DNA from: Norana najaformis
Lineage: Eukaryota; Annelida; Clitellata; Crassiclitellata; Hormogastridae
Assembly (NCBI GenBank): GCA_964023275.1
Contig: OZ029923.1
Location: forward strand, 4,092,729 to 4,156,728
Reading direction: 5' to 3'
DNA: 64,000 nt
Below the pieces are notes generated by a model. It searched no databases, had not been told where the DNA came from, and worked only from the letters and a program-made list of their open reading frames with translations. Positions 1 to 64,000 of the stretch are shown piece after piece. Position 1 is the first letter of the stretch, and each line of letters begins with the position of its first letter. A program made the position numbers and the translations under genes.

Positions 1-462
1 TTGCCTTACCTTACCTTACCTTAACTTGCCTTGCCTCGCCTTGCCTTGCCTTACCTTACCTTAACTTGCCTTGCATTGCTTTGCCTTGTCTTACCTTGCC
101 TTGCTTTGCTTTACCTTACCTTAACTTGCCTTGCCTTGCCTTACCTTACCTTGCCTTGCCTTGCCTTGCTTTGCCTTGTCTTACCTTGCCTTGAATTGCA
201 TTGCTTTGCCTTGCCTTACCTTACCTTGCCTTGCCTTGCCTTACTTTACCTTACCTTACCTTAACTTGCCTTGCCCTGCCTTGTATACCTTACCTTACCT
301 TACCTTACCTTAACTTGACTTGCATTGCTTTGCCTTGTCTTACCTTGCCTTGCATTGCCTTACCTTACCTTACCTTACCTTAACTTGCCTTGCCTTGCCT
401 TGCTTTGCCTTACCTTACCTTAACTTGCCTTGCCTTGTCTTACCTTACCTTACCTTACCTTA
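1..462. repeat. Pentanucleotide array (CCTTA/CCTTG)
   Basis: Nearly the whole stretch is built of 5-base units ttacc and ttgcc with occasional variants, so all three forward frames stay open and read as Leu/Pro/Cys/Tyr-rich peptides. It is a simple-sequence array running in from the window edge, not a coding region. Confidence 0.95.
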
Positions 463-639
463 TTTTCCTCCTTCCTTCTCTTCTTCTTTCCTCTTTCCTT
501 CCATCTCCCTATGCCGTTTCCTCTCGTTGCACCGATTTTTCTGTTTGGCTGATCATTTTTCTTCATTTATATGCAGCCACTTCCGACAGAAGTCGTGAAG
601 GAAACCGTCCGATATCGAATGCATAATGTATGTGTCTGC

Positions 640-1053
<414 letters not shown>

Positions 1054-1319
1054 TGCTGTCTCTTGAATTGAAGTCCTATTAGTAATTTCTATAACGTGTC
1101 GTGTAAATAGTTCTTCAAACTGTTTTTTTCAGATGGTTCAAGAAATATGACGGAAGAGACGTCAGCAGTATGCAACTGTTGGTTCGCCGGAAGTTCAAAA
1201 TCTCAATGCGCATGCGCGTTGAATTACAAGGAATAGCAAATCCTCGTCATTATTGATTCGAATGAACATTTAATTAAATGATGCGAGATCTGAGGTGATC
1301 TGATCTTTTTTACGACGAT

Positions 1320-2072
1320 ATTTGCTCAAATAACCTACAATCGACGGCAAAGACAGTCGGTAAAAATAACCGACGATAAAGAGAAAGATAGCAGAGATAA
1401 TAACCGGTTAGTCAGTAAAATTATCCGACGATGTGGACGACGGTAATAACGATAAAAGCCGAAGGCAGTAATGGAAATAGCTGACGATAATCTTCAAATG
1501 CATTTATTAAAAAACCCTTAATGATTACCAAAGCAATTGGCAAGGATAATTACCCGGTGATGGTCGTGGAAAGAACCCGAGGTTTTTGTTGATGAAAGAA
1601 AAAACGGTGAATCGGCAAAAATCATCGCAAAAAACTCGATAATTACTGAGGATAGAAATAATTTCTAAAATAGCTGAAGATAGTGGAAGATATTCCACCA
1701 AAACAGTCGTAAGAAGTCGATGATTACTGAAATTCGTGGACAAAAGCCGAGGAGAGTCGAACGTCGGCGACGATAACCGAAAATAGCCGAAGATAGCCGA
1801 ACATATATACTAAGATAGCCGAAGATACCCTAACGTATATCCGAATATATCCGAAAATAACCGACGATAGCCTAATATATATCCGAAAATATCCCAAGAT
1901 AGCCGAAGACAGCCGAAGACAGCCGAAAACAGCCGAATATATCCGAAGATAGCCGAAGACATCTGAAGATAGCCGAAGATAGCCGAAAACAGCCGAATAT
2001 ATCCGAAGGTAGCCGAAGACAGCCGAACACAGCCTAACATACATCCGAGTAAACCCGAAGATAGCCGACGAT
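1320..2072. repeat. Degenerate 'atagccgaag' minisatellite upstream of the innexin
   Basis: Units related to atagccgaag/acagccgaag recur, degenerate from about 1320 and dense from about 1745 to 2072. The array stops about 20 bases before the innexin start codon, so it fills the presumed 5' untranslated or promoter-proximal region. On the minus strand it reads as an open Tyr/Leu/Arg/Ser-rich frame, which is an artefact of the short period. Confidence 0.8.
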
Positions 2073-2092
2073 AGTTAGCCTCCGACAGCATC

Positions 2093-3331
2093 ATGGACCG
2101 CCTGTTGAAATCCGTTCTGACGATTCGGGAGGTGAAGTTCCGCATGGACGACGATTACGTCGACCGACTGACCCGCCAGTACACGGTCATCATCCTGCTG
2201 GCCTTCGGGTTCCTCGTCAGCACGAAGCAGTTCGTCGGTCGCCCCATCACCTGCTGGTGCCCCGCGCAGTTCACGGACAGCCACCGCGACTACGCCGACG
2301 CCATCTGTTGGGTGAGCAACACCTACTATCTCTCCATGGAGGAAACGATACCTGGAGAGAAGTTCGTTCAGCAGAAGAACAGGATGATGATCAGCTACTA
2401 CCAGTGGGTACCGTTGATCCTTGTCTTCCAGGCCCTTCTGGCCTTCATACCGTGCCTCTTCTGGCGCTTCCTCAATCGCCGATCAGGCGTCAACATGACA
2501 GCCGTCATGGACGCGGCTCGCGTCTGTTCCCAGGCGTCCTACCTGGAGATACGCGAGAAGGCGATCCGGTACGTCGTCAACCAGATGGACCGGTACTTGC
2601 TGGCGCAGCGAGAGTACCGTACCGGATGCATAGTACGCATCAAGCACTTCATCGCCAAGACGTGCTGCCTCATCGGCGGTAAGCTCTATGGTAATTACCT
2701 CATCTCGTGTTACATACTAATCAAGATCTTCTACGTCGTCAACGCCGTCGGGCAGCTGTTTCTGCTCGACGCCTTCTTGAAGATCGACTACCAGATGTAT
2801 GGATTACACGTCGTCGAGAAACTCATGCGAGGTCAGGACTGGGGTTACTCGGATCGCTTCCCGCGCGTCACCCTCTGCGAGTTCGAGATCCGGCACCAGT
2901 CGCGGGTCCACAACTACATCCTCCAGTGCGCCCTGACGATCAACCTCTTCAACGAGAAGCTCTTCGTCTTCCTCTGGTTCTGGTTCGTCTTCCTGGCCAT
3001 TGTCACGGTCGTCAACTTCCTGCGCTGGCTCTTCCGGTCCCTCTACTGGCCCGGGCACGTCCAGTACGTCCGCAAGCAGATCCGCGTCATGGATGCCACT
3101 CCCCGCGAGGCCGGCACCCTGGCCAAGTTCGCCGAGAACTATCTCCGTCGCGATGGGATGTTCATCGTACGTCTGATCGGGATGAACATGGGAGAAGTCG
3201 TTGCCGGTGAGGTTCTCTGTGGACTCTGGAACAACTACAGCCCCGAAAGGAGAACACTGGCGGAGAAGCCAGGCGGACGGAAGTACGCGTCGAAGAGCAG
3301 GGCGAACGGAGGTCGGTTGGAAGTGGTATGA
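2093..3331 (+). CDS. Innexin (gap-junction channel protein), complete, single exon
   Basis: Predicted four-pass membrane protein of 412 residues. Innexins assemble into gap junctions or hemichannels in the plasma membrane and pass ions and small solutes between cells. Visible features: first membrane segment about residues 30-45; first extracellular loop with Cys54, Cys56 and Cys72 in a CWCPAQF...ICW context; the family signature YYQWVP at 102-107 opening the second membrane segment (about 104-124); third segment about 191-217; second extracellular loop with FPRVTLCEF (Cys252) and Cys269; fourth segment about 280-305. The C-terminal tail is short and ends RLEVV. The start is supported by an in-frame TAG at 2072-2074, 21 bases upstream, so no longer N-terminus is possible without an intron. 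Length is normal for the family. Coding DNA is GC-rich against AT-rich flanks. No splice sites are needed, so the gene appears intronless here. Which paralogue it is cannot be told. Confidence 0.97.
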   Translation: MDRLLKSVLTIREVKFRMDDDYVDRLTRQYTVIILLAFGFLVSTKQFVGRPITCWCPAQFTDSHRDYADAICWVSNTYYLSMEETIPGEKFVQQKNRMMISYYQWVPLILVFQALLAFIPCLFWRFLNRRSGVNMTAVMDAARVCSQASYLEIREKAIRYVVNQMDRYLLAQREYRTGCIVRIKHFIAKTCCLIGGKLYGNYLISCYILIKIFYVVNAVGQLFLLDAFLKIDYQMYGLHVVEKLMRGQDWGYSDRFPRVTLCEFEIRHQSRVHNYILQCALTINLFNEKLFVFLWFWFVFLAIVTVVNFLRWLFRSLYWPGHVQYVRKQIRVMDATPREAGTLAKFAENYLRRDGMFIVRLIGMNMGEVVAGEVLCGLWNNYSPERRTLAEKPGGRKYASKSRANGGRLEVV

Positions 3332-4440
3332 GGTGCAATCGACCGGAACGATGCCCGGTAGAGCGTACCGAACGAGTGCGACGACTCGACAGGTGTCGCC
3401 GGATATGAGATGGAATCGTGTCTGGGCGGAGCGGTTGGAAGCTGAGGTCCGAACTGCTTCTCAGTTTTGAGGTGTTTTGTTCCAACGCAAGCCTCGGAGG
3501 CCCGGGGGTGTCACTCCTGGCGATTCAAAGCACTTCCGGTTAGACCTAAGATCGGTTGCTTCTAACTAGGACCTTTTGACTAAATCTGGATCTTCGACTA
3601 AGTCTGAATCTTTCGACTCAGTCTGGATCTTCGATTAGGTCTGAATCTTTCGACTCAGTCTGGATCTACGATTAAGTCTGGATCTTTCGAGACTTCTCAA
3701 CTTTCGACTAGGTCTTGTGGTATTTCGAAGGCAGAGGCAAGGTTATAAGTGAGACCTTCTTACTCAGTTTTTCTTCACTTTCTTAGAGAGCAGTTCGTTA
3801 GAGTTTAGACTGTGATTGTTCGCTGCAGAACACTGTTTCTTTTTCAATTGGCCTTATGTGTTGTTTCTTACTATAGTTTAAACTGTAGAGTCAACGTTTC
3901 TGCGCCGTGAAGCGTCGATTACGGATTTCGCCCAAGAACCCTCGCAGCTTACGTCACTCGACTAACTGTAGCGACACCTAGAGTCTAAACAATGGAACGT
4001 GAAAGTCATGCTGTAGGTCGATTCGCTCCAAGATGCAAACCCCCTGTTACATAGTCGGACTTTCGGTTCGTGGGCATTTATGTACAAACAGTTTAACTGA
4101 AACTTAGTCGCCTAAGCTGCTTGAGAGCCTTCATATATCCTGCAGTCGCTCGTTAGGCATTTGTTAATCGGAATATTTGTATATCATTCGTGACAATTTT
4201 TATCTTTTTCTCGATGGCATTTAAACGAGAATGTGTCGGCTTTTAGCGTTATTAATTTGCTGTCAGCTTGCTATCGAGTTAAGTTCTTGCTATTAACACG
4301 CGTTGTCGTAATATCCGGATGTTTTAGCGCCAAAAACCTGAGCAGTGGTTGATCCGTCATACGAACTCACCAACACTTCACCTCTTTCAGTTTCTGCGCT
4401 GGTCTTTCATTCAAGACTGAAAACATTTCTTTTCCAAAAA
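3332..4440. other. Innexin 3' flank, no further gene seen
   Basis: Moderately AT-rich single-copy sequence containing the 3' untranslated region of the innexin. I found no convincing polyadenylation hexamer and no second gene. A short minisatellite lies inside (listed separately). Confidence 0.6.
3570..3715. repeat. About 20-base minisatellite ('gtctggatctttcgac' type)
   Basis: Units like gtctggatcttcgacta and gtctgaatctttcgactca alternate about seven times within the innexin 3' flank. Confidence 0.8.
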
Positions 4441-4443
4441 TCT

Positions 4444-4640
4444 TACCCTGATTCTTCCTCTTCCCTTTATCTCTCTTCTCGTTTCAATTTCAAATACCAT
4501 CCACCGTAGCCGTCCGACTGTCTGACTCCTGGATCTTGACCTGGAACCGAACCCTTTTGCCTATTGATTTTGTTCTGACTGAGCGCATGTGAATAAGCTG
4601 GTTCCCGCGACTTGGCCTTCGTTGGGCGCTGTATTCCTCT
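4444..4640 (+). mobile_element. SINE family A copy, first of a tandem pair
   Basis: Carries the family A body (ggaaccgaaccctt, ttgattttgttctgactga, gaataagctgg) and the 3' end cgttgggcgctgta, but lacks the tail. It is fused directly to a second copy, giving a head-to-tail dimer. Confidence 0.8.
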
Positions 4641-4890
4641 TTCCTCTTTCACAGATCCTATCCTGACACCACTTCTTCCTCTTGTCTCTCTCTCCTCTCC
4701 AACCCCAAACACCATCCCCCACAGCTGCCACGCTGTCTCTCGGCTTGACTTTTGGATCTTGACCTGGAACCGAACCCTTTTTGCCTATCGATTTTGTTTT
4801 GACTGAGCGCCTGTGAATAAGCTGGTCCCCGCGGCGCGGCTTTCGTTGGGCGCTGTAGAAATCTCGAGATTACGATTACGATTACGATTG
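4641..4890 (+). mobile_element. SINE family A copy, second of the tandem pair
   Basis: Same body as the preceding copy, followed by the complete family A 3' end: gttgggcgctgtagaaatc then gattac hexamer repeats to about 4890. The gcgctgtagaaatc end resembles L2/CR1-type LINE 3' ends, suggesting mobilisation by such a LINE (inference). Confidence 0.85.
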
Positions 4891-5649
4891 CATTGCACTG
4901 CACTGCATTGGGCTGGACTAGAATGGATTGGACTGGATCAAACCAGACTCGACTGTAATAGATTAGTTTAGACGGTTACTGCACCCCATACCATATTTTT
5001 AGTTTATAATTCCGCAAAAAATTCGCCTAACCTCTACCCCATAAACTTGCTGCCTTACGATCTAACTTCCTTTTCCCAAAGGTAGACGCGATTTTGTAGA
5101 GACTTCGGATTAATTTCTACCGAGCGCAGTCGTGTTTTCCTAGGCGACAATCGATCTACGCGAAATTCACGCCAGCGAACGTCGCACGTTGAATAATAAA
5201 TGGCTATAATGACCCAGGCGTCATGAATAATTAATTAACCACGCCTGATGAATATTCATCGGAGTATTAGCGCTGCTTGTAACGCGTGGGGCTCATGTCC
5301 CAGAGGCAATAAGCGCTGAATTAAGAAGCAACGATGTTCTGTTGATCAACTGCTCAGGTGGAATTCCCTTTTGCTGTTGTTGCTGCTGCTGCTGCTGCAA
5401 GAGCATCTTTAATCTCATAAAACGTATCGTATTGTGCGTTGATCCTTAGCGCTTAGCGGAAATGAGACAGATGAAGGGAACGCATAAAATGCTAAGCGTT
5501 TCTTAAGCGCTGCTGAGCGGCAGCGCTGAGCATTTCAAAGGCATGAGGCACTCTTCAGCGCTACCTTAAAAGCCCCATCTCTTGTCTTCTTGCTGTAAAT
5601 CAGTATGCAATGCTTGTATGCATGTATGCATGTAGGCCAGTGGACGTAT
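4891..5649. other. Intergenic, no gene seen
   Basis: Contains short cattg-rich sequence, a small gct/tgc run near 5370-5400 and several agcgct-containing inverted motifs at 5445-5560. Nothing codes convincingly. Confidence 0.5.
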
Positions 5650-6674
5650 CAGTGATGGGTAACTAATTAATTAGAAACTAATTAATTACCTAATTAATTA
5701 GCTTTGCATCTAATTCTAATTCTAATTAATTATTAACCAAATCTTTGCTAATTCTAATTCTAAATTAAACTTGTCTAGTTCTAATTAATTAACTTCATAA
5801 TTACCTAACCTAAATATTTCCTTACTTACTTACTGCTGGCTGCTTTAATTGTAACCAATAAATATCAACCAATATTTAGAGTCTTTGGTATTTTCTGTGA
5901 CATGCGCAGAGGCAACTGCTTTGTTTTCCTTTAAATCAGGCAGCTGTTCAGACAACGTGGCCATTTTAGTTTTTATAGACGTCTTTTAAAGAAGAATTGC
6001 CGTTAGTTGTGACACGTTTTTATGAACAATTTCAATACATAAACGAATCTCCAACACCGATTCCTCACCGATATGCATGCCTTCTCATACTCTGCAGCTT
6101 GTGATCAAAGCTGGATTGCAAGGGGGTACGACAAAATTCAGCAATCTTATTTTAAAACGCTCATCTCTTGTTTCTACAATACATAAATCATGTAAAGCTG
6201 TAGAACTGCTAGATAGCAGAGAAATTACCACAGATGTTGTACTTGGTACTTGTACTCGTACTTGAGACCTAAGTACTTGTACTCGTACTTGTACTTGAGA
6301 CCTGAGTACTTGAAACATTTCTGGCAATTACTTATATTCCATATAGGCTTGAAGACAGTACTTTAGAACTCATGCTATTTGCAAAGTGCAACTCCGATCT
6401 CTTATAAATAAAAAACCATATCTACAGTAATAAGCAGAAATGTTTAAATATTGGATGAAGACCATTGAAATTTGTTACAATTATTTGAATTATTTGTCTA
6501 ACAGGTTACACTCCAAGCTACAAAAATACTATTTTGTGTCGTTTTGTATTCCGATGTCAACAACTAATTCTAATTAATTAGTTGAGTGCTAATTCAATTC
6601 AAATTCTAATTATAAAATCTGAACTAATGCTCATTCTAATTAATTAGTCACAAAACCTTAATTAACCATCACTG
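5650..6674 (+). mobile_element. hAT-type DNA transposon remnant, about 1.0 kb, with terminal inverted repeats
   Basis: The left end begins cagtgatgggtaactaatta and the right end finishes ttaattaaccatcactg, an imperfect inverted pair with the CAGTG...CACTG termini usual for hAT elements. The 8 bases on each side (ggacgtat at 5642-5649, gtatgtat at 6675-6682) match at 6 of 8, as expected of an aged 8-base target duplication. The interior keeps a stub of transposase (separate entry) and AT-rich subterminal repeats of the ctaattctaattaatt type at both ends. The element is internally deleted and cannot be autonomous. Confidence 0.75.
6070..6230 (+). pseudogene. hAT transposase fragment
   Basis: The forward frame reads SHTLQLVIKAGLQGG and then HKSCKAVELLD. 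This matches the 'HTLQLVVKDGL ... HKS...A.E.L' stretch typical of hAT transposases. Only about 50 residues survive; the BED finger, the catalytic residues and the dimerisation domain are absent, so it is non-functional. Confidence 0.65.
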
Positions 6675-6850
6675 GTATGTATGTATGTACGTATTTATTT
6701 ATTTATTTATTTATGTACGACTTGTGTATGTATAGGTCTGTGTATGTATGATATAATATAAAATTATGTATGTATGTATGCATGTATTTATGTATGTATA
6801 TGTATGATGTATGTATGCATGTATGTATGCTACATGCTGAACGCTCTATC
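6675..6850. repeat. TATG/TTTA microsatellite tract
   Basis: Runs of tatgtatg and tttatttattta immediately right of the hAT element, so the transposon sits in a pre-existing tetranucleotide tract. Confidence 0.8.
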
Positions 6851-7262
6851 CAATGGGCTACCGCAATGTACAGCATAACGTAATATGATACATACAACAC
6901 AAATTGTGCTGCATTGCATAACTGCTATACAATGCAACTCAAGATTTCTGGCGTAGGTGCTCCGCACCTTTATTGACCAGAAACGCATTACTTAATCAAT
7001 GCGTCGCTGGTCTTGGAATAAGCTTCGCCATGGTTTCAAGAAAGGTCTTGATCGATACAGCCACCGTTGCTGTGCTTGCCAGCTGCTCACGCCATCCGGC
7101 GAACGATCTGAATTGATCATGATCGCATGCGGTGAACGGCAGGATCTACTGAAGAATTGTTTACGACAAAAATTAACACCAGAAAATGACCGAGTGTGCC
7201 AAAGTTAGGTCGTTATTACTGGACACGGAAACAACATTCGAGAAGCTAATCTAATATCTTCT

Positions 7263-7570
7263 ATAGCGCCGTCATTGTAATAATAATTAGCAACTTCTGA
7301 TGAGCCGGTGTCTAATGCACAAGGCATCAACCGATGGTGCGCCAAAGTCAAGCCACAACCAGGTCAATATCCAGAAGGTCAGTCCACAGGACAGAGAGGC
7401 AGCTTACGGTGGATAATCAATTTGAAACAGGTCAAGTTTTGAGTTGAGAACGAAATGACAGAAGCGACTGAGCAGAACGAACAGACGCAGGGAGGTAGTT
7501 CCAGAATTTAGGTCCAGCAACCGAAAAGCCCGTTTACCGAGAACATTTCTAGTCCAGGGTATGACCATTA
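7263..7570 (-). mobile_element. L2/CR1-like LINE 3' end
   Basis: On the minus strand, about 7545-7430 reads GFSVAGPKFWNYLPASVRS followed by a stretch like SLLSFRSQLKT. This is the classic C-terminal end of reverse-transcriptase ORFs of L2/CR1/Jockey-type LINEs. It is followed, toward lower coordinates, by a 3' end containing the rc of ctatagcgccgtc. The copy is 5'-truncated and broken by a stop. Confidence 0.7.
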
Positions 7571-7589
7571 AAAGACAATCAGATGACCT

Positions 7590-7830
7590 TGCAGAATGCA
7601 TCAATCGATGGTCGCTTCAAGTAAAATCGCAATCCAAAATCATAATCCGTTGGAGAAGCAGGGTCGGCTTCCGATAGGTCAGAGAAACCAGCTATGGTGG
7701 GTAAGTAAGTTGAAACAGATGAGTCTTGAGTTTAGATCTAAAAACAGGGCAATCAATAACAAAAACTGTGCGGTTTGCTACTGTTTAATAGTACAAATTA
7801 TTGACAATGAGATAAAACATTAAGATAGGA
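7590..7830 (-). mobile_element. Diverged second copy of the same LINE/SINE tail
   Basis: The order of motifs (tcaatcgatggtcgc, ggtcagagaaaccagc, tggtgggtaagtaagttgaaacag) parallels 7310-7440. This indicates an adjacent diverged copy of the same 3'-end family. Confidence 0.45.
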
Positions 7831-8164
7831 CCAAACTTGGCAACAAGAACAAAAATATCTAGCCTCTAGTCTGCTACAGTTTAATCCTATTTATCTGATA
7901 CGGAAACCGTGAATAAAGATATGACCAAAATTGATCATAAGAAACAAAAATCTTGGATCAGTCGTAACTATATGACAAAAAACACACAATATTTAGATTC
8001 TAACAAAACTCGCAGCAAGAACTGAAATATCGTCACAGTCTCAAGGAAATCTAGGCGCTGGACAAGAGAAAAATGTGGCGCTAACCAGCGAATATAGCAA
8101 ATCGATTGAATTCCAATTTTATCAGCCAGTAGAATAACATAATCAATCAGCGGGATTCGATCGA
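7831..8164. other. Intergenic, no gene seen
   Basis: AT-rich sequence with no recognisable family. A 76-codon minus-strand frame (7968-8198) shows no motif I can name. Confidence 0.4.
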
Positions 8165-8194
8165 TACAGTCATTCCATAGACCAGTTAGCTGTG

Positions 8195-8500
8195 TCATAA
8201 GTGTGTCTGTGTCGATGTGTGTCTACTACTATGTGTATCTCTGTCTAATTGTGTCTTTTTCTAAGTGTGTCTTTGTCTACGTGTGTCGATGTCTAAGTGT
8301 GCCTATGTCTATGCTTGTCTATGTCTAAGTGTGTCTAAGTCTATGGTTGTCTATGTCTCTGTGTTTGTTTAGGTCTGTGTATCTCTATGTGTGTCTGTCA
8401 CTACCTTCGTTTCTCAATCTGTCTGTCTACCTGGACAGTAGTCAGTCAGCCAGCTAGTCACTCAGCCAGCCAGCCAGCCAGTCAGTCAGTCAAAACAAAA
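8195..8500. repeat. 'gtgtctatgtctaa' degenerate minisatellite and cagtcagccagc tract
   Basis: About 12-base units of the gtgtctatgtcta type run to about 8395. A short cagccagccagtcagt tract follows at 8440-8492. Confidence 0.75.
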
Positions 8501-8529
8501 GTAATTTCACTGACTGGATTATCTTCTTT

Positions 8530-8690
8530 GATGATAATCTATTCTAATGACTTCTATAGCGCCGTTATCGTGATGCACAAATCACTAGTCGATGGTCGCT
8601 TAGAAAGAAAACGGTAATAAAAATCATGATCTGTTGGAGATCTTCAGTCGAGATCCTGTGAGTCAGGAAACGGTTGTTTTGCTTCTGTCC
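8530..8690 (-). mobile_element. Short LINE/SINE 3'-end copy
   Basis: Contains ctatagcgccgttatcgtga followed by a body that parallels the 3' ends at 7263 and 7590 (ctagtcgatggtcgct, gatctgttggaga). Truncated. Confidence 0.5.
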
Positions 8691-9872
8691 ACGAATTCAT
8701 GTCGATGCCAAACGAAAAAAATAATAACAATAATCTCAAACGACGATAACAATTCCAGCTGTCAAATCAGATCGATCACTGAATATTGAGATAAGCACAG
8801 AGAGATGATTAATGCTAAAAATACAAAAAACTACTTCAGCTTATCGAAAATTAAGTTCACATAAGAAACACATTCATTCGTTTGTCGTTTTGTTCATTCA
8901 TTCATTCTTTCTTTCATTCTTCCTTCCTTTCTTTCTTTCCTTCATTCGTAGCATTTATATAGCGCTCCTTAAGATCTTCTTCCAGCCAACAAAACATAAG
9001 AATATATCCATAAATGACAATAACAACAACGCTGGCAACGACCGAAATTAGAGAACAACAGATCACAAGCAAACAATAACAAAAAACTGAAGAAACTGAA
9101 CAAAAACCTGACGAAACTGAAATCATTTTTACAAATGTACTCCAGCCAACATCTTTTGCTATTCAAACATGAACCAATTTTAACATAAGTTACAATTCTA
9201 GACCGTCTAGCTGGCTTTAACTTGAACTTTCTTGACTGAAAGTTAACGAAATATTAAGTCCGAAACATTCTCCGTCTAGACTTCGCAATTAATTTAAAAC
9301 TAACAAAATGCTGAAACAGTCAGGAAATTAACTTATCTTTCAATTGAAAATTACAAAACATTGAATTCCAAATAATCAGCATGTTAAGTTTTCGCACAAC
9401 CGAACAGTAACAAGATTTTCACACTGAAACAACCAGGAAATTATTTATTCCCTTTGACTGAAAATTAACGGAATACTGAAAATAAGCCGCTTTTCTCGCG
9501 CACAACAGAAAACTGTCACTGTTTCGTCGTCTTGGTACAGTTTATATTTTATATCAACAAATTTCTGACAAATAACCAATTTATCCAACGAAACTTCTCT
9601 GCACATATCAACTAGCAGCTGTTAATTGCATATTTAGCAAAGAAAATAAACCTTCTCTTGCACATAGAAAACAGAATAGACCGAATAATCGTTACAGTTC
9701 GTCGGGTAATTGCCAGATAAACCGAGAACCACCTGCGCCTTCTCAACGACAGCGAAATGGAAAAAATATCTGGCACGACATTTAGACTAACAACAGATCA
9801 GGGCGATTTCGACGAAGAAGTTGATTTTTGGCAAGAAGTTCCCGAGGTCCAAGCCTGGGTCGTCGCATCCGG
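8691..9872. other. Downstream (3') flank of the spalt gene
   Basis: AT-rich and rich in ctgaaaattaacgaaata-like degenerate repeats. It should hold the 3' untranslated region of the minus-strand spalt gene. A possible polyadenylation hexamer in the right orientation is tttatt at 9444-9449 (aataaa on the minus strand), about 425 bases beyond the stop. No other gene is visible. Confidence 0.45.
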
Positions 9873-12718
9873 CTACTTCTTTATCCTCAAGTCCAGCTCT
9901 CCGTGACTTCCCAGAGGCACTTTTTCCAGGTCGCTCCCATCGACCGGAAGGTTAGGCTGTCCCGCCAGAAGAACCCCGTGAGCGGGCTGGTAACGGTGCT
10001 GCAATCCCGGGACACATCTATTGGATGGGACCCTCGTGCCAGCTAAGCCACCAGAGGAACCCAGAGGCGGCTGCGACCAGGACACACCTGGTCCGGACTT
10101 GAGAAGCTCCGAGGGACTCTGCGTGGTGAAGCACTTGGAGTAAGCGAACGGGGACAACATGGCTGGCGGCCCCAGCGGTGCGAAGTAGGCAGAGGCGCTC
10201 GTTTTGGGCGAGGCCAGGATGGCACAGACCCTGTCCTGGGGAAGGGACAGACGATGTCCGCGGCGACACGGTCCAGCGCTCCAGACATGCGTTCCCAGGT
10301 GAACCTTGAGGTTTCCCTTGGTCGTAAACGACTTGGAGCAGACGTTGCACTGGAAGGGTTTGTCACCAGTATGCGTTCGCATGTGGATCTGGAGGGCGCT
10401 GGCGCTCGAGAACGGCTTCCGGCAGGACTGGCACACGTGTCGCGGCGAGCTCTTCCGTCGCGGGCTTCCCGAGCATCTACCTGTCTTACGAGACGACTTT
10501 GAGGCGGTCTTGAGCAGGTGCTCGACGGGAACGGTATTCTTCTTGGCATCTGCCTTCAACAGGTTGCTGTTTGGACTGCGTTTGTCTCGGTCTGCTGTTT
10601 TTACGACCTCGGCTGATGTAAGATCGATGCTGGATGTAGTTGGAAGAGCGGTTGCCATGACGACGGGCGGAGGAAAAGAAGCGGCAACAAGAGTCGAATT
10701 GGGTGGCGGGGGATGAGCGATGGATGGAAGACTGCTACCGGGAATTTGTATGGGCGATGTACGGAGTACGTTAGATGGTGGACTGATATTCTTCGGGTAA
10801 CTGGTGAGATTTTGGTCATTTTTGTCTCCAGGAGTCGGAGAGATTTGGAGACGGGAAGAAGAGCGGGATGAGGAGAAGGAAGAGTAGTCTTCTGTATCTG
10901 CATCCGGTTCCAGTTTCACTTTGCTCAGATCTGGAACTGGGTTTCCTGCGTCCGAAGGTTTTGAAAGCTGATTCGGAACCTTTTTTAAAGAGCTGTCCGA
11001 CGCAGTTGAACTCTCCGAAGTTCGTTTTACCCTTGATTTTGAAGCTCCTTCTTTCGAGCCATCAATCAGCAATGGCGTCGCCTCTTCTCCAGCCGTACCT
11101 GAATCCTGCATGGTTTCAGGATTGGAACCGGATCGTCCACAGACCCGGATGTATGCGTCGGGCACGGAGGGACTCCCGGATTGGTTAGAGGGAACATCCG
11201 GAATGAGATACGAGTTACCTCCGCATTCCGGATACCTTTCAAACTCAGCGGAGATGCGATGCGACAGCATTTGAATCTGTGTTCCGAAGGCGCATTCCGT
11301 GCGAAAGACAATTGCCTCGAGTTGTTTCAAAGGATTTAGCTTCGTCGACGAATCTGAAACCGAGTCAATGTCTTTGAAATCTGAAATCAATCCAGAGCAT
11401 CCTGATGGTCGAGAATTCTCCGATGCCTTCACCAACCTGTCAGATGCTACAGCAGCTGGTTGCTCATCGGCTTCAGAGGAAACTTGACTCTGATCCGGTG
11501 CCGCATTTGCTACGAAACCCGCCATCGGTTTCATCCGATCTTGAACTGGCGACTCCAAGATCCTGTCTCCAGCACTTTCCACTTGGTTGCGCCTCACCTT
11601 GCCGTTAGCGTTATGTCTGAAATCCATCGTTGCCTGGCAGTGTTCTGCGTCGTCCACGGTAACAGACGCGATCGTGGTGTTTCCATGGACACGCGGCTCA
11701 ATATCGTCCCGGAAACTGTTTATTGTACTACTTTCCACAGCACCGCAGCTCTTTGAATCCATCGAGTTTTCTACTTTCGACGACCCAGGTTCCCCGTACG
11801 TTGCAAGATGTGGGGTCTCAAATGTGCCAGCACTATCCAAGATTGCATCTGGATCTAGAAGTTCAACAGTTTTCCGCCGTGCTTCGATTTCAAAAAAACC
11901 GTTCTCACTGTCAAGGCCATCTCTTTTCCTGCGTGAAACATTCATCTCCTCCGCGCCTTTGATTTTCAAGACCTCCGTCGATGCATGAAATTGATCAGGA
12001 AGCGAGCTCTTTCCAGTCGAATGACTTCTCAGGCGTCTCTTTTGGTGTTTGGCAGCGCCAATGCCGCTACCACCCTCATTCGAGTCGGACAATTCCTTAC
12101 CAGGCTCGAAGTCAAGGAGGTTCATGTCTTCATGTGGCTCCGAATTCTCGTCATCGCTCTTGAAAGAGATCGACGCTTCCGCTTTCCGCTTGCGGTTAAG
12201 AGAACCCCTTAAGCCATGCTCCCGTGATCTCTCCTGATTGTCTGCAGTAGTTCCAGCACTAGAGACTTGGAGCTCGGAGGGCTGGAGACCTCTTTCAAGT
12301 CCGTAATGGTCGCCAAGAGTCTCAGCAGAGGTGGTGGAGATCTTAGGGTCAGAGATAGTGGATCCAAAAGCCGTGTTATTACCAGCACCTGGGAAATGGT
12401 TTGCCAGGAGAGGATCAGACTCCGGAACTAGTTTCAACGTACCTCTTGGTTGATTCGGTCCCAGAATTCCGGGAGATTCGTTCGACTTCCGTTCATCTTC
12501 GTCGGCCATGTTAGATTGACTGACGGATGATGTGACACGTGACAAATCGAGCAAACTGTTACTTCCTCCTTCATCGATGCTGCACAAGTTGAGAATAACA
12601 GGTGTTGTGTTTCTTCTGGATGAAGATCCTTCGCATCGATGACTCGAACAACTTCTATCCGGAGGGCAAAGGTCGTCTGTTCTGTAGGCATGGAAATTAC
12701 ACGACCGCCAGGTGTCTC
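9873..12718 (-). CDS. sall: spalt terminal coding exon (disordered region and zinc-finger doublet)
   Basis: Acceptor ttctttag ends at 12719. The exon opens GA GAC ACC, completing a Gly codon in phase with the upstream exon, and runs 2846 bases to TAG at 9873-9875 (protein end DLRIKK). The zinc-finger doublet is at about 10285-10440. The reading frame also stays open about 145 bases into the intron, so the open frame overstates the exon. Confidence 0.85.
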
Positions 12719-15700
12719 CTAAAGAAAAGAACCAGTTTAAGGCTATCTCCATGGAAACCAACTCGATGACGTACATGGCTTGAGCACTATTACAGATGCG
12801 CCATAGAAGTTCTCTGATTATTATTGTTACTGTTGTTGTTCTTTGGACCAAGAAAATAAACAATATACTGTCACCATGGAAACGCGAAATGGTGAAATAA
12901 ACGAATTTGTCAAATAAGAGTATCAGTGTGTAAGTTTGCGAGTACTTTTACATCACTGCATGTGTATACGTCGTACGGACGTACATACGTACGTATGGGA
13001 TCGTCCATTAAGGAAATAGGGGGAGCTAGAGGTCACCCAAATGGGGATGAAGTCTGACAAGGGGGTTTAATGGGGCTCAATGCGGACGACCGCTTCATAA
13101 ATTGGTACATAATTATTCAGTACAGCCTTTACTTTAATTATATACCAATTTCTGTCAGACAGCAGGGAATCTGTACTGCGTTGGATCTAATTGGAGTCCA
13201 TTTGCTTGAAGCGGCAGTATAAAATTACCCCACCATGTACCACTGTTAGCTCTACAAGATCAAAAGAGTATCCGATTCTTGGCCTTAGTTCTCCTCTGGA
13301 GTGTGGCCGTCGGTAAACGGGATTGCAATTGTAATTGTAATTGTAATATGACATTTATAAAGCGCAAATTCAAGAATAAACTCATCAGGAACGATCCCGA
13401 CCCAAATCAATGAGACCACTGTCAAATAATACAGAATTCAGGCGCTTGCGAAACTGCGGAAGGGACAAACTGAGGAACTCAAGCCGCAGCTCTCGGGAAA
13501 GGCGATTCCAGCTATTAGGTCTAACGTAGGCAAAGCTTCTAGACTGAACTGTAGCTGGGATGGGGATGATAATGCGGACAGATACGGACAAATACAGGAC
13601 GGGTCAAAAGGTGGTCATTTTTCCCGGATTTTCTTCGTGGACAACTTCTATGTACGTACGCATGTATTTTGATACTTTTGTAGCGCATTACTTTAAAAGA
13701 TATCCCCACACTGTGTTGGACTTTTGGCGCAGAACTTCGGCAACAGTCTGAATCCTAGTTTCAGAAGTCAATCTTGCGAATTTCTCTGTTCATTGAACGA
13801 TGGCAGACTTAAATAACTTAGTCTTGTTCTAACAGAGTAGGCCTAATTATTTACTTAATAATGAGCTCTAATTATGTAGACCCATCGGCCGGTCATAAAG
13901 CGTCATCTTCAGTCGGATTTACGGCATGCCGTAACGCCATAAATTGAAATTTATTGCTCATAATTGTTGGCGTTAGACCGTGTAAATCTCGTCAAAATAT
14001 TTATTTCTCATCGAAATTGACGGCGGTTTCGAGTAGCCACCCTGCTTAGTCAAGTAGTCGGCTAAAACAACTCTTACCCGTCATAATTTTATGCTCGTAA
14101 CGGTCGAAAAGTAAGAACGACGAGTCCACGACACTTTCTTTCATAAGTGTTCACTGCGTCGTTCGCAGATGACCTTGGCGAAATCCACACGGCTACTCTG
14201 CGATCGTTAAGTTTAATGGATTTTCGATGGAGAATCCTTACTCAATACCAGTTAATAGATCAGTGGTCATGAGTGTTATTGAGCATAAAGATTTCTAGAA
14301 AATCGGCTGCGGTACTTAAAACTGGGCGTTGAACAGCTAAAGAGATAATTTGAAACGTGAACGCGTTTATGACGAAGAAACTGTGTACAGAACCGTGCTC
14401 GTTGTACCAAGGAATTTTTATGACTGTAAGCAATTATTGCAGCGATAAGCACATAATATATGACCGCAAGAAGTAGACTAACACTTGGGTAGTTCTAGTA
14501 AACAGGTATCTTAAAAGACGATTTGTTTACAATTAGTTGAACAGCGCCATCATAAACAGCCATATCTCCGTTAAGAGACAATCTATCTTCGTGTTGACTT
14601 CGGTTTTAATTCCCGTTTATTAGCTTGTTCTAGAGAATTTCCAAAGTTTTATTGTGTTCAATCAAAATATCAAATCATGTTCTCGTATTTTTCCAACGAT
14701 TATTGTATTGAATAATACTGTCAAATCGTGTTTCGTGTTTTTCCAAAGTTCATTGTATTGAATCAAAATATCAAATCATGTTTTCGTGTTTTTCCAATGT
14801 TTACTTCATTGATTTAAAATATCAAATAAAAACAAGTGTTCTAAGTTAAAATCGCTGTAGGAAGTGAAAGCAGTTTCTGTTCAATTTTCTTGGTTTCTCG
14901 AACACGAGGTAATCCGTATTTTTATACTTATGAATAAAAATTTAATTAGTCAAAGTTTTAAATCGGTCGCCTTTATTTTCGTCCATTGTTCAACTCCTTT
15001 TCTCGATATTTCTAGCTGGTCGGCGTTCCAGTTCCAAATGTAGTTTTTGAGTGACTACTGTAGGAGTTACTAGTTACAATTACAAGTAGGCCTACAATTA
15101 CATGCAGTGTAGTGTATTGCGTTGTAACTTTATTATTACGCTCGAATTCACAGAAAGAAACTGAAATTTCACAGCAGCGCTACAAAATGCGAAAATGTTA
15201 AAAAATACTGTCTATATAATTCGCATTGTAGTTTTAGTTATGTGATGTGATATGAGGCGATGGCAGTGTTATGATGTTGATACTAAGACTCACCTTCTTG
15301 ATTCTGAGTCCCTGGAGTCGTGAGTTCTTCTTCCAGCTCTCTCTTGCACACAACCTTGTCTGTTCTGCTACCAGATCTCTCTCCTCCAAGTCTTTCAGTT
15401 CCAGCGGCAGGGGGCGCTTCATTCGGTTCCCGCATCACATCAACCGAGTCCGAATCTGCAGTAGAGCATCGACGTTCATGCGCCTGAATAACATCCGATT
15501 CCATCTCGTTCCACTTGACTGGATTTCGATCACCGGCAGCTTTTGCAGGACTGATCCTGGTTCCTGCTGGACAGAGCCGCTGCTGTAGTTGCCCTAGCAA
15601 CTGCATCTGGTACTGCTGCTGCTGTTGTATCGTCCACAGCAAAGTATTCAGGGATGAAACGTCCATCAGTTGGGCAGGGACTCCGGGTGGCGCATGATCG

Positions 15701-15999
15701 CCGTTGGACATCGCAGAGGAAGCGTTAAGAAACCCGGCATATGTAGTTAGTGGGAAGATTGAGGAACTGGTAGCTGTAGACAACGTTTTGCCATTCGATC
15801 CTGATTCTCCTATGAAATTCTCGTTGATGTCTAGACCGATGCTGCCGTTCTGTTCAAGGTACATCCACCTGTTGTTACCATAAGGACAACCACTTGGTTC
15901 CTTTCCCGGAACTTCGTTTTGACGTGACCCACTATCGCCGGCCTCTGTACCACTTGGAAGTGAGGAAACAATCGGGCCTTCTGCGACTCTCAAAGACAT
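9873..15999 (-). CDS. sall: Spalt/SALL-type zinc-finger transcription factor with one zinc-finger doublet
   Basis: Two coding exons, 15294-15999 and 9873-12718, join in phase 1 to give about 1183 residues. Spalt proteins are nuclear DNA-binding regulators of development. Support: (a) a Q-rich segment at about residues 118-142 ([20 protein letters not shown]) like the conserved SALL glutamine-rich dimerisation region; (b) a C2H2 doublet at 996-1046 with Cys998/Cys1001/His1014/His1018 and Cys1026/Cys1029/His1042/His1046, containing [19 protein letters not shown] and [16 protein letters not shown], the hallmark of the SALL terminal doublet; (c) RRGHRLSL just after it, as in SALL proteins. Between the two lies about 750 residues of Ser/Pro/Asp-rich, presumably disordered, sequence with several basic clusters (RKRKAE, KHQKRR). 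The other finger doublets and the usual N-terminal repression motif are missing. The start ATG at 15999 lies two bases inside its exon; an upstream candidate exon carries an in-frame stop, which supports this start. An unseen alternative N-terminus remains possible. Confidence 0.85.
12719..15293 (-). other. spalt intron
   Basis: About 2.6 kb between the two coding exons. Apart from a LINE 3' end at 13321-13590, I see no zinc-finger exon on the minus strand here. That matters because the central SALL doublets would be expected between the Q-rich and terminal parts. A short 'attgtattgaatcaaaatatcaaatc' type tandem motif recurs at about 14655-14830. Confidence 0.7.
13321..13590 (-). mobile_element. 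L2/CR1-like LINE 3' end in the spalt intron
   Basis: The minus strand reads [18 protein letters not shown] then [15 protein letters not shown], the usual C-terminus of a non-LTR reverse-transcriptase ORF. It is followed by a 3' end ending in ttacaattacaattacaat (minus orientation), the (attaca)n tail. It is inserted in the same orientation as the host gene. Confidence 0.75.
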
Positions 16000-16001
16000 T
16001 C
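15294..16001 (-). CDS. sall: spalt first coding exon (Q-rich segment)
   Basis: Acceptor ctgttttag ends at 16002; donor AAG/GTGAGT at 15294/15293. The exon begins GA ATG and ends in phase 1. It codes residues 1-235 plus one base. A run of five glutamines followed by alternating Q and hydrophobic residues marks the SALL glutamine-rich segment. Confidence 0.8.
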
Positions 16002-16147
16002 CTAAAACAGTACCTAAGTAAGTAGACTCGCTTTTAAGGGTTCCGCAGAAGGTACCACAGAGAAGGTCAGATAAACACATACACACAAAATTCTAAAGCG
16101 ACATCGAAAGGAAATCATGTCCCGCGGTCTTCCACAAGGTTCGGCGA

Positions 16148-16265
16148 ATGTTCCTACTCTATTACCGGACCCACTGCATGGAACAGTCTTCCTGACCATG
16201 TGAAAAATGATCCATCCCTGGGCACATTCAACTCGCGATTCAAGACCTATTTTTTAACTATCATT
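16148..16265 (+). mobile_element. LINE reverse-transcriptase C-terminal fragment
   Basis: The forward frame from about 16152 reads SITGPTAWNSLPDHVKNDPS and then LGTFNSRFKTYF, a second LINE 3' terminus of the same general type. It lies upstream of the first spalt coding exon and opposite to the gene. Confidence 0.7.
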
Positions 16266-16531
16266 GATTTTTCAACTCACGTATATACATCGTCCTTTTT
16301 TCGGCCTCGGCCGTGATACGCCGACATACAAATCGTCTTATTGTTACTAAATCAAAACACTTGCATATGCTTATTTGATTCGCGTAATAGCCAACTGTAT
16401 GCATATTGGCATGCTATGAACAGTTCATGATTAAATTTATACTGAGAATAACAAACACGAGCGAAGAGAACTAAAAACCTGTATGTTACAAATACGCAAA
16501 GCATCGTCATAAGTGAGGCAAGGTAACTTAC

Positions 16532-16660
16532 CGTTGCGGTTAAACTTCGCTGTCTGGTTCAATGCCCAGTTCGGTTCGTTCTGCCAATTCTTTGATCACA
16601 TTCAGCTCTGAGTTCTTAACACTCGTCTGCTTCAACTTGCTTACACACCGTAGCCTCACT
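16532..16660 (-). other. Candidate 5' untranslated exon of spalt
   Basis: A consensus donor on the minus strand (CAACG/GTAAGTT, last exon base 16532) lies 530 bases upstream of the first coding exon. Read in the phase that would enter the ATG at 15999, it contains a TGA about 65 bases before the donor. If used, it would be untranslated leader. Its 5' border is not visible. Confidence 0.25.
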
Positions 16661-17940
16661 TACGGTTTCTCTGATCTAACGGATTCCGAAAGAGCCTCTA
16701 CTATGAATTGCGATGTTGATTAGCGTTTCACAAGTGGCGGTCATCGACCGATACCTTGTTCATTATGAAAACGGCGCTATAAAAGTCATTAAATCAGATA
16801 AGGCGAGACAAGATAAAGATCTTTCGCCGACAATGTAGGTCTGTGTACATATTTACCCGAGTTCGCTAAGAAGTAGGTCTACTATAGACAGAAACCTTGT
16901 AAATAGCTTTCAATCCTTGCCGTCGAGAAGGCTAACGACTATAGACTTATTATAAGAGTTCTATTGTTCTGTAGCTTACGTAACTGTCAGAAAGACGGGC
17001 CTGAAAGATATTTATTGGAACTGATTAAAAGATACAGAGAAAACACATCAACCCAAGTCCTAGAAACACGCAGCATACATTCCAGTAAATCAAACAATGC
17101 CGTCGAAATTATAGACCAACATATCGAACAGCGTTGAAGTTAACGGACACAGACAATAAAACGTCGGCAGATTAAACAAAGCCCAGGCCCGTGAGTGTGC
17201 TTTTGTTTCGGTTGCTCAAAACAACACAAAAATGCTTGCACGGGACATAATAGGCGATGATTAATGGGTGAACATTTTAATAACAGCACTTCTCTTTATG
17301 AAGTCTCAAAGGCGCCCGGCTTCAAGTTCTTCACGCGGGTAAATGGTCGATATTTATACCTACGATCTGGCGTTAACATGACATCCTAAATTTGAACTCA
17401 AGAGGTCGTGTATGGCGTTGTATTTTACTGTGCAACGCTGTACGGCGTACAGTCTTCATAAATAAAATCCATTTATAATCCTCTCAGGCCCAGTGTGTCT
17501 ATAATTGTATTTACACTATCTACTTCACTGTATTAGAACACTAACGTTTGGTCGAAGCCAATATACGCCGTGTTCCAAAAAAAAAAACAACCTTATTCAA
17601 ATTCGAATGAATTGAGGAAAAATTTATGAAATTTAAACAGAACAGAAAATTTTATTTTCTTACTTATTTGCCGTCGACAGTTTTGTAGTTTATGGACGGT
17701 CCCTTTCAAACGACGTCATTATTACGTAATTATTTTTGCAAACTCTAAACCCATGTCACTTGGGCAGTGGCGTACACACCTTAGTGCGCGTGTCCGCGCC
17801 AAAGAGGGTGGGTGGTCATTTAGAACATAAACTGTCAATTCAAATAAAATATACTCTTGAATCCTAGATGTTTTAAATGCATCCAAAATATCTACATCAG
17901 GACTTCAACAATTGTAATTTAGCGTTAGTTTTTTTCTGAA
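16661..17940. other. Intergenic, presumed spalt upstream region
   Basis: Single-copy AT-rich sequence with short stretches of moderate GC. No gene found; it may hold spalt promoter elements but I cannot identify any specific site. Confidence 0.4.
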
Positions 17941-18060
17941 CACCATGTATATATACATTAAGCACCATGTATATATACATTAGTTCTACTATATATATAT
18001 ATATATAGTAGAACTATATTCGATATATATATATATATAGTAAACTAACATATCTATTGT
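17941..18060. repeat. Palindromic AT-rich cluster
   Basis: A direct repeat of a 21-base motif beginning caccatgtatatatacatta is followed by a perfect 36-base palindrome at 17981-18016 whose arms are tagttctactatatatat. A second tatata run ending tagtaaac follows. Confidence 0.85.
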
Positions 18061-18458
18061 ACAGCTGCTAAACATGGTCTATATATATTTAAATAGTGAC
18101 TATATATGCAATATATATATACATGTCTGGATAATAAGTATGCATTTGGCCATGGATTGCTATTGTTTTAAGAAGGCAAGACAGGCTATGACAAGATGGA
18201 TACTTTTTAAACAGCAAATCAGTCATTAAGTTAGATAAGACTAAAAAAATCAATTTCTAAGAAAACCAAGTTTTTAACAATCTTCCATTCTGCCGCTAAC
18301 ACACCTTCTTCTGATTTTCGAAAATATTGCCGTTTTCTTGGCTTACACGCACTAGAAACCTTCATGTGAAATCTTCTACTTCCGCCTTCTACAAAATCGG
18401 TCTGTTAAAGACCTTCCTTTTTCGCAGATCATCCGCCAATTATTGTATTGAATTTCTA

Positions 18459-18630
18459 GGGCACGATACCCGATTGGTTAGAGCGCTCTGCTGGCATGTG
18501 GGTCACGATAGCCGATTGGTTAGAGCGCTCTGCTGGTGTGTGAGTCACGGCAGCCGATTGGTTAGAGCGCTCGGCTGGTATGTGGGTCACGGTAGCCGAT
18601 TGGTTAGAGCGCTCGGCTGGTATGTTGGTC
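18459..18630 (+). repeat. Four tandem 42-base copies of a tRNA-like A-box segment
   Basis: The unit includes ccgattggttagagcgctc (an A-box-like D-arm), then tgctgg, a variable tgt tract and gtcacg. Four copies run head to tail, directly ahead of a SINE body. The 42-base period is a multiple of three, so a 14-residue peptide repeat stays in frame; I regard this as fortuitous. Confidence 0.85.
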
Positions 18631-18877
18631 ATATAAGCCTGGTTAGCTACACGCCTCTGAGCCTAAGGTTGCCGGTTCGCGTCCCAGTCGTGGCTTATTT
18701 CACAGGTTTAAATCTCGGGCTAGCACGGTCCGTACACGGGGACCTTAAATGGCGTGGCGCCCATTCAAACGGGCCGCGGTGGTGAAGGTCCTCACACGAT
18801 AAATTCATTGAGAAATGAGCAGGGTCGAGGCCATACGGTCGCTATAGAAAACGTGTACATTTACATTACATTACGGC
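18631..18877 (+). mobile_element. SINE family B, near full-length, tRNA-derived head
   Basis: A tRNA-like segment with a B-box (ggttcgcgtccca, about 18673) is followed by the family B body (aaatctcgggctagcacgg, cgtacacggggacctt, ggtgaaggtcctcac, aaatgagcagggtcgaggcc). The 3' end cggtcgctatagaaaacgtg is followed by a (tttaca) tail. It is the best preserved family B copy here. Confidence 0.85.
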
Positions 18878-18884
18878 AGCGGAT

Positions 18885-19058
18885 TTGTTAGACTGATTGG
18901 CTTGTAACACGGAGAGTACGGATTCGAGCCTCCTCTTAGGCTTCTGTAGGAACCTTGAGGAAGTCTTTCACTTGCTATTATTCAGCGCCATCGATTGATG
19001 CTTAGTCATTAGATGGTGGCGCTCAATAAATGCAGAAATAATAATAAATAATGAGCAT
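18885..19058 (+). mobile_element. SINE family C, tRNA-derived head, (AAT)n tail
   Basis: Head ggcagcggatttgttagact with B-box ggattcgagcctcc, then gaaccttgaggaagtctttc, then the 3' end gcgccatcgattgatgctta and gcgctcaataaatgcagaaa, with an aat-type tail. Confidence 0.75.
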
Positions 19059-19074
19059 AACGGATCATTTATAG

Positions 19075-19302
19075 ATCACCTCTCCTAACCTGACTTCCCT
19101 TCTTCCTCTTATCCTTCTTTCCGCTCCAATCCCAAACATCACCCACCGTAGCTGTCTCTCTGCCTGACTCTTGGATCTTGACCTGGATCCGAACCTTTTG
19201 CCTATCGATTTTGTTTTGACTGAACGCCTGTGAACAAGCTGGTCCACGTGACGTGGCTTTCGTTGGGCACTGTAGAAATCTCGGGATTACGATTACGATT
19301 TA
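19075..19302 (+). mobile_element. SINE family A copy
   Basis: Body motifs cttgacctggatccgaacc, gattttgttttgactgaac and gtgaacaagctggtc, and a 3' end gttgggcactgtagaaatc with gattac tail. 5'-truncated. Confidence 0.8.
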
Positions 19303-19420
19303 AGTCTCTCAGGCATGGATTGTCGTAACTCTGTAAAACGCCCTTAAATTTCTTTGCAACTGAACTTGCTTTCTTACTATTGAACTTGACTACGTGAAAG
19401 ATCTATTTGCAATTGATTTC

Positions 19421-19620
19421 CTTTACGTTAGATTACGTTCCTTTACGTTAGATTACGTTCCTTTACGTTAGATTACATTCCTTTACGTTAGATTACGTTC
19501 CTTTACGTTAGATTACGTTCCTTTACGTTAGATTACGTTCCTTTACGTTAGATTACGTTCCTTTACGTTAGATTACGTTCCTTTACGTTAGATTACATTC
19601 CTTTACGTTAGATTACGTTT
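19421..19620. repeat. 20-base minisatellite, ten copies
   Basis: Unit ctttacgttagattacgttc repeats exactly every 20 bases for 200 bases. The only common variant is gattacattc, in two copies. Confidence 0.97.
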
Positions 19621-19721
19621 CAATCTCGACTAAATAAACTTTCATCAAACAGTCCCTTCATCCATAAGCATAGGCCTACATAATCTTTACCTCGGCCCTA
19701 CTACGGCGCTCTATGAGTCGT

Positions 19722-20236
19722 CTTATTATTAATAATAATATTATTATTTAATAATAATAATAATAACATTATTATTATTATCATCATCATCAGTGTTATG
19801 TTATGAGTATTATCAGTGTTATTATTGTTATTGTTACTATTGTTACTACTATTACTAATATTACTATTATTATTACTATTATTATTACTCTTACTACTAC
19901 TATTACTACTACTATTATTACTACTATTATTATTATTATGGTTATTATTGTTATTAGTGTAATTAGTGTTAATATTGTTATTATTATAACTAGTGTTACT
20001 ACTATTACAACTATTATTACTATTACTATTACTATTATTATTATTATTATCAGTGTTATGAGTATTATCAGTGTTATTATTGTTATTGTTACTATTGTTA
20101 CTACTATTACTATTATTATTATTATGTCTATTATTATTACTATTATTACTACTATTATTACTACTATTATTACTATTACTATTACTATTATTACTATTAC
20201 TATTATCACTATTATTATTATTATTATTACGTACAT
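19722..20236. repeat. (ATT/ACT)n trinucleotide array, about 0.5 kb
   Basis: Imperfect att/act/gtt trinucleotides, with an internal block beginning cagtgttatgagtattatca recurring about 250 bases apart (near 19791 and 20050). Long Ile/Val/Thr- or Leu-rich frames here are artefacts. Confidence 0.9.
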
Positions 20237-20239
20237 TTT

Positions 20240-20640
20240 GCGCTTACTGGTTAGTTAAAAAGCGTCACTTGTTTTTCGTGCTTGCTAATTCAAGTTTCTT
20301 GTTCCTATGGGGTCGACCCCAGATGCGTAGCAATAGGTTGTGCAGTTTGTGCGAAGCACAATGGCCCACGAGGCCAAGGGCCGCCGGCCCACGAGGCCAA
20401 GGGCCGCCTGGGCCCCAAGGGGCCAAGGCTTGGTTGCTCAATTACTTGAAGCAACATAGCCAAAGTTCATTTTTCACAAGGGCCCTCGGAAGGCTAGCTA
20501 CGCCACTGGTCTACCCCCTACCGGAGCTGCACTACCATTTACCCATCTTCGGGAACTTCAACCGCAAACTTGACTCTCGGTTTTCGTTCCATCTGTACTG
20601 TACATTAGGTGTAGGGTTCAACTTAAACAAATGATGGTTA
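20240..20640. other. Intergenic, no gene seen
   Basis: Contains a short GC-rich duplication in which cccacgaggccaagggccgc appears twice at 20363-20408. Otherwise unremarkable. Confidence 0.45.
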
Positions 20641-20865
20641 TCGTAATCGTAATTCCGAGATTTCTACAGCCTCCAACGAAAGCCACGTCACGGGGACCTG
20701 CTTATTCACAGGCTCTCAGTCAAGACAAAATCGATAGGCAGAAAGGGTTCGGTTCCAGGTCAAGATCCAAAAGTCAAGCCGAGAGACAGCGTGGCAGCTA
20801 CGGTGGGTGATGTTTGGGATTGGAGTGGAAAGCGGGATAAGAGGAAAAAGGGGAACCTGGATAGT
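20641..20865 (-). mobile_element. SINE family A copy
   Basis: Reads from the tail (tcgtaatcgtaattccgaga) into tttctacagcctccaacg, then the inverted body (gctcagtcaagacaaaatcg, ggttccaggtcaagatcc). Confidence 0.8.
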
Positions 20866-22860
20866 CAGGATGGTCTCATGCATACGTACGTCATCATTAC
20901 GTATACTAATTTGCATAACATACATTGTATATTTCATGATTTAAATTCTATACAAGTACGTGTACAACTTTATGCAAGTAATTTATATACCGTGAAAACG
21001 TATATGTGAAACGTTGTATCTATATAATATTTTCATGTGAATTTTTATAATGCAGTCACACACACAAACACACACATCTATACACACGCCTATAAACACA
21101 CACACACACACCTACACACAATTATATTATTAAAGTGTACGTGAAAATGATATTGAGAGCAGTTGGGCGAATTTCCAATTTCTTATTTTCAGAAAGAAAA
21201 GGTTGCGCAAGCAGACGAAGCACAACTGCTATCAGCGCCATCAGCTGATGCTTTGTTATTTACCAACAGCGCTATATAAATACTAAAAGAGAAGTAAGTA
21301 AGCAATCAGGTAATTAAAGAATCAATAATACAATCAACTAAGTAAGTACGTAATTAATTAAATAAGATGGGTAATTGAGTAAGTAAATAATTAAGTAACG
21401 ATGTAAGTAGTTACAGTAAGTAAGTAGTTAACTAAGTTAATTAAGTAGTTAAGTAAGCAAGTATTGAAGTAAGTAGGCAAGTATGTAGCAGTTAAGGTAT
21501 TTGAAGGCAAGAGACAATAGTTGTCGGCCTACCTCCATGATCTTCTTTTATCTCCTCCTCTCCCTCAAGATCGCTGAGCTGACGTGGCTGCCTCTGTTTG
21601 CGCCTCGACATCTTCGAATCTCCTCCTCTTATTCCGAATTCCTCAATTCTTCTCTTTCCTCCCACTTCTTGCTTTCCTGTACTCCTTTTATCCCACAATG
21701 CCTCACTCCCTCTTCTCTTTAACCTCCTTCTTTTTCCTTTCCTCTAGTCCCTTCCTCCACTTTCTTCTCCTCGTTTGGTAAAGTTGGAGAATCGACTTAG
21801 GCGAGAAACGGAGTTCCTCGTTTATGAACGCAACACGTGAAGTGATTTCCCGCTGAAAGAAATCAAACTTCCCACCTGGAACTTCATCCTCTTTCGAAAT
21901 TAAATCGTATGCGGCATTATTACGAGCTCCTGGGGCGAATCAACTCTTCCTTCAATCGGACAATAACCCTCTTCAGACCACACCTATGGCTGTCACACAC
22001 CTTCAGCTCACACACGCGCACATTCGCTTATCACATACAATATCAGCCGACTCTCAGATCTTTTGTCTGCTAGAGGACCGCGTTAGTCCAGCCTAATTAA
22101 TTAAAACAGTCTCTCTACCTGAAGCGGTCCTCAGCATATTCATTTCATACAATAGGCCTATCGTGAGACGCCGCATTTATGACCCGTTGACATCTGCAGT
22201 TATTTATAAGCTTACAACTTCTTCTTATGGGGTTCTCTTTGAAAACAATTTACCAGTGTTTACAGACGTTTAATATACGATGATGTCTGCTACACGCATA
22301 TTTACTTATCAGTTTGTTTAATTACATCGAGATGTGTAATATATAATACTGTTAATAAGTATGCGCTTGATAGTAATTTGGACCGCATACGCTGCGTCTA
22401 TCTATGACACGTATAGGAGATACGTGGGCGCGCGTGTTAATAAATACACAATAGAGAAAAAGGCTTGAAGAAAGAGATCGTGTCATATAATTATTATGTA
22501 AATATCCAGGCTAATTAATAGTCGATTAATTATAGGCGTGCAATAAAAACCTGGCTTTCTTTTCTGGCCTCGGGTCAATCCTAATGCCGTAGGGCAGAGC
22601 GTTGGTCGACTGTACGATTCCGTGCCTTTTGAGAGTCATATCAATGTCTGATTCTTAGGCGATTTATTAGGGAGCTGCATTGAATACCAATGAAGTCCAC
22701 AACAGATAATAAGATCTAAAGAATTCTCTAATTATTTGATACATGGAGTTGTAAACATGACCGATTTAGTGGTGATTGGATCAAGTCTAAACAGAATTTT
22801 AAATTGAAAAGTCTACGCATGGCCTGGATAGCTACAATGGTTTTAGCGTGCGTCAAAGCG
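20866..22860. other. Intergenic, no gene seen
   Basis: AT-rich. It holds a cacaca tract at 21058-21120, an SINE C-like 3' end near 21225-21290 (atcagcgccatcagctgatg, agcgctatataaata) and an aagtaagta-rich degenerate repeat at 21290-21490. No exon recognised between the spalt and R-spondin genes. Confidence 0.5.
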
Positions 22861-23140
22861 CCTCTGTAATTGTAATTGTAATTTAAGATTTATAAAGTGC
22901 CTCTTAGAGAATAAACTCAACAGAGGCGCTGTGCGTGAGGATGCCGGTTCGCATACAGATAGTAACTATATTTGAGATATTTGAATCTCGGGCTAGCACG
23001 GTCGGTACACGGGGATCTTAACTGGTGGCGTGGCTCCCTTTCAAACGGGGAACCAGTAGTGAAGGATCTCGCCTATTTAATTCACTGGAAAATGAGCAGG
23101 GTCAAGGCCATCGCTATCGAAAAACGTGTACATTTACATT
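22861..23140. mobile_element. LINE-type 3' end plus SINE family B copy
   Basis: 22865-22930 has the (attgta)n tail and the gcctcttagagaataaactc motif of an inverted LINE/SINE 3' end. From 22931 a forward family B copy follows with gtgaggatgccggttcgc, atctcgggctagcacggtcg and a (tttaca) tail at 23130-23140. Confidence 0.7.
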
Positions 23141-23374
23141 TAAAATTTATGACCAGGTTATAGCAACGATATGAGGTTTGCGCTTTTATCGTTAGTAGCC
23201 TAACGGGGTTAATAGGCCTCTCCTTATATAGCGCATTTAGTCCACTGTGCAATTGTCCAGATACGCATGTTCAGGTATGCATGTACAAGATATATGTCAA
23301 AGCGAATCTCATATAAAACCATTTTAAAAATGAAAGCAGCGGGCCCTCTCCTGCATTCGACTTTCCTCTTGGAA

Positions 23375-23700
23375 CAGTATTGTAATTGGTAATTGTAATT
23401 GTAATTGTAATCACGACAATTTACACAGCATGGTCAGTAGGAAGCTACTTCAAGGGTCCTTTACAATGTCCAATGTCGGCGCACACAAGTCCAACGATAA
23501 ATAATAAATGAAGTATTTGACTCTGTTCAGCAAAAATTTTCAAACTGTGTTAAAACGCACTTTTTCAGATCACTTAGGTAGTCATGAGTGCACTTCCTCT
23601 GTGAGGCAATGTAATGTATGTATGTAATGTAACAAGCATTTATATAGTGCCTTTCGAGCATCTCTCAAAGCGCTGAGGTGCTCAAAAGACTAAATATCAA
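23375..23700. mobile_element. LINE 3' ends, degenerate
   Basis: The tail-like block taattgtaattgtaattgta at 23387-23410 belongs to an inverted copy. At 23520-23580 the forward strand reads SVQQKFSNCVKTHFFRSLR, like a LINE ORF end, followed by atttatatagtgcctttcg. Degenerate, so borders are approximate. Confidence 0.45.
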
Positions 23701-24120
23701 TCGTCTTGATACACGCCTACGTAAGACGAAAACAAGTGTTTACTGAAACTATATTTTTATACACATCAAGGCCTTAAATCCGATTGTTCCGGCGCCCAAT
23801 CGAAAGCGCTTTCACCCCGACCGTTGATGACGTCATCAGAGTTAAAATTGTGGTTGCAACTATACAACAGGGGTCAGAGATTTAACAGGGATTTTCCGTG
23901 CAACGCATCTACGCGCTAGTTCGGGAAAATTCCCTCTGGAGAAAATTCCACGTTGCTCCCGTTCGCCTCGGGCCGTTAAAGCAATTGCCAAAGACTGTCC
24001 CGACTTTGAGAACTTTGCCTCGTCATACCGCCTTTTTAAGCAACCTGTTGCTCTTATATCATTCGGCAGATAGCGCCAGCGTTCACCATACAGCCGGACA
24101 AGCACGCTTCTAAGGCTATT
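23701..24120. other. Intergenic, no gene recognised
   Basis: Open frames of 71 to 99 codons exist on both strands at 23860-24159, but none shows a family motif, a splice context or a repeat identity I recognise. Confidence 0.4.
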
Positions 24121-24122
24121 TA

Positions 24123-24300
24123 ATCGTAATCGTAATTCCGAGATTTCTACAGCGCCCAACGAAAGTCACGTCACGGGGACCAGCTTATTCACAGGCGCTC
24201 AGTCAAAACAAAATCGATAGGCAAAAGGGTTTGGTTCCAGGTCAAGCTCCAAAAGTCAAACGGAGAGACAGCGTGGCAGCTATGGGGGATGGTGTTTGGG
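24123..24300 (-). mobile_element. SINE family A copy
   Basis: Tail taatcgtaatcgtaattccg at the left, then gatttctacagcgcccaacg and the inverted body. Its distal part continues as an expanded 19-20 base array (next entry). Confidence 0.8.
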
Positions 24301-24452
24301 GTTGGAGAGGAGAGAGAGATAAGAGGAAGGAGAGAGAGATAAGAGGAAGAAGGAGAGAGAGATAAGAGGAAGAAGGAGAGAGAGATAAGAGGAAGAAGGA
24401 GAGAGAGATAAGAGGAAGAAGGAGAGAGAGATAAGAGGAAGAAGGGGTGTTA
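24300..24452. repeat. 'gagagataagaggaagaag' array grown from SINE A sequence
   Basis: Family A copies elsewhere carry a single gggataagaggaagaaggg at this point. Here that segment is repeated about seven times with a 19-20 base period. Confidence 0.8.
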
Positions 24453-24655
24453 GATTAGGCAACGCGTGAGTCCACTAAGTTCGCAAGACGTATGATTTAA
24501 TGCTTCTCACTCATACCCCACTGGGTGCCTATAATCGTAAACGTTATTCTGAATTTTTATAGCGCCAATACTTTGAGAGAACCCGGCCATCCACGGGCTA
24601 AACCAGTCGTATTCTGCAGTTAGAATCTCCATCAGACGTGCAAGAAATTCACGGA

Positions 24656-24864
24656 CTAGAAGTGAGGTGTCGTCTGCTCGATGTTAAAGTCGTTCTTTTT
24701 GGTTCTCTTCCTCCTTCGTTCTTGTTTCGTTTTCTTGGCGTCGTTCTTGTGGCCGGAACGTTGTTTCCGTTTCCAGTGTTTGATGAGAAGGCGTTCCAGT
24801 CGTTTCCAGTTAAATTCGTTCAGGCCAGAGACCTTCGATAAATCCGATTCGTTGGTCTTCGTGT
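24656..24864 (-). CDS. rspo: R-spondin exon 5 (basic C-terminal tail)
   Basis: Acceptor gtgttttctgcag, then 69 codons to the stop at 24656-24658. It is rich in Lys/Arg (KRLERLLIKHWKRKQR, KKTKQERRRKRTKKN), as expected of the R-spondin tail that binds heparan sulfate. Tail sequence is poorly conserved, so assignment rests on splice phase and composition. Confidence 0.8.
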
Positions 24865-27800
24865 CTGCAGAAAACACGCACAAACACGATCACTGATCAG
24901 GAGATCATTTGAACTTAAGTCGATCATTTGAACTTAAGTCGGTCATTTGAACTTAAGTCGATCATTTGAACTTAAGTCGATCATTTGAACTTAAGTCGAT
25001 CATTTGAACTTAAGTCGATCATTTGAACTTAAGTCGATCATTTTGAGCTCGTCAATCTAATAAATGCAGAAATAATAATAATAATGAACCTTTTCAATTA
25101 CATTCTATTCCCTTTCCCTTGCCATCTCTTGCCTTGCCTAACCTTGCCAACCCTGCCACTCCCTTCCATTCTCTTTCCTACCCTCCTTAAAATGTTTGAG
25201 TTCCTTTGAAATGACTTGGCGTTGTTGCAATCCTCTTCCGCAGATCCTATTCCAATTCCTCTTCTTCCCCTTATCTACCCTGGAGATCCAATTCCACACA
25301 CCACCCACCGTAGCCGTCTGACTGACTGCCTGCCTGACTCTTGGATCTCCACCTGGAACCGAACCCTTCTTCTTGTCGATTTTGTTTTGACTAAGCGCCT
25401 GTGAATAAGCTGGTTCCCGTGACTTAGCTTTCTTTGAGCGCTGTAGAAATCTCGAGTTCACGATTACTATTGTATTCTATTGTATTTTATAACTTATATA
25501 GCGTTTTTACAGAAGAAACTATTCAGCGGCGCTTCCAGCATGAGAACCCCGTGGAAATAAGAACGTCTTTAAACAACGAGCTGACTGAACTCCATCACCA
25601 ACTGTGACCCTTGCACGAAACGATAGCGGAAGTTCATTTTTACAATTACGATTACAATTACGATTACAATTACGATTACAATTACAATTACAATTACAAT
25701 TACAATTACGATTACAATTACGATTACAATTACGATTACAATTACGATTACAATTACGATTACAATTACGATTACGATTACGATTACGATTACAATTACG
25801 ATTACAATTACGATTACGATTACGATTACGATTAAGATTACGATTACGGTTTCAGACCTTCGCAGAATCGATGTTTCATGCGACACTTGCGGAACTGCGT
25901 CGTGAATGGACATTGGAGTCCGTTCTCAGATGGCGCTTGGATCACCAGCCTCTTCCTCATTTGCAGACCGTATTTGTAGCCGCAGGTCAGCCCCTTCCGA
26001 TTGCAGACACCCCAAAGACCCCAGGGTCCCACCTCACAGTCCACTGGGTGGTCGAAAACACAGACGTAAACAAAACCTGATTATAACACGACGAGTGATC
26101 AAAACATTATTAGCTTTGGAAATAATTAGTTTAACAGAGTAATTATTGTTTTCAAATATCATTAGTCTTGTTAGTTTTAAAAATAATCAGTTTAAAAATT
26201 ATTATTGTTAAGTATCATTACAGTTGAAATATCATTAGTTTTGAAAATCATTAGTTTTAAAATATTGTTAGCTCGGAAAACCACTACTGTCAAAATACTG
26301 TTAGTTTTGAAAATCATTAGCTTTGTAAACTAATAGTTTTTAAAATCATTAGTCTAACAAAAATCTTTACTTTTAAGCGCCTAAACGATGCATCTCTATA
26401 TCCAAGGTGCTTAAAAGTAGTGGAAGTAAGTAATTATAATATAGTGTATGACTACGTATTGGCAGTCACGTGATTCCTGTCCATTGTTCTAATTGCATTG
26501 AATTCGATAGGGCGCAGCACTTGGCATGAATGTGAAAGGCAAATGTTAAGTAAGTAAGTCACGTTTTTGATTTTAGTGGCAGAGTTCGCTAACACGGGAG
26601 CCTTGGAAACCAGGCCTAGATGTCGGTAATAAGTACGTTACATTTACCTTTCACCTTAACTAAGACGATTGCATATACGTTTCCATTTACTTTACTAAAG
26701 CATGTTTACTGTTGCCTTCACTTTTACCTCTACTTTCTACTTATACGTTTACCTTTACTTCCCTAAAACATTGAACCCTGCTTTTACCATGGACTTGACT
26801 TTCACGTTTTCTTTTACCTTTACATTTTCTTTTACTTTTACCTTCACTTTTACATTCATTTTTTGTTTTACTGTTACCTTTAGCCTTTTCTTTAGAAAGG
26901 AATTCTACAGTTCTCCATTGAGGGTTTCTTAAACCTGACTAACATCCACAACAGCAGCGGTGGTGAAGGCTCTCACCCGATTAATTCATCGAAAAATGAG
27001 CAGAGTCTAGGCCATACGGTCGCTATAGAAAGACGTGTACGTTTACATTTTACAAATATTAGGGTGCAATTAGACACCTTTAAATCGCTCTCTATCGACA
27101 ATATATATTCGTCAGTTTCGTTCAATCGGAAGCATTTGACCGCGTAGATTTAAGCGAAGGTCGACGTCAACGGCCCTGGCAGCCACAAGATGTCGTTATA
27201 CATTGAATACTGAAACAAAACGCTTAGACACCTTTAAATCGCTTTTCCCCGACGCTATATATAATCCTCAGTTTCCTTTAATCTCTAGATCTCATCGAGT
27301 AATCAAAGAAGGTCGACGTCAACGACCCTGGCAGCCACAAGATGTCGCTAAACACTGACCTCTAAAACAAAAGACGTGGCGCCCATTCAAATAGGCAGCG
27401 GTGGTGAAGGATCTCACCCGATTACTTCATCGAAAAATGAGCAGAATGGAGGCCATTCGGTCGCTATATAAAACCGTGTACATTTACACTTACCTTGTCT
27501 CCTGCAGTGCCGTGACTGACCAGCGTAGGGCTGTGTTTCTGGACAATGGTCGACGCACTGACCGTCGACGAGGAAGAATGGTTGGCTGCAGCTGATGCAC
27601 GTCGTTCGGTTGGAACAATTCTCACAGTGCGGCAGAGAACACTCTGGCAAGACAACCAGGATAAATTGCTGCACTGTGATGTCTGGCGTATGAAGACAGA
27701 AAAGGGTGAAGTCATTGGTAGCAATTAATGGCTATGTTTAAGAGATTCGAGTCTCGGGCTAGCACGATCCGTACACGGGTACCTTAAATGGTGTGGGTCC

Positions 27801-30800
27801 CATTCAAACGGGCAGCGGTGGTGAAGGATCTCACCCGATCAATTCAATAAAAAAAATGAGCACGGTTGAGGTCATACGGTCGCTATTGAAACGCGTGTAC
27901 ATTTACATTTACATTATCGTTTTTAAAAGTGGTAAAGAAAGAGACAAAATGTGGCAAAGAGAAGAGGAGAGATGGACAAAGAGAAGGACAGAATGGTGTA
28001 TAAAGAGAAGAGGATAGAGAGATTGGACAAACAAGACAGAAAAGGGCAAAGAGGAAGACTGAAAGAGTCAAAAAAAACAGAGGGACAAACAGAATGACAT
28101 AATAGAGCAAAGTGAAGGACAGAATGGGGCAGAAAGAAAGAAACGAGAAAACAAAACGAAGAAAACAGAGAGGGGTACAGAGAAAAACAGAATGGGGAGA
28201 GTTGCAGACAAAAAAGGAAAGTGCAAGACAGAGAGTAGCAAAGAGAAAAACAGGAGCAAAAAGAGGAATCGAAATTGAAAGAGACAAAAACACATAGGGG
28301 CAAAGAGAAAGGTATGAGCCAATCTCGCCAATAAACGTGCTGCGTTAAACCCCCGGGAGATAAAACAAATTACATTGATGACTGTTCCCACTTTGGAAAG
28401 GGTAGGTTAAGAGGAAAGAGACCGAGGGGTGGGGGTCGAGAAAGAAGAAACAGAAAAGGAAATGATCCAGAGTAGAGGTCATGGAGTACATAGATCTGCG
28501 CCCCAAGGCATAAATCAAACGCCTACGACAGTGTAGGAAGAGAAGCCTTCACGCAAGTAAGCAAGAAAGCCTACGATTATAAGGTTGCCAGCAAAGTAGG
28601 TAAGAAAGCAGACAGGTATAAGTGCTTTATGTATGAAAATCTTTCTATTTCTTATCAACTACAGTTTAAAAATATTAAGTTTTAGAAATATAATAATTTA
28701 AAATATCAGTAGTTTTAAAATTCTTTAATTTAACCAAAAAATATTAAGCTTTTGGAAAGCATTAATTTAAAATATCATTAGTTTTAAAATTCTTTAGTTT
28801 AACAAAATATATTAAGCTTTAGGAAAGTATTAATTTAAAATATCATTAGTTTTAAAATTCTTTAATTTAACCAAAAATATTAAGCTTTAGGAAAGCATTA
28901 ATTTAAAATATCATTAGTTTCAAAATTCTTTAGTTTAACAAAATATATTAAGCTTTAGGAAAGTATTAATTTAAAATATCATTAGTTTTAAAATTCTTTA
29001 ATTTAACCAAAAAATATTAAGCTTTAGGAAAGTATTAATTTAAAATATCATTAGTTTCAAAATTCTTTAATTTAACCAAAAAATATTAAGCTTCAGGAAA
29101 GTATTAATTTAAAATATCATTAGTTTTAAAATTCTTTAGTTTAACAAAATATATTTAGCTTTAGGAAAGTATTAATTCAAAATATCATTAGTTTTAAAAT
29201 TCTTTAGTAACAAAATATATTTAGCTTCAGGGAAGTATTAATTTAAATATCATTAGTTTTAAAATTCTTTGGTTTAACAAAAGATCTGTAAGTTTAAGCG
29301 CCTAAAAGATGCATCATCGATCTAAGCAAATGAGGAAACGAGTCAGTGAGCGAGTAAGTTGGTGAGCTAGTGATTTAGAGAGCAAAAGAGCGATTATTAT
29401 TAAGTAAGTAAGGAGTAACTTATATGACAAGCACGCGAATGATTAAGTGAGTAAGTGACTAAGTGATTTAGTGAGCAAGTAAGCAAGTTAGTAAGTTGTT
29501 GAGCATTTGAAAAAGTGGGTTCTTGAAGTTGTAAGTTAATGAGCACGCAAGTTAGTAAGCAATTAAGTGAATCAGTGAGCAATTAAGTGAATTAGTAAGC
29601 AATTAAGTGAACTAGTAAGCAATTAAGTGAATAAGTTAATTGCTGAGCAAGTGAATTAGTAAGCAAGTAAGCCAGCGAGTGAGTATGCATGAGCTTCAAA
29701 AAGACTTACTAAGGCACTTTCCGTGGCCTCGTTTCCTTATGCCAAAGTACCCGTATGGACATTGTTCGACACAGCTTCCGGTTTGTCTCATTCCGTGCCA
29801 CTGCAGGAACAGGAAGTGACTTCGCTGACACGTGACACATCCGTTGTAGGCGGAGCACGTGACACACCCGACCGGACAGACCGGGTTGCTGTCAAACGCT
29901 GTGCGAATGACGTCATTGCATTTAGCATCAGTCGTAATATATACACGTCGTCATCGTCGTCATTATCATCTTAATTATTTTTCGTCGTTGTCATTTCACC
30001 CTTCTTATCGTTTTCGTTATATTAGTCGTCTTTTATTTCTGTTGTTGTTGTTGCTTTGTCATTACTATTATCACTGTTACTACTACTACTACTACTACTA
30101 CTACTCCTATTACTACTACTACTACTGCTATTACCACCACTACATCTTCTACTACTATTTTCATCATCACTATCATCATTGTTGTCGTCGTCAGCAACAG
30201 CATCACCAGTATCGTCGTTGTTACCATGGTCTTCATCATCAGCAGCATTAACAGCGATAGCAGAATCAACAAAGTAATGTAAGGCGTAGTGTATCATCAG
30301 TTTTGAATTTAATGAACAAGCAAAGGAAACCAAATTAAATGCTTAGTGCACGTGACCTGGCAATTTCTCTCACTTCCGGTTTAAACCGAAACCGACCACT
30401 GCCTGATTTGAATATTGAAATTCGTGACCCGAATGACCTCAGTCGGAGTTCCGTAGTAACGGAGCTCCAGCTTAGCATCCATGGTGATATACAATGCTTG
30501 TTGCTTCCATACCTTTTCCCCTCTCCTTCCCTCCCCCTTTAAACTATTCTCCATTTTCCTCCACTTCCGTCTCCTACTTTTCCATCCTCTCTTCCCTTCA
30601 CTCTTCCCGCTTGTTTTTTCTCCTTTCCTTCTCCTTTCAATCACCTACTTCTGTTTTTCCTTTTTCTTCATTCCTCTACATTTTTTTCTCTACTCTCCCT
30701 CTTTTTTCCTCATATTTTCTATCGCCTCTCCTCTCTCCCACTATTCATCACTCCCTTATCCTCTTTTCCCTCAGCTTCTCTTGTTTCTTCTGTCCTTTCC

Positions 30801-33800
30801 TTCGCCATTTGCGTCCCTCTTCTCTCCCCTCTCCTTTCTTTCCTTCTTTCTTTCTTCCTTCCTTCCTGCCTTCCTTCTTTCTTTCTTCTTTCCTTCCCTG
30901 CTTTCATCCTTCCTTTCTTCCTTCTTTCCCTCCCTCCCTTCTTCCTTCCCTCCTTCCCTCCTTCCTTCCCTCCTTCCTTTCTTTCTTCCTTCCTTTCCTC
31001 CCTCCCTCCCTCCCTCCTTCCCTCCTTCCTTCCTTCCTTCCTTCCTTCCTGCCTGTCTGCCTGCCTGCCTTCCTGCCTGCCTTCCTGCCTGCCTTCCTGC
31101 CTGCCTTCCTTCCTTCCTTCCTTCCTTCCTTCCTTTCTTCCTTCCTTCCTTCCTGCCTTTCTTCCTTCCTTCCTTCCTTGCTTGCTTGCTTGCTTCCTTC
31201 CTTCCTTCCTTCCCTTCCTTCCTTCCTTCCTTCCTTCCTTCCTTCCCTTCCTTCCTTCCTTCCTTCCTTCCTTCTTCCTTCCTTCCTTCCTTCCTTCCTT
31301 CCTTCCTTTCCTTCCTTCCTTCCTTCCTTCCTTCCTTCCTTCCTTCCTTCTCCTTCCTTCCTTCCTTCCTTCCTCCTTCCTTCCTTCCTTCCTTCCTTCC
31401 TTCCTTCCTTCCTTCCTTCCTTCCTTCCTTCCTTCCTTCCTTCCTTCCTTCCTTCCTTCCTTCCTTCCTTCCTTCCTTCCTTCCTTCCTTCCTTCCTTCC
31501 TTCCTTCCTTCCTTCCTTCCTTCCTTCCTTCCTTCCTTCCTTCCTTCCTTCCTTCCTTCCTTCCTTCCTTCCTTCCTTCCTTCCTTCCTTCCTTCCTTCC
31601 TTCCTTCCTTCCTTCCTTCCTTCCTTCCTTCCTTCCTTCCTTCCTTCCTCTTCCTCCAGCTCGCCGTGATTAATACAGGCTCACGCATTGCATTTGTTTC
31701 ACGCAACGCGACACTGCGAACGCCTTGCTTAGCCCGTCGCCTGGGCAAAACATAATACCCGGCGACTGACGAGGTGTTTGGTCGAATTACGCTGGGTGCA
31801 GTCAGAGGGGAGGAGAAGGGGGTTTTCGAGAGGGCAATTAGGAGTTCCTGGTCACGGTCGCAGACGTCGTAATGACGCGGTTTCGAAAGGGTCCAATGCA
31901 GTCGGCGCCGATCATAATGGCTTTGCTGCGCCGGAACTAATCATGCGATTGAGCTTTTCCAACGGCTGCTAGTTGATCCCACAACCTCCACTCTCCTGCC
32001 CTCTCCTGCTCTCTCCTGCTCTCTTCTGCTCGCTCCTGCCCTGTCCTGTCCTCTCTTGCCCTCTCCTGCTCTCTCCTGCTCTCTTCTGCTTTCTCCTGCC
32101 CTGTCCTGTCCTCTCCTGCCCTCTCTTGCCCTCTCCCGCTCTCTCCTGTCCTCTCCTGCTCTCTCCTGCCATCTCCTGCTCTCTCCTGCCCTCTCCTGTC
32201 CTCTCCTGCTCCCTCGTGTTCTGCCCGTTCTCGTCCTCCTCCCCTGTCCTTTCCTGAGTATCATCTTCAAGGTCCTTGGACAGAAAACCCGTAGATGTCC
32301 AATGCACATGTTATCATCTGTCTCCATACTCTACGGTCCTGTACCAGTATGCTCAGTCTGTGTAACTCCTTCTGGCACCAGTCTTTGATGTCATCCAACC
32401 ACTCTCTGCTAGGTCTCCCTCAGTGCTTTTTTCAGACGGAACGCTCCGGAACGGCGTTCCGGCATCTTTTTTCGGCTAATAAAAATGTTTTAGTTTCTAA
32501 TAAGAATTGTGTTACTAAGTTATCTTAAATATGTAATGTAATGTAACTTATTTTAATTCATTTTCAGTGTTTACAACTTTTAACTGTTTTCAGTGTTTAT
32601 TGATTGATAAAAATAATGAAATTTTAGCTCAAAATTCCATAATTGCTCAGTTCCGGAACCTTTTTTCCTAGAAAAAAGCACTGGCCTTCCTTGTCGCCCA
32701 TTTCCATCCATAGTTTTCCTGAGTATATCAGATTAAATTAGTTTTGATCGGATTAGATTAGATTAGGTTAGATTAGATTAGATTAGAACGTCCGTTGTTT
32801 CAAGCTTCACAGTTCTTCCGTCTCTATCCCTCCCTCCTCTCTCCCTTCATTCTCCCCTCCCTCCATCCCTATCCTGCCTCCCGTTGCCAAGAGCGACGGT
32901 TGAAGACGTATGTAGCCGACAGCACGCATCCGAACAGACTTGAAACAATCAACAAACATCTCCATCTTCCGCAGCCCGTTTCCCAAAGGTCACTCGGTGC
33001 ACGCTCGAGGGGATTCTGAACTAGGGGAGGGAAACCTAGGATGGGGAAGAGGTCTGCCACTCCCCCGATCGCTGTCTGGACAGTTCTCGTCGCAAATGAC
33101 CCTACAATGTACACGAGTTTGCTTATCTTCCGAACAGGTTCTATCTTTCACGTATACACAACAAACACATGTACAAGTGCAGGCATACATGACATACTTG
33201 TATACACATTCATACACGTGTATATTTTATGTATATACATACAAACTTATACTTATACATGTATGTATATATGTAATGTAATATTCCAGACACTCGAATA
33301 CATATATGTATATATAAACCGCTTCTTGGCAGCATTTAATATGTATAGTGTACGATAGGTATTTAAATATATGTGCTTTATATAAACATACATAATGGCT
33401 ATTTATAGCTTAGCTTAGGAGTTTGATGGAAGACGGCAGCTGCTGCAACAATCGCAGGTATTGTCAGCGCTAAGAGGCCCTTCAACCCCAGATGAGCCCC
33501 TATTTATCATACACACGTGTACATATATATATATATACATAGAACTGTGTGTACTATATTATATCCATGTATATATACATTCATACATATATATATGTAA
33601 TTTACACGTAAGAATATGTACATATACATATATATATATACATATATGTATACATATACATATATATATGCATACATATATGTGTATATATACATATATG
33701 TATATGTGATGGCAAGCACTTGCTACATAATGATCCTTTTAGACCACACACGCGCGCATACATCTTTCTGGAACAATCGTCCGTTGAAAATTCGAAGTCT

Positions 33801-35250
33801 CAGCCGAGAGAAGAGGTCACGAAGTATATTCATCTTATCCGAAGTTCAGGTACCTCGATCGGCACCTTTGCGAACGTTTAAACCGGCGCTATAGAAATCC
33901 CAAATACAGCCACACATCATGAACGCAGTCATAGATCCTGACTGCGATGAAATGATCTCATGTAGATTTTGCCCTAGTGGTTAGTATACATGCACTGCGA
34001 ACCTATAGTTCTGGGGTTCAAATCCCCGCCAGTATTGAAATGTTTCAAAATTTTCTCTCCCTAGCGAACTCAGCCTCTTCCACTTATCTCTTTTCCCGCC
34101 CCAATTCCAAACGCCATCCACAGTATAGCCGTCCGACTGTCTGCCTGCCTGACTCTTTGATCTCGACTTGGAACCGAACCCTTCCTGTCTATCGATTTTG
34201 TTTTGACTAAGCGCCTGTGAATGAGCTGGTTTCCGGCACATGGCTTTCGCTGGGCGCTGTAGAATTCTCGAGTTTACGATTACGATTACATTGATTGGAT
34301 TCTGTCGGTGAGAAGATCATGCAGCGAAGAAGAGGACTGGTCACCCGCCCAATATGCAGAGGCTAAGAAAATGAAGGGGCGAACAATTAAAACTCTCATG
34401 ACTGATATTCTCTTCTAAGCTATCAGAGCTAGGTCTGTAGGCCTCAGATTAATATTTCTAGGCCTACCATTCGAATGGAGCACACATTGGCCGTTGTTAA
34501 GACAAGCCGTGTCAATACAATACAATACAATGCAATGTAATCCGATATGATACGATTCAATATCGTAATCGTAATCGTAATCTGAGATTTCTACAGCGCC
34601 CAACGAAAACCACATCACGGGGACTAGCTTATTTACATGCGCTCAGTCAAAACCAAATCGATAGGCAAAATGGTACATATATAGGTTAAGATCCAAAAGT
34701 CAGGTAGAGAGACAGCATGGCAGCTACGATGGGTGATGTTAGGGATTGGAGCGGAAAGAGGGATAAGAGGAAGAAGGGGAAACGGGATAGGATACGTGAA
34801 ATAAGAATGTTTTCAGTTTTGAGTGAAAGGCCAATGCAGAAATTGCAAGCGGTGGAGCATAGGTGAGCTTGTATGGTGGAGTCTAGGTTAGTATAGGTGA
34901 GTATAGATGAGTTTTTATGATGGAGTGTATACAGGTCAGTTTGCATGGTTGGACCAATGCAATGCAACGTGATACGATGGAATGCAACTAAATACAATAC
35001 GATACGATACAATATAATGTGATGCAATACGAAGAAAATGCAGTATACCATACCATACGTAACTATGCAAAACAATACTGCCTTGCATGAGACTTCAAAG
35101 CGTGCCGACGATTGGACAGGTGTTCAACAACCTACCTGTGCGGCGATCCTTTTCATCTCGGACGTCATTCGCTGAAGCTGTTTCGATGGAGACGATGACA
35201 AGGATGACTCCAGTCGTCATCCACGACGCACCATGTGCTTTCCTCCGCAT
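24656..35250 (-). CDS. rspo: R-spondin (secreted Wnt-pathway modulator), complete, five coding exons
   Basis: Exons 35136-35250, 29710-29898, 27494-27643, 25858-26043 and 24656-24864 join in phase 1 throughout, giving 282 residues. This matches the exon-per-domain plan and usual length of R-spondins, secreted proteins that enhance Wnt signalling through LGR receptors and ZNRF3/RNF43. Domains: signal peptide about 11-26 (MTTGVILVIVSIETASA); furin-like repeat 1 at 46-100 (CVTCSAYNGCVTC, GMRQTGSC, CPYGYFG); furin-like repeat 2 at 103-148; TSP1 at 153-212 (DCEVGPWGLWGVC, CGYKYG); Lys/Arg-rich tail 214-282, as in the heparin-binding tail of the family. The start ATG at 35250 has an in-frame TAG 30 bases upstream; a second Met at residue 11 may be the real start of the signal peptide. 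Oddities: positions matching known ligand-contact residues are changed (see findings), and introns carry long simple repeats, including an 0.8-kb CCTT array. Confidence 0.93.
24903..25043. repeat. 19-base minisatellite in the last R-spondin intron
   Basis: Unit gatcatttgaacttaagtc repeats about 7.4 times with one variant (ggtcatttg). It ends only about 38 bases upstream of the 3' splice site of the last exon. Confidence 0.95.
25044..25085 (+). mobile_element. SINE family C 3'-end scrap
   Basis: ctaataaatgcagaaataat and an aat tail, matching the end of the family C copy at 19020-19058. Nothing of the head remains. Confidence 0.45.
25225..25470 (+). mobile_element. SINE family A copy in R-spondin intron
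   Basis: Body with acctggaaccgaacccttct, gattttgttttgactaagcg and gaataagctggttcccgtga, then the 3' end gagcgctgtagaaatctcga. Antisense to the gene. Confidence 0.8.
25480..25620 (-). mobile_element. Family D repeat (shared with 62700-62845)
   Basis: Shares the order ataacttatatagcg, cgcttccagc, gagaacccc, ataagaacgtctttaa, caacgagctgactga, gtgacccttgcacgaaac with the copy in the protein 4.1 intron. On the minus strand it ends in the L2-like agcgctatataagtta motif and an (ATACA)-type tail, so it is probably another LINE-tailed SINE. Confidence 0.7.
25639..25850. repeat. (ATTACG/ATTACA)n hexamer array abutting a splice donor
   Basis: About 35 hexamers, mixing the two tail units seen on the SINE A (gattac) and LINE (attaca) families. 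It ends about eight bases inside the intron that follows the TSP1 exon. Confidence 0.95.
25858..26043 (-). CDS. rspo: R-spondin exon 4 (TSP1 domain)
   Basis: Acceptor cgaccacccag, donor GCGAAG/GTCTGA, a weak donor. It codes DCEVGPWGLWGVCNRKG, then CGYKYGLQMRKRLVIQAP and CRMKHRFCE, with the two Trp and six Cys of an R-spondin TSP1. 186 bases, phase 1 to phase 1. A hexamer array begins about eight bases into the downstream intron. Confidence 0.92.
26090..26420. repeat. Degenerate 'ttagttttgaaaatcatta' repeats
   Basis: AT-rich units of about 28-35 bases in the R-spondin intron, related to the larger array at 28650-29280. Confidence 0.6.
26641..26910. repeat. (TTTACC/TTTTAC)n hexamer-like tract
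   Basis: Imperfect tttacctttac repeats. The forward frame reads Phe/Thr-rich and is not coding. Confidence 0.8.
26948..27490 (+). mobile_element. Composite B-E-E-B repeat block
   Basis: A family B 3' half (26948-27055) is followed by two tandem copies of a roughly 150-base module E (27056-27215 and 27216-27365; motifs ttagacacctttaaatcgc and ggcagccacaagatgtcg), then a second family B 3' half to 27490 with its (tttaca) tail. The same B/E modules form arrays at 42889-43690 and 45090-45930. Confidence 0.75.
27494..27643 (-). CDS. rspo: R-spondin exon 3 (furin-like repeat 2)
   Basis: Acceptor ttgtcttgccag, donor CAAG/GTAAGT. It codes CSLPHCENCSNRTTCISC, then FFLVDGQCVDHCPE and QSRHCRRQ. 150 bases, phase 1 to phase 1. 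SINE B segments lie close on both sides (tail ends near 27490; the next copy begins near 27740). Confidence 0.93.
27735..27915 (+). mobile_element. SINE family B copy, 5'-truncated
   Basis: agtctcgggctagcacgatc, cgggtaccttaaatggtgtg, ggtgaaggatctcacccgat, the cggtcgctattgaaacgcg end and the tttacattta tail. Confidence 0.8.
27930..28300. repeat. Purine-rich 'agagaaggacagaatggg' tract
   Basis: Degenerate units of about 30 bases such as ggcaaagagaaggacagaat. Open minus-strand frames rich in Phe/Ser/Leu are products of the composition. Confidence 0.65.
28301..28645. other. R-spondin intron, no feature seen
   Basis: Purine-biased single-copy sequence. No exon or repeat family recognised. Confidence 0.4.
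28650..29285. repeat. About 70-base AT-rich tandem repeat, about nine copies
   Basis: Each unit contains aagctttaggaaagtattaa then aatatcattagttttaaaat and ctttagtttaac. The copies are highly similar and lie inside the R-spondin intron between furin-like repeats 1 and 2. Confidence 0.92.
29335..29690. repeat. 'aagtgaattagtaagcaatt' degenerate repeat
   Basis: Units of roughly 16-20 bases (agtaagcaattaagtgaa) end just before the donor of the furin-like repeat 1 exon. Confidence 0.8.
29710..29898 (-). CDS. rspo: R-spondin exon 2 (furin-like repeat 1)
   Basis: Acceptor cattcgcacag, donor CTTA/GTAAGT. It codes CPVGCVTCSAYNGCVTC, then FLQWHGMRQTGSCVEQCP and YGYFGIRKRGHGKC; the Cys spacing and the AYNGC, RQ-G-C and GY-G positions align with vertebrate R-spondins. 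189 bases, phase 1 to phase 1. Confidence 0.93.
29940..30260. repeat. Trinucleotide-rich tract (tactactac, tcatcatc)
   Basis: Mixed tac/tat/atc trinucleotides just upstream of R-spondin exon 2. No coding potential beyond low complexity. Confidence 0.8.
30520..31650. repeat. Pyrimidine tract and (CCTT)n array, about 0.8 kb of tetranucleotide
   Basis: A polypyrimidine lead-in (30520-30840) passes into ccttccttcctt from about 30840 to 31650, with cctg and cttg interruptions near 31050-31195. The tetramer keeps all frames open (Leu-Pro-Ser-Phe repeats). Located in the first R-spondin intron; length is probably unreliable in an assembly. Confidence 0.97.
31655..31975. other. R-spondin intron 1, no feature seen
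   Basis: Moderately GC-rich single-copy sequence between two pyrimidine arrays. No splice-bounded exon or repeat family recognised. Confidence 0.4.
31985..32250. repeat. 'ctctcctgctctctcctgcc' array
   Basis: About 10-base units (ctctcctgct/ctctcctgcc with tgtcctgtcc variants), roughly 26 copies. Confidence 0.92.
32255..32750 (-). mobile_element. LINE reverse-transcriptase C-terminal fragment, interrupted by a MITE
   Basis: On the minus strand 32420-32290 reads GRPSREWLDDIKDWCQKEL then LSILVQDRRVWRQMI, like the end of RTE/Jockey-group endonuclease-reverse transcriptases. The matching upstream part lies on the other side of the insertion at 32421-32683. The fragment is a dead remnant. Confidence 0.65.
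32421..32683. mobile_element. Short hAT-like MITE with CAGTG inverted termini
   Basis: Starts cagtgcttttttcagacgga and ends ttcctagaaaaaagcactg, an inverted pair of about 13 bases plus a partly inverted ttccgg-containing extension. Flanks gtctccct (32413-32420) and gccttcct (32684-32691) match at 6 of 8. It holds no coding sequence and interrupts a LINE remnant. Confidence 0.75.
32692..33150. other. R-spondin intron 1, no gene seen
   Basis: Includes an attagattag tract at 32753-32785 and single-copy sequence. Several overlapping open frames occur but no recognised motif. Confidence 0.4.
33150..33710. repeat. tacatata/tatgtatata microsatellite region
   Basis: Imperfect acatata and tatg tracts, densest at 33520-33705. 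Not coding. Confidence 0.85.
33970..34295 (+). mobile_element. SINE family A, near full-length with tRNA-like head
   Basis: The head has an A-box-like ccctagtggttagtatacat and a B-box ggggttcaaatcccc (34013-34027). The body follows (gacttggaaccgaaccctt, gattttgttttgactaagcg), then cgctgggcgctgtagaattc and a gattac tail. This copy shows that family A is a tRNA-derived SINE with an L2/CR1-like 3' end. Confidence 0.85.
34495..34560. repeat. 'atacaatacaatgcaatg' tract next to a SINE
   Basis: Pentamer-like tacaa/atgca units adjoining the SINE A tail. A similar tract (acgatacgatacaatataat) lies at 34955-35075. Confidence 0.65.
34562..34880 (-). mobile_element. SINE family A copy
   Basis: Tail tcgtaatcgtaatcgtaatc, then gagatttctacagcgcccaa, ctcagtcaaaaccaaatcg, agacagcatggcagctacg and the purine-rich distal part gggataagaggaagaagggg. 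A diverged extension (ggtgagcttgtatggtggag) repeats to about 34945. Confidence 0.8.
35136..35250 (-). CDS. rspo: R-spondin exon 1 (signal peptide)
   Basis: The minus strand reads MRRKAHGASW then MTTGVILVIVSIETASA then NDVRDEKDRRT, ending at donor CACAG/GTAGGT (last base 35136) in phase 1. Hydrophobic core followed by ASA-type cleavage site. Joined to the next exon, the split codon reads Ala. Confidence 0.8.
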
Positions 35251-35495
35251 CTCAGCACCAGCAGCAGCAGCAACCGACGTCTAATAATCCCAGGATCGGT
35301 TCCACGAGATGCGGCCACGCTGTGCCGCAGTTATCCTTTTGCCAGATGAGATGGTCACGTCAGACTGTTACGAGGTATCGCATGGAAAACATCTCGAAAC
35401 ATCCCTTCCAAAACTCTTCTATTTTTGTAGAAAAAAATATCGTTTTGCACAGAGTTATGGCGTCTGCTACGGCCCGTATCGTCCTGATGGTCCTA
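35251..35495. other. R-spondin upstream region
   Basis: Directly upstream of R-spondin exon 1 on the minus strand, so it should include its 5' leader. No specific promoter element can be named. Confidence 0.35.
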
Positions 35496-35705
35496 TTGCG
35501 GTAACGTCTGCTGTGGTCTGGTAACGTTTGCTGTGGTCTGGTAACGTTTGCTATGGTCTGGTAACGTCTGCTGTGGTCTGGTAACGTTTGCTATGGTCTG
35601 GTAACGTCTGCTATGGTCTGGTAACGTTTGCTATGGTCTGGTAACGTTTGCTATGGTCTGGTAACGTCTGCTATGGTCTGGTAAAGTCCGTTATGGTTTG
35701 GCGAC
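35496..35705. repeat. 20-base minisatellite 'tctggtaacgtttgctatgg'
   Basis: Ten copies with a strict 20-base period and two alternating variants (gtttgctatgg, gtctgctgtgg). It decays into related tggtccgg-type sequence out to about 35960. Confidence 0.95.
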
Positions 35706-35960
35706 GTGTTGTATGCTTCGTTTTGTTTCTGTATATTGTCCGATATTATTCAATATGGTCCGGTAATGTCTTCTGTATGTTCGCATATGATCCGGTGGCG
35801 CTCTATGTGGTCCAGCGTGATCTGTCTGGTCCGGCAGAGTTCTGTACGGTCTGGTAATATCCGGTATTGTTAGTTTTGGTCCGGAATGGTCCTGTAGCGT
35901 TCCGTATGGTGTAGTTTGGTACGGTATCGTTAGTCCTGCAAGGATTGGTCCAGAATAATC

Positions 35961-36570
35961 CCGTATGTTTTCATGTAGGCTCAACGTGAGATGTCGACAG
36001 CGTAGCTAATAGTTGAAGCTTCTGGCAACACTTAGATCCCGGGATGCACCGGAAGATCGTTAAGCCAAGCGTTAGGGTCTGTCAGGCGAATCGAGTCTTA
36101 GTTCCTCATGGACCGAATTCAGACGGCAACGGTGTTGGAATGTCCGGCAAAGGACGACGAGTCGACCTCAGACAGAGGCCTCGGTGGTCAACACCTTTGT
36201 TTTCCAGCTGACTAAATCAGATTACTGCTAGATTTTAGTCGAGGAACTTCTATAGCGCCGTCGGAGAGAGTTTTCGTTTCCATAGCAATCGTATACTTAG
36301 CTTCAGACTGTAACAAACCAAAGTTTTCAGTACGATAGGTCAAGCCTGAAGGACCTTTCGTCCCGATTACATCAGCACGGATAGATTAATTGCTCTTTAC
36401 TGCTGTACAGTAATATTCAATTAACGTTGGTTAATTAGAGATGATTCGATTTTACTTCGCGCCCAGGCGAGCTGTTGCCTCGTGCTGAGAGAACGCTGAA
36501 TTGACTGATTGTTACGCAACGCAGAAGTCGATTCTATCGCAATACACGAGAAGAGCTCTCAACTTATAAC
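35961..36570. other. Intergenic, no gene seen
   Basis: Contains a LINE/SINE-like motif cttctatagcgccgtcggag near 36249. No exon recognised. Confidence 0.4.
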
Positions 36571-37250
36571 CTACGCGAAAGAGAAGGAGGAGGAAGAGGC
36601 AGAAGAAAGAGGAGGAGAAAGAGGAATAGGTGGATAGGAGGATGAGGAGAAAGATGAAGGAGAGAAGGAGTGAGAAGGGGAGAAAAGAGGAGAAGGAAGT
36701 GAGGAGGAACGCGCGGCCCTTCTACTAGACCTTCCTTCTGGAAACGACGCAGTCAGCGTATCACGCATCGTTACTTCCTGCAGCCTACGAAAAATAAAAA
36801 CCGCAAGCACGTGCATGTAACCGCCGGCAGATCCCTCGCTTCCTCTGCTCCTCACTGTCTCTCCCTTCCTCTCTCTATCTCTCCCACTCTGTCTGTCTGC
36901 CTGTCTGTCTCTCTATCTCTTCCTTTACATCTATCTCTTTCTCTTTCTCTCTTCTAACTCTCCTTCCATCCATCTCTCCCCAGCTCTTTCTCCATCTTCC
37001 AAACTCTTCCAACTTTCCATTTCCTGTGTTTCTCCTCTAGTCTTTCTTTCGCCGCTGTCTGTCTGTCTGTCTGCCTGCCTTCCTGTATGTCTGTCTGTTT
37101 GTCTCTCTCTCTTTGTCTCTCTCTCTCTCTTTCTCTTTCTCTCTCGCTCGGTCTCTCTCCGTCCTTCTTTCCTATTTCATATGCACTCTCTCCGTCCTTC
37201 TCGATCTCGTTCCCCTTCCACCTATCAAAATATTCATTCATTCACTCTAC
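36571..37250. repeat. Purine-rich then pyrimidine-rich low-complexity region
   Basis: gaggaggaagag runs at 36575-36705 and tctctctctgtctg runs at 36850-37150, separated by about 130 bases of single-copy sequence. Open frames in both are compositional. Confidence 0.75.
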
Positions 37251-37269
37251 CATACATCCATCAAACCAT

Positions 37270-37620
37270 TAATTATACATTACATGCAAATGAAATGCAT
37301 ACTATTTATTCAATGCATATGTATCTATGTCTACATATATATGTATATATATCCATTTGTACATATGCATGTGTATATGTATACATGTACATGAAGCCTG
37401 GGTGGATGATGCTTGCGGGTGGGGTGTGCACATGAGGACGGCAGATGTCTCGCTGCTGCTGCTGCTGTTTCGGATGCTGGTGATGCTGATGGCGATGTTG
37501 TGAGATGATAGAACTATGCGGCGCATCCACACTCATCCATGGCGTCGGCGGAAGCCGTGTATTTCATTGCAAAATATTTTAGGAAAACATCGGAAACAAG
37601 CGCATTGGGACTTCGCTAAT
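37270..37620. other. Intergenic, no gene seen
   Basis: A short tatgtata tract at 37315-37395 and a ctgctgctgctgctg run near 37455. Otherwise featureless. Confidence 0.4.
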
Positions 37621-37629
37621 CATCCTCAC

Positions 37630-38275
37630 TAGGAGGATCAGGAGGCGGAAGCGGAGAGGAAGGAAGAGGAGGAAGAATAGGAAGAGGAAGAATAAGAACA
37701 GGAAGAGGAGGAAGAATAGGAAGAGGAAGATGAGGAGGAGAGGGAAAAGGAGGTGGAGGGAGGAAGAGGAAGAGGAATAGAAAGAGGATGAGGAAAAGGA
37801 TCAGGAAAAGAAGGCGAAGAGGAGGAAGGATAGAAAAAGGAAGAGGATCAGGAGGCGGAAGCGGAGGGGAAGGAAAAGAGGAAGAGGAATAGGAAGAGAA
37901 GGAGGAGGAGGATCAGGAAGAGGAAACGCAGGAGTGGAAGAGGAGGAAGAGGAGGGGATCAGTAGGAGAAGGAGGAAGACGAGGAGGAGGAAGAGGATGA
38001 AGGGAGAAGGAAGAGAAAAAAGAATAAGAGAAGGAAAAGTAAGAAGAGGAAGAGGAGAAAGAAGGGAGGAGGAAATATGAGGAGGAGGAATAGGAGAAAG
38101 ATTAAGAGGGGTGGAGAAAAAAGAGAAAGAGGAGGAAGAGCAGGCAGAAGAGAAGAAGGAGGAAGAACAGGCGGCTGAAGAAAAAACAAGAGGATGATCA
38201 AGAGCATGAAGACCAAGGTCAGGAGGATGAAGGGGAGGAGGCAGAAAAGAAGAGGAGGAGAAAAGAGAATTAGGA
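37630..38275. repeat. Purine (AGG/GAA) tract, about 0.6 kb
   Basis: Continuous aggaagagga-type sequence with near-complete strand asymmetry. The block aggatcaggaggcggaagcg occurs twice (about 37637 and 37845), showing internal duplication. Confidence 0.9.
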
Positions 38276-38348
38276 CAATCCCTCTTATTTTGCGTAGCGA
38301 TTAAATTTCCAACCAAGATCAAAGCCGTAAGCATCTCACAAATCTAGG

Positions 38349-38490
38349 TACATGATAACGAGGAGTGATGTTGATGATGCAGATGAAGACGACGATGATA
38401 ACGATGATGGTGGTGGTGTGGTGGTGGTGGTGGTGGTGATGATGATGATACTGCTGCTGATGATGATGACGACGACAACTATGATGATTT
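38349..38490. repeat. gatgatgat/ggtggtggt trinucleotide tract
   Basis: Short array of gat and ggt trinucleotides. Confidence 0.85.
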
Positions 38491-38830
38491 AGTCATATCT
38501 AAAGCAATGACGTCTATATAAATTAAACGGGTTAGATCGTTGCGCGATGATCAATGCTTGTTTAGCTGTAATAACTTTTGACGAAAGTGATATTGGTCGA
38601 GCAGAATCTCCGACGCGGAACCATTCAGGCCTAGAACTGTTGCTACACATGGACCTAATATTACGAGTATGTTTCTACAAAAACACGAAAGGCGTACGCC
38701 GTCACCCCTGCAAAGGGTGGATCCCCCATAGACGTGGTTGCCATGGACACGTGTCTCTGTTGCCGCTGGGTGTTCCTCGTTTCATTCGGAACTCATTCAA
38801 AGTCTAAATATTCGGGTATTTTCCTATTCG
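38491..38830. other. Intergenic, no gene recognised
   Basis: An 86-codon forward frame (38547-38807) has no motif I recognise. The surroundings lack clear splice sites. Confidence 0.35.
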
Positions 38831-38833
38831 GAT

Positions 38834-39120
38834 AATCGTAATAGTTCGGTCTCGAGTCAATCGTAATCGTATTCGTAATAGTAATCGTATTCGTAATAGT
38901 AATCGTATTCGTAATAGTAATCGTATTCGTATTCGCTAATAGTAATCGTATTCGTAAATGCGAGATTTCTACGGCGCTCAGTGAAAGCTTGGTCGAGGGA
39001 GCCAGGTTATTCACAGGCGCTCAGTCGAAAGAAATTAGAGAGTGGTAGGAAGGGGCAGATTCAGTTCCAGGTCAAGATTCAAGGGTCAGGCAGGCAGACA
39101 GTTAGAAGGGTACGGTGATG
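38834..39120 (-). mobile_element. SINE family A copy with elongated tail
   Basis: The tail is expanded to about 120 bases of tcgtattcgtaatagtaa units, a diverged form of the gattac tail. The body gagatttctacggcgctcag and cacaggcgctcagtcgaaag follows, with ggcaggcagacag at the distal end. Confidence 0.75.
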
Positions 39121-39255
39121 TTGATATCTTAACGTAAGACTTCCCTCTTTAAGCCTTTAAGGTAACTTATCCACCACAGGCTGTCTGTCTAATCAATTAA
39201 CAGTCGAGCCGGCATCTGTGCGATTGAAATTGACCGAAATTTTATAAGAATTTCA

Positions 39256-39443
39256 GTTGATGATGATTGTGGTGGTGGTGGTAGTGATAATGATAATGAT
39301 GATGATGATGGTGGTGGTGGTAGTGGTGGTGGTAACGGTTGTGACGATGATGATGATTGTTGTGGTGGTGATGAGGATGATGATGATGATGGTGGTGGTG
39401 ATGATGATGATGATAATGGTGGTGGTGATGATGATGATGGTGG

Positions 39444-39479
<36 letters not shown>

Positions 39480-39497
39480 TGGTGATGATGATGGTGG

Positions 39498-39533
<36 letters not shown>

Positions 39534-39701
39534 TGGTGGTAACGGTTGTGACGATGATGATGATTGTTGTGGTGGTGATGATGATGATGATGATGATGAT
39601 GGTGGTGCTGATGATGATAATGATGGTGGTGGTGGTAGTGATCATAATAATGATGATGATGGTGGTGGTAGTGGTGGTGATGATGATGATGATGAGGGTG
39701 G

Positions 39702-39735
<34 letters not shown>

Positions 39736-39767
39736 GGTGATGAAGGAGGTGGTGGTGGTGGTAGTGG

Positions 39768-39816
<49 letters not shown>

Positions 39817-39848
39817 GGTGATGAAGGAGGTGGTGGTGGTGGTAGTGG

Positions 39849-39903
<55 letters not shown>
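39256..39903. repeat. (GAT/GGT)n array, about 650 bases
   Basis: Alternating blocks of gatgat and ggtggt with higher-order repetition (the block ggtaacggttgtgacgatga appears twice, about 210 bases apart, near 39330 and 39538). All frames are open: poly-His, Met/Val or Ile/Thr. Not coding. Confidence 0.95.
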
Positions 39904-40440
39904 TGCGATTGGATGCCATAGAACGATATTTGTATAGCGCCATGAGCTTGGGTAATGTAGCTGATTTTCTTCAACCTCGTTGAATATGATGGGACGCGGT
40001 TGATGTTAATTGAGAATGAATTGTCTACAATCCGTCTATTCTTCGCGGACAACAAATATCCAGGTTCCATCGCTTTGATCTGCCGTCTGCCTTTCACCTG
40101 TCCAATCCACTCCCCTCCCGTACACCTGGATAGAGATGTACGTCTCCATTACCTGTGCACCTGCACAGGTCTAGTAAGTAAGTAAGTAAGACATTTGTTA
40201 ACACGCCATGTGACCAACGGTTGAGCGAGGAATAAATAATGTAATATTTATTACGTAGGCGTAATAAATAAATGTAATATTTCACAAACACATTAAATCC
40301 ACCAGATGCCAAAGATTTAGTAGATAAGATTTACAAAACTATATGCCTTCCTTCCATTTCCACAACACTCGACGCCTGGCTTTCCGTCCTCAGGAGTGGC
40401 CAGCACTCTTGTCTAGTACACACAAACACACACTTAGTGT
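39904..40440. other. Intergenic, no gene seen
   Basis: Begins with the LINE/SINE-like end atttgtatagcgccatgagc and contains the small motif taagtaagtaagtaag. No exon recognised. Confidence 0.4.
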
Positions 40441-40446
40441 CTGATA

Positions 40447-40770
40447 ACGTATGTATGTATGTATTTATGTATGTATGTATGTATGTACTTATGTATGTAT
40501 GCACGTATGTATCTATGTATGTATCTATGTATATTTAAGTATATATTTATGTATGTATGTATCTCTGTCTGTCTGTCTGTACGTGTGTATGTATGTATGC
40601 ATGTGTGTATCTATGTATGTATCTTTGTATATTTAAGTATATATTTATGTAGGTATGTATGTATCTATGTCTGTCTGTACGTGTGTATGTATGTATGCAT
40701 GTGTGTATGCATGTATGTATTATATATCTATCTATGTCTGTCTGTCTGTATGTATGTATGTAACTGAGCT
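40447..40770. repeat. TATG/CTGT tetranucleotide tract
   Basis: tatgtatg with tctgtctg interruptions. Open Met/Tyr/Val/Cys-rich frames are artefacts. Confidence 0.9.
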
Positions 40771-41825
40771 CTTTTCACCACTCTCTTTCCTCCGGAATCT
40801 GACTTGACCAAGCAACATATCTCTGGCAAAACAGAATTGATATAGCGCCGGTGTTTTAGTTGGTCTCCTCAATGCGGTTTTTATGTGGAACTAAGAAATC
40901 TCAGAGATCGCAGTTTTGTTTTTCTTTGCCTCTATTTTTCCAGCAGCTGAAGACCATTTCATTCGATTTAGGTTTTGTTTTGTCAGATTGGGAGCAATTT
41001 CGAGTAGTTTTCTTAAAAAGGCGCTGCATAAATAGGCACGTACGATTACGAAATAAGAAAGACCGTACATGCAATGTGGCTTGCAATTAGAAACAATGCC
41101 AGTTAAAAATGGCCACACTAACTGTCGTGTTCCTGAGCATCAGTCCACCAGGATGTAGTCGCATTAGTTACTGCTTTTACCAGACACCATTTTAAGTGAG
41201 GCCACCTGGGCCAGGCTCCGCAGCAGAACGTCATATTACTAAATCCATCCTAACCAAAATCCTCCAGACGCTGCAAAACTCAGTCTCCGGATGGACTTCT
41301 CGCAAAAAGCAATTGGAGCAAAATCCTCCACCGATCTTATGACCGACTAGACATGAAACCGACTTTTCAGCTGCGCAGACTGGGGTAGATGAGGTACTGT
41401 TCTCTTAATTGGTAAGATTACAGTGATTACATTACAGTGAGGTAATGTATTTGGCAAGAAAAGGGCACATCAAGATCAAGTTAGACAAGATAAGGCAATT
41501 CAGGTAACTTTCTCTTCATACGATCCTCTTACCCTTCGTCTTACCCTTCGTCTTACTCTTCCTTCACTTCCTCCTCCCTTCCTCCTTTCTTTCCTTCATT
41601 CCCCATCGCTTCCTCCCTCCTTTCCATCCTAACTTTTTCCTTTCATCTCTTCCTGCCACCCCAAAACATTTCTATCTTCTTCCTACCCTTCTTTCTTTTT
41701 TCTTTCCTTCTTCAGTTTTCTTCCTCCTTCCCTTCTCTTTCGTTCCTCCATTCCTCATTTCTTTCCCCCATTCTCAATCTCTTCCTCCTTTTCCCTCCCA
41801 TCTTTCCACCCCTCCCTAACTTTCT
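40771..41825. other. Intergenic, no gene seen
   Basis: Single-copy sequence to about 41500 (with a short gcgctgcataaatagg LINE-tail motif near 41020) and then a pyrimidine-rich stretch at 41520-41820. Confidence 0.45.
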
Positions 41826-41959
41826 CGTAATCGTAATCGTAGTCCCGAGATTTCTACAGCGCCCAACGAATGCTAAGTCGGGGGAATCAGCTTATTGACA
41901 GGCGCTCAGTCAAAACAAAATCGATAGGCAAAAGGGTTCGGTTCCAGGTCAAGATCCAA

Positions 41960-42003
<44 letters not shown>

Positions 42004-42110
42004 CGGACGGACGGCTACGGTGGGTGGCTTTAGGAATTGCTGATAGATAAGGGGAAGAAGAATCGGGAGGATCTGCGAAAGGAGTGTTTTCAGTTTTGGG
42101 TGGAAGACCT
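41826..42110 (-). mobile_element. SINE family A copy with internal (GGCA)n expansion
   Basis: Tail tcgtaatcgtaatcgtagtc, gatttctacagcgcccaacg, ctcagtcaaaacaaaatcga. Where other copies have one or two caggcag motifs, this one has about 55 bases of aggcaggcaggc (41950-42003). Confidence 0.85.
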
Positions 42111-42129
42111 GGACAGAGACTGCAAGGGG

Positions 42130-42415
42130 TGCCACCTCCTCTTACCTTCTTACCCTTCTTACCTTCTTACCCTTCCTGGTTTCCCTTATATTCTTCTTAC
42201 ATATCTTACCTTCTTTTTACCATCTTACCCTTCTTATCTTCTTACCTTCTAACCTTCTTCTTACCCTTCCTACCTTCTTCTTACACTCTAACCCTTCTTA
42301 CCTTCTTCTTACACTCTTACCCTTCTACCTTCTTACCTTCTTCTTACCCTTCTTACCTTCTTACTTTTCTTACCCTTCTTACCTTCTTCTTACCCTTCCT
42401 GATTTCTCTTTCCAC
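42130..42415. repeat. 'cttaccttcttacccttctt' array
   Basis: Degenerate pyrimidine-rich units of 10 to 20 bases. Confidence 0.85.
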
Positions 42416-42888
42416 TCTCCCTTCCTCCTTCCCTCCGCTCCATCCCTTCGCCGCAGTTCCTCCTCCAGTCAGCAGGAGCAGCAGCCGACAGCTCGAGCTC
42501 TGGTAACAAATGTCCATCAGTGATTTGTCGACGAGCCAGAGCCTTCCCAGCAGCCCCAGCAGCGGCGGCGGCAAATCAAAGCGACATGTATCCGGAAGTG
42601 TGGTGTATTTAAACTCACTCAGTCCGGCGCGTGTATAGACAACTTGATGGTTCGCATTGATCAGACGAGGCAGATCGCCTCCCGCTGCCACCTGGAATCG
42701 TGCAGAGGCGAGGAGAGAGGATCGGACCGTACCCGTCGCTCGGTGTCTTCAACTGATGCCTAGATCAAAGCACCGACGCCGCTTAAGACCGATGACAACG
42801 TTCCTCTAATTGAACGCGTCTACCAGTCGGCGGCGAGCTCGAAATTAAGCTAGGATCACACCCCGAGTGCTCCGAGTGAAGCGAGACT
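42416..42888. other. GC-richer single-copy region, no gene recognised
   Basis: Contains cagcagccccagcagcggcg-type low complexity and a 112-codon minus-strand frame (42353-42691) without recognisable motif. It could hold a leader or regulatory sequence; I cannot support an exon. Confidence 0.35.
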
Positions 42889-43690
42889 AAAATGTAAATG
42901 TACACGTTTTTCTAAAGCGACCGTATGGTCTCGGCCCTCGTCATTTTTCAATGAATTAATCGGGTGAGATCCTTCACCACTTCTGCCCGTTTGAATGGGC
43001 GCCACGTCTTTTGTTTTAGTATTCAGTGTTTAACGATATCTTGTTGCTGCCAGGGCCGTTGACGTCGACCTTTGATACTCTGGGATTTCGCCTATCGGCT
43101 ATTGAACGAAATTGAAGAATATAAAGCTTCGGAAGAAAGCAATTTAAAGGTGTCTAAGCGCAACCTAATAAAAATGTAAAATGTAAATGTAAATGTACAC
43201 ACTTTTCTATAGCGACCGTATGGTCTCGACCCTGCTCATTTTTTAATGAATTAATCGGGTGAGATCCTTCACCACCGCTGCCCCTTTGAGTGGGCGCCAC
43301 GTCTTTTGTTTTAGTATTCAGTGTTTAACGACATCTTGTGGCTACCAGGGCCGTTAACGTCGACCTCTAACCAGTGAACTTTGGGTTTTCGTGCTTGAAC
43401 GAAAATGACGAATATATAATTTCGAGAAAATGCAATTAAACGGTGTCTAAGTACAACCCAATATTTGTAAATTGTAAATGTAAATGTCCACGTCTTTCTA
43501 TAGCGATCGTATGGTCTCGACCATGCTCCTTTTTCAATTAATTAATCGGGTGAGATCCTTCAACACAGCTGCCCCTTTGATTGGGCGCCACGCCATTTAA
43601 GGTCCCCATGTACGGACCGTGCTAGCCCGTTATTCAAATCTCTGAAATAAGCCACGACCGGGTCGCGAACCGTCATCCTCACGCTTAGAG
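42889..43690 (-). mobile_element. Tandem B/E composite array, three B units
   Basis: Three inverted family B 3' ends begin at about 42889, 43180 and 43475 (taaatgtacacgtttttcta type, then gaccgtatggtctcg), separated by module E (cttgttgctgccagggccgt, aggtgtctaagcgcaaccta). The spacing is about 290 bases. The last B unit extends into its leader (tacggaccgtgctagcccgt). Confidence 0.8.
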
Positions 43691-44005
43691 GCGCCTTGGG
43701 TACGTGCTGACCAATGAATCAATGGGGGCCAATTCGGCCATAAACCCCATTTGATTTAGAATGGCACATCGTTGATTTGTTCCCCAAAACGGTTTGTGCC
43801 AAGGGTTTCCCATGGAAATACTCAGTGTGTTTTAACATCATCGTATTGCTAACATCGACCTTACCACAACTCACTTTGTGGAAACTGTAATCGACGATTA
43901 GTAGAGGTTTCACGTGTTTAACGCCATCTTTTGGCTGACGGAGCCGTTATTGACTACATCAGTTTATCTTACTTCAGTGCTTCGCAGGGCTGTAGTCAGT
44001 CGTAG
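43691..44005. other. Intergenic, no gene seen
   Basis: Short E-like motif tttaacgccatcttttggct near 43916. Otherwise single-copy. Confidence 0.4.
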
Positions 44006-44275
<270 letters not shown>

Positions 44276-44525
44276 TTGAATGGTCAATAACGGAACGCAG
44301 TTGCTGCCTAGGCTTATATACCGTTGGTTGAAACATTTTAAAGGTTTCGAATGTCAATGCTTTTTATCCCGCCTTTTAGCGAAATCTTATTGCTACCAAG
44401 GAGCCTGACACCAATTTTGCCTTATTTAACCTTATCTGGACTTCTGCGCATGTCCGCGGCGATATCGGTCGTTGACTTTCTTCGCGTCATTTTGACGAAT
44501 GATATTGTGTAAACGTGACATTTGC

Positions 44526-44632
44526 AGTAGTAGTGGTAGTAGTGGTAGTAGTAGTGGTAGTGGTAGTGGTAGTATTGGTAGTAGTGGAAGTAGTGGTAGT
44601 AGTAGTAGTAATAGTAGTAGTAGTAGTAGCTT
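44526..44632. repeat. (AGT/GGT)n tract
   Basis: agtagtggtagtagt units ending at the start of the 246-base direct repeat. Confidence 0.9.
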
Positions 44633-44870
44633 AACAACATCTTATGCTAATTGCTGCTGCCTGACCGTGAGATTTGTGCGATTTGTGCGATAATTACCCT
44701 TATATATAGCTCAGTTCAAACTCGTTTTAAGGGTGTCTAAGTAGAAAAATTGTGTTATCCAGCATTTACCGACATCTGATGGCCGCCAGGGCGATTGATA
44801 TCGACAGTTGCCTATTAATAATATTTTTCCTTTTAAGTGAAGTACCAACGTTGAAAAACAACTTTTAAAA
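44625..44870. repeat. Long direct repeat, copy 1 (246 bases)
   Basis: From agtagcttaacaacatctta to gaaaaacaacttttaaaa, nearly identical to 45951-46187. Copy 1 has an extra nine-base gatttgtgc duplication. It contains an inverted E-like module (agggtgtctaagtag, catctgatggccgccaggg). Confidence 0.9.
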
Positions 44871-45089
44871 GCTGTGACAGGAATAAAGTAGGTAAGATGG
44901 AAAATTTAAACGAAATAGTCTCGAAGTCAGAAGTTATGGTGATTTGAAACTTTTGAAATTATCTCCAAAACGACTAAAGCACTATAGTTGTACCACAGTA
45001 AATATTTAGCTATATTAGATAACGCGTACATCAAGCCGCTTCTGAATGTGATAGAGTCGGGGTGACATTTACAGTTTACAATTATTGGT

Positions 45090-45930
45090 TTGCGTTTAGA
45101 CACCTTTAAGTCGCTCTTTTCCCTACACTATATATTCGTCAATTTTATTCAATCCAAAAATTTTAACTCCGCCACTGCGTTGTTTAGGGGTAGTGCCAGT
45201 CCCAAGCCTGGATAAAGGAGGAGGGCGACGGCAAAGGCAACGGCCTATGATTAAGTTTAAGCTGTCGTTAAACCGAGGAACTACTACAAATCCAACCTAA
45301 TTTTTGTATCGTTACAAGTAAAGGTCGACGTCAACGGCCCTGGCAGCCACAAGATGTCGTTAAACACTTAATATTAATACAAAAGGGTTACCGACTATTC
45401 AAACAGGCAGCAGTGGTGAAGGCTCGCACCGGAATAATTCATTGAAATATGAGCAGGATCGAGGACATACGGTCGCTTGAGAAAACAGTGTCCTGTACAT
45501 TAAATTTACATTTACATTTTACAAATATTTGGTTTGCTTAGACACCTTTAAATCGAATTTTCTGAAGCTATATATAAGTCAAATTCATTAAATGATCAGT
45601 TTGGCCAAAAATTGTCCTAAGCAAAGGTCGACGTCAACGGTCGCGGCAGCCACAAGATGTCGTTAAAAACTGAATACTCATTCAAAAGGCGTGGCGCCCA
45701 TTTAAACGGGCAACGATGGTGAAGGATCTAACCCGATCAGTTCGTCGAAAAATAAGTAGGGCCGCTCAAAAATGAGCATACGGTCGCTATAGAAAAATGT
45801 GTACATTTACATTTTACAAATATTAGGTTGCGCTTAGAAACCTTTAAATCGCTTTCCCGGGACGCTAACTCCGCCATTGCCGCATTCGGGTGGTGCCAGT
45901 CCTAAGCCTGGATAAAGAAGCAGGACGACG
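45090..45930 (+). mobile_element. Composite E-B-E-B-E block with inserted 'ccaagcctggataaag' segment
   Basis: Module E at about 45096 and 45530 and again at 45832, family B 3' halves at 45375-45515 and 45690-45825. The segment tgccagtcccaagcctggat occurs at 45193 and again near 45892. Period about 300 bases. Confidence 0.75.
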
Positions 45931-45950
45931 TCAACTGCTTTAATGCCATA

Positions 45951-46187
45951 AGTAGCTTAACAACATCTTATGCCAATTGCTGCTGCCTGAACGTGAGATT
46001 TGTGCGATAATTACCCTTATATATAGCTCAGTTCAAACTCGTTTTAAGGGTGTCTAAGTAGAAAAATTGTGTTATCCAGCATTTACCGACATCTGATGGC
46101 CGCCAGGGCGATTGATATCGACAGTTGCCTATTAATAATATTTTTCCTTTTAAGTGAAGTACCAAAGTTGAAAAACAACTTTTAAAA
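45951..46187. repeat. Long direct repeat, copy 2 (237 bases)
   Basis: Second copy of 44625-44870, in the same orientation about 1.3 kb away, differing by a few substitutions and the nine-base indel. Confidence 0.9.
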
Positions 46188-47720
46188 TGCTTTTAATGTC
46201 GTTAAACACTGGAACTACTATATATTCGTCATTTTCGTTCAATTGCCATAATTAGACCAGCCCAGAAACTGCAAGAGGTGAGGTGTTGGTGGGTTCGTTT
46301 GATGGATCAGATAATTGTCGGTATTCGTCTATATTCCGCTGACTCGTGTATCAGCGCGCACAACCCCAGCCCTCGAAAGACAAACACATTAGGCCTACTT
46401 ATTTACTTACTTACTCACTCAATCAATCACTTCCTCTAAGACGTACATAACGCGTTCACAAACACGTGTTACTTCCTTACTTACTCGCTTGCGTTCTAAC
46501 TTATTTACCTCTCTTTGATCGGCCAATACCCGGTCCTGGAATTTTCCAGATCCTTTCCCTTCTGCCCCTCTGCCCGGGTGAGGCGTAAACAAAAAGCAGG
46601 GACGGGTCCAAGCGGATCTTATCCGTTGGGCGATTCTTTAACAATTTAATGGCCACCGAAGAAACATGAAACTCCGGAAGAAAATGGCGCTCGGCGCAGG
46701 AGGAAGGTCGTACTTTCCCGTCGTTCGAGGATTTATTCGGCCGGGCGATCCCTCCCTGGCCAGACTAGGCTCTTCCTTCCCCTTCCACCCGACCGCCGTA
46801 CGTTTCTCGTTGTCCGTCTGTCTTTTCTCAGGGTTGTAAATTGCCCATCCCAAACGAACAGACTACCCACCCAGTGCCAAACATGTTGAGGGTGGACGTT
46901 AGTCTGAATCGTCCTCTCCTCCTGTACTTTCTCCTCCTGCTCCTGCTCCTACTCCTGCTCCTGACACCGCTTCCCTTCAGAATTTCTTCCTCATGTTCTT
47001 CGCATCCCACTGTTCCTCTTCCTCTTCTTGCTCCTTGCATTTCTGTTCCTCAATTCTCTTCCTCTTCACACCTCTTAATCACATTCATCCTTCTACTCTT
47101 TATTCCTCTCGCCTTCATCATTCTGTCTATTCCTCTCGCCTTCTTCTAATCTTATTCCTCCACGCTTCTCCACGTCTAATCTTCCGCTAACCATTCCTCC
47201 TCTTCCTTCCCTCTTCCTCCTCCCACTTTATTCCTCTTTATTCCTTTTCGCCTTCATCTAACCCTATTCCTCCACGCACTTCCCCTTCTCCGCCTCTAAT
47301 CTTCTCCAACCATTCCTCCTCTTCCCTCTTCTTCCTCTTCCCACTCTTTATTTCTCTTCGCCTTCTTCTAATCCTATTCCTCTTCGCATTTTCACTTCTT
47401 CACCTCCTAATCTTCCTCCAGCCATTCCTCACATCGCTTCTCTTCGCACTCATCCTCCACGTCCTCTTCCTTCTCCTCTTCTGCCGTACCTACCGCCATG
47501 TCGAGCGCAATAAACAGACGACTAGGAAAGGCGCAACTTAATTGCCAATAACGAAGACAGACCTGCCTCAGTTTCGACACCACTCCTAACTTCCCTCACT
47601 GGAACAGAACTGGGCTCTGCGTCATTTTAAGTGCCGACGATCGTCAAAAGGGCCATCGCTGGGGGCAAATCTGTCATTCCAGTCAAATCTGAAATTGTTC
47701 CAGGCGAAGATCTGTGATGC
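46188..47720. other. Intergenic, no gene recognised
   Basis: 46640-46860 is locally GC-rich with open frames on the minus strand but no motif. 46910-47480 is pyrimidine-rich (ttcctcttc) low complexity. Confidence 0.45.
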
Positions 47721-47764
47721 CAAAGCGCCGCATAAATTGGTAATTAATTCGAGGCAGCCACCAG
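47721..47764. repeat. 44-base repeat shared with 54553-54596
   Basis: caaagcgccgcataaattgg followed by taattaattcgaggcagcca and ccag, identical in both places. The first part resembles an L2/CR1-type 3' end. Confidence 0.85.
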
Positions 47765-48129
47765 ACGAAGACTGGTTTGTAGCTGTTTGGGAGAGGGAGA
47801 ATGCTAATGGAAGGAACGAAATCTATTGAGGAAATGCGTCTTCTGTCGTAGATAGTCTAAACAGTGTTCTGAGCAAACCCCCCCATTTGCTCACACACCG
47901 TGGTTAGCAGTAAAAAGAACACCTATTAACAGGAACGAACGTTTGAGGAAACCGTGGCTTCAATGAGAAATATTATGAATCATAAGAGGAAAGTTTTAAT
48001 GGGCAGGAGCAAACGTATGGGGAAAATAACTGGAACCAGCTGCAGAAAAACCATGGGGAGGAGCAAAACGAATGTGAAACTTATCCTCAATGAGAGAAAG
48101 TCACGACTTGTTAAGTATCCCACAGCCCA

Positions 48130-48400
48130 CAAGTGAGACGCAGGGGAGGTGCTCATTTCCTTTTCTTTAGGCCCTCTAGCCGGCAATGGACGAATCCCAA
48201 GGTCCTGGACACGGGGCCAGCGCATCGCACGATGTGCCGTTTACTTCCCAGCTCACACCATTACCAAATTCTACTGCTTGGTGACAGAGGCACAGTGTGC
48301 AAACAACTTGCCCAGGGTCGTTACACGGAGTCGAACTCGCGACCGCATGATCATAGACCAAACGCATTACCAATATACTACCGTGCCGCACACCTGACTA
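48130..48400 (-). mobile_element. tRNA-headed SINE, fourth type
   Basis: On the minus strand the head reads cacggtagtatattggtaat (A-box region) and ggtcgcgagttcgactccg (B-box), followed by a body of about 200 bases (gggcaagttgtttgcacact, ccttgggattcgtccattg). Unlike families A to C. A related inverted head fragment may lie at 60685-60780. Confidence 0.65.
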
Positions 48401-48433
48401 GTGGAGGAAAATACACTCAGACAGGAGGAAGAT

Positions 48434-48760
48434 TGTAATCGTAATCCCAAGATCTCTACAGCGCCCAACGAAAGCCACGTCACGAGGACCAGCTTATTCA
48501 CAGGCGCTCTGTCAAAACCAAATCGATAGGCAACAGGGGTTCGGTTCTAGGTCAAGATCCAAAAGTCAGGCAGAGAGACAGCTGGCAGCTACAGTGGGTG
48601 ATGTTTGGGATTGGTGCGGAAAGAGAGACAAGAGGAAGAAGGGAAGTCAGGATATGATCTGTGAAAGAGGAATGTTTCAGCTTTGAGCAGAAGGCCAATG
48701 CAGAAATAGCAAGCGGTGGAGCATGGATGAGTTTCTACGATGAGCAATTATTAGTTTGTA
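48434..48760 (-). mobile_element. SINE family A copy, long
   Basis: Tail attgtaatcgtaatcccaag, gatctctacagcgcccaacg, gctctgtcaaaaccaaatcg, agtcaggcagagagacagct, gatgtttgggattggtgcgg, then the distal part gtggagcatggatgagtttc, which recurs at 34855. Confidence 0.85.
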
Positions 48761-49504
48761 TGATGAGCATTAGTAGTTCAGATGTATGAGCAAAAAGTTG
48801 TCCTCAGTCTTGAGGGGTGGCAAAGGTGGGGAGAAATATCTTCAGGTGTCAATATCCTTAACCAGTGGGTAAAGACAATGTATGTGTCTTCATTAGAAGC
48901 ATAACAGACTTAACAACTTTAAAACTTTTATCAAGTCAAGTTTTAAAAGTCAACTTTATTCTCCAGCAAAAATATGAAGCAGAATTATTTTCTAAAAGCC
49001 AAAATCAAAAGCGAACAGTTGCATTGGATCATAGATCCAACTTACAATCCATATACAATATTAGTTCATTTACATAAGTTCCACTTGAGCCAAGCCTGAC
49101 TAACAGACCAACAAGCATTAGTTCTATTCGATCATAACCTACACCAAAAAACATTTCGCTCGATCATTTTTGAACCAGCAAAATTAGGACAGCAGTTACG
49201 TTCAACCATAGCCTGAATTTCTAGAACATTTCATTCAATCATTTTTTGACCCAGTGAAACATTGTGGCAAATGATCGTAGCATGATGTAATAGAACATTT
49301 CATTCGATCATTTTTTAACGCAGTAAATACGGACGTTAGTTGCAAACAATCATAGCCTCAACTCAGAAAACATAAGCACAACTAGCAGTTGATTACAACT
49401 TAAACAAATAAAAACTTACTGAATTATGAACGATTTTCAATTCGACCTAACTCAGATTGCTATACTTTGGCAATATTTTGCAAAAACTCACAAAAATCAA
49501 GCTC

Positions 49505-49765
49505 TGAATCGTTAATAGATCCAGTACAGTATGGTTAGCCAATCCAACGATTCTAATCATGATTTGCTGATCCATTCAACATGATTAACAGCAATTAACT
49601 CATCCAGTTCAACATGATTAACTCATCTAGTTCAACATGATTAACTCACCAGTCCAGCATGGTTAGCCGATCCAACCAGTCCAACATGATTAACTGATCC
49701 AGCGCAGCATGATTAACTCTGATCCAGTTCACTGACTAACTAATGCAGTCCACTATGATTAACTT
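49505..49765. repeat. 'ccagttcaacatgattaact' degenerate repeat
   Basis: Units of about 20-25 bases containing acatgattaac recur about nine times. Confidence 0.75.
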
Positions 49766-50179
49766 ATATGCTAACTGATATATATTGTCAAGGCTACAAA
49801 CAACACGAAATTCAAGTTCACATTTAAACAATTGTCAACCGACGATATGTTTACATATGCATGTATCTGAATAATTACAATGCATTTTTTCAGGTGACGG
49901 TAACTCTTTTTTTCTCCAAGGCAACGATAACTCTATCAGCAGAAATAATTTTGTAACACTAGCAAAACTATCGGGAACCATCATCAAAAGATGAAATCAT
50001 TGAGAGAATTACATTATCTGTGATAACAGTTATCGCAAGCGACAACCATTGATAAGCCTAAATCTTTGATGCATCACAAAACTAATCGGAAAACAGCCTT
50101 TATAAGAATTTTCAAGCAGATTAACAAGCTTATTATTACTAATTTCACAAGTAGTGTTTGCATAGCAAGGTTATAGAAA

Positions 50180-50425
50180 AAGTACTTTACACAGCCATAT
50201 GGCTATACAAGAAGTACTTTCAACAGCCATGTAGCAACAGAAGTACTTTTCACAGCCATATGGCTACAGAAGAAGTACTTTCCACAGCCATGTAGCAACA
50301 GAAGTACTTTGCACAGCCATATGGCTATACAAGAAGTACTTTCAACAGCCATGTAGCAACAGAAGTACTTTTCACAGCCATATGGCTACAGAAGAAGTAC
50401 TTTCCACAGCCACGTGGCTACTGCA
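50180..50425. repeat. 'cacagccatatggctac...agaagtacttt' repeat
   Basis: Two alternating half-units (cacagccatatggctacaga and cacagccatgtagcaacaga, each followed by agtacttt) make a roughly 60-base higher unit, about four times. Confidence 0.9.
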
Positions 50426-51544
50426 ACATAAAATAAACAATTTCTCAATACTCTAATATTAATATTATTTCTTATATTCACTAAAGGTGTAAGAGCCTTG
50501 CAGAAAAGCGGGTTTCTTGTACTTTCACTAAAACTTTCACAATTACTTGTAATCCTCAACAGCTCACTCTGCTGATGACTGAATGATGCCTTGAAGCAGT
50601 AGAGTAACTATGCCATATAAGTCTCATTAGATTAGATTATATTCCAAACAAACATCTCTTAGGTTGATAACTTGCACTTTGGCTGCTTCTAAGAATAAAA
50701 AGAAGCTCTTGTCACAGATTACAAGAAAAATTGTCGCACAAAATCTCAATTCCTAAACACTTAGTACAAGTTATCTATGCGTGAAAAACTAACTAGCATT
50801 TTCGTCAATCGCTTATCTCTCACTCTTAAAACAACGCTTAATAATAATTCAAACACAGTCTAAAGAATCATTCATTTTTTTAATATAGACTAAAGCTTCA
50901 TTTAAAATATAACCACTATTTTCATTCAGTACTCATTATCGCTAGTAAAATATTACACATTAGTTCAAGCGAGAAAAATCACATTTCACCACCAGATTAG
51001 CAAACAACAAACTATCATTCGTATTGTAATCTTGCAGGTGAAGTAAAACCAACTAAATTCCTTATATTACAGATATTAAAAACAAATTACAAGCTTCAGG
51101 TCAAAAGGTCAAACTTCAGGTCAACTGAGGCAACCAATGCCTAGTGGGTGATGCCACGTCTTCTAGAAGTTAACTCAGAGATATTTTGCCCACTGATTTT
51201 CCCCCCATGCTGTCAGTTAAGACAGCAAACCATTGGACTATGGTAGGGTTTAAAAATAATTATTTTTATTAATTTTCAACATTATTACCGAATGTTTTTG
51301 CATCAAAAGAAAGCAAGATACGTTGCAATCAGCGCTCCAAATACATTACAGTTCATATATTTGTTACACAGAATAAATTGTCTGCTTGCCACAAGTTCAC
51401 CCAGATTTGAAGTTGTTAAGGCACGTTTAATAAGCATAATTATCAAACCATTTCACAAATTTATATACCCATTTGTGCCAATTTACGAAAACTGGCCAAT
51501 TTACGATAGTTATCGATTGGTGATGCTAAACAGTTTCGCACCAA

Positions 51545-51680
51545 ACACTTGCTGAAGGTCCCCACACAGTGAGTGTTTCGTTGGGAGGCTCAAACCCAAG
51601 CCCCCTGCATTGCAAAGTAAGCATGCAACCCTTTGGCCACACACCACATGTCACACTGAATAAATCCAAATTCCTGAAAC
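51545..51680 (-). mobile_element. SINE family C head, inverted
   Basis: On the minus strand gggttgcatgcttactttgc and the B-box gggtttgagcctcccaa are followed by cactcactgtgtggggacct, as in the family C copies at 18885 and 58685. Confidence 0.6.
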
Positions 51681-53071
51681 GTTCAAAACCTGTAACCCAC
51701 TCTTGCTTAGAACACGAGTACAATTCACAAAAACTGGCAACACAGCAACAGTTGCCATAGAAACAACTGCCAACCAACTACCAACAGCTTACCATCCAGA
51801 AATGCTATGCCATAAAAAAACCAAATTACAAAGTTTCCAAATGTCGAAATATTGCTGATATGTTCGCTAATCACGATAATCGATTCCGTCTCTACAACTA
51901 ACGTTTTTAAGTAAAATTTCATCTGGTATGTCACGAAAAATCTCATCAACGCGCAAAAGAAAAACGTAGGAGCTAAACACAAAAAACCGCATCCACCCTA
52001 AAAGCTTCAGCTACACATTACTTTTGTATACAAAAATAAAAACGCATCTAATCACGAGCAAGATGTAAGCTTTCACCAAATTTACATCGTAAAGATATCG
52101 AATTAGGCATCCACTAAATTGTAACTTGCATAAGAAGTCAATAGTCATTAGCATAATTCACGCCATGGAAACTATTTTCATTAGGGTAATATGTTATTTC
52201 ATGGCCAAAACTACATCGCAAATGTTATGTAATTTTAGCCAACAGACAAAATGTGTCTTCCACAGAAGCGAAATTTATTCAGTACTGAACAGAAACAACT
52301 TTCTGTTTCAGAGAAAATTCCTGATGTGCAGCGTTGAAAGTTTGAATGCCTAAGCGAAGTCTTAAAAGAAGAAAGCAGGAAAACTTGGCAATTGGTACCA
52401 GGCTAAGGCACCAGAGAAGATCGTATCAGTCCGAAGAAATACCAGCACATGGAGACCTGCAAAATACAACAGCATTTTAAACAGCACCATCTCTACACAG
52501 ATTTACGTATCGTAATAATAATCATAATAAGAGGCACATTTTCAGACGGCTGCGAAAACTACTGGGACGAGGCCTGATTTCTTGGAGATCATTTTCTACT
52601 CCTAACTTAATTTTTTTTAGTTCCTGAGGGATCATTTCTACCTCGGTTTAGTAAAAACACAATAAAAAGACAATTTATATAGCACCGTAGAACTGCCAAG
52701 GCAGAAGAAAAGGGCATTGTACACGAGTTCGAAAATCAACAACAGTTATAAGATATCTTAAAAAGACATGTCTTGAGCCATGTCCCGGGATGGGGCATTC
52801 GTCCAATGATCAGGACGACTGTTGCACGCAGTGGGTCGGACAACAGCGAAGGAGTATGTATTTACGTATGTCTGTATGTATGTACGTATTCATGTATGCA
52901 TACTGTGAAGTTTTAGTGCTGTGGATACAATTCTAGCAAGTGCAGTTAAGCAGCACAAGCCGGGTAAATACATAGATGGCAATCATCCACAACATGCCAG
53001 ACCTTCTAGTGATCATGTAAACATGTATGTAACTACCAATTATGTAGCTCCTGCACCTGAGAGGATTCCTT
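51681..53071. other. 3' flank of the 4.1 gene, no other gene
   Basis: AT-rich. It should contain the 3' untranslated region of the minus-strand protein 4.1 gene near 53071 downward. Short tatgtatg tract at 52855-52900. A candidate acceptor near 52460 (gttgtattttgcag on the minus strand) is not followed by recognisable coding sequence. Confidence 0.45.
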
Positions 53072-53158
53072 CTATTGGGTCTCTGTGTGAATTTCAATTT
53101 TCTCGACAGACATGTCGGGATTCAGTTCGGTGGCGCCCATAATTGCAGCCGATAGCAA
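53072..53158 (-). CDS. epb41: 4.1 terminal exon
   Basis: Acceptor tctattcttcag, then 28 codons and TAG at 53072-53074: LLSAAIMGATELNPDMS and VEKIEIHTETQ. This is the well-known C-terminus of protein 4.1/coracle. Confidence 0.93.
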   Translation of the reverse strand: MLSAAIMGATELNPDMSVEKIEIHTETQ

Positions 53159-56100
53159 CTGAAGAATAGAAAACACAAAACTCATTCAACACTTCCGACC
53201 TAAGTCGATTTTTAAAAAATAAAGGAATGAAAAACGTCGTGAAATAAGCGTCAACAACAAGACACTCAGTTTAAAAACAAGCACAACACCTCAGGTTCTT
53301 CAGCGTTTTTGTGCAGTTCCTAAAATACACTACAGAAATGTTCAGTTATGTAAATATGTATATACACATACATATGTACATACAGAACCTGGTTATAACA
53401 CCATCTTTGGTAATCATAACAACAACCACCTTCCTTATACAGACACTGGGTCATAATTTGAACTAAAATTTTGGATCCATATGTCCACGATCGCAATTTT
53501 GAAATTTGTGTTATAACAAAGCGTGTCATTATTATTATTAATAATATTAATATTATTATTAATATTAAACAGATGTTTATAACGCGTGGAATTGAAAACA
53601 GCCTGTGAATTTGGTAATTTTACGCATGTAAAAATATCAAACACAGGAAGAAGCATGGGGAAAGCCCAACACTGGCATAAGAAACTTCATAAATCCGAAA
53701 ACGATTCTGTTCATCGGAGAAACCCTCACCTTGTCAAAGTCGATTTCGTTCGTATCATCAACCTGTGTAACAATTGTGGTCTTCTTCTCAATTCTTGTCT
53801 CAATCACACCGTCCTTCTCAGTCTTGTGCTACAGAACAATAACAACACAGAACTCACTTCAAAGACGTCGTGAAACTTCTTCAATACCGTTGACACAGTT
53901 ACTATTCTCATTATTTTCAAATTGTCTACCTTTCCGTTTAGGATCATAAAATGATCAAAGCATTAAAAATAATACTACTAATAATAATATGATTTAAAGA
54001 GCACCATAGTATGGCCGAAGCCGAAAAAAATGGCGCCGTGCATGTACAGTTATTTGCCAACTGCAGCCACGTGCGGCGTAGGAGTCAGCATTTTTACTCT
54101 AAAAACAATTTGTAATCGTAATAAAAAATTTAAAAAGCGCCACTTCAAGGTATACTGATCAGAGGCGCTCCCAGTCCGACGACCCAGAAACACTGGGGAA
54201 CAAGTAGGTCTTCAAGCTCTTGCGGAAGAGAGGGGGAGATTAATTGTACACCCCACCATCTCGGATCGTAAGTTTAAAAGCATCGGACGATCAAAGCATT
54301 GTCTGGGATGCCATCTGTAGACAGTTCCAGTGTATCAGTATTAGTACCTCAGTGACCATGGTGCCATCCGCTCCTCGGTATGTGCGTGTGGTGGTCCGGG
54401 TCGTAGTGGTGACGCTGTATGGACTCCTGTCACGATCAGCATATGGAGGCAAACCTTCATCGCCTTCAGCCAGCTACACACACACATACAATGTCAACAT
54501 AGTTATCTTACAGGATGTAAAGTAACATAATCTGCAATAGCCTCGTCATCATCAAAGCGCCGCATAAATTGGTAATTAATTCGAGGCAGCCACCAGCCTC
54601 GTCATCATCAGTATCAGCAGCATCATAATTCAGTATAATTCTTGTAATCATCAGTAGCTACATTGGTTAAAGCATAATGCACGAAGATACCGGTTTGTAT
54701 ACTGAACGTTGTTAAATTTCAGAGATATAAATCTCGAGTTAGCATGACCCCCGCACGGGAAACTTAAACTGCATGGTGTCCGTTCAAATGGGCAGTGGTG
54801 GTGAAGGAGTTCACATGATGAATTCATTGCAAAATGAGCAGGGTCGAAGCCACATGGTTGCTATAGAAAACCGTGTACATTTACATTTACCATACTGATT
54901 GTCTTGATACGTATACAATCACTGCTCAGTTACGAGTTGCGGATGATTTTTTGAAGGGTCATACTACACGACCAGCTTAATAACGCAAGTCTTCTAATTT
55001 TGAGTATGGATTTAAGGAATGATGCATTTCAAAGATGATGTTCTGGTATGTCGATTTCCAAAAAGACACCGAGAAGCTGGACGCAGGTTGCAGAGCTGAA
55101 ACTGTTTGGCCACGGTTTACTTAATCAAAACCTTGACAGCTAATACCCTGCCAATGAAGTTATTTTTACACATGATGCTCATTAAAAACAAGTTTAAAAT
55201 TAGATCAGCAAATTTAAAGTATGGCAAAAAACAAGTTTAAAAACAGATCAGCAAATTTAAAGCAAGAAAAATCAAAAAAAGAAATCTTTCAAGCTATGAA
55301 ACACACACCAAACCAAAAATGCACGGGTCACATACGAACCAAAGCAAACCGCCCCTGCTTTAACCTTACAACCAAAAGAAGCAAAAAGTAACAAAGAAAT
55401 GTAAGGTAGCTACCGACAATTTGAATGATTCAAAAATCCTGAAAGCTGATCTTCAAATGTGACTGATCTCCATAAATTAAAGTAATACTACTCAATCACA
55501 GTACACCTCAATAAGCAGGAGACAAATGAACTGGATTGGACACATAGTATGGGGAAATTCTCTCCTGAGGACAGTGATTGAAGGAAGAATAAAAGGAAAG
55601 AAGGTTCCAGGAAGACCAAGGAATATGCTGTTGGTCTGGACGATGGATAAAGGAAGAAGATGGGCTACAAGGAAGTCAAAGAGAGGGCACAGAACAGAGT
55701 GGCAATGTTGGATTCTTGGACCTGCTTAAGGGCTGAACACTGAAGAAGAAGCGCCCTCTACACGAAAAATCCACTCAGAAGGGATGAACTAGTTCACAAC
55801 ACCAGGTCAACCTAAGATTTTAAGAATCCAACCTTAAGCTGTTGGGAAAAGAAGGAAACCTATTCAATCTCGAAGTCCCATACAAATAAAAGAAAATTAT
55901 AATCAATGCCAACTCAGCAGCAAAAAGAAAATTATAATCAATGCCAATTCAGCAGCAGAAAAGAAAATTATAATCAATGCCAATTCAGCAGCAAAAAGAA
56001 AATTATAATCAATGCCAATTCAGCAGCAAAAAGAAAATTATAATCAATGCCAATTCAGCAGCAAAAAGAAAATTACAATCAATGCCAATTCAGCAGCAAA

Positions 56101-59100
56101 AAGAAAATTATAATCAATGCCAATTCAGCAGCAAAAAGAAAATTATAATCAATGCCAATTCAGCAGCAAAAAGAAAATTATAATCAATGCCAATTCAGCA
56201 GCAAAAAGAAAATTATAATCAATGCCAATTCAGCAGCAAAAAGAAAATTATAATCAATGCCAATTCAGCAGCAAAAAGAAAATTATAATCATTGCCAATT
56301 CAGCAGCAAAAAGAAAATTATAATCATTGCCAATTCAGCAGCAAAAAGAAAATTATAATCAATGCCAATTCAGCAGCAAAAAGAAAATTATAATCAATGC
56401 CAATTCAGCAGCAAAAAGAAAATTATAATCAATGCCAATTCAGCAGCAAAAAGAAAATTACAATCAATGCCAATTCAGCAGCAAAAAGAAAATTATAATC
56501 AATGCCAATTCAGCAGCAAAAAGAAAATTATAATCAATGCCAATTCAGCAGCAAAAAGAAAATTATAATCAATGCCAATTCAGCAGCAAAAAGAAAATTA
56601 TAATCAATGCCAATTCAGCAGCAAAAAGAAAATTATAATCAATGCCAATTCAGCAGCAAAAAGAAAATTATAATCATTGCCAATTCAGCAGCAAAAAGAA
56701 AATTATAATCATTGCCAATTCAGCAGCAAAAAGAAAATTATAATCAATGCCAATTCAGCAGCAAAAAGAAAATTATAATCAATGCCAATTCAGCAGCAAA
56801 AAGAAAATTATAATCATTGCCAATTCAGCAGCAAAAAGAAAATTATAATCAATGCCAATTCAGCAGCAATAAGAAAATTATAATCAATGCCAACTCAGCA
56901 GCAAAAAGAAAATTATAATCAATGCCAATTCAGCAGCAAAAAGAAAATTATAATCAATGCCAATTCAGCAGCAAAAAGAAAATTATAATCAATGCCAATT
57001 CAGCAGCAAAAAGAAAATTATAATCAATGCCAATTCAGCAGCAAAAAGAAAATTATAATCAATGCCAATTCAGCGGCAAAAAGAAAATTATAATCAATGC
57101 CAATTCAGCAGCACAGATCGAAACTAGCGAGGACAGCATGCGCAAAAACAGGTGCAGGTGAACTAAGAGGAACTACTGGTAAATTAAACCACTAAAACTC
57201 CAAGCAAACACAGCGCAACAACTAAAATCAGAAACGAAAACAAAGAATCTTGATTGCTGAGCGAAAAACTACAGGCAGAAAAAAACCGAAGCAATCCCAC
57301 GCAAAGCGTGCGTGATGCGTCTGCAAGTGATAACGAACGCTAAGTACAGGATATGGACTGGACGAGAGGATCATGTTGCCCTTTGAGTCCCTGACGTTCG
57401 TCCCGCTGACACGGGACGGCGGTTTTTCCAGGGTGGGAGGGCCACGCCGTCTGGCTGTGCTGTCTGAGTAGGCACCGTCATCCAAAACCTGTTAAAATTG
57501 ACTGCAGGCTGCAGAAAGAGAAATCTGTTGCAATCGCAAACATCTGCCGCATGTAGAAACTGTTTCGTTTGACTCTGCCCAGCACACATGACTTTCTTCC
57601 AGTTTTTAGATCACTTAGATAGCCAGGTTTGCAGCACTTCTTAGGGATCCTAGAAAGGAGCTATATAAGTGTCTTAATATACACATACATACACACATAC
57701 ACACACACATGCAAGCATACACAAATCCATACACATATACATGGACATATGCACAAACAGGGTATTCATGATTCACTGTTATACAGTAAGATCCATTAGC
57801 ACAACCAAGACATTTGCAACAATATACGCTTTCTTTGATCAAGCTGAACTTTCGGATTTTCCTACAGAACAGTTTAAGCTAAAACGACCTTGAAATTTCC
57901 AAAATATGTCGATAATAATATCTAACAAAAAGGAAAATGCTCTAAATATACCAACAAACAAAACAAAGAGTATAAAAAAGGAATCTAAAACTTAACACAT
58001 AAAAGGGTCAGATACGTTTAAGAAAACTAAAAATCAATCATCTACAACTGAACCAGTTACGCATCAGAAGTACGTCTACAAGACATCTGTGAACTAAATC
58101 TCCCCAGATGTCTACCAAAAAATCAATAAAGAAACATACCCCGATCTTTCACGAGACCCACTTACCTCAAGTGGTACGAGGACCTGTCTGTGTAGGTCAT
58201 AGACCTGTCCGCGATGGCCAGGTCTGATTGGCCGGCCATCCTTATCGTACAGATCTACAGCTATCGGTATTCCATATCTGCCATACACCGGTCCGTCATG
58301 CGTTGCCAAGTAGATGGGATTTCCATACTCATCGTATAGATTCTCGATACCCGGGGCAAGCAGGTTGCCCCAGCGATCGTAGACCGGGCCGTCGTAGTCC
58401 CTCGTGATTGGGACCCCGTTGATGTCGCACAGTTCGTAGGTGCCACGAGCGATCGGAACTCCGTACTTGATCAAGATCTGGCCTTCGTGGCTCGGCTGGA
58501 GTGGGTAGCCGTATTCGTCGCAAAGCTGGTAGCCGGGCTTGTCGTAGCCGGCTGGTCTCATGTTTTTGCCATAGACAATCTGCAAGAGGAAGAGCTTGGC
58601 ACTGCAGCAATGAAATTATTTACTCGAAATCAATGAAGTTTTTTATCTAGAATAAAATTCTTCACTTAGGAAATGATGAATATTGTGGGTGGAGTAGCTA
58701 TGACAGCTGCTCTGCCTGGGCACCAGACTCGAAGACCGTGTAGGGACCTTCGGCAAGTCCTTCACTCACAATTGCTCCTGAAGACTGTACTGTTTAACAG
58801 CGATTTTACTTGTTCGGGTCGGGAGCGCCACTGTTGAGTTTATTCTCTAAGGGGTGCTTTATAAATCTTAAATTACAATTACAAGATACTTTAGAATACA
58901 AAGATACCTCCACAGGTACACAAGGATTTCCATATCTGTCGTAGACTGGTCCAATGTGTGTAGGTTTAACGGGCTTGTGCTCCCCATCATAGATATCCTG
59001 AGTCTGTGGCTTCCCGTAAATTCCAAACACTGGTCCCCTGTGGCCGGGCCAGCTGATCGGGTTACCATAGCGATCGTACAGCTGGGTGGGGCTCTCCGCT

Positions 59101-62100
59101 ATTGGGTTGCCTTCGCGATCGTAGACCTTTCCATCGTAGTTGTGTGGAATCGGGTTTCCATACATGTCGCTCAGTTGCTTCTCGCTCTGGACTATCGGTG
59201 TGCCATACTTGATGTAGATCGGTCCCGAATGGCCATCCCTCAGTGGTCTTCCTGTTGAGTCGCACAGCTGGAATCCCTGCTGGTCCCAGGGAGTGCCCTG
59301 GTAAGTTGGTCCGCCATAGCCCTGGGTTCCTTTTGGCTTTGACCAACCCACCTGGGAATAGTTGCCTGGACTTCGCATCAGAGAAACCTGACCCTCCTAT
59401 TGACATTTAAACACACAAACTTTGTTAGCATCTGAAGTATTGTAAGGTAAGGTGATTAAATCATTCATTTAAACACAAACTTTGTTTACATGTTGCCCTT
59501 TTGGGCGGATAAGTGTAACTTAAAACTTAATCATAAAAAGACATGTGAAATGATAATTCACCGGCCAAGAATGAGAAATCAGCAGATAATTTTACCTAAT
59601 GTGATTCCTGGTTTAACCAGGGTACCAGAGATGACAATATTGGGTGTTACCCTAGTGACATTTAAACACACAAACTTTGTTAGCATCTGAAGTATTGTAA
59701 GGTAAGGTGATTAAATCATTCATTTAAACACAAACTTTGTTTACATCTTAATTAATATAAAATAAGGTCAAAAGGTTACGGTAAGGCAATCACTCATTTA
59801 AACACAAGAACATTGTTAGCACCTCAGCTAATGTCAAGTAAGGCACCTATTTAGTTAGCTCCTGTTTAAGGGAATCTCAGCGATCCTTCACAAGCCAAAG
59901 ATTTCAGATGGAACAAAACAAGGTATACGTCAATTCCACTCACATCCATTCCAGTCAAGTTGGGATCTTCTTCCAGAGAGGCATAAGGAACATTGCGCTT
60001 TGGACGGTTCCTCAGATCCAGCGTGGTGATTGGCTGATCCGAGCCAGAGATGACCTCTTCCTTCCTTTCTGTGCTGAACGTCGGACCTAGAAGAACAAGA
60101 ACGAAGAACAAGAATGAAGAACAAGAACGAAGAACAAGAATGAAGAAGAACTCGTCAGAAAACTAACAGAAAAAACGCCAGACATGTGTAGTCCTGCAGG
60201 GAAGAAAGCGAGAACACGTTCCCCTATTATTTTCTTATGTCTCGATATGGAACCTGTTCAAAGTAAAACGGGACAGAAAAAACCAATGTGACACAGCACT
60301 GGTGTCTCAACATGGAACCACTATCTCAACATGGAACCACTATCTCAACATGGAACCACTATCTCAACATGGAACCACTATCTCAACATGGAACCACTAT
60401 CTCAACATGGAACCACTATCTCAACATGGAACCACTATCTCAACATGGAACCACTATCTCAACATGGAACCACTATCTCAACATGGAACCACTATCTCAA
60501 CATGGAACCACTATCTCAACATGGAACCACTATCTCTTTAAAAGGCATCAGGAGATGGCGTAAAGCAACTATGCATTGAGAAATTACTCTCATAAATCGA
60601 TACAGTGACATAATCATTTATTCTAATCATCACTTACTTATTTAATTATTATGCACGTAATTCAGTAAATCTGATTCTGAAGTGCAAGACAACTTGTCCA
60701 CGGTAATTACACAGAATCTCCTCTGCAGGCTTTAACCTACAGTCGTTGGATTACCGAATAAGCGTGCTACTGAATGGACCACATGGAGCAGAATCCTGAT
60801 GCCCGGTCATAAGACGGGGCCACCAATCAACCCATCAAACATCATGTCACATTTGTAAACATCCAAAAAGTCAAAACCCCCATTTGTGCGCTTGCAAATC
60901 AAACATGTGTAAATACCGCCTCACTACTAAACACTGACTTGATGCAAGCAACTGGATGCCATCAAAACAATGGCCTGCCCAAAAGTTTTTTCAATGTAAA
61001 GAACCCAAAATAACCCACACAAAACACAAACGAACAAATTACAGCACAAAGTTAGTTAAACGAACACAAACTGAAAGATCAGTCGCTCATCGCAACTCCA
61101 AACTCTAATCCTTGGTTTTTATGGTGGATCGGTTGGTGACCTCACAGCCTGATCTCCTACCAGCAGCAAACCGCAATCCACTGTGCGTGAGGACGCTGGT
61201 TCACAACCCGATTGTGGATTATTTCAGAGATTTGAATCTCAGGCTTGTTCAGTCCATGCATGGGGACCTTAAATGGCATGGTGCAGATTCAAATGGGCAG
61301 CGGGATGAAGGATCTCACTCGATAAATTCACTGAAAAAAAAGCAGGGTCAAGGCCATACTGTCGCTGTAAAAAACCGTGTACATTTACTTTACTGATTTA
61401 CAGGGGGCTCATTTAAGAGTGTCAGTACTAGCTGGACAGAAACTTTGCAATATCTTAGTCCTGGCTGGGTATCAAACAAGATAACTGAACCAGCAGTCAT
61501 GCAAGTTAACCAACGGAAAACTGCAACACTGAAGAAATTGTTAGGCAACTGCCTCAAATACTCCAGAAATAATCAAACTCAAATAAATATAAAAGAATAA
61601 ACAACTTAGGAGAAAAAAACATACTAATCTATCAAGGTATTATTGCAAAAAACAAAAATATGATGACGAAACGGAAAGTTTGCAATAAAATACAACAACA
61701 GAAAACTGTTTCCTGAATTTAATAATCTTTAGGCAAAAAGATTATTATTATTATTAATAAGATAAGATTATTGGCCAATTAAACGAACATTTCTGCCATA
61801 AATTTCTGCTCGCAAGGAATAAAATTTCTTCTCTCAAACATAAGACGTTTGTACAAAAGCATCTGACATGTTTCCTTTCGGCTCAAAGAACTGCCAAGAT
61901 GTTTATCTATAATTCAACCCAATTCAGCTTTAACTTGTAAATCTGAATTTGGGTCATCGTATTAATTATGCATCTTTGCCTTAAATCCAGGATTTTTCAT
62001 GGATAAAATGGAATGGTGCAAACTACAGATAACGTGAGTTGCCAAACAGAAAATTCCCAGAAACCGGAATTTCGTTAAACATACAGTCTGACGAAAAGGT

Positions 62101-63996
62101 ATATTCCGTTCTTGGAACCGATGCTACACGAAATACCATAACAAACAGCACACAATCTGTAACTTTCAGCAAAGAATCTATAACCTTTCTGTAAAGAACA
62201 ATGTCTGATACAGACTGGCTTGGAGGAAAGAATTCCAAATTCAGTTCATCCATTTAGAAAATGATCTCTTTGTAATCATGAACTCATTGTAAGGTGGTTC
62301 TTGATATCGCTCCAATAGTCAGCATTATCACGAGTTTCAACTGCATAATTGTGGCAACTTATAATGAGTTTCCATAATTATGGCAACTGTTTCCACTGTA
62401 TAATTATAATTATGTTTCCACAATTATGGCAACTTATAATGAGTTTCCACTGTATAATTATGGCAACTTATAATGAGTTTCCACTGTATAATTATGGCAA
62501 CTTATAATGAGTTTCCACTGTATAATTATGGCAACTAACTTCTCATAGCAGACTTTGTTTATCTGTAACAAGCATCTGCACATCTAATCCACAGATGTAC
62601 TTATGTCCTGTCATTAGGAGTCAAAGGGTCGTGTCTGTGCCTTGTGCAAGAGCACTAGACATCGTTCGAATGATAAGCTTTCAAAGGCCACAAAAACGTA
62701 TTGTATTTGATAACTTATATAGCGCTTATTAAAGAACAAACTAATCAGAGGTGCTTCCAGCCGGAGAACCCCAGGGAAGTAAGAACGTCTTTAAGCAACG
62801 AGCTGACTCAGTTCTATCACCAACAGTGACCCTTGCACGAAACGTATTGCACAACCTTGGCATCTGCTCGGAAAATATTTCATCTTACAACTAATGCACA
62901 CAGACAGACAATCAGCCAATTTAAAATCCTGGTTAATCAGAAGTATTTTTCTACAAGAGAGAAATCGGAACTCACCCGACGTGTCGATGGGTCGAGCGGG
63001 TACAAAGCGTCGGCTGGCTGAACGGTCGACCCGGGCGGTTGGCCGGTTCCCGGGCTTTGGGTCGCTGCGACTCTGGTACTGGGTGCGCCCGGAATAGCGA
63101 AACTTGGAACCGAAAAGAGGGAACATCGCACGCAGTTGTGTTTCTGGCTCCTTCAGGCTGGAAACGGAAGATCAGCTCAACGTTATTAAAAGCATGTATG
63201 CATTTACGTAAGTTTGTACGCATCTAATCTGTATATCTGTATTTGCATGTGTCTCTATGTTTATGTACTCGTGTATGGATTGCTGAATGTATGAATGCAT
63301 ATATGTGCATGTGTGTGTGTATGCATGTAGTTATGTATGTATGTATGTATGTATGTGTATCTATGCATGTGTATCTATGCATGTGTATGTATGTATGCAT
63401 GTATGTGTATGTATGTATGTATGCATCTGTGTATGTATGTGTGTATGCATGCATGTATGTGTATATATGTATGCATGTTTGTGTATGTATGTATGCATGT
63501 ATGTGTCATGTGTGTGCATGCATGCATGTGTATATATGTATGCATGTATGTGTATGTATATATGCATTTATCTGTATGTATGTGTGTATGAATGCATGTA
63601 TATATGTATGCATGTTTGTGTATGTATGCATGTGCATGTGTATGTATGCATGTGAATAAATGTATGCATGCGTGTATGTATGTATGCACATATGTATGAA
63701 TGCAGGTATATGTGCATATGACTCATTATATACTGCTTTTTAGGAACCTCTCGTATGAGCAAATCTCTTGCTTTGCAGTTTATTCAATGATATTGGTAAC
63801 AGCAATGGCTCAGTCTTAAAACCAACGCCAGAATGAATCTGCACAATCGATGTTATGTATTTTTCCAGTCGAAGGTGGTCGCAAAATACGAGCTTTACCG
63901 GAAGAATCCGTGATGTTCAACAGCAATCTTCCACAGTTTCTTGGCCATCGTATAATTGGCGAGGTCGTATACCAGTTTACTGGGACCCTGTTCGAA
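53072..63996 (-). CDS. epb41: Protein 4.1/coracle-type FERM protein with novel Y-D-x-Y-G-N-P repeat region (3' part of gene)
   Basis: Nine exons: 63899-63996, 62976-63157, 59944-60086, 58908-59396, 58166-58579, 57348-57488 (end uncertain), 54348-54473, 53730-53828, 53072-53158. Phases agree at every junction (0/2/1/0/0/0/0/0). Protein 4.1 family members link membrane proteins to the spectrin-actin cortex and to septate or adherens junctions. Domains: end of FERM C-lobe (LWKIAVEHHGFFR); FERM-adjacent region (FGSKFRYSGRTQ then a basic RSASRRF); linker; about 300 residues of repeats in two homologous exons; linker; the conserved C-terminal domain (DGVIETRIEKKTTI...TELNPDMSVEKIEIHTETQ). The upstream FERM lies beyond the window. 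A spectrin-actin-binding domain is not visible; the repeats occupy its place. Introns carry a 1.2-kb 35-base satellite, a 19-base array and retroposons. Family assignment is secure; the function of the repeat region is unknown. Confidence 0.92.
53525..53572. repeat. (ATT/AAT) tract in 4.1 intron
   Basis: ttattattattaataatatt run between the last two 4.1 exons. It is partly palindromic. Confidence 0.8.
53730..53828 (-). CDS. epb41: 4.1 exon: C-terminal domain core
   Basis: Acceptor ttgttctgtag, donor AAG/GTGAGG; 33 codons. Reads KTEKDGVIETRIEKKTTIV and VDDTNEIDFDK, matching the conserved GxxETRIEKR...D-D motif of protein 4.1. Confidence 0.92.
54108..54245 (-). mobile_element. LINE 3' end in 4.1 intron
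   Basis: The minus strand reads LFRKSLKTYLFPSVSGSSDW, a LINE ORF end, then gcgcctctgatcagtatacc and gtggcgctttttaaattttt with a ttacgattacaa tail. Confidence 0.7.
54348..54473 (-). CDS. epb41: 4.1 exon: start of C-terminal domain
   Basis: Acceptor tgtgtgtgtgtag, donor GAG/GTACTA, phase 0 to 0; 42 codons. Reads LPPYADRDRSPYSVTTTT and RTTTRTYRGADGTMVTE, the Thr-rich lead-in typical of the 4.1 C-terminal domain. Confidence 0.85.
54539..54610. mobile_element. 40-base insertion flanked by perfect 16-base direct repeats
   Basis: agcctcgtcatcatca stands at 54539-54554 and again at 54595-54610. Between them is a 40-base segment beginning aagcgccgcataaattggta whose sequence also occurs at 47721-47764. 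This looks like a severely 5'-truncated retroposon end with its target-site duplication. Confidence 0.75.
54660..54890 (+). mobile_element. SINE family B copy in 4.1 intron
   Basis: cgaagataccggtttgtata, aaatctcgagttagcatgac, cgttcaaatgggcagtggtg, aaatgagcagggtcgaagcc, then gttgctatagaaaaccgtgt and a (tttaca) tail. Antisense to the gene. Confidence 0.8.
54891..55520. other. 4.1 intron, no feature seen
   Basis: AT-rich. A short duplication (aaaaacaagtttaaaa...agatcagcaaatttaaag) at 55185-55262. No exon. Confidence 0.45.
55520..55745 (+). mobile_element. LINE reverse-transcriptase C-terminal fragment
   Basis: The forward strand reads MNWIGHIVWGNSLLRTVIEG then KGKKVPGRPRN and, after a frameshift, MGYKEVKERAQNRVAM. 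This is the 'W-GH... EG-I-G-R-RGRPR...A-DR' end of LINE ORF2 proteins. Decayed. Confidence 0.7.
55886..57113. repeat. 35-base satellite, about 35 copies, with 385-base higher-order repeat
   Basis: The unit contains gccaattcagcagcaaaaag followed by aaaattataatcaat. Period is exactly 35 bases. Variant units (ttacaatc at 56073 and 56458; cattgcc at 56290/56325 and 56675/56710) recur 385 bases apart, so an 11-unit block has been duplicated. Lies in a 4.1 intron. Because 35 is not a multiple of three, the open frames cycle and are not coding. Confidence 0.97.
57114..57347. other. 4.1 intron next to the satellite
   Basis: Single-copy, with the minus-strand frame of the upstream exon still open to 57228. 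No other feature. Confidence 0.4.
57348..57488 (-). CDS. epb41: 4.1 exon: linker before the C-terminal domain
   Basis: Acceptor attttaacag, phase 0. Codes GAYSDSTARRRGPPTLEKPP then SRVSGTNVRDSKGN. The 3' border is uncertain: the best in-phase donor is CCT/GTACTT at 57348, a weak site. The frame stays open to 57228 and would end in a hydrophobic tail if the exon were terminal in an alternative isoform. Confidence 0.6.
57489..58165. other. 4.1 intron
   Basis: Contains a LINE-tail-like ggagctatataagtg near 57658 and an acacatacacac tract at 57680-57740. No further repeat-type exon is visible. Confidence 0.5.
58166..58579 (-). CDS. epb41: 4.1 exon: repeat block 2
   Basis: Acceptor cttcctcttgcag, donor GAG/GTAAGT, phase 0 to 0; 138 codons. 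Contains QLCDEYGYPL, ILIKYGVPI, DGPVYDRWGN, NLYDEYGNPI, GPVYGRYGIPI and GQVYD in the same order and spacing as block 1, ending VPLE where block 1 ends VPVE. Clearly a tandem duplicate of the previous exon. Confidence 0.9.
58685..58885 (+). mobile_element. SINE family C-like copy between the two repeat exons
   Basis: tggagtagctatgacagctg, the B-box region cagactcgaagaccg, gtgtagggaccttcggcaag, then gagcgccactgttgagttta and gctttataaatctt with a ttacaattac tail. It ends about 20 bases from the splice donor of repeat block 1. Confidence 0.7.
58908..59396 (-). CDS. epb41: 4.1 exon: repeat block 1
   Basis: Acceptor tgtcaatag (or three codons later), donor GAG/GTATCT, phase 0 to 0. After a Gly/Tyr-rich lead (GYGGPTYQGTPW) come four two-part repeats of about 26-30 residues with core pattern L-Y/C-D-x-Y-G-N-P-I, then H/Y-x-G-P-V-Y-x-x-Y-G-x-P, for example QLYDRYGNPI and GPVYDRYGNP. 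163 codons. Homologous along its length to the next exon. Confidence 0.88.
59401..59491. repeat. 91-base direct repeat, left copy
   Basis: Identical, or nearly so, to 59656-59746, from tgacatttaaacacacaaac to aaactttgtttacat. It abuts the 3' splice site of repeat-block exon 1. Confidence 0.9.
59492..59655 (+). mobile_element. LINE reverse-transcriptase fragment between 91-base direct repeats
   Basis: The forward frame reads WADKCNLKLNHKKTCEMI and IPGLTRVPEMTILGVTL. This is the segment after the catalytic YADD box in CR1/Jockey-type reverse transcriptases (N-LKLN--KT-E, LGVTL). Only about 164 bases from the middle of the ORF are present. Confidence 0.75.
59656..59746. repeat. 91-base direct repeat, right copy
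   Basis: See 59401-59491. A third, diverged partial copy of the same catttaaacaca unit follows at about 59793-59850. Confidence 0.9.
59944..60086 (-). CDS. epb41: 4.1 exon: linker
   Basis: Acceptor tgttcttctag, donor GAT/GTGAGT. Codes a polar linker (STERKEEVISGSDQPI, NRPKRNVPYASLEED) with no recognised domain. 143 bases, phase 1 to phase 0. Confidence 0.8.
60085..60145. repeat. 'gaacaagaacgaagaacaa' short tandem
   Basis: About four units of agaacaagaa(c/t)gaagaac lying against the 3' splice site of the linker exon on the minus strand, where they supply its pyrimidine tract. Confidence 0.75.
60305..60537. repeat. 19-base minisatellite, about 12 copies
   Basis: Unit tctcaacatggaaccacta, perfectly conserved over about 230 bases, in the long 4.1 intron. 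Confidence 0.97.
60545..61180. other. 4.1 intron, no exon seen
   Basis: AT-rich. 60685-60780 resembles an inverted tRNA-like SINE head (caggctttaacctacagtcg). Otherwise featureless. Confidence 0.4.
61185..61395 (+). mobile_element. SINE family B copy in 4.1 intron
   Basis: gtgcgtgaggacgctggttc, tttcagagatttgaatctca, catggggaccttaaatggca, gatgaaggatctcactcgat, the 3' end ctgtcgctgtaaaaaaccgt and a (tttac) tail. Confidence 0.8.
61396..62330. other. 4.1 intron, no exon seen
   Basis: AT-rich single-copy sequence with a ttattattattaataag tract at 61743-61760. Confidence 0.45.
62335..62540. repeat. About 37-base AT-rich repeat
   Basis: Units containing tatggcaacttataatgag then tttccactgtataat recur about five times, two of them irregular. 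Confidence 0.9.
62697..62848 (-). mobile_element. Family D repeat, second copy
   Basis: Same motif order as 25480-25620 (tataacttatatagcgctta on the plus strand, gagaaccccagggaagtaag, cgagctgactcagttc, gtgacccttgcacgaaacg). It lies just downstream of a 4.1 exon, as the other lies beside an R-spondin exon. Confidence 0.75.
62976..63157 (-). CDS. epb41: 4.1 exon: FERM-adjacent region
   Basis: Acceptor cttccgtttccag, donor GTCGG/GTGAGT. The split Arg codon is followed by LKEPETQLRAMFPLFGSK and FRYSGRTQYQSRSDP, as in protein 4.1 (FRL..P...GSKFRYSGRTQ). A basic, serine-containing stretch (RVDRSASRRF) matches the regulatory part of this region. 182 bases, phase 2 to phase 1. Confidence 0.92.
63190..63715. 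repeat. ATGT/GCATGTAT tetranucleotide array, about 0.5 kb
   Basis: tgtatgtatgcatg units with many gcatg interruptions in the intron between the FERM-end and FERM-adjacent exons. Open frames on both strands (Met/Tyr/Val/Cys or His/Thr/Tyr-rich) are artefacts. Confidence 0.95.
63899..63996 (-). CDS. epb41: 4.1 exon: end of FERM C-lobe
   Basis: Reads FEQGPSKLVYDLANYTM then AKKLWKIAVEHHGFFR, the diagnostic FERM C-lobe end. Acceptor ttag sits at the window edge (an in-frame TAG forces the border there); donor TTCCG/GTAAAG, phase 2. Confidence 0.9.
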
Positions 63997-64000
63997 CTAA

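Follow-up and report, generated by a model that had tools for sequence, protein, structure and literature searches.

A protein 4.1 gene of the annelid Norana najaformis with two exons of a putative hairpin repeat domain between its FERM-adjacent and C-terminal regions

Protein 4.1, which links cell membranes to the underlying skeleton, acts as a hub in the membrane skeleton; its fly form, coracle, does so in septate junctions. RHS/YD repeats, a described system with a comparable sequence motif, carry a periodic Y-D-x-x-G motif and form long open arrays. A spectrin-actin-binding (SAB) segment of protein 4.1 is described in mammals in the available text of Baines (2006; PMC1459144). The beta-flower, according to the available portion of its description, is built of short strands whose hairpin tips carry [DNEQ]XXG, is mostly bacterial, and has 8, 10 or 12 strands in a four-, five- or sixfold arrangement (PMC10584680). 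Here we describe a 4.1 gene on the minus strand of a 64,000-nt window, the whole stretch of DNA analysed, from Norana najaformis (GCA_964023275.1, contig OZ029923.1, positions 4,092,729-4,156,728); coordinates below are those of the window.

The domains encoded in its exons identify this gene as a true protein 4.1 (FERM, FERM-adjacent (FA) and C-terminal domain (CTD)) with a repeat domain between FA and CTD. Exon E1 (63899..63996) encodes the end of the FERM domain (FEQGPSKLVYDL...VEHHGFFR) and has a counterpart exon in the 4.1 loci on contigs C7, C14, C3 and C4; its acceptor AG is at the edge of the window, which leaves the preceding FERM exons outside. The joined, trimmed peptides of the upstream exons contain all three FERM lobes over cut-off (FERM_N, E = 6.4e-8; FERM_M, E = 1.9e-24; FERM_C, E = 1e-23), and the nearest PDB sequence to the FERM domain is Band 4.1-like protein 3 (E = 3.8e-91). 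The FA region follows directly in E2 (62976..63157), where PF08736 is over its cut-off at E = 3e-14, as it also is on the joined, trimmed upstream exons, and 39 of 60 residues are identical to the C7 paralogue. A post-FA linker exon without Pfam match, E3 (59944..60086), ends in phase 0 and leads to the two repeat exons. R1 (58908..59396; 489 nt, 163 aa) encodes a leader of about 40 residues and then eight half-units in four A/B pairs, while R2 (58166..58579; 414 nt, 138 aa) has a short leader before its own eight half-units and is identical to R1 at 65 of 138 aligned residues. Each exon is open in one frame between its AG and GT borders, and starts and ends in phase 0. Beyond them lie a further linker without Pfam match, E6 (57348..57488), with one DSKGN motif; E7 (54348..54473), the Thr-rich start of the CTD region, which shares 33 of 42 aligned residues with C7; E8 (53730..53828), also CTD; and E9 (53072..53158), the last CTD exon, which carries the stop codon. 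Taken alone, E9 matches PF05902 at E = 4.9e-4 and 20.6 bits, below the 25-bit cut-off; E7, E8 and E9 joined reach 34.8 bits (E = 1.9e-8). Inspection by eye showed stretches resembling E6 in C14 and C4, and possibly another in C3. An earlier sequence-only reading, that exons in phase link a FERM end, an FA region and a CTD, and that two repeat exons between them encode about 300 residues (163 + 138 = 301), is borne out by the genomic sequence.

The two repeat exons and the single repeat exon of the C7 paralogue have a common layout: eight half-units, each 12-17 residues long and spaced almost identically, with signatures specific to each position. The half-unit conforms to Phi-Y-D-x-x-G-N-P-Phi; each copy has four A/B pairs, and half-units follow one another at intervals of 16-15-16-15-17-12-16 residues in R1, 16-15-31-17-12-16 in R2, where a unit missed by the search pattern lies in the gap of 31, and 16-15-16-15-16-12 in C7. 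The two-part unit, previously put at about 26-30 residues, is present and measures 31, 31 and 29 residues in R1. The self-match is best at a lag of 31 for R1, 60 for R2 and 31 for the C7 copy, and was attained in 0, 3 and 0 of 1000 shuffles, respectively. Half-units at the same position have 5.88 of 10 residues in common, compared with 4.22 at other positions of the same type, an effect equalled in 2 of 10000 type-restricted permutations, and all three copies carry IKYG at position 2 and V[YF]GxYG at position 6. D-x-x-G was counted by eye in 16 of 24 half-unit cores, in keeping with the [DNEQ]XXG motif of beta-flower hairpin tips, although this motif is not specific. Across the genome, five of the six matches to a YDxYGNP codon pattern fall inside two 4.1 genes, compared with one match for a backward control pattern; the sixth, on contig C10, was set aside as chance, since by eye its surrounding 3020 bases hold neither adjoining repeat units nor a convincing 4.1 exon. 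The shared eight-part layout with its position-specific signatures is easier to reconcile with a folded domain of fixed size than with a loose spacer.

AlphaFold2 models of the two repeats, made from two-row alignments, show short strands around turns, with mean pLDDT of 56.8 and 70.4. By eye, DSSP places strand or bridge residues, many of them single residues, on both sides of the turn in every half-unit modelled for R2 (eight of eight) and in seven of eight for R1. No PDB structure matched these models (pLDDT 57-70). At the sequence level, no family in Pfam or NCBIfam exceeded its cut-off for the repeat, and the best E values were 0.019 in PHROGs and 0.66 among PDB sequences. PF05593 (RHS/YD repeat) matched neither R1, R2 nor the C7 copy, the match of the C7 copy to DUF3659 (PF12396) was below cut-off (E = 0.064), and the joined C14 repeat exons matched no Pfam family. 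In line with the first suspicion, the repeat thus has no confident match among the described families of Pfam and NCBIfam. Among the matches listed for the protein 4.1 literature (invertebrates, SAB, domain architecture), none has a title or an opening of the abstract that concerns this domain.

The genome has at least five 4.1 genes, while the available text of Baines (2006; PMC1459144) speaks of 'one such in invertebrate genomes'. In the C7 paralogue the exon order is that of this gene, with a single repeat exon 50% identical to R1, and comparison of the repeat exon with this paralogue gives pS of 0.80 and pN of 0.33, with pN at or above pS in 0 of 500 bootstraps. This order and the excess of pS over pN indicate that the repeat is coding, is part of 4.1, as had been proposed, and is under purifying selection. 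In C14, the third paralogue, the repeat region consists of one longer exon and four micro-exons of 39-48 nt, in phase 2, each encoding one half-unit. No array was seen in two further 4.1 genes, C3 and C4, where candidate exons have Gly/Tyr-rich stretches. This series within one genome, from genes where no array was seen through a micro-exon array and a one-exon domain to a two-exon tandem, offers a testable case of repeat-domain origin.

The explanation we favour, and consider rather probable, is a true protein 4.1 with two extra binding modules, each of eight beta-hairpin half-units, added between FA and CTD and not replacing SAB. The extra domain would have been inserted in two copies, one phase-0 exon per copy. 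A beta-hairpin turning at D-x-x-G is the most likely shape of a half-unit, and all eight hairpins may pack as one compact beta-rich module. With the FERM domain keeping the protein at the membrane, the module could provide an extra binding surface between FERM and the receptor-binding CTD, in tandem here and singly in the C7 paralogue. As the repeat exons are phase-symmetric, splicing could alter the number of modules with the frame intact. Concerning SAB, an exon-by-exon search of the genome with PF04382, which could miss a split domain, gave no match over cut-off; the single match (E = 3.13, 17.5 bits against a cut-off of 27) lies at 18.4 Mb of contig C3, remote from the 4.1 genes. Because SAB is described in mammals and has no match over cut-off here, addition suits better than replacement, and the earlier suggestion that the repeat may replace SAB is unsupported. 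A conserved extra domain where mammals have the SAB segment suggests that other animals arm the 4.1 hub differently.

More tentatively, a new domain may have been born inside protein 4.1: a D-x-x-G-N hairpin exon would have multiplied, become fixed as an eight-hairpin exon and then been duplicated, with C14 keeping the exon-per-repeat stage (or reflecting a later break-up) and the fold being new to the PDB and convergent on the beta-flower pattern. If true, one genome shows several steps of domain birth. A flexible Gly/Tyr/Pro-rich segment that spaces FERM from CTD elastically, without fixed fold, was among the earlier suggestions. Such a spacer would suit the richness of the repeat in G, P and Y, the block-mean pLDDT of 23-34 over the first 40 residues of R1 and the Gly/Tyr-rich, array-free candidate exons of C3 and C4, yet we find it doubtful: spacing and position-specific residues are kept over three copies at about 50% identity, and the trimmed R2 model, made from two sequences, reaches a block-mean pLDDT of 80-84 over residues 31-70.

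Membership of the beta-flower/Tubby clan (CL0395), in which the repeat would be a shallow beta-barrel meeting lipid or membrane, was considered because R1 (E = 0.011, 16.5 bits) and the C7 copy (E = 0.0072, 17.1 bits) have PF21784 as their best Pfam match. A hand-made consensus scores higher (E = 3.9e-5, 24.4 bits), the D-x-x-G turn agrees with the [DNEQ]XXG motif given in the available text on the beta-flower (PMC10584680), and machine shuffles, of which eight of the ten made were searched, gave no match (0/6 keeping the short motif only, 0/2 full shuffles). However, neither R1, the C7 copy nor the consensus reaches the 25-bit cut-off, which all three random sequences carrying nothing but Phi-Y-D-x-x-G-N-P-Phi every 15-16 residues pass (63.0, 47.9 and 41.0 bits). 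Scores of 41-63 bits imply that the repeat of PF21784 itself has precisely this pattern and spacing, which in turn speaks for the likeness. With linkers reshuffled and the ten-residue cores kept, the consensus still matches in three of three cases (14.6, 30.6 and 32.2 bits; two over cut-off) and the C7 copy in one of three (20.5 bits). Two of three hand-typed decoys also pass (31.3 and 26.4 bits); the decoys are identical to the consensus at 48/121, 59/121 and 80/122 residues, so the third is not an independent decoy. In addition, the best Pfam match of R2 is a different family, and the joined C14 repeat exons have no PF21784 match. Since the pattern alone produces the match, it denotes pattern likeness and says nothing on descent or membership, which we reject as unlikely.

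Equally improbable is a multivalent tyrosine-phosphorylation platform, in which the YD-x-Y-G-N-P tyrosines might recruit SH2 or PTB partners. Tyrosines next to acidic residues are indeed numerous in this scaffold protein of the cytoplasm, but several half-unit positions have C, S, L or F in place of the first tyrosine, and conservation is stronger at the turn and its flanking hydrophobic residues, as would suit a hairpin. That the repeat exons lie outside the 4.1 mRNA, as a separate gene, pseudo-exons or chance, is hardly credible given the identical exon order of C7, the in-phase splice sites, the selection at the protein level and the matching micro-exons of C14.

In comparison with known systems, the gene shares FERM, FA and CTD in identical order with protein 4.1 and Band 4.1-like proteins (EPB41, EPB41L3; coracle in flies), and differs from them in the repeat domain between FA and CTD, in a genome without SAB over cut-off. 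With RHS/YD repeats (PF05593) and DUF3659 the 4.1 repeat has in common the periodic Y-D-x-x-G motif, whereas RHS/YD repeats form long open arrays and the 4.1 repeat is fixed at eight half-units. The likeness to the beta-flower families (PF21784-PF21786, clan CL0395) lies in the response of the PF21784 profile to the pattern and spacing of the 4.1 repeat; the beta-flower has 8, 10 or 12 strands, as its available description gives them (PMC10584680), and the 4.1 repeat has eight turn-bearing half-units per domain.

Nine exons of the 4.1 gene, all on the minus strand and with AG/GT borders, are readable inside the window, and their coordinates and quoted peptides in the sequence-only reading were confirmed when the exons were read there. 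E1 (63996-63899, the acceptor AG being the bases before 63996) encodes the FERM end and E2 (63157-62976) the FERM-adjacent (FA) region; after E3 (60086-59944) come the two repeat exons, R1 (59396-58908; 163 residues) and R2 (58579-58166; 138 residues). Since both start and end in phase 0, either could be omitted with the frame intact. E6 (57488-57348), E7 (54473-54348), E8 (53828-53730) and E9 (53158-53072), which carries the stop codon, complete the gene. The intron between E6 and E7 contains a minisatellite (window 55888-57113; 35-bp unit, 35 copies, 98% matches), and a 19-bp unit is tandemly repeated at 60305-60536 (12.2 copies, 100% matches). Elsewhere in the window, a 418-codon open frame (2075-3331, plus strand) appears innexin-like by eye, and a 1024-codon frame (9873-12947, minus strand) with a pair of C2H2 zinc fingers appears Spalt-like.

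The gene is a true protein 4.1. FERM exons continue upstream of the window on the same strand, with counterparts at paralogous loci among the matches listed, and their joined, trimmed peptides exceed the curated Pfam cut-offs for FERM_N, FERM_M, FERM_C and FA. Band 4.1-like protein 3 comes closest in the PDB, through its FERM-domain chains (E=3.8e-91), and E7, E8 and E9 joined score 34.8 bits against the 4.1 C-terminal domain (CTD) profile. The suggestion that the repeat replaces or accompanies a spectrin-actin-binding segment is not supported: an exon-by-exon search of the genome (608 Mb, 17 contigs) gave no PF04382 hit that passed the cut-off, and Baines 2006 (PMC1459144) describes this segment in mammals.

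The repeat is part of the 4.1 gene. A search of the genome with R1 or R2 found at least three places, R1, R2 and a single exon of contig C7, a lower bound since only the best candidates were scored and the C14 micro-exons described below were absent from them. The C7 repeat exon is part of another 4.1 gene, whose FERM end, FA, E3, E7, E8 and CTD exons match those of the window gene and in which an E6 counterpart was not identified; its joined CTD exons score 40.1 bits, though this locus was missing from the places listed by the CTD search. Over 155 aligned residues, R1 and the C7 exon share 77 identical ones; pS is 0.80 and pN 0.33 (pN reached pS in 0 of 500 bootstraps); for the adjoining exons, pN is 0.12-0.34. 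Synonymous sites are near saturation, and therefore the duplication is old and the repeat is held under selection at the protein level.

The layout of the repeat domain is fixed. Each repeat exon comprises eight half-units of the type Phi-Y-D-x-x-G-N-P-Phi in four A/B pairs; a pattern composed after the sequences had been viewed matched eight in R1, seven in R2 and seven in C7, the eighth being found by eye at the expected place (VYDRWGNLL in R2, VFDKHGNLF in C7). Spacing in R1 is 16-15-16-15-17-12-16, with which R2 agrees and from which C7 departs by one residue less at one step. Between hand-picked ten-residue cores, mean identity is 5.88 of 10 at the same position across copies (24 pairs), 4.22 at different positions of the same type (72 pairs) and 3.38 between types (96 pairs), and none of 10000 free permutations, against 2 of 10000 restricted by type, attained the same-position value. 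All three copies have IKYG at position 2 and V[YF]GxYG at position 6. These regularities favour a folded unit in which each part has a settled role and which was copied as a whole.

AlphaFold2, given a shallow alignment of R1 and R2, modelled R1 with a mean pLDDT of 56.8 and trimmed R2 with one of 70.4. By our own reading of these models, the turn has strand or bridge residues, often single ones, on either side in 7 of the 8 half-units of R1 and all 8 of R2. A structure search with both models matched no solved structure, which at this predicted confidence is evidence for neither a new fold nor an old one. We propose that each half-unit may form a beta-hairpin and that eight hairpins would pack into one compact module, which could serve as an additional surface for binding, placed between the FERM domain at the membrane and the CTD, with splicing perhaps determining the number of modules.

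Sets of 4.1 exons occur on contigs C11 (the window locus), C7, C14, C3 and C4 (stretches L004, L026, L028, L029, L031, L032, L043 and L046), and therefore the genome has at least five 4.1 genes, whereas the cited part of Baines 2006 (PMC1459144) gives one for an invertebrate genome. The CTD search listed four places: C14, which passed the cut-off (31.2 bits), and single exons on C11 (16.8), C3 (15.2) and C4 (15.1) under it. FERM end, FA, E3 and E7 exons are also present on C14, C3 and C4, some as weak matches, and their E8 and CTD exons were identified by eye. An unrooted tree of five rows (joined peptides, 309-361 residues) groups C11 with C7 (97/92) and splits C11, C7 and C14 from C3 and C4 (91/90). 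On C14, a longer repeat exon, its start placed by eye, ends in a first half-unit, LFDKLGNVFNP; after it come four micro-exons (48, 39, 48 and 48 nt; L031 6673-8564, C14:20793672-20795563), in phase 2 at both ends and with one YDxxG-type half-unit apiece (LGGQAYDRYGNPCDP, ILFDKYGNKHEP, SLEPAYDRYGNPFDA and VPPYTYDSHGLPYDR). Such a train is suited to varying repeat number by alternative splicing. A micro-exon scan of C14 gave 10 candidates on the sense strand, these four included, against 0 on the opposite strand; the counts were 3 against 1 for C3 and 8 against 1 for C4, where the scan revealed no array, only single D-x-x-G-N-like motifs and Gly/Tyr-rich stretches. E6 of the window and the E6-like stretches of C14 and C4 hold one D-x-x-G-N motif each (DSKGN, DHHGN and DEHGN), and a possible C3 counterpart reads DRYGN; the repeat might have grown from such a single motif.

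The repeat was likewise unfamiliar to databases, as first proposed: it has no match over cut-off in Pfam, NCBIfam or PDB sequences, and PHROGs gives weak matches, the best at E 0.019. PF21784, the 4-fold beta-flower, heads the Pfam matches for R1 (E=0.011) and the C7 copy (E=0.0072) but not those for R2, and a hand-made consensus scores 24.4 bits, under the cut-off of 25. Descent from the beta-flower gains no evidence from this match, which hairpin pattern and spacing alone produce. Of three hand-typed decoys, two passed the cut-off, one decoy being near the consensus; with cores kept and linkers redealt, the consensus matched in 3 of 3 (two over cut-off) and C7 in 1 of 3; and 3 of 3 random sequences bearing the pattern every 15-16 residues scored 41-63 bits. 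None of the 6 machine shuffles that kept the motif matched, nor did either of the 2 full ones. Since random pattern sequences score far above the curated cut-off, the PF21784 profile can call pattern-only sequences members. What the likeness does favour is a similar hairpin geometry, in that the 4.1 repeat may work like the beta-flower, whose repeat pattern is nearly identical to its own.
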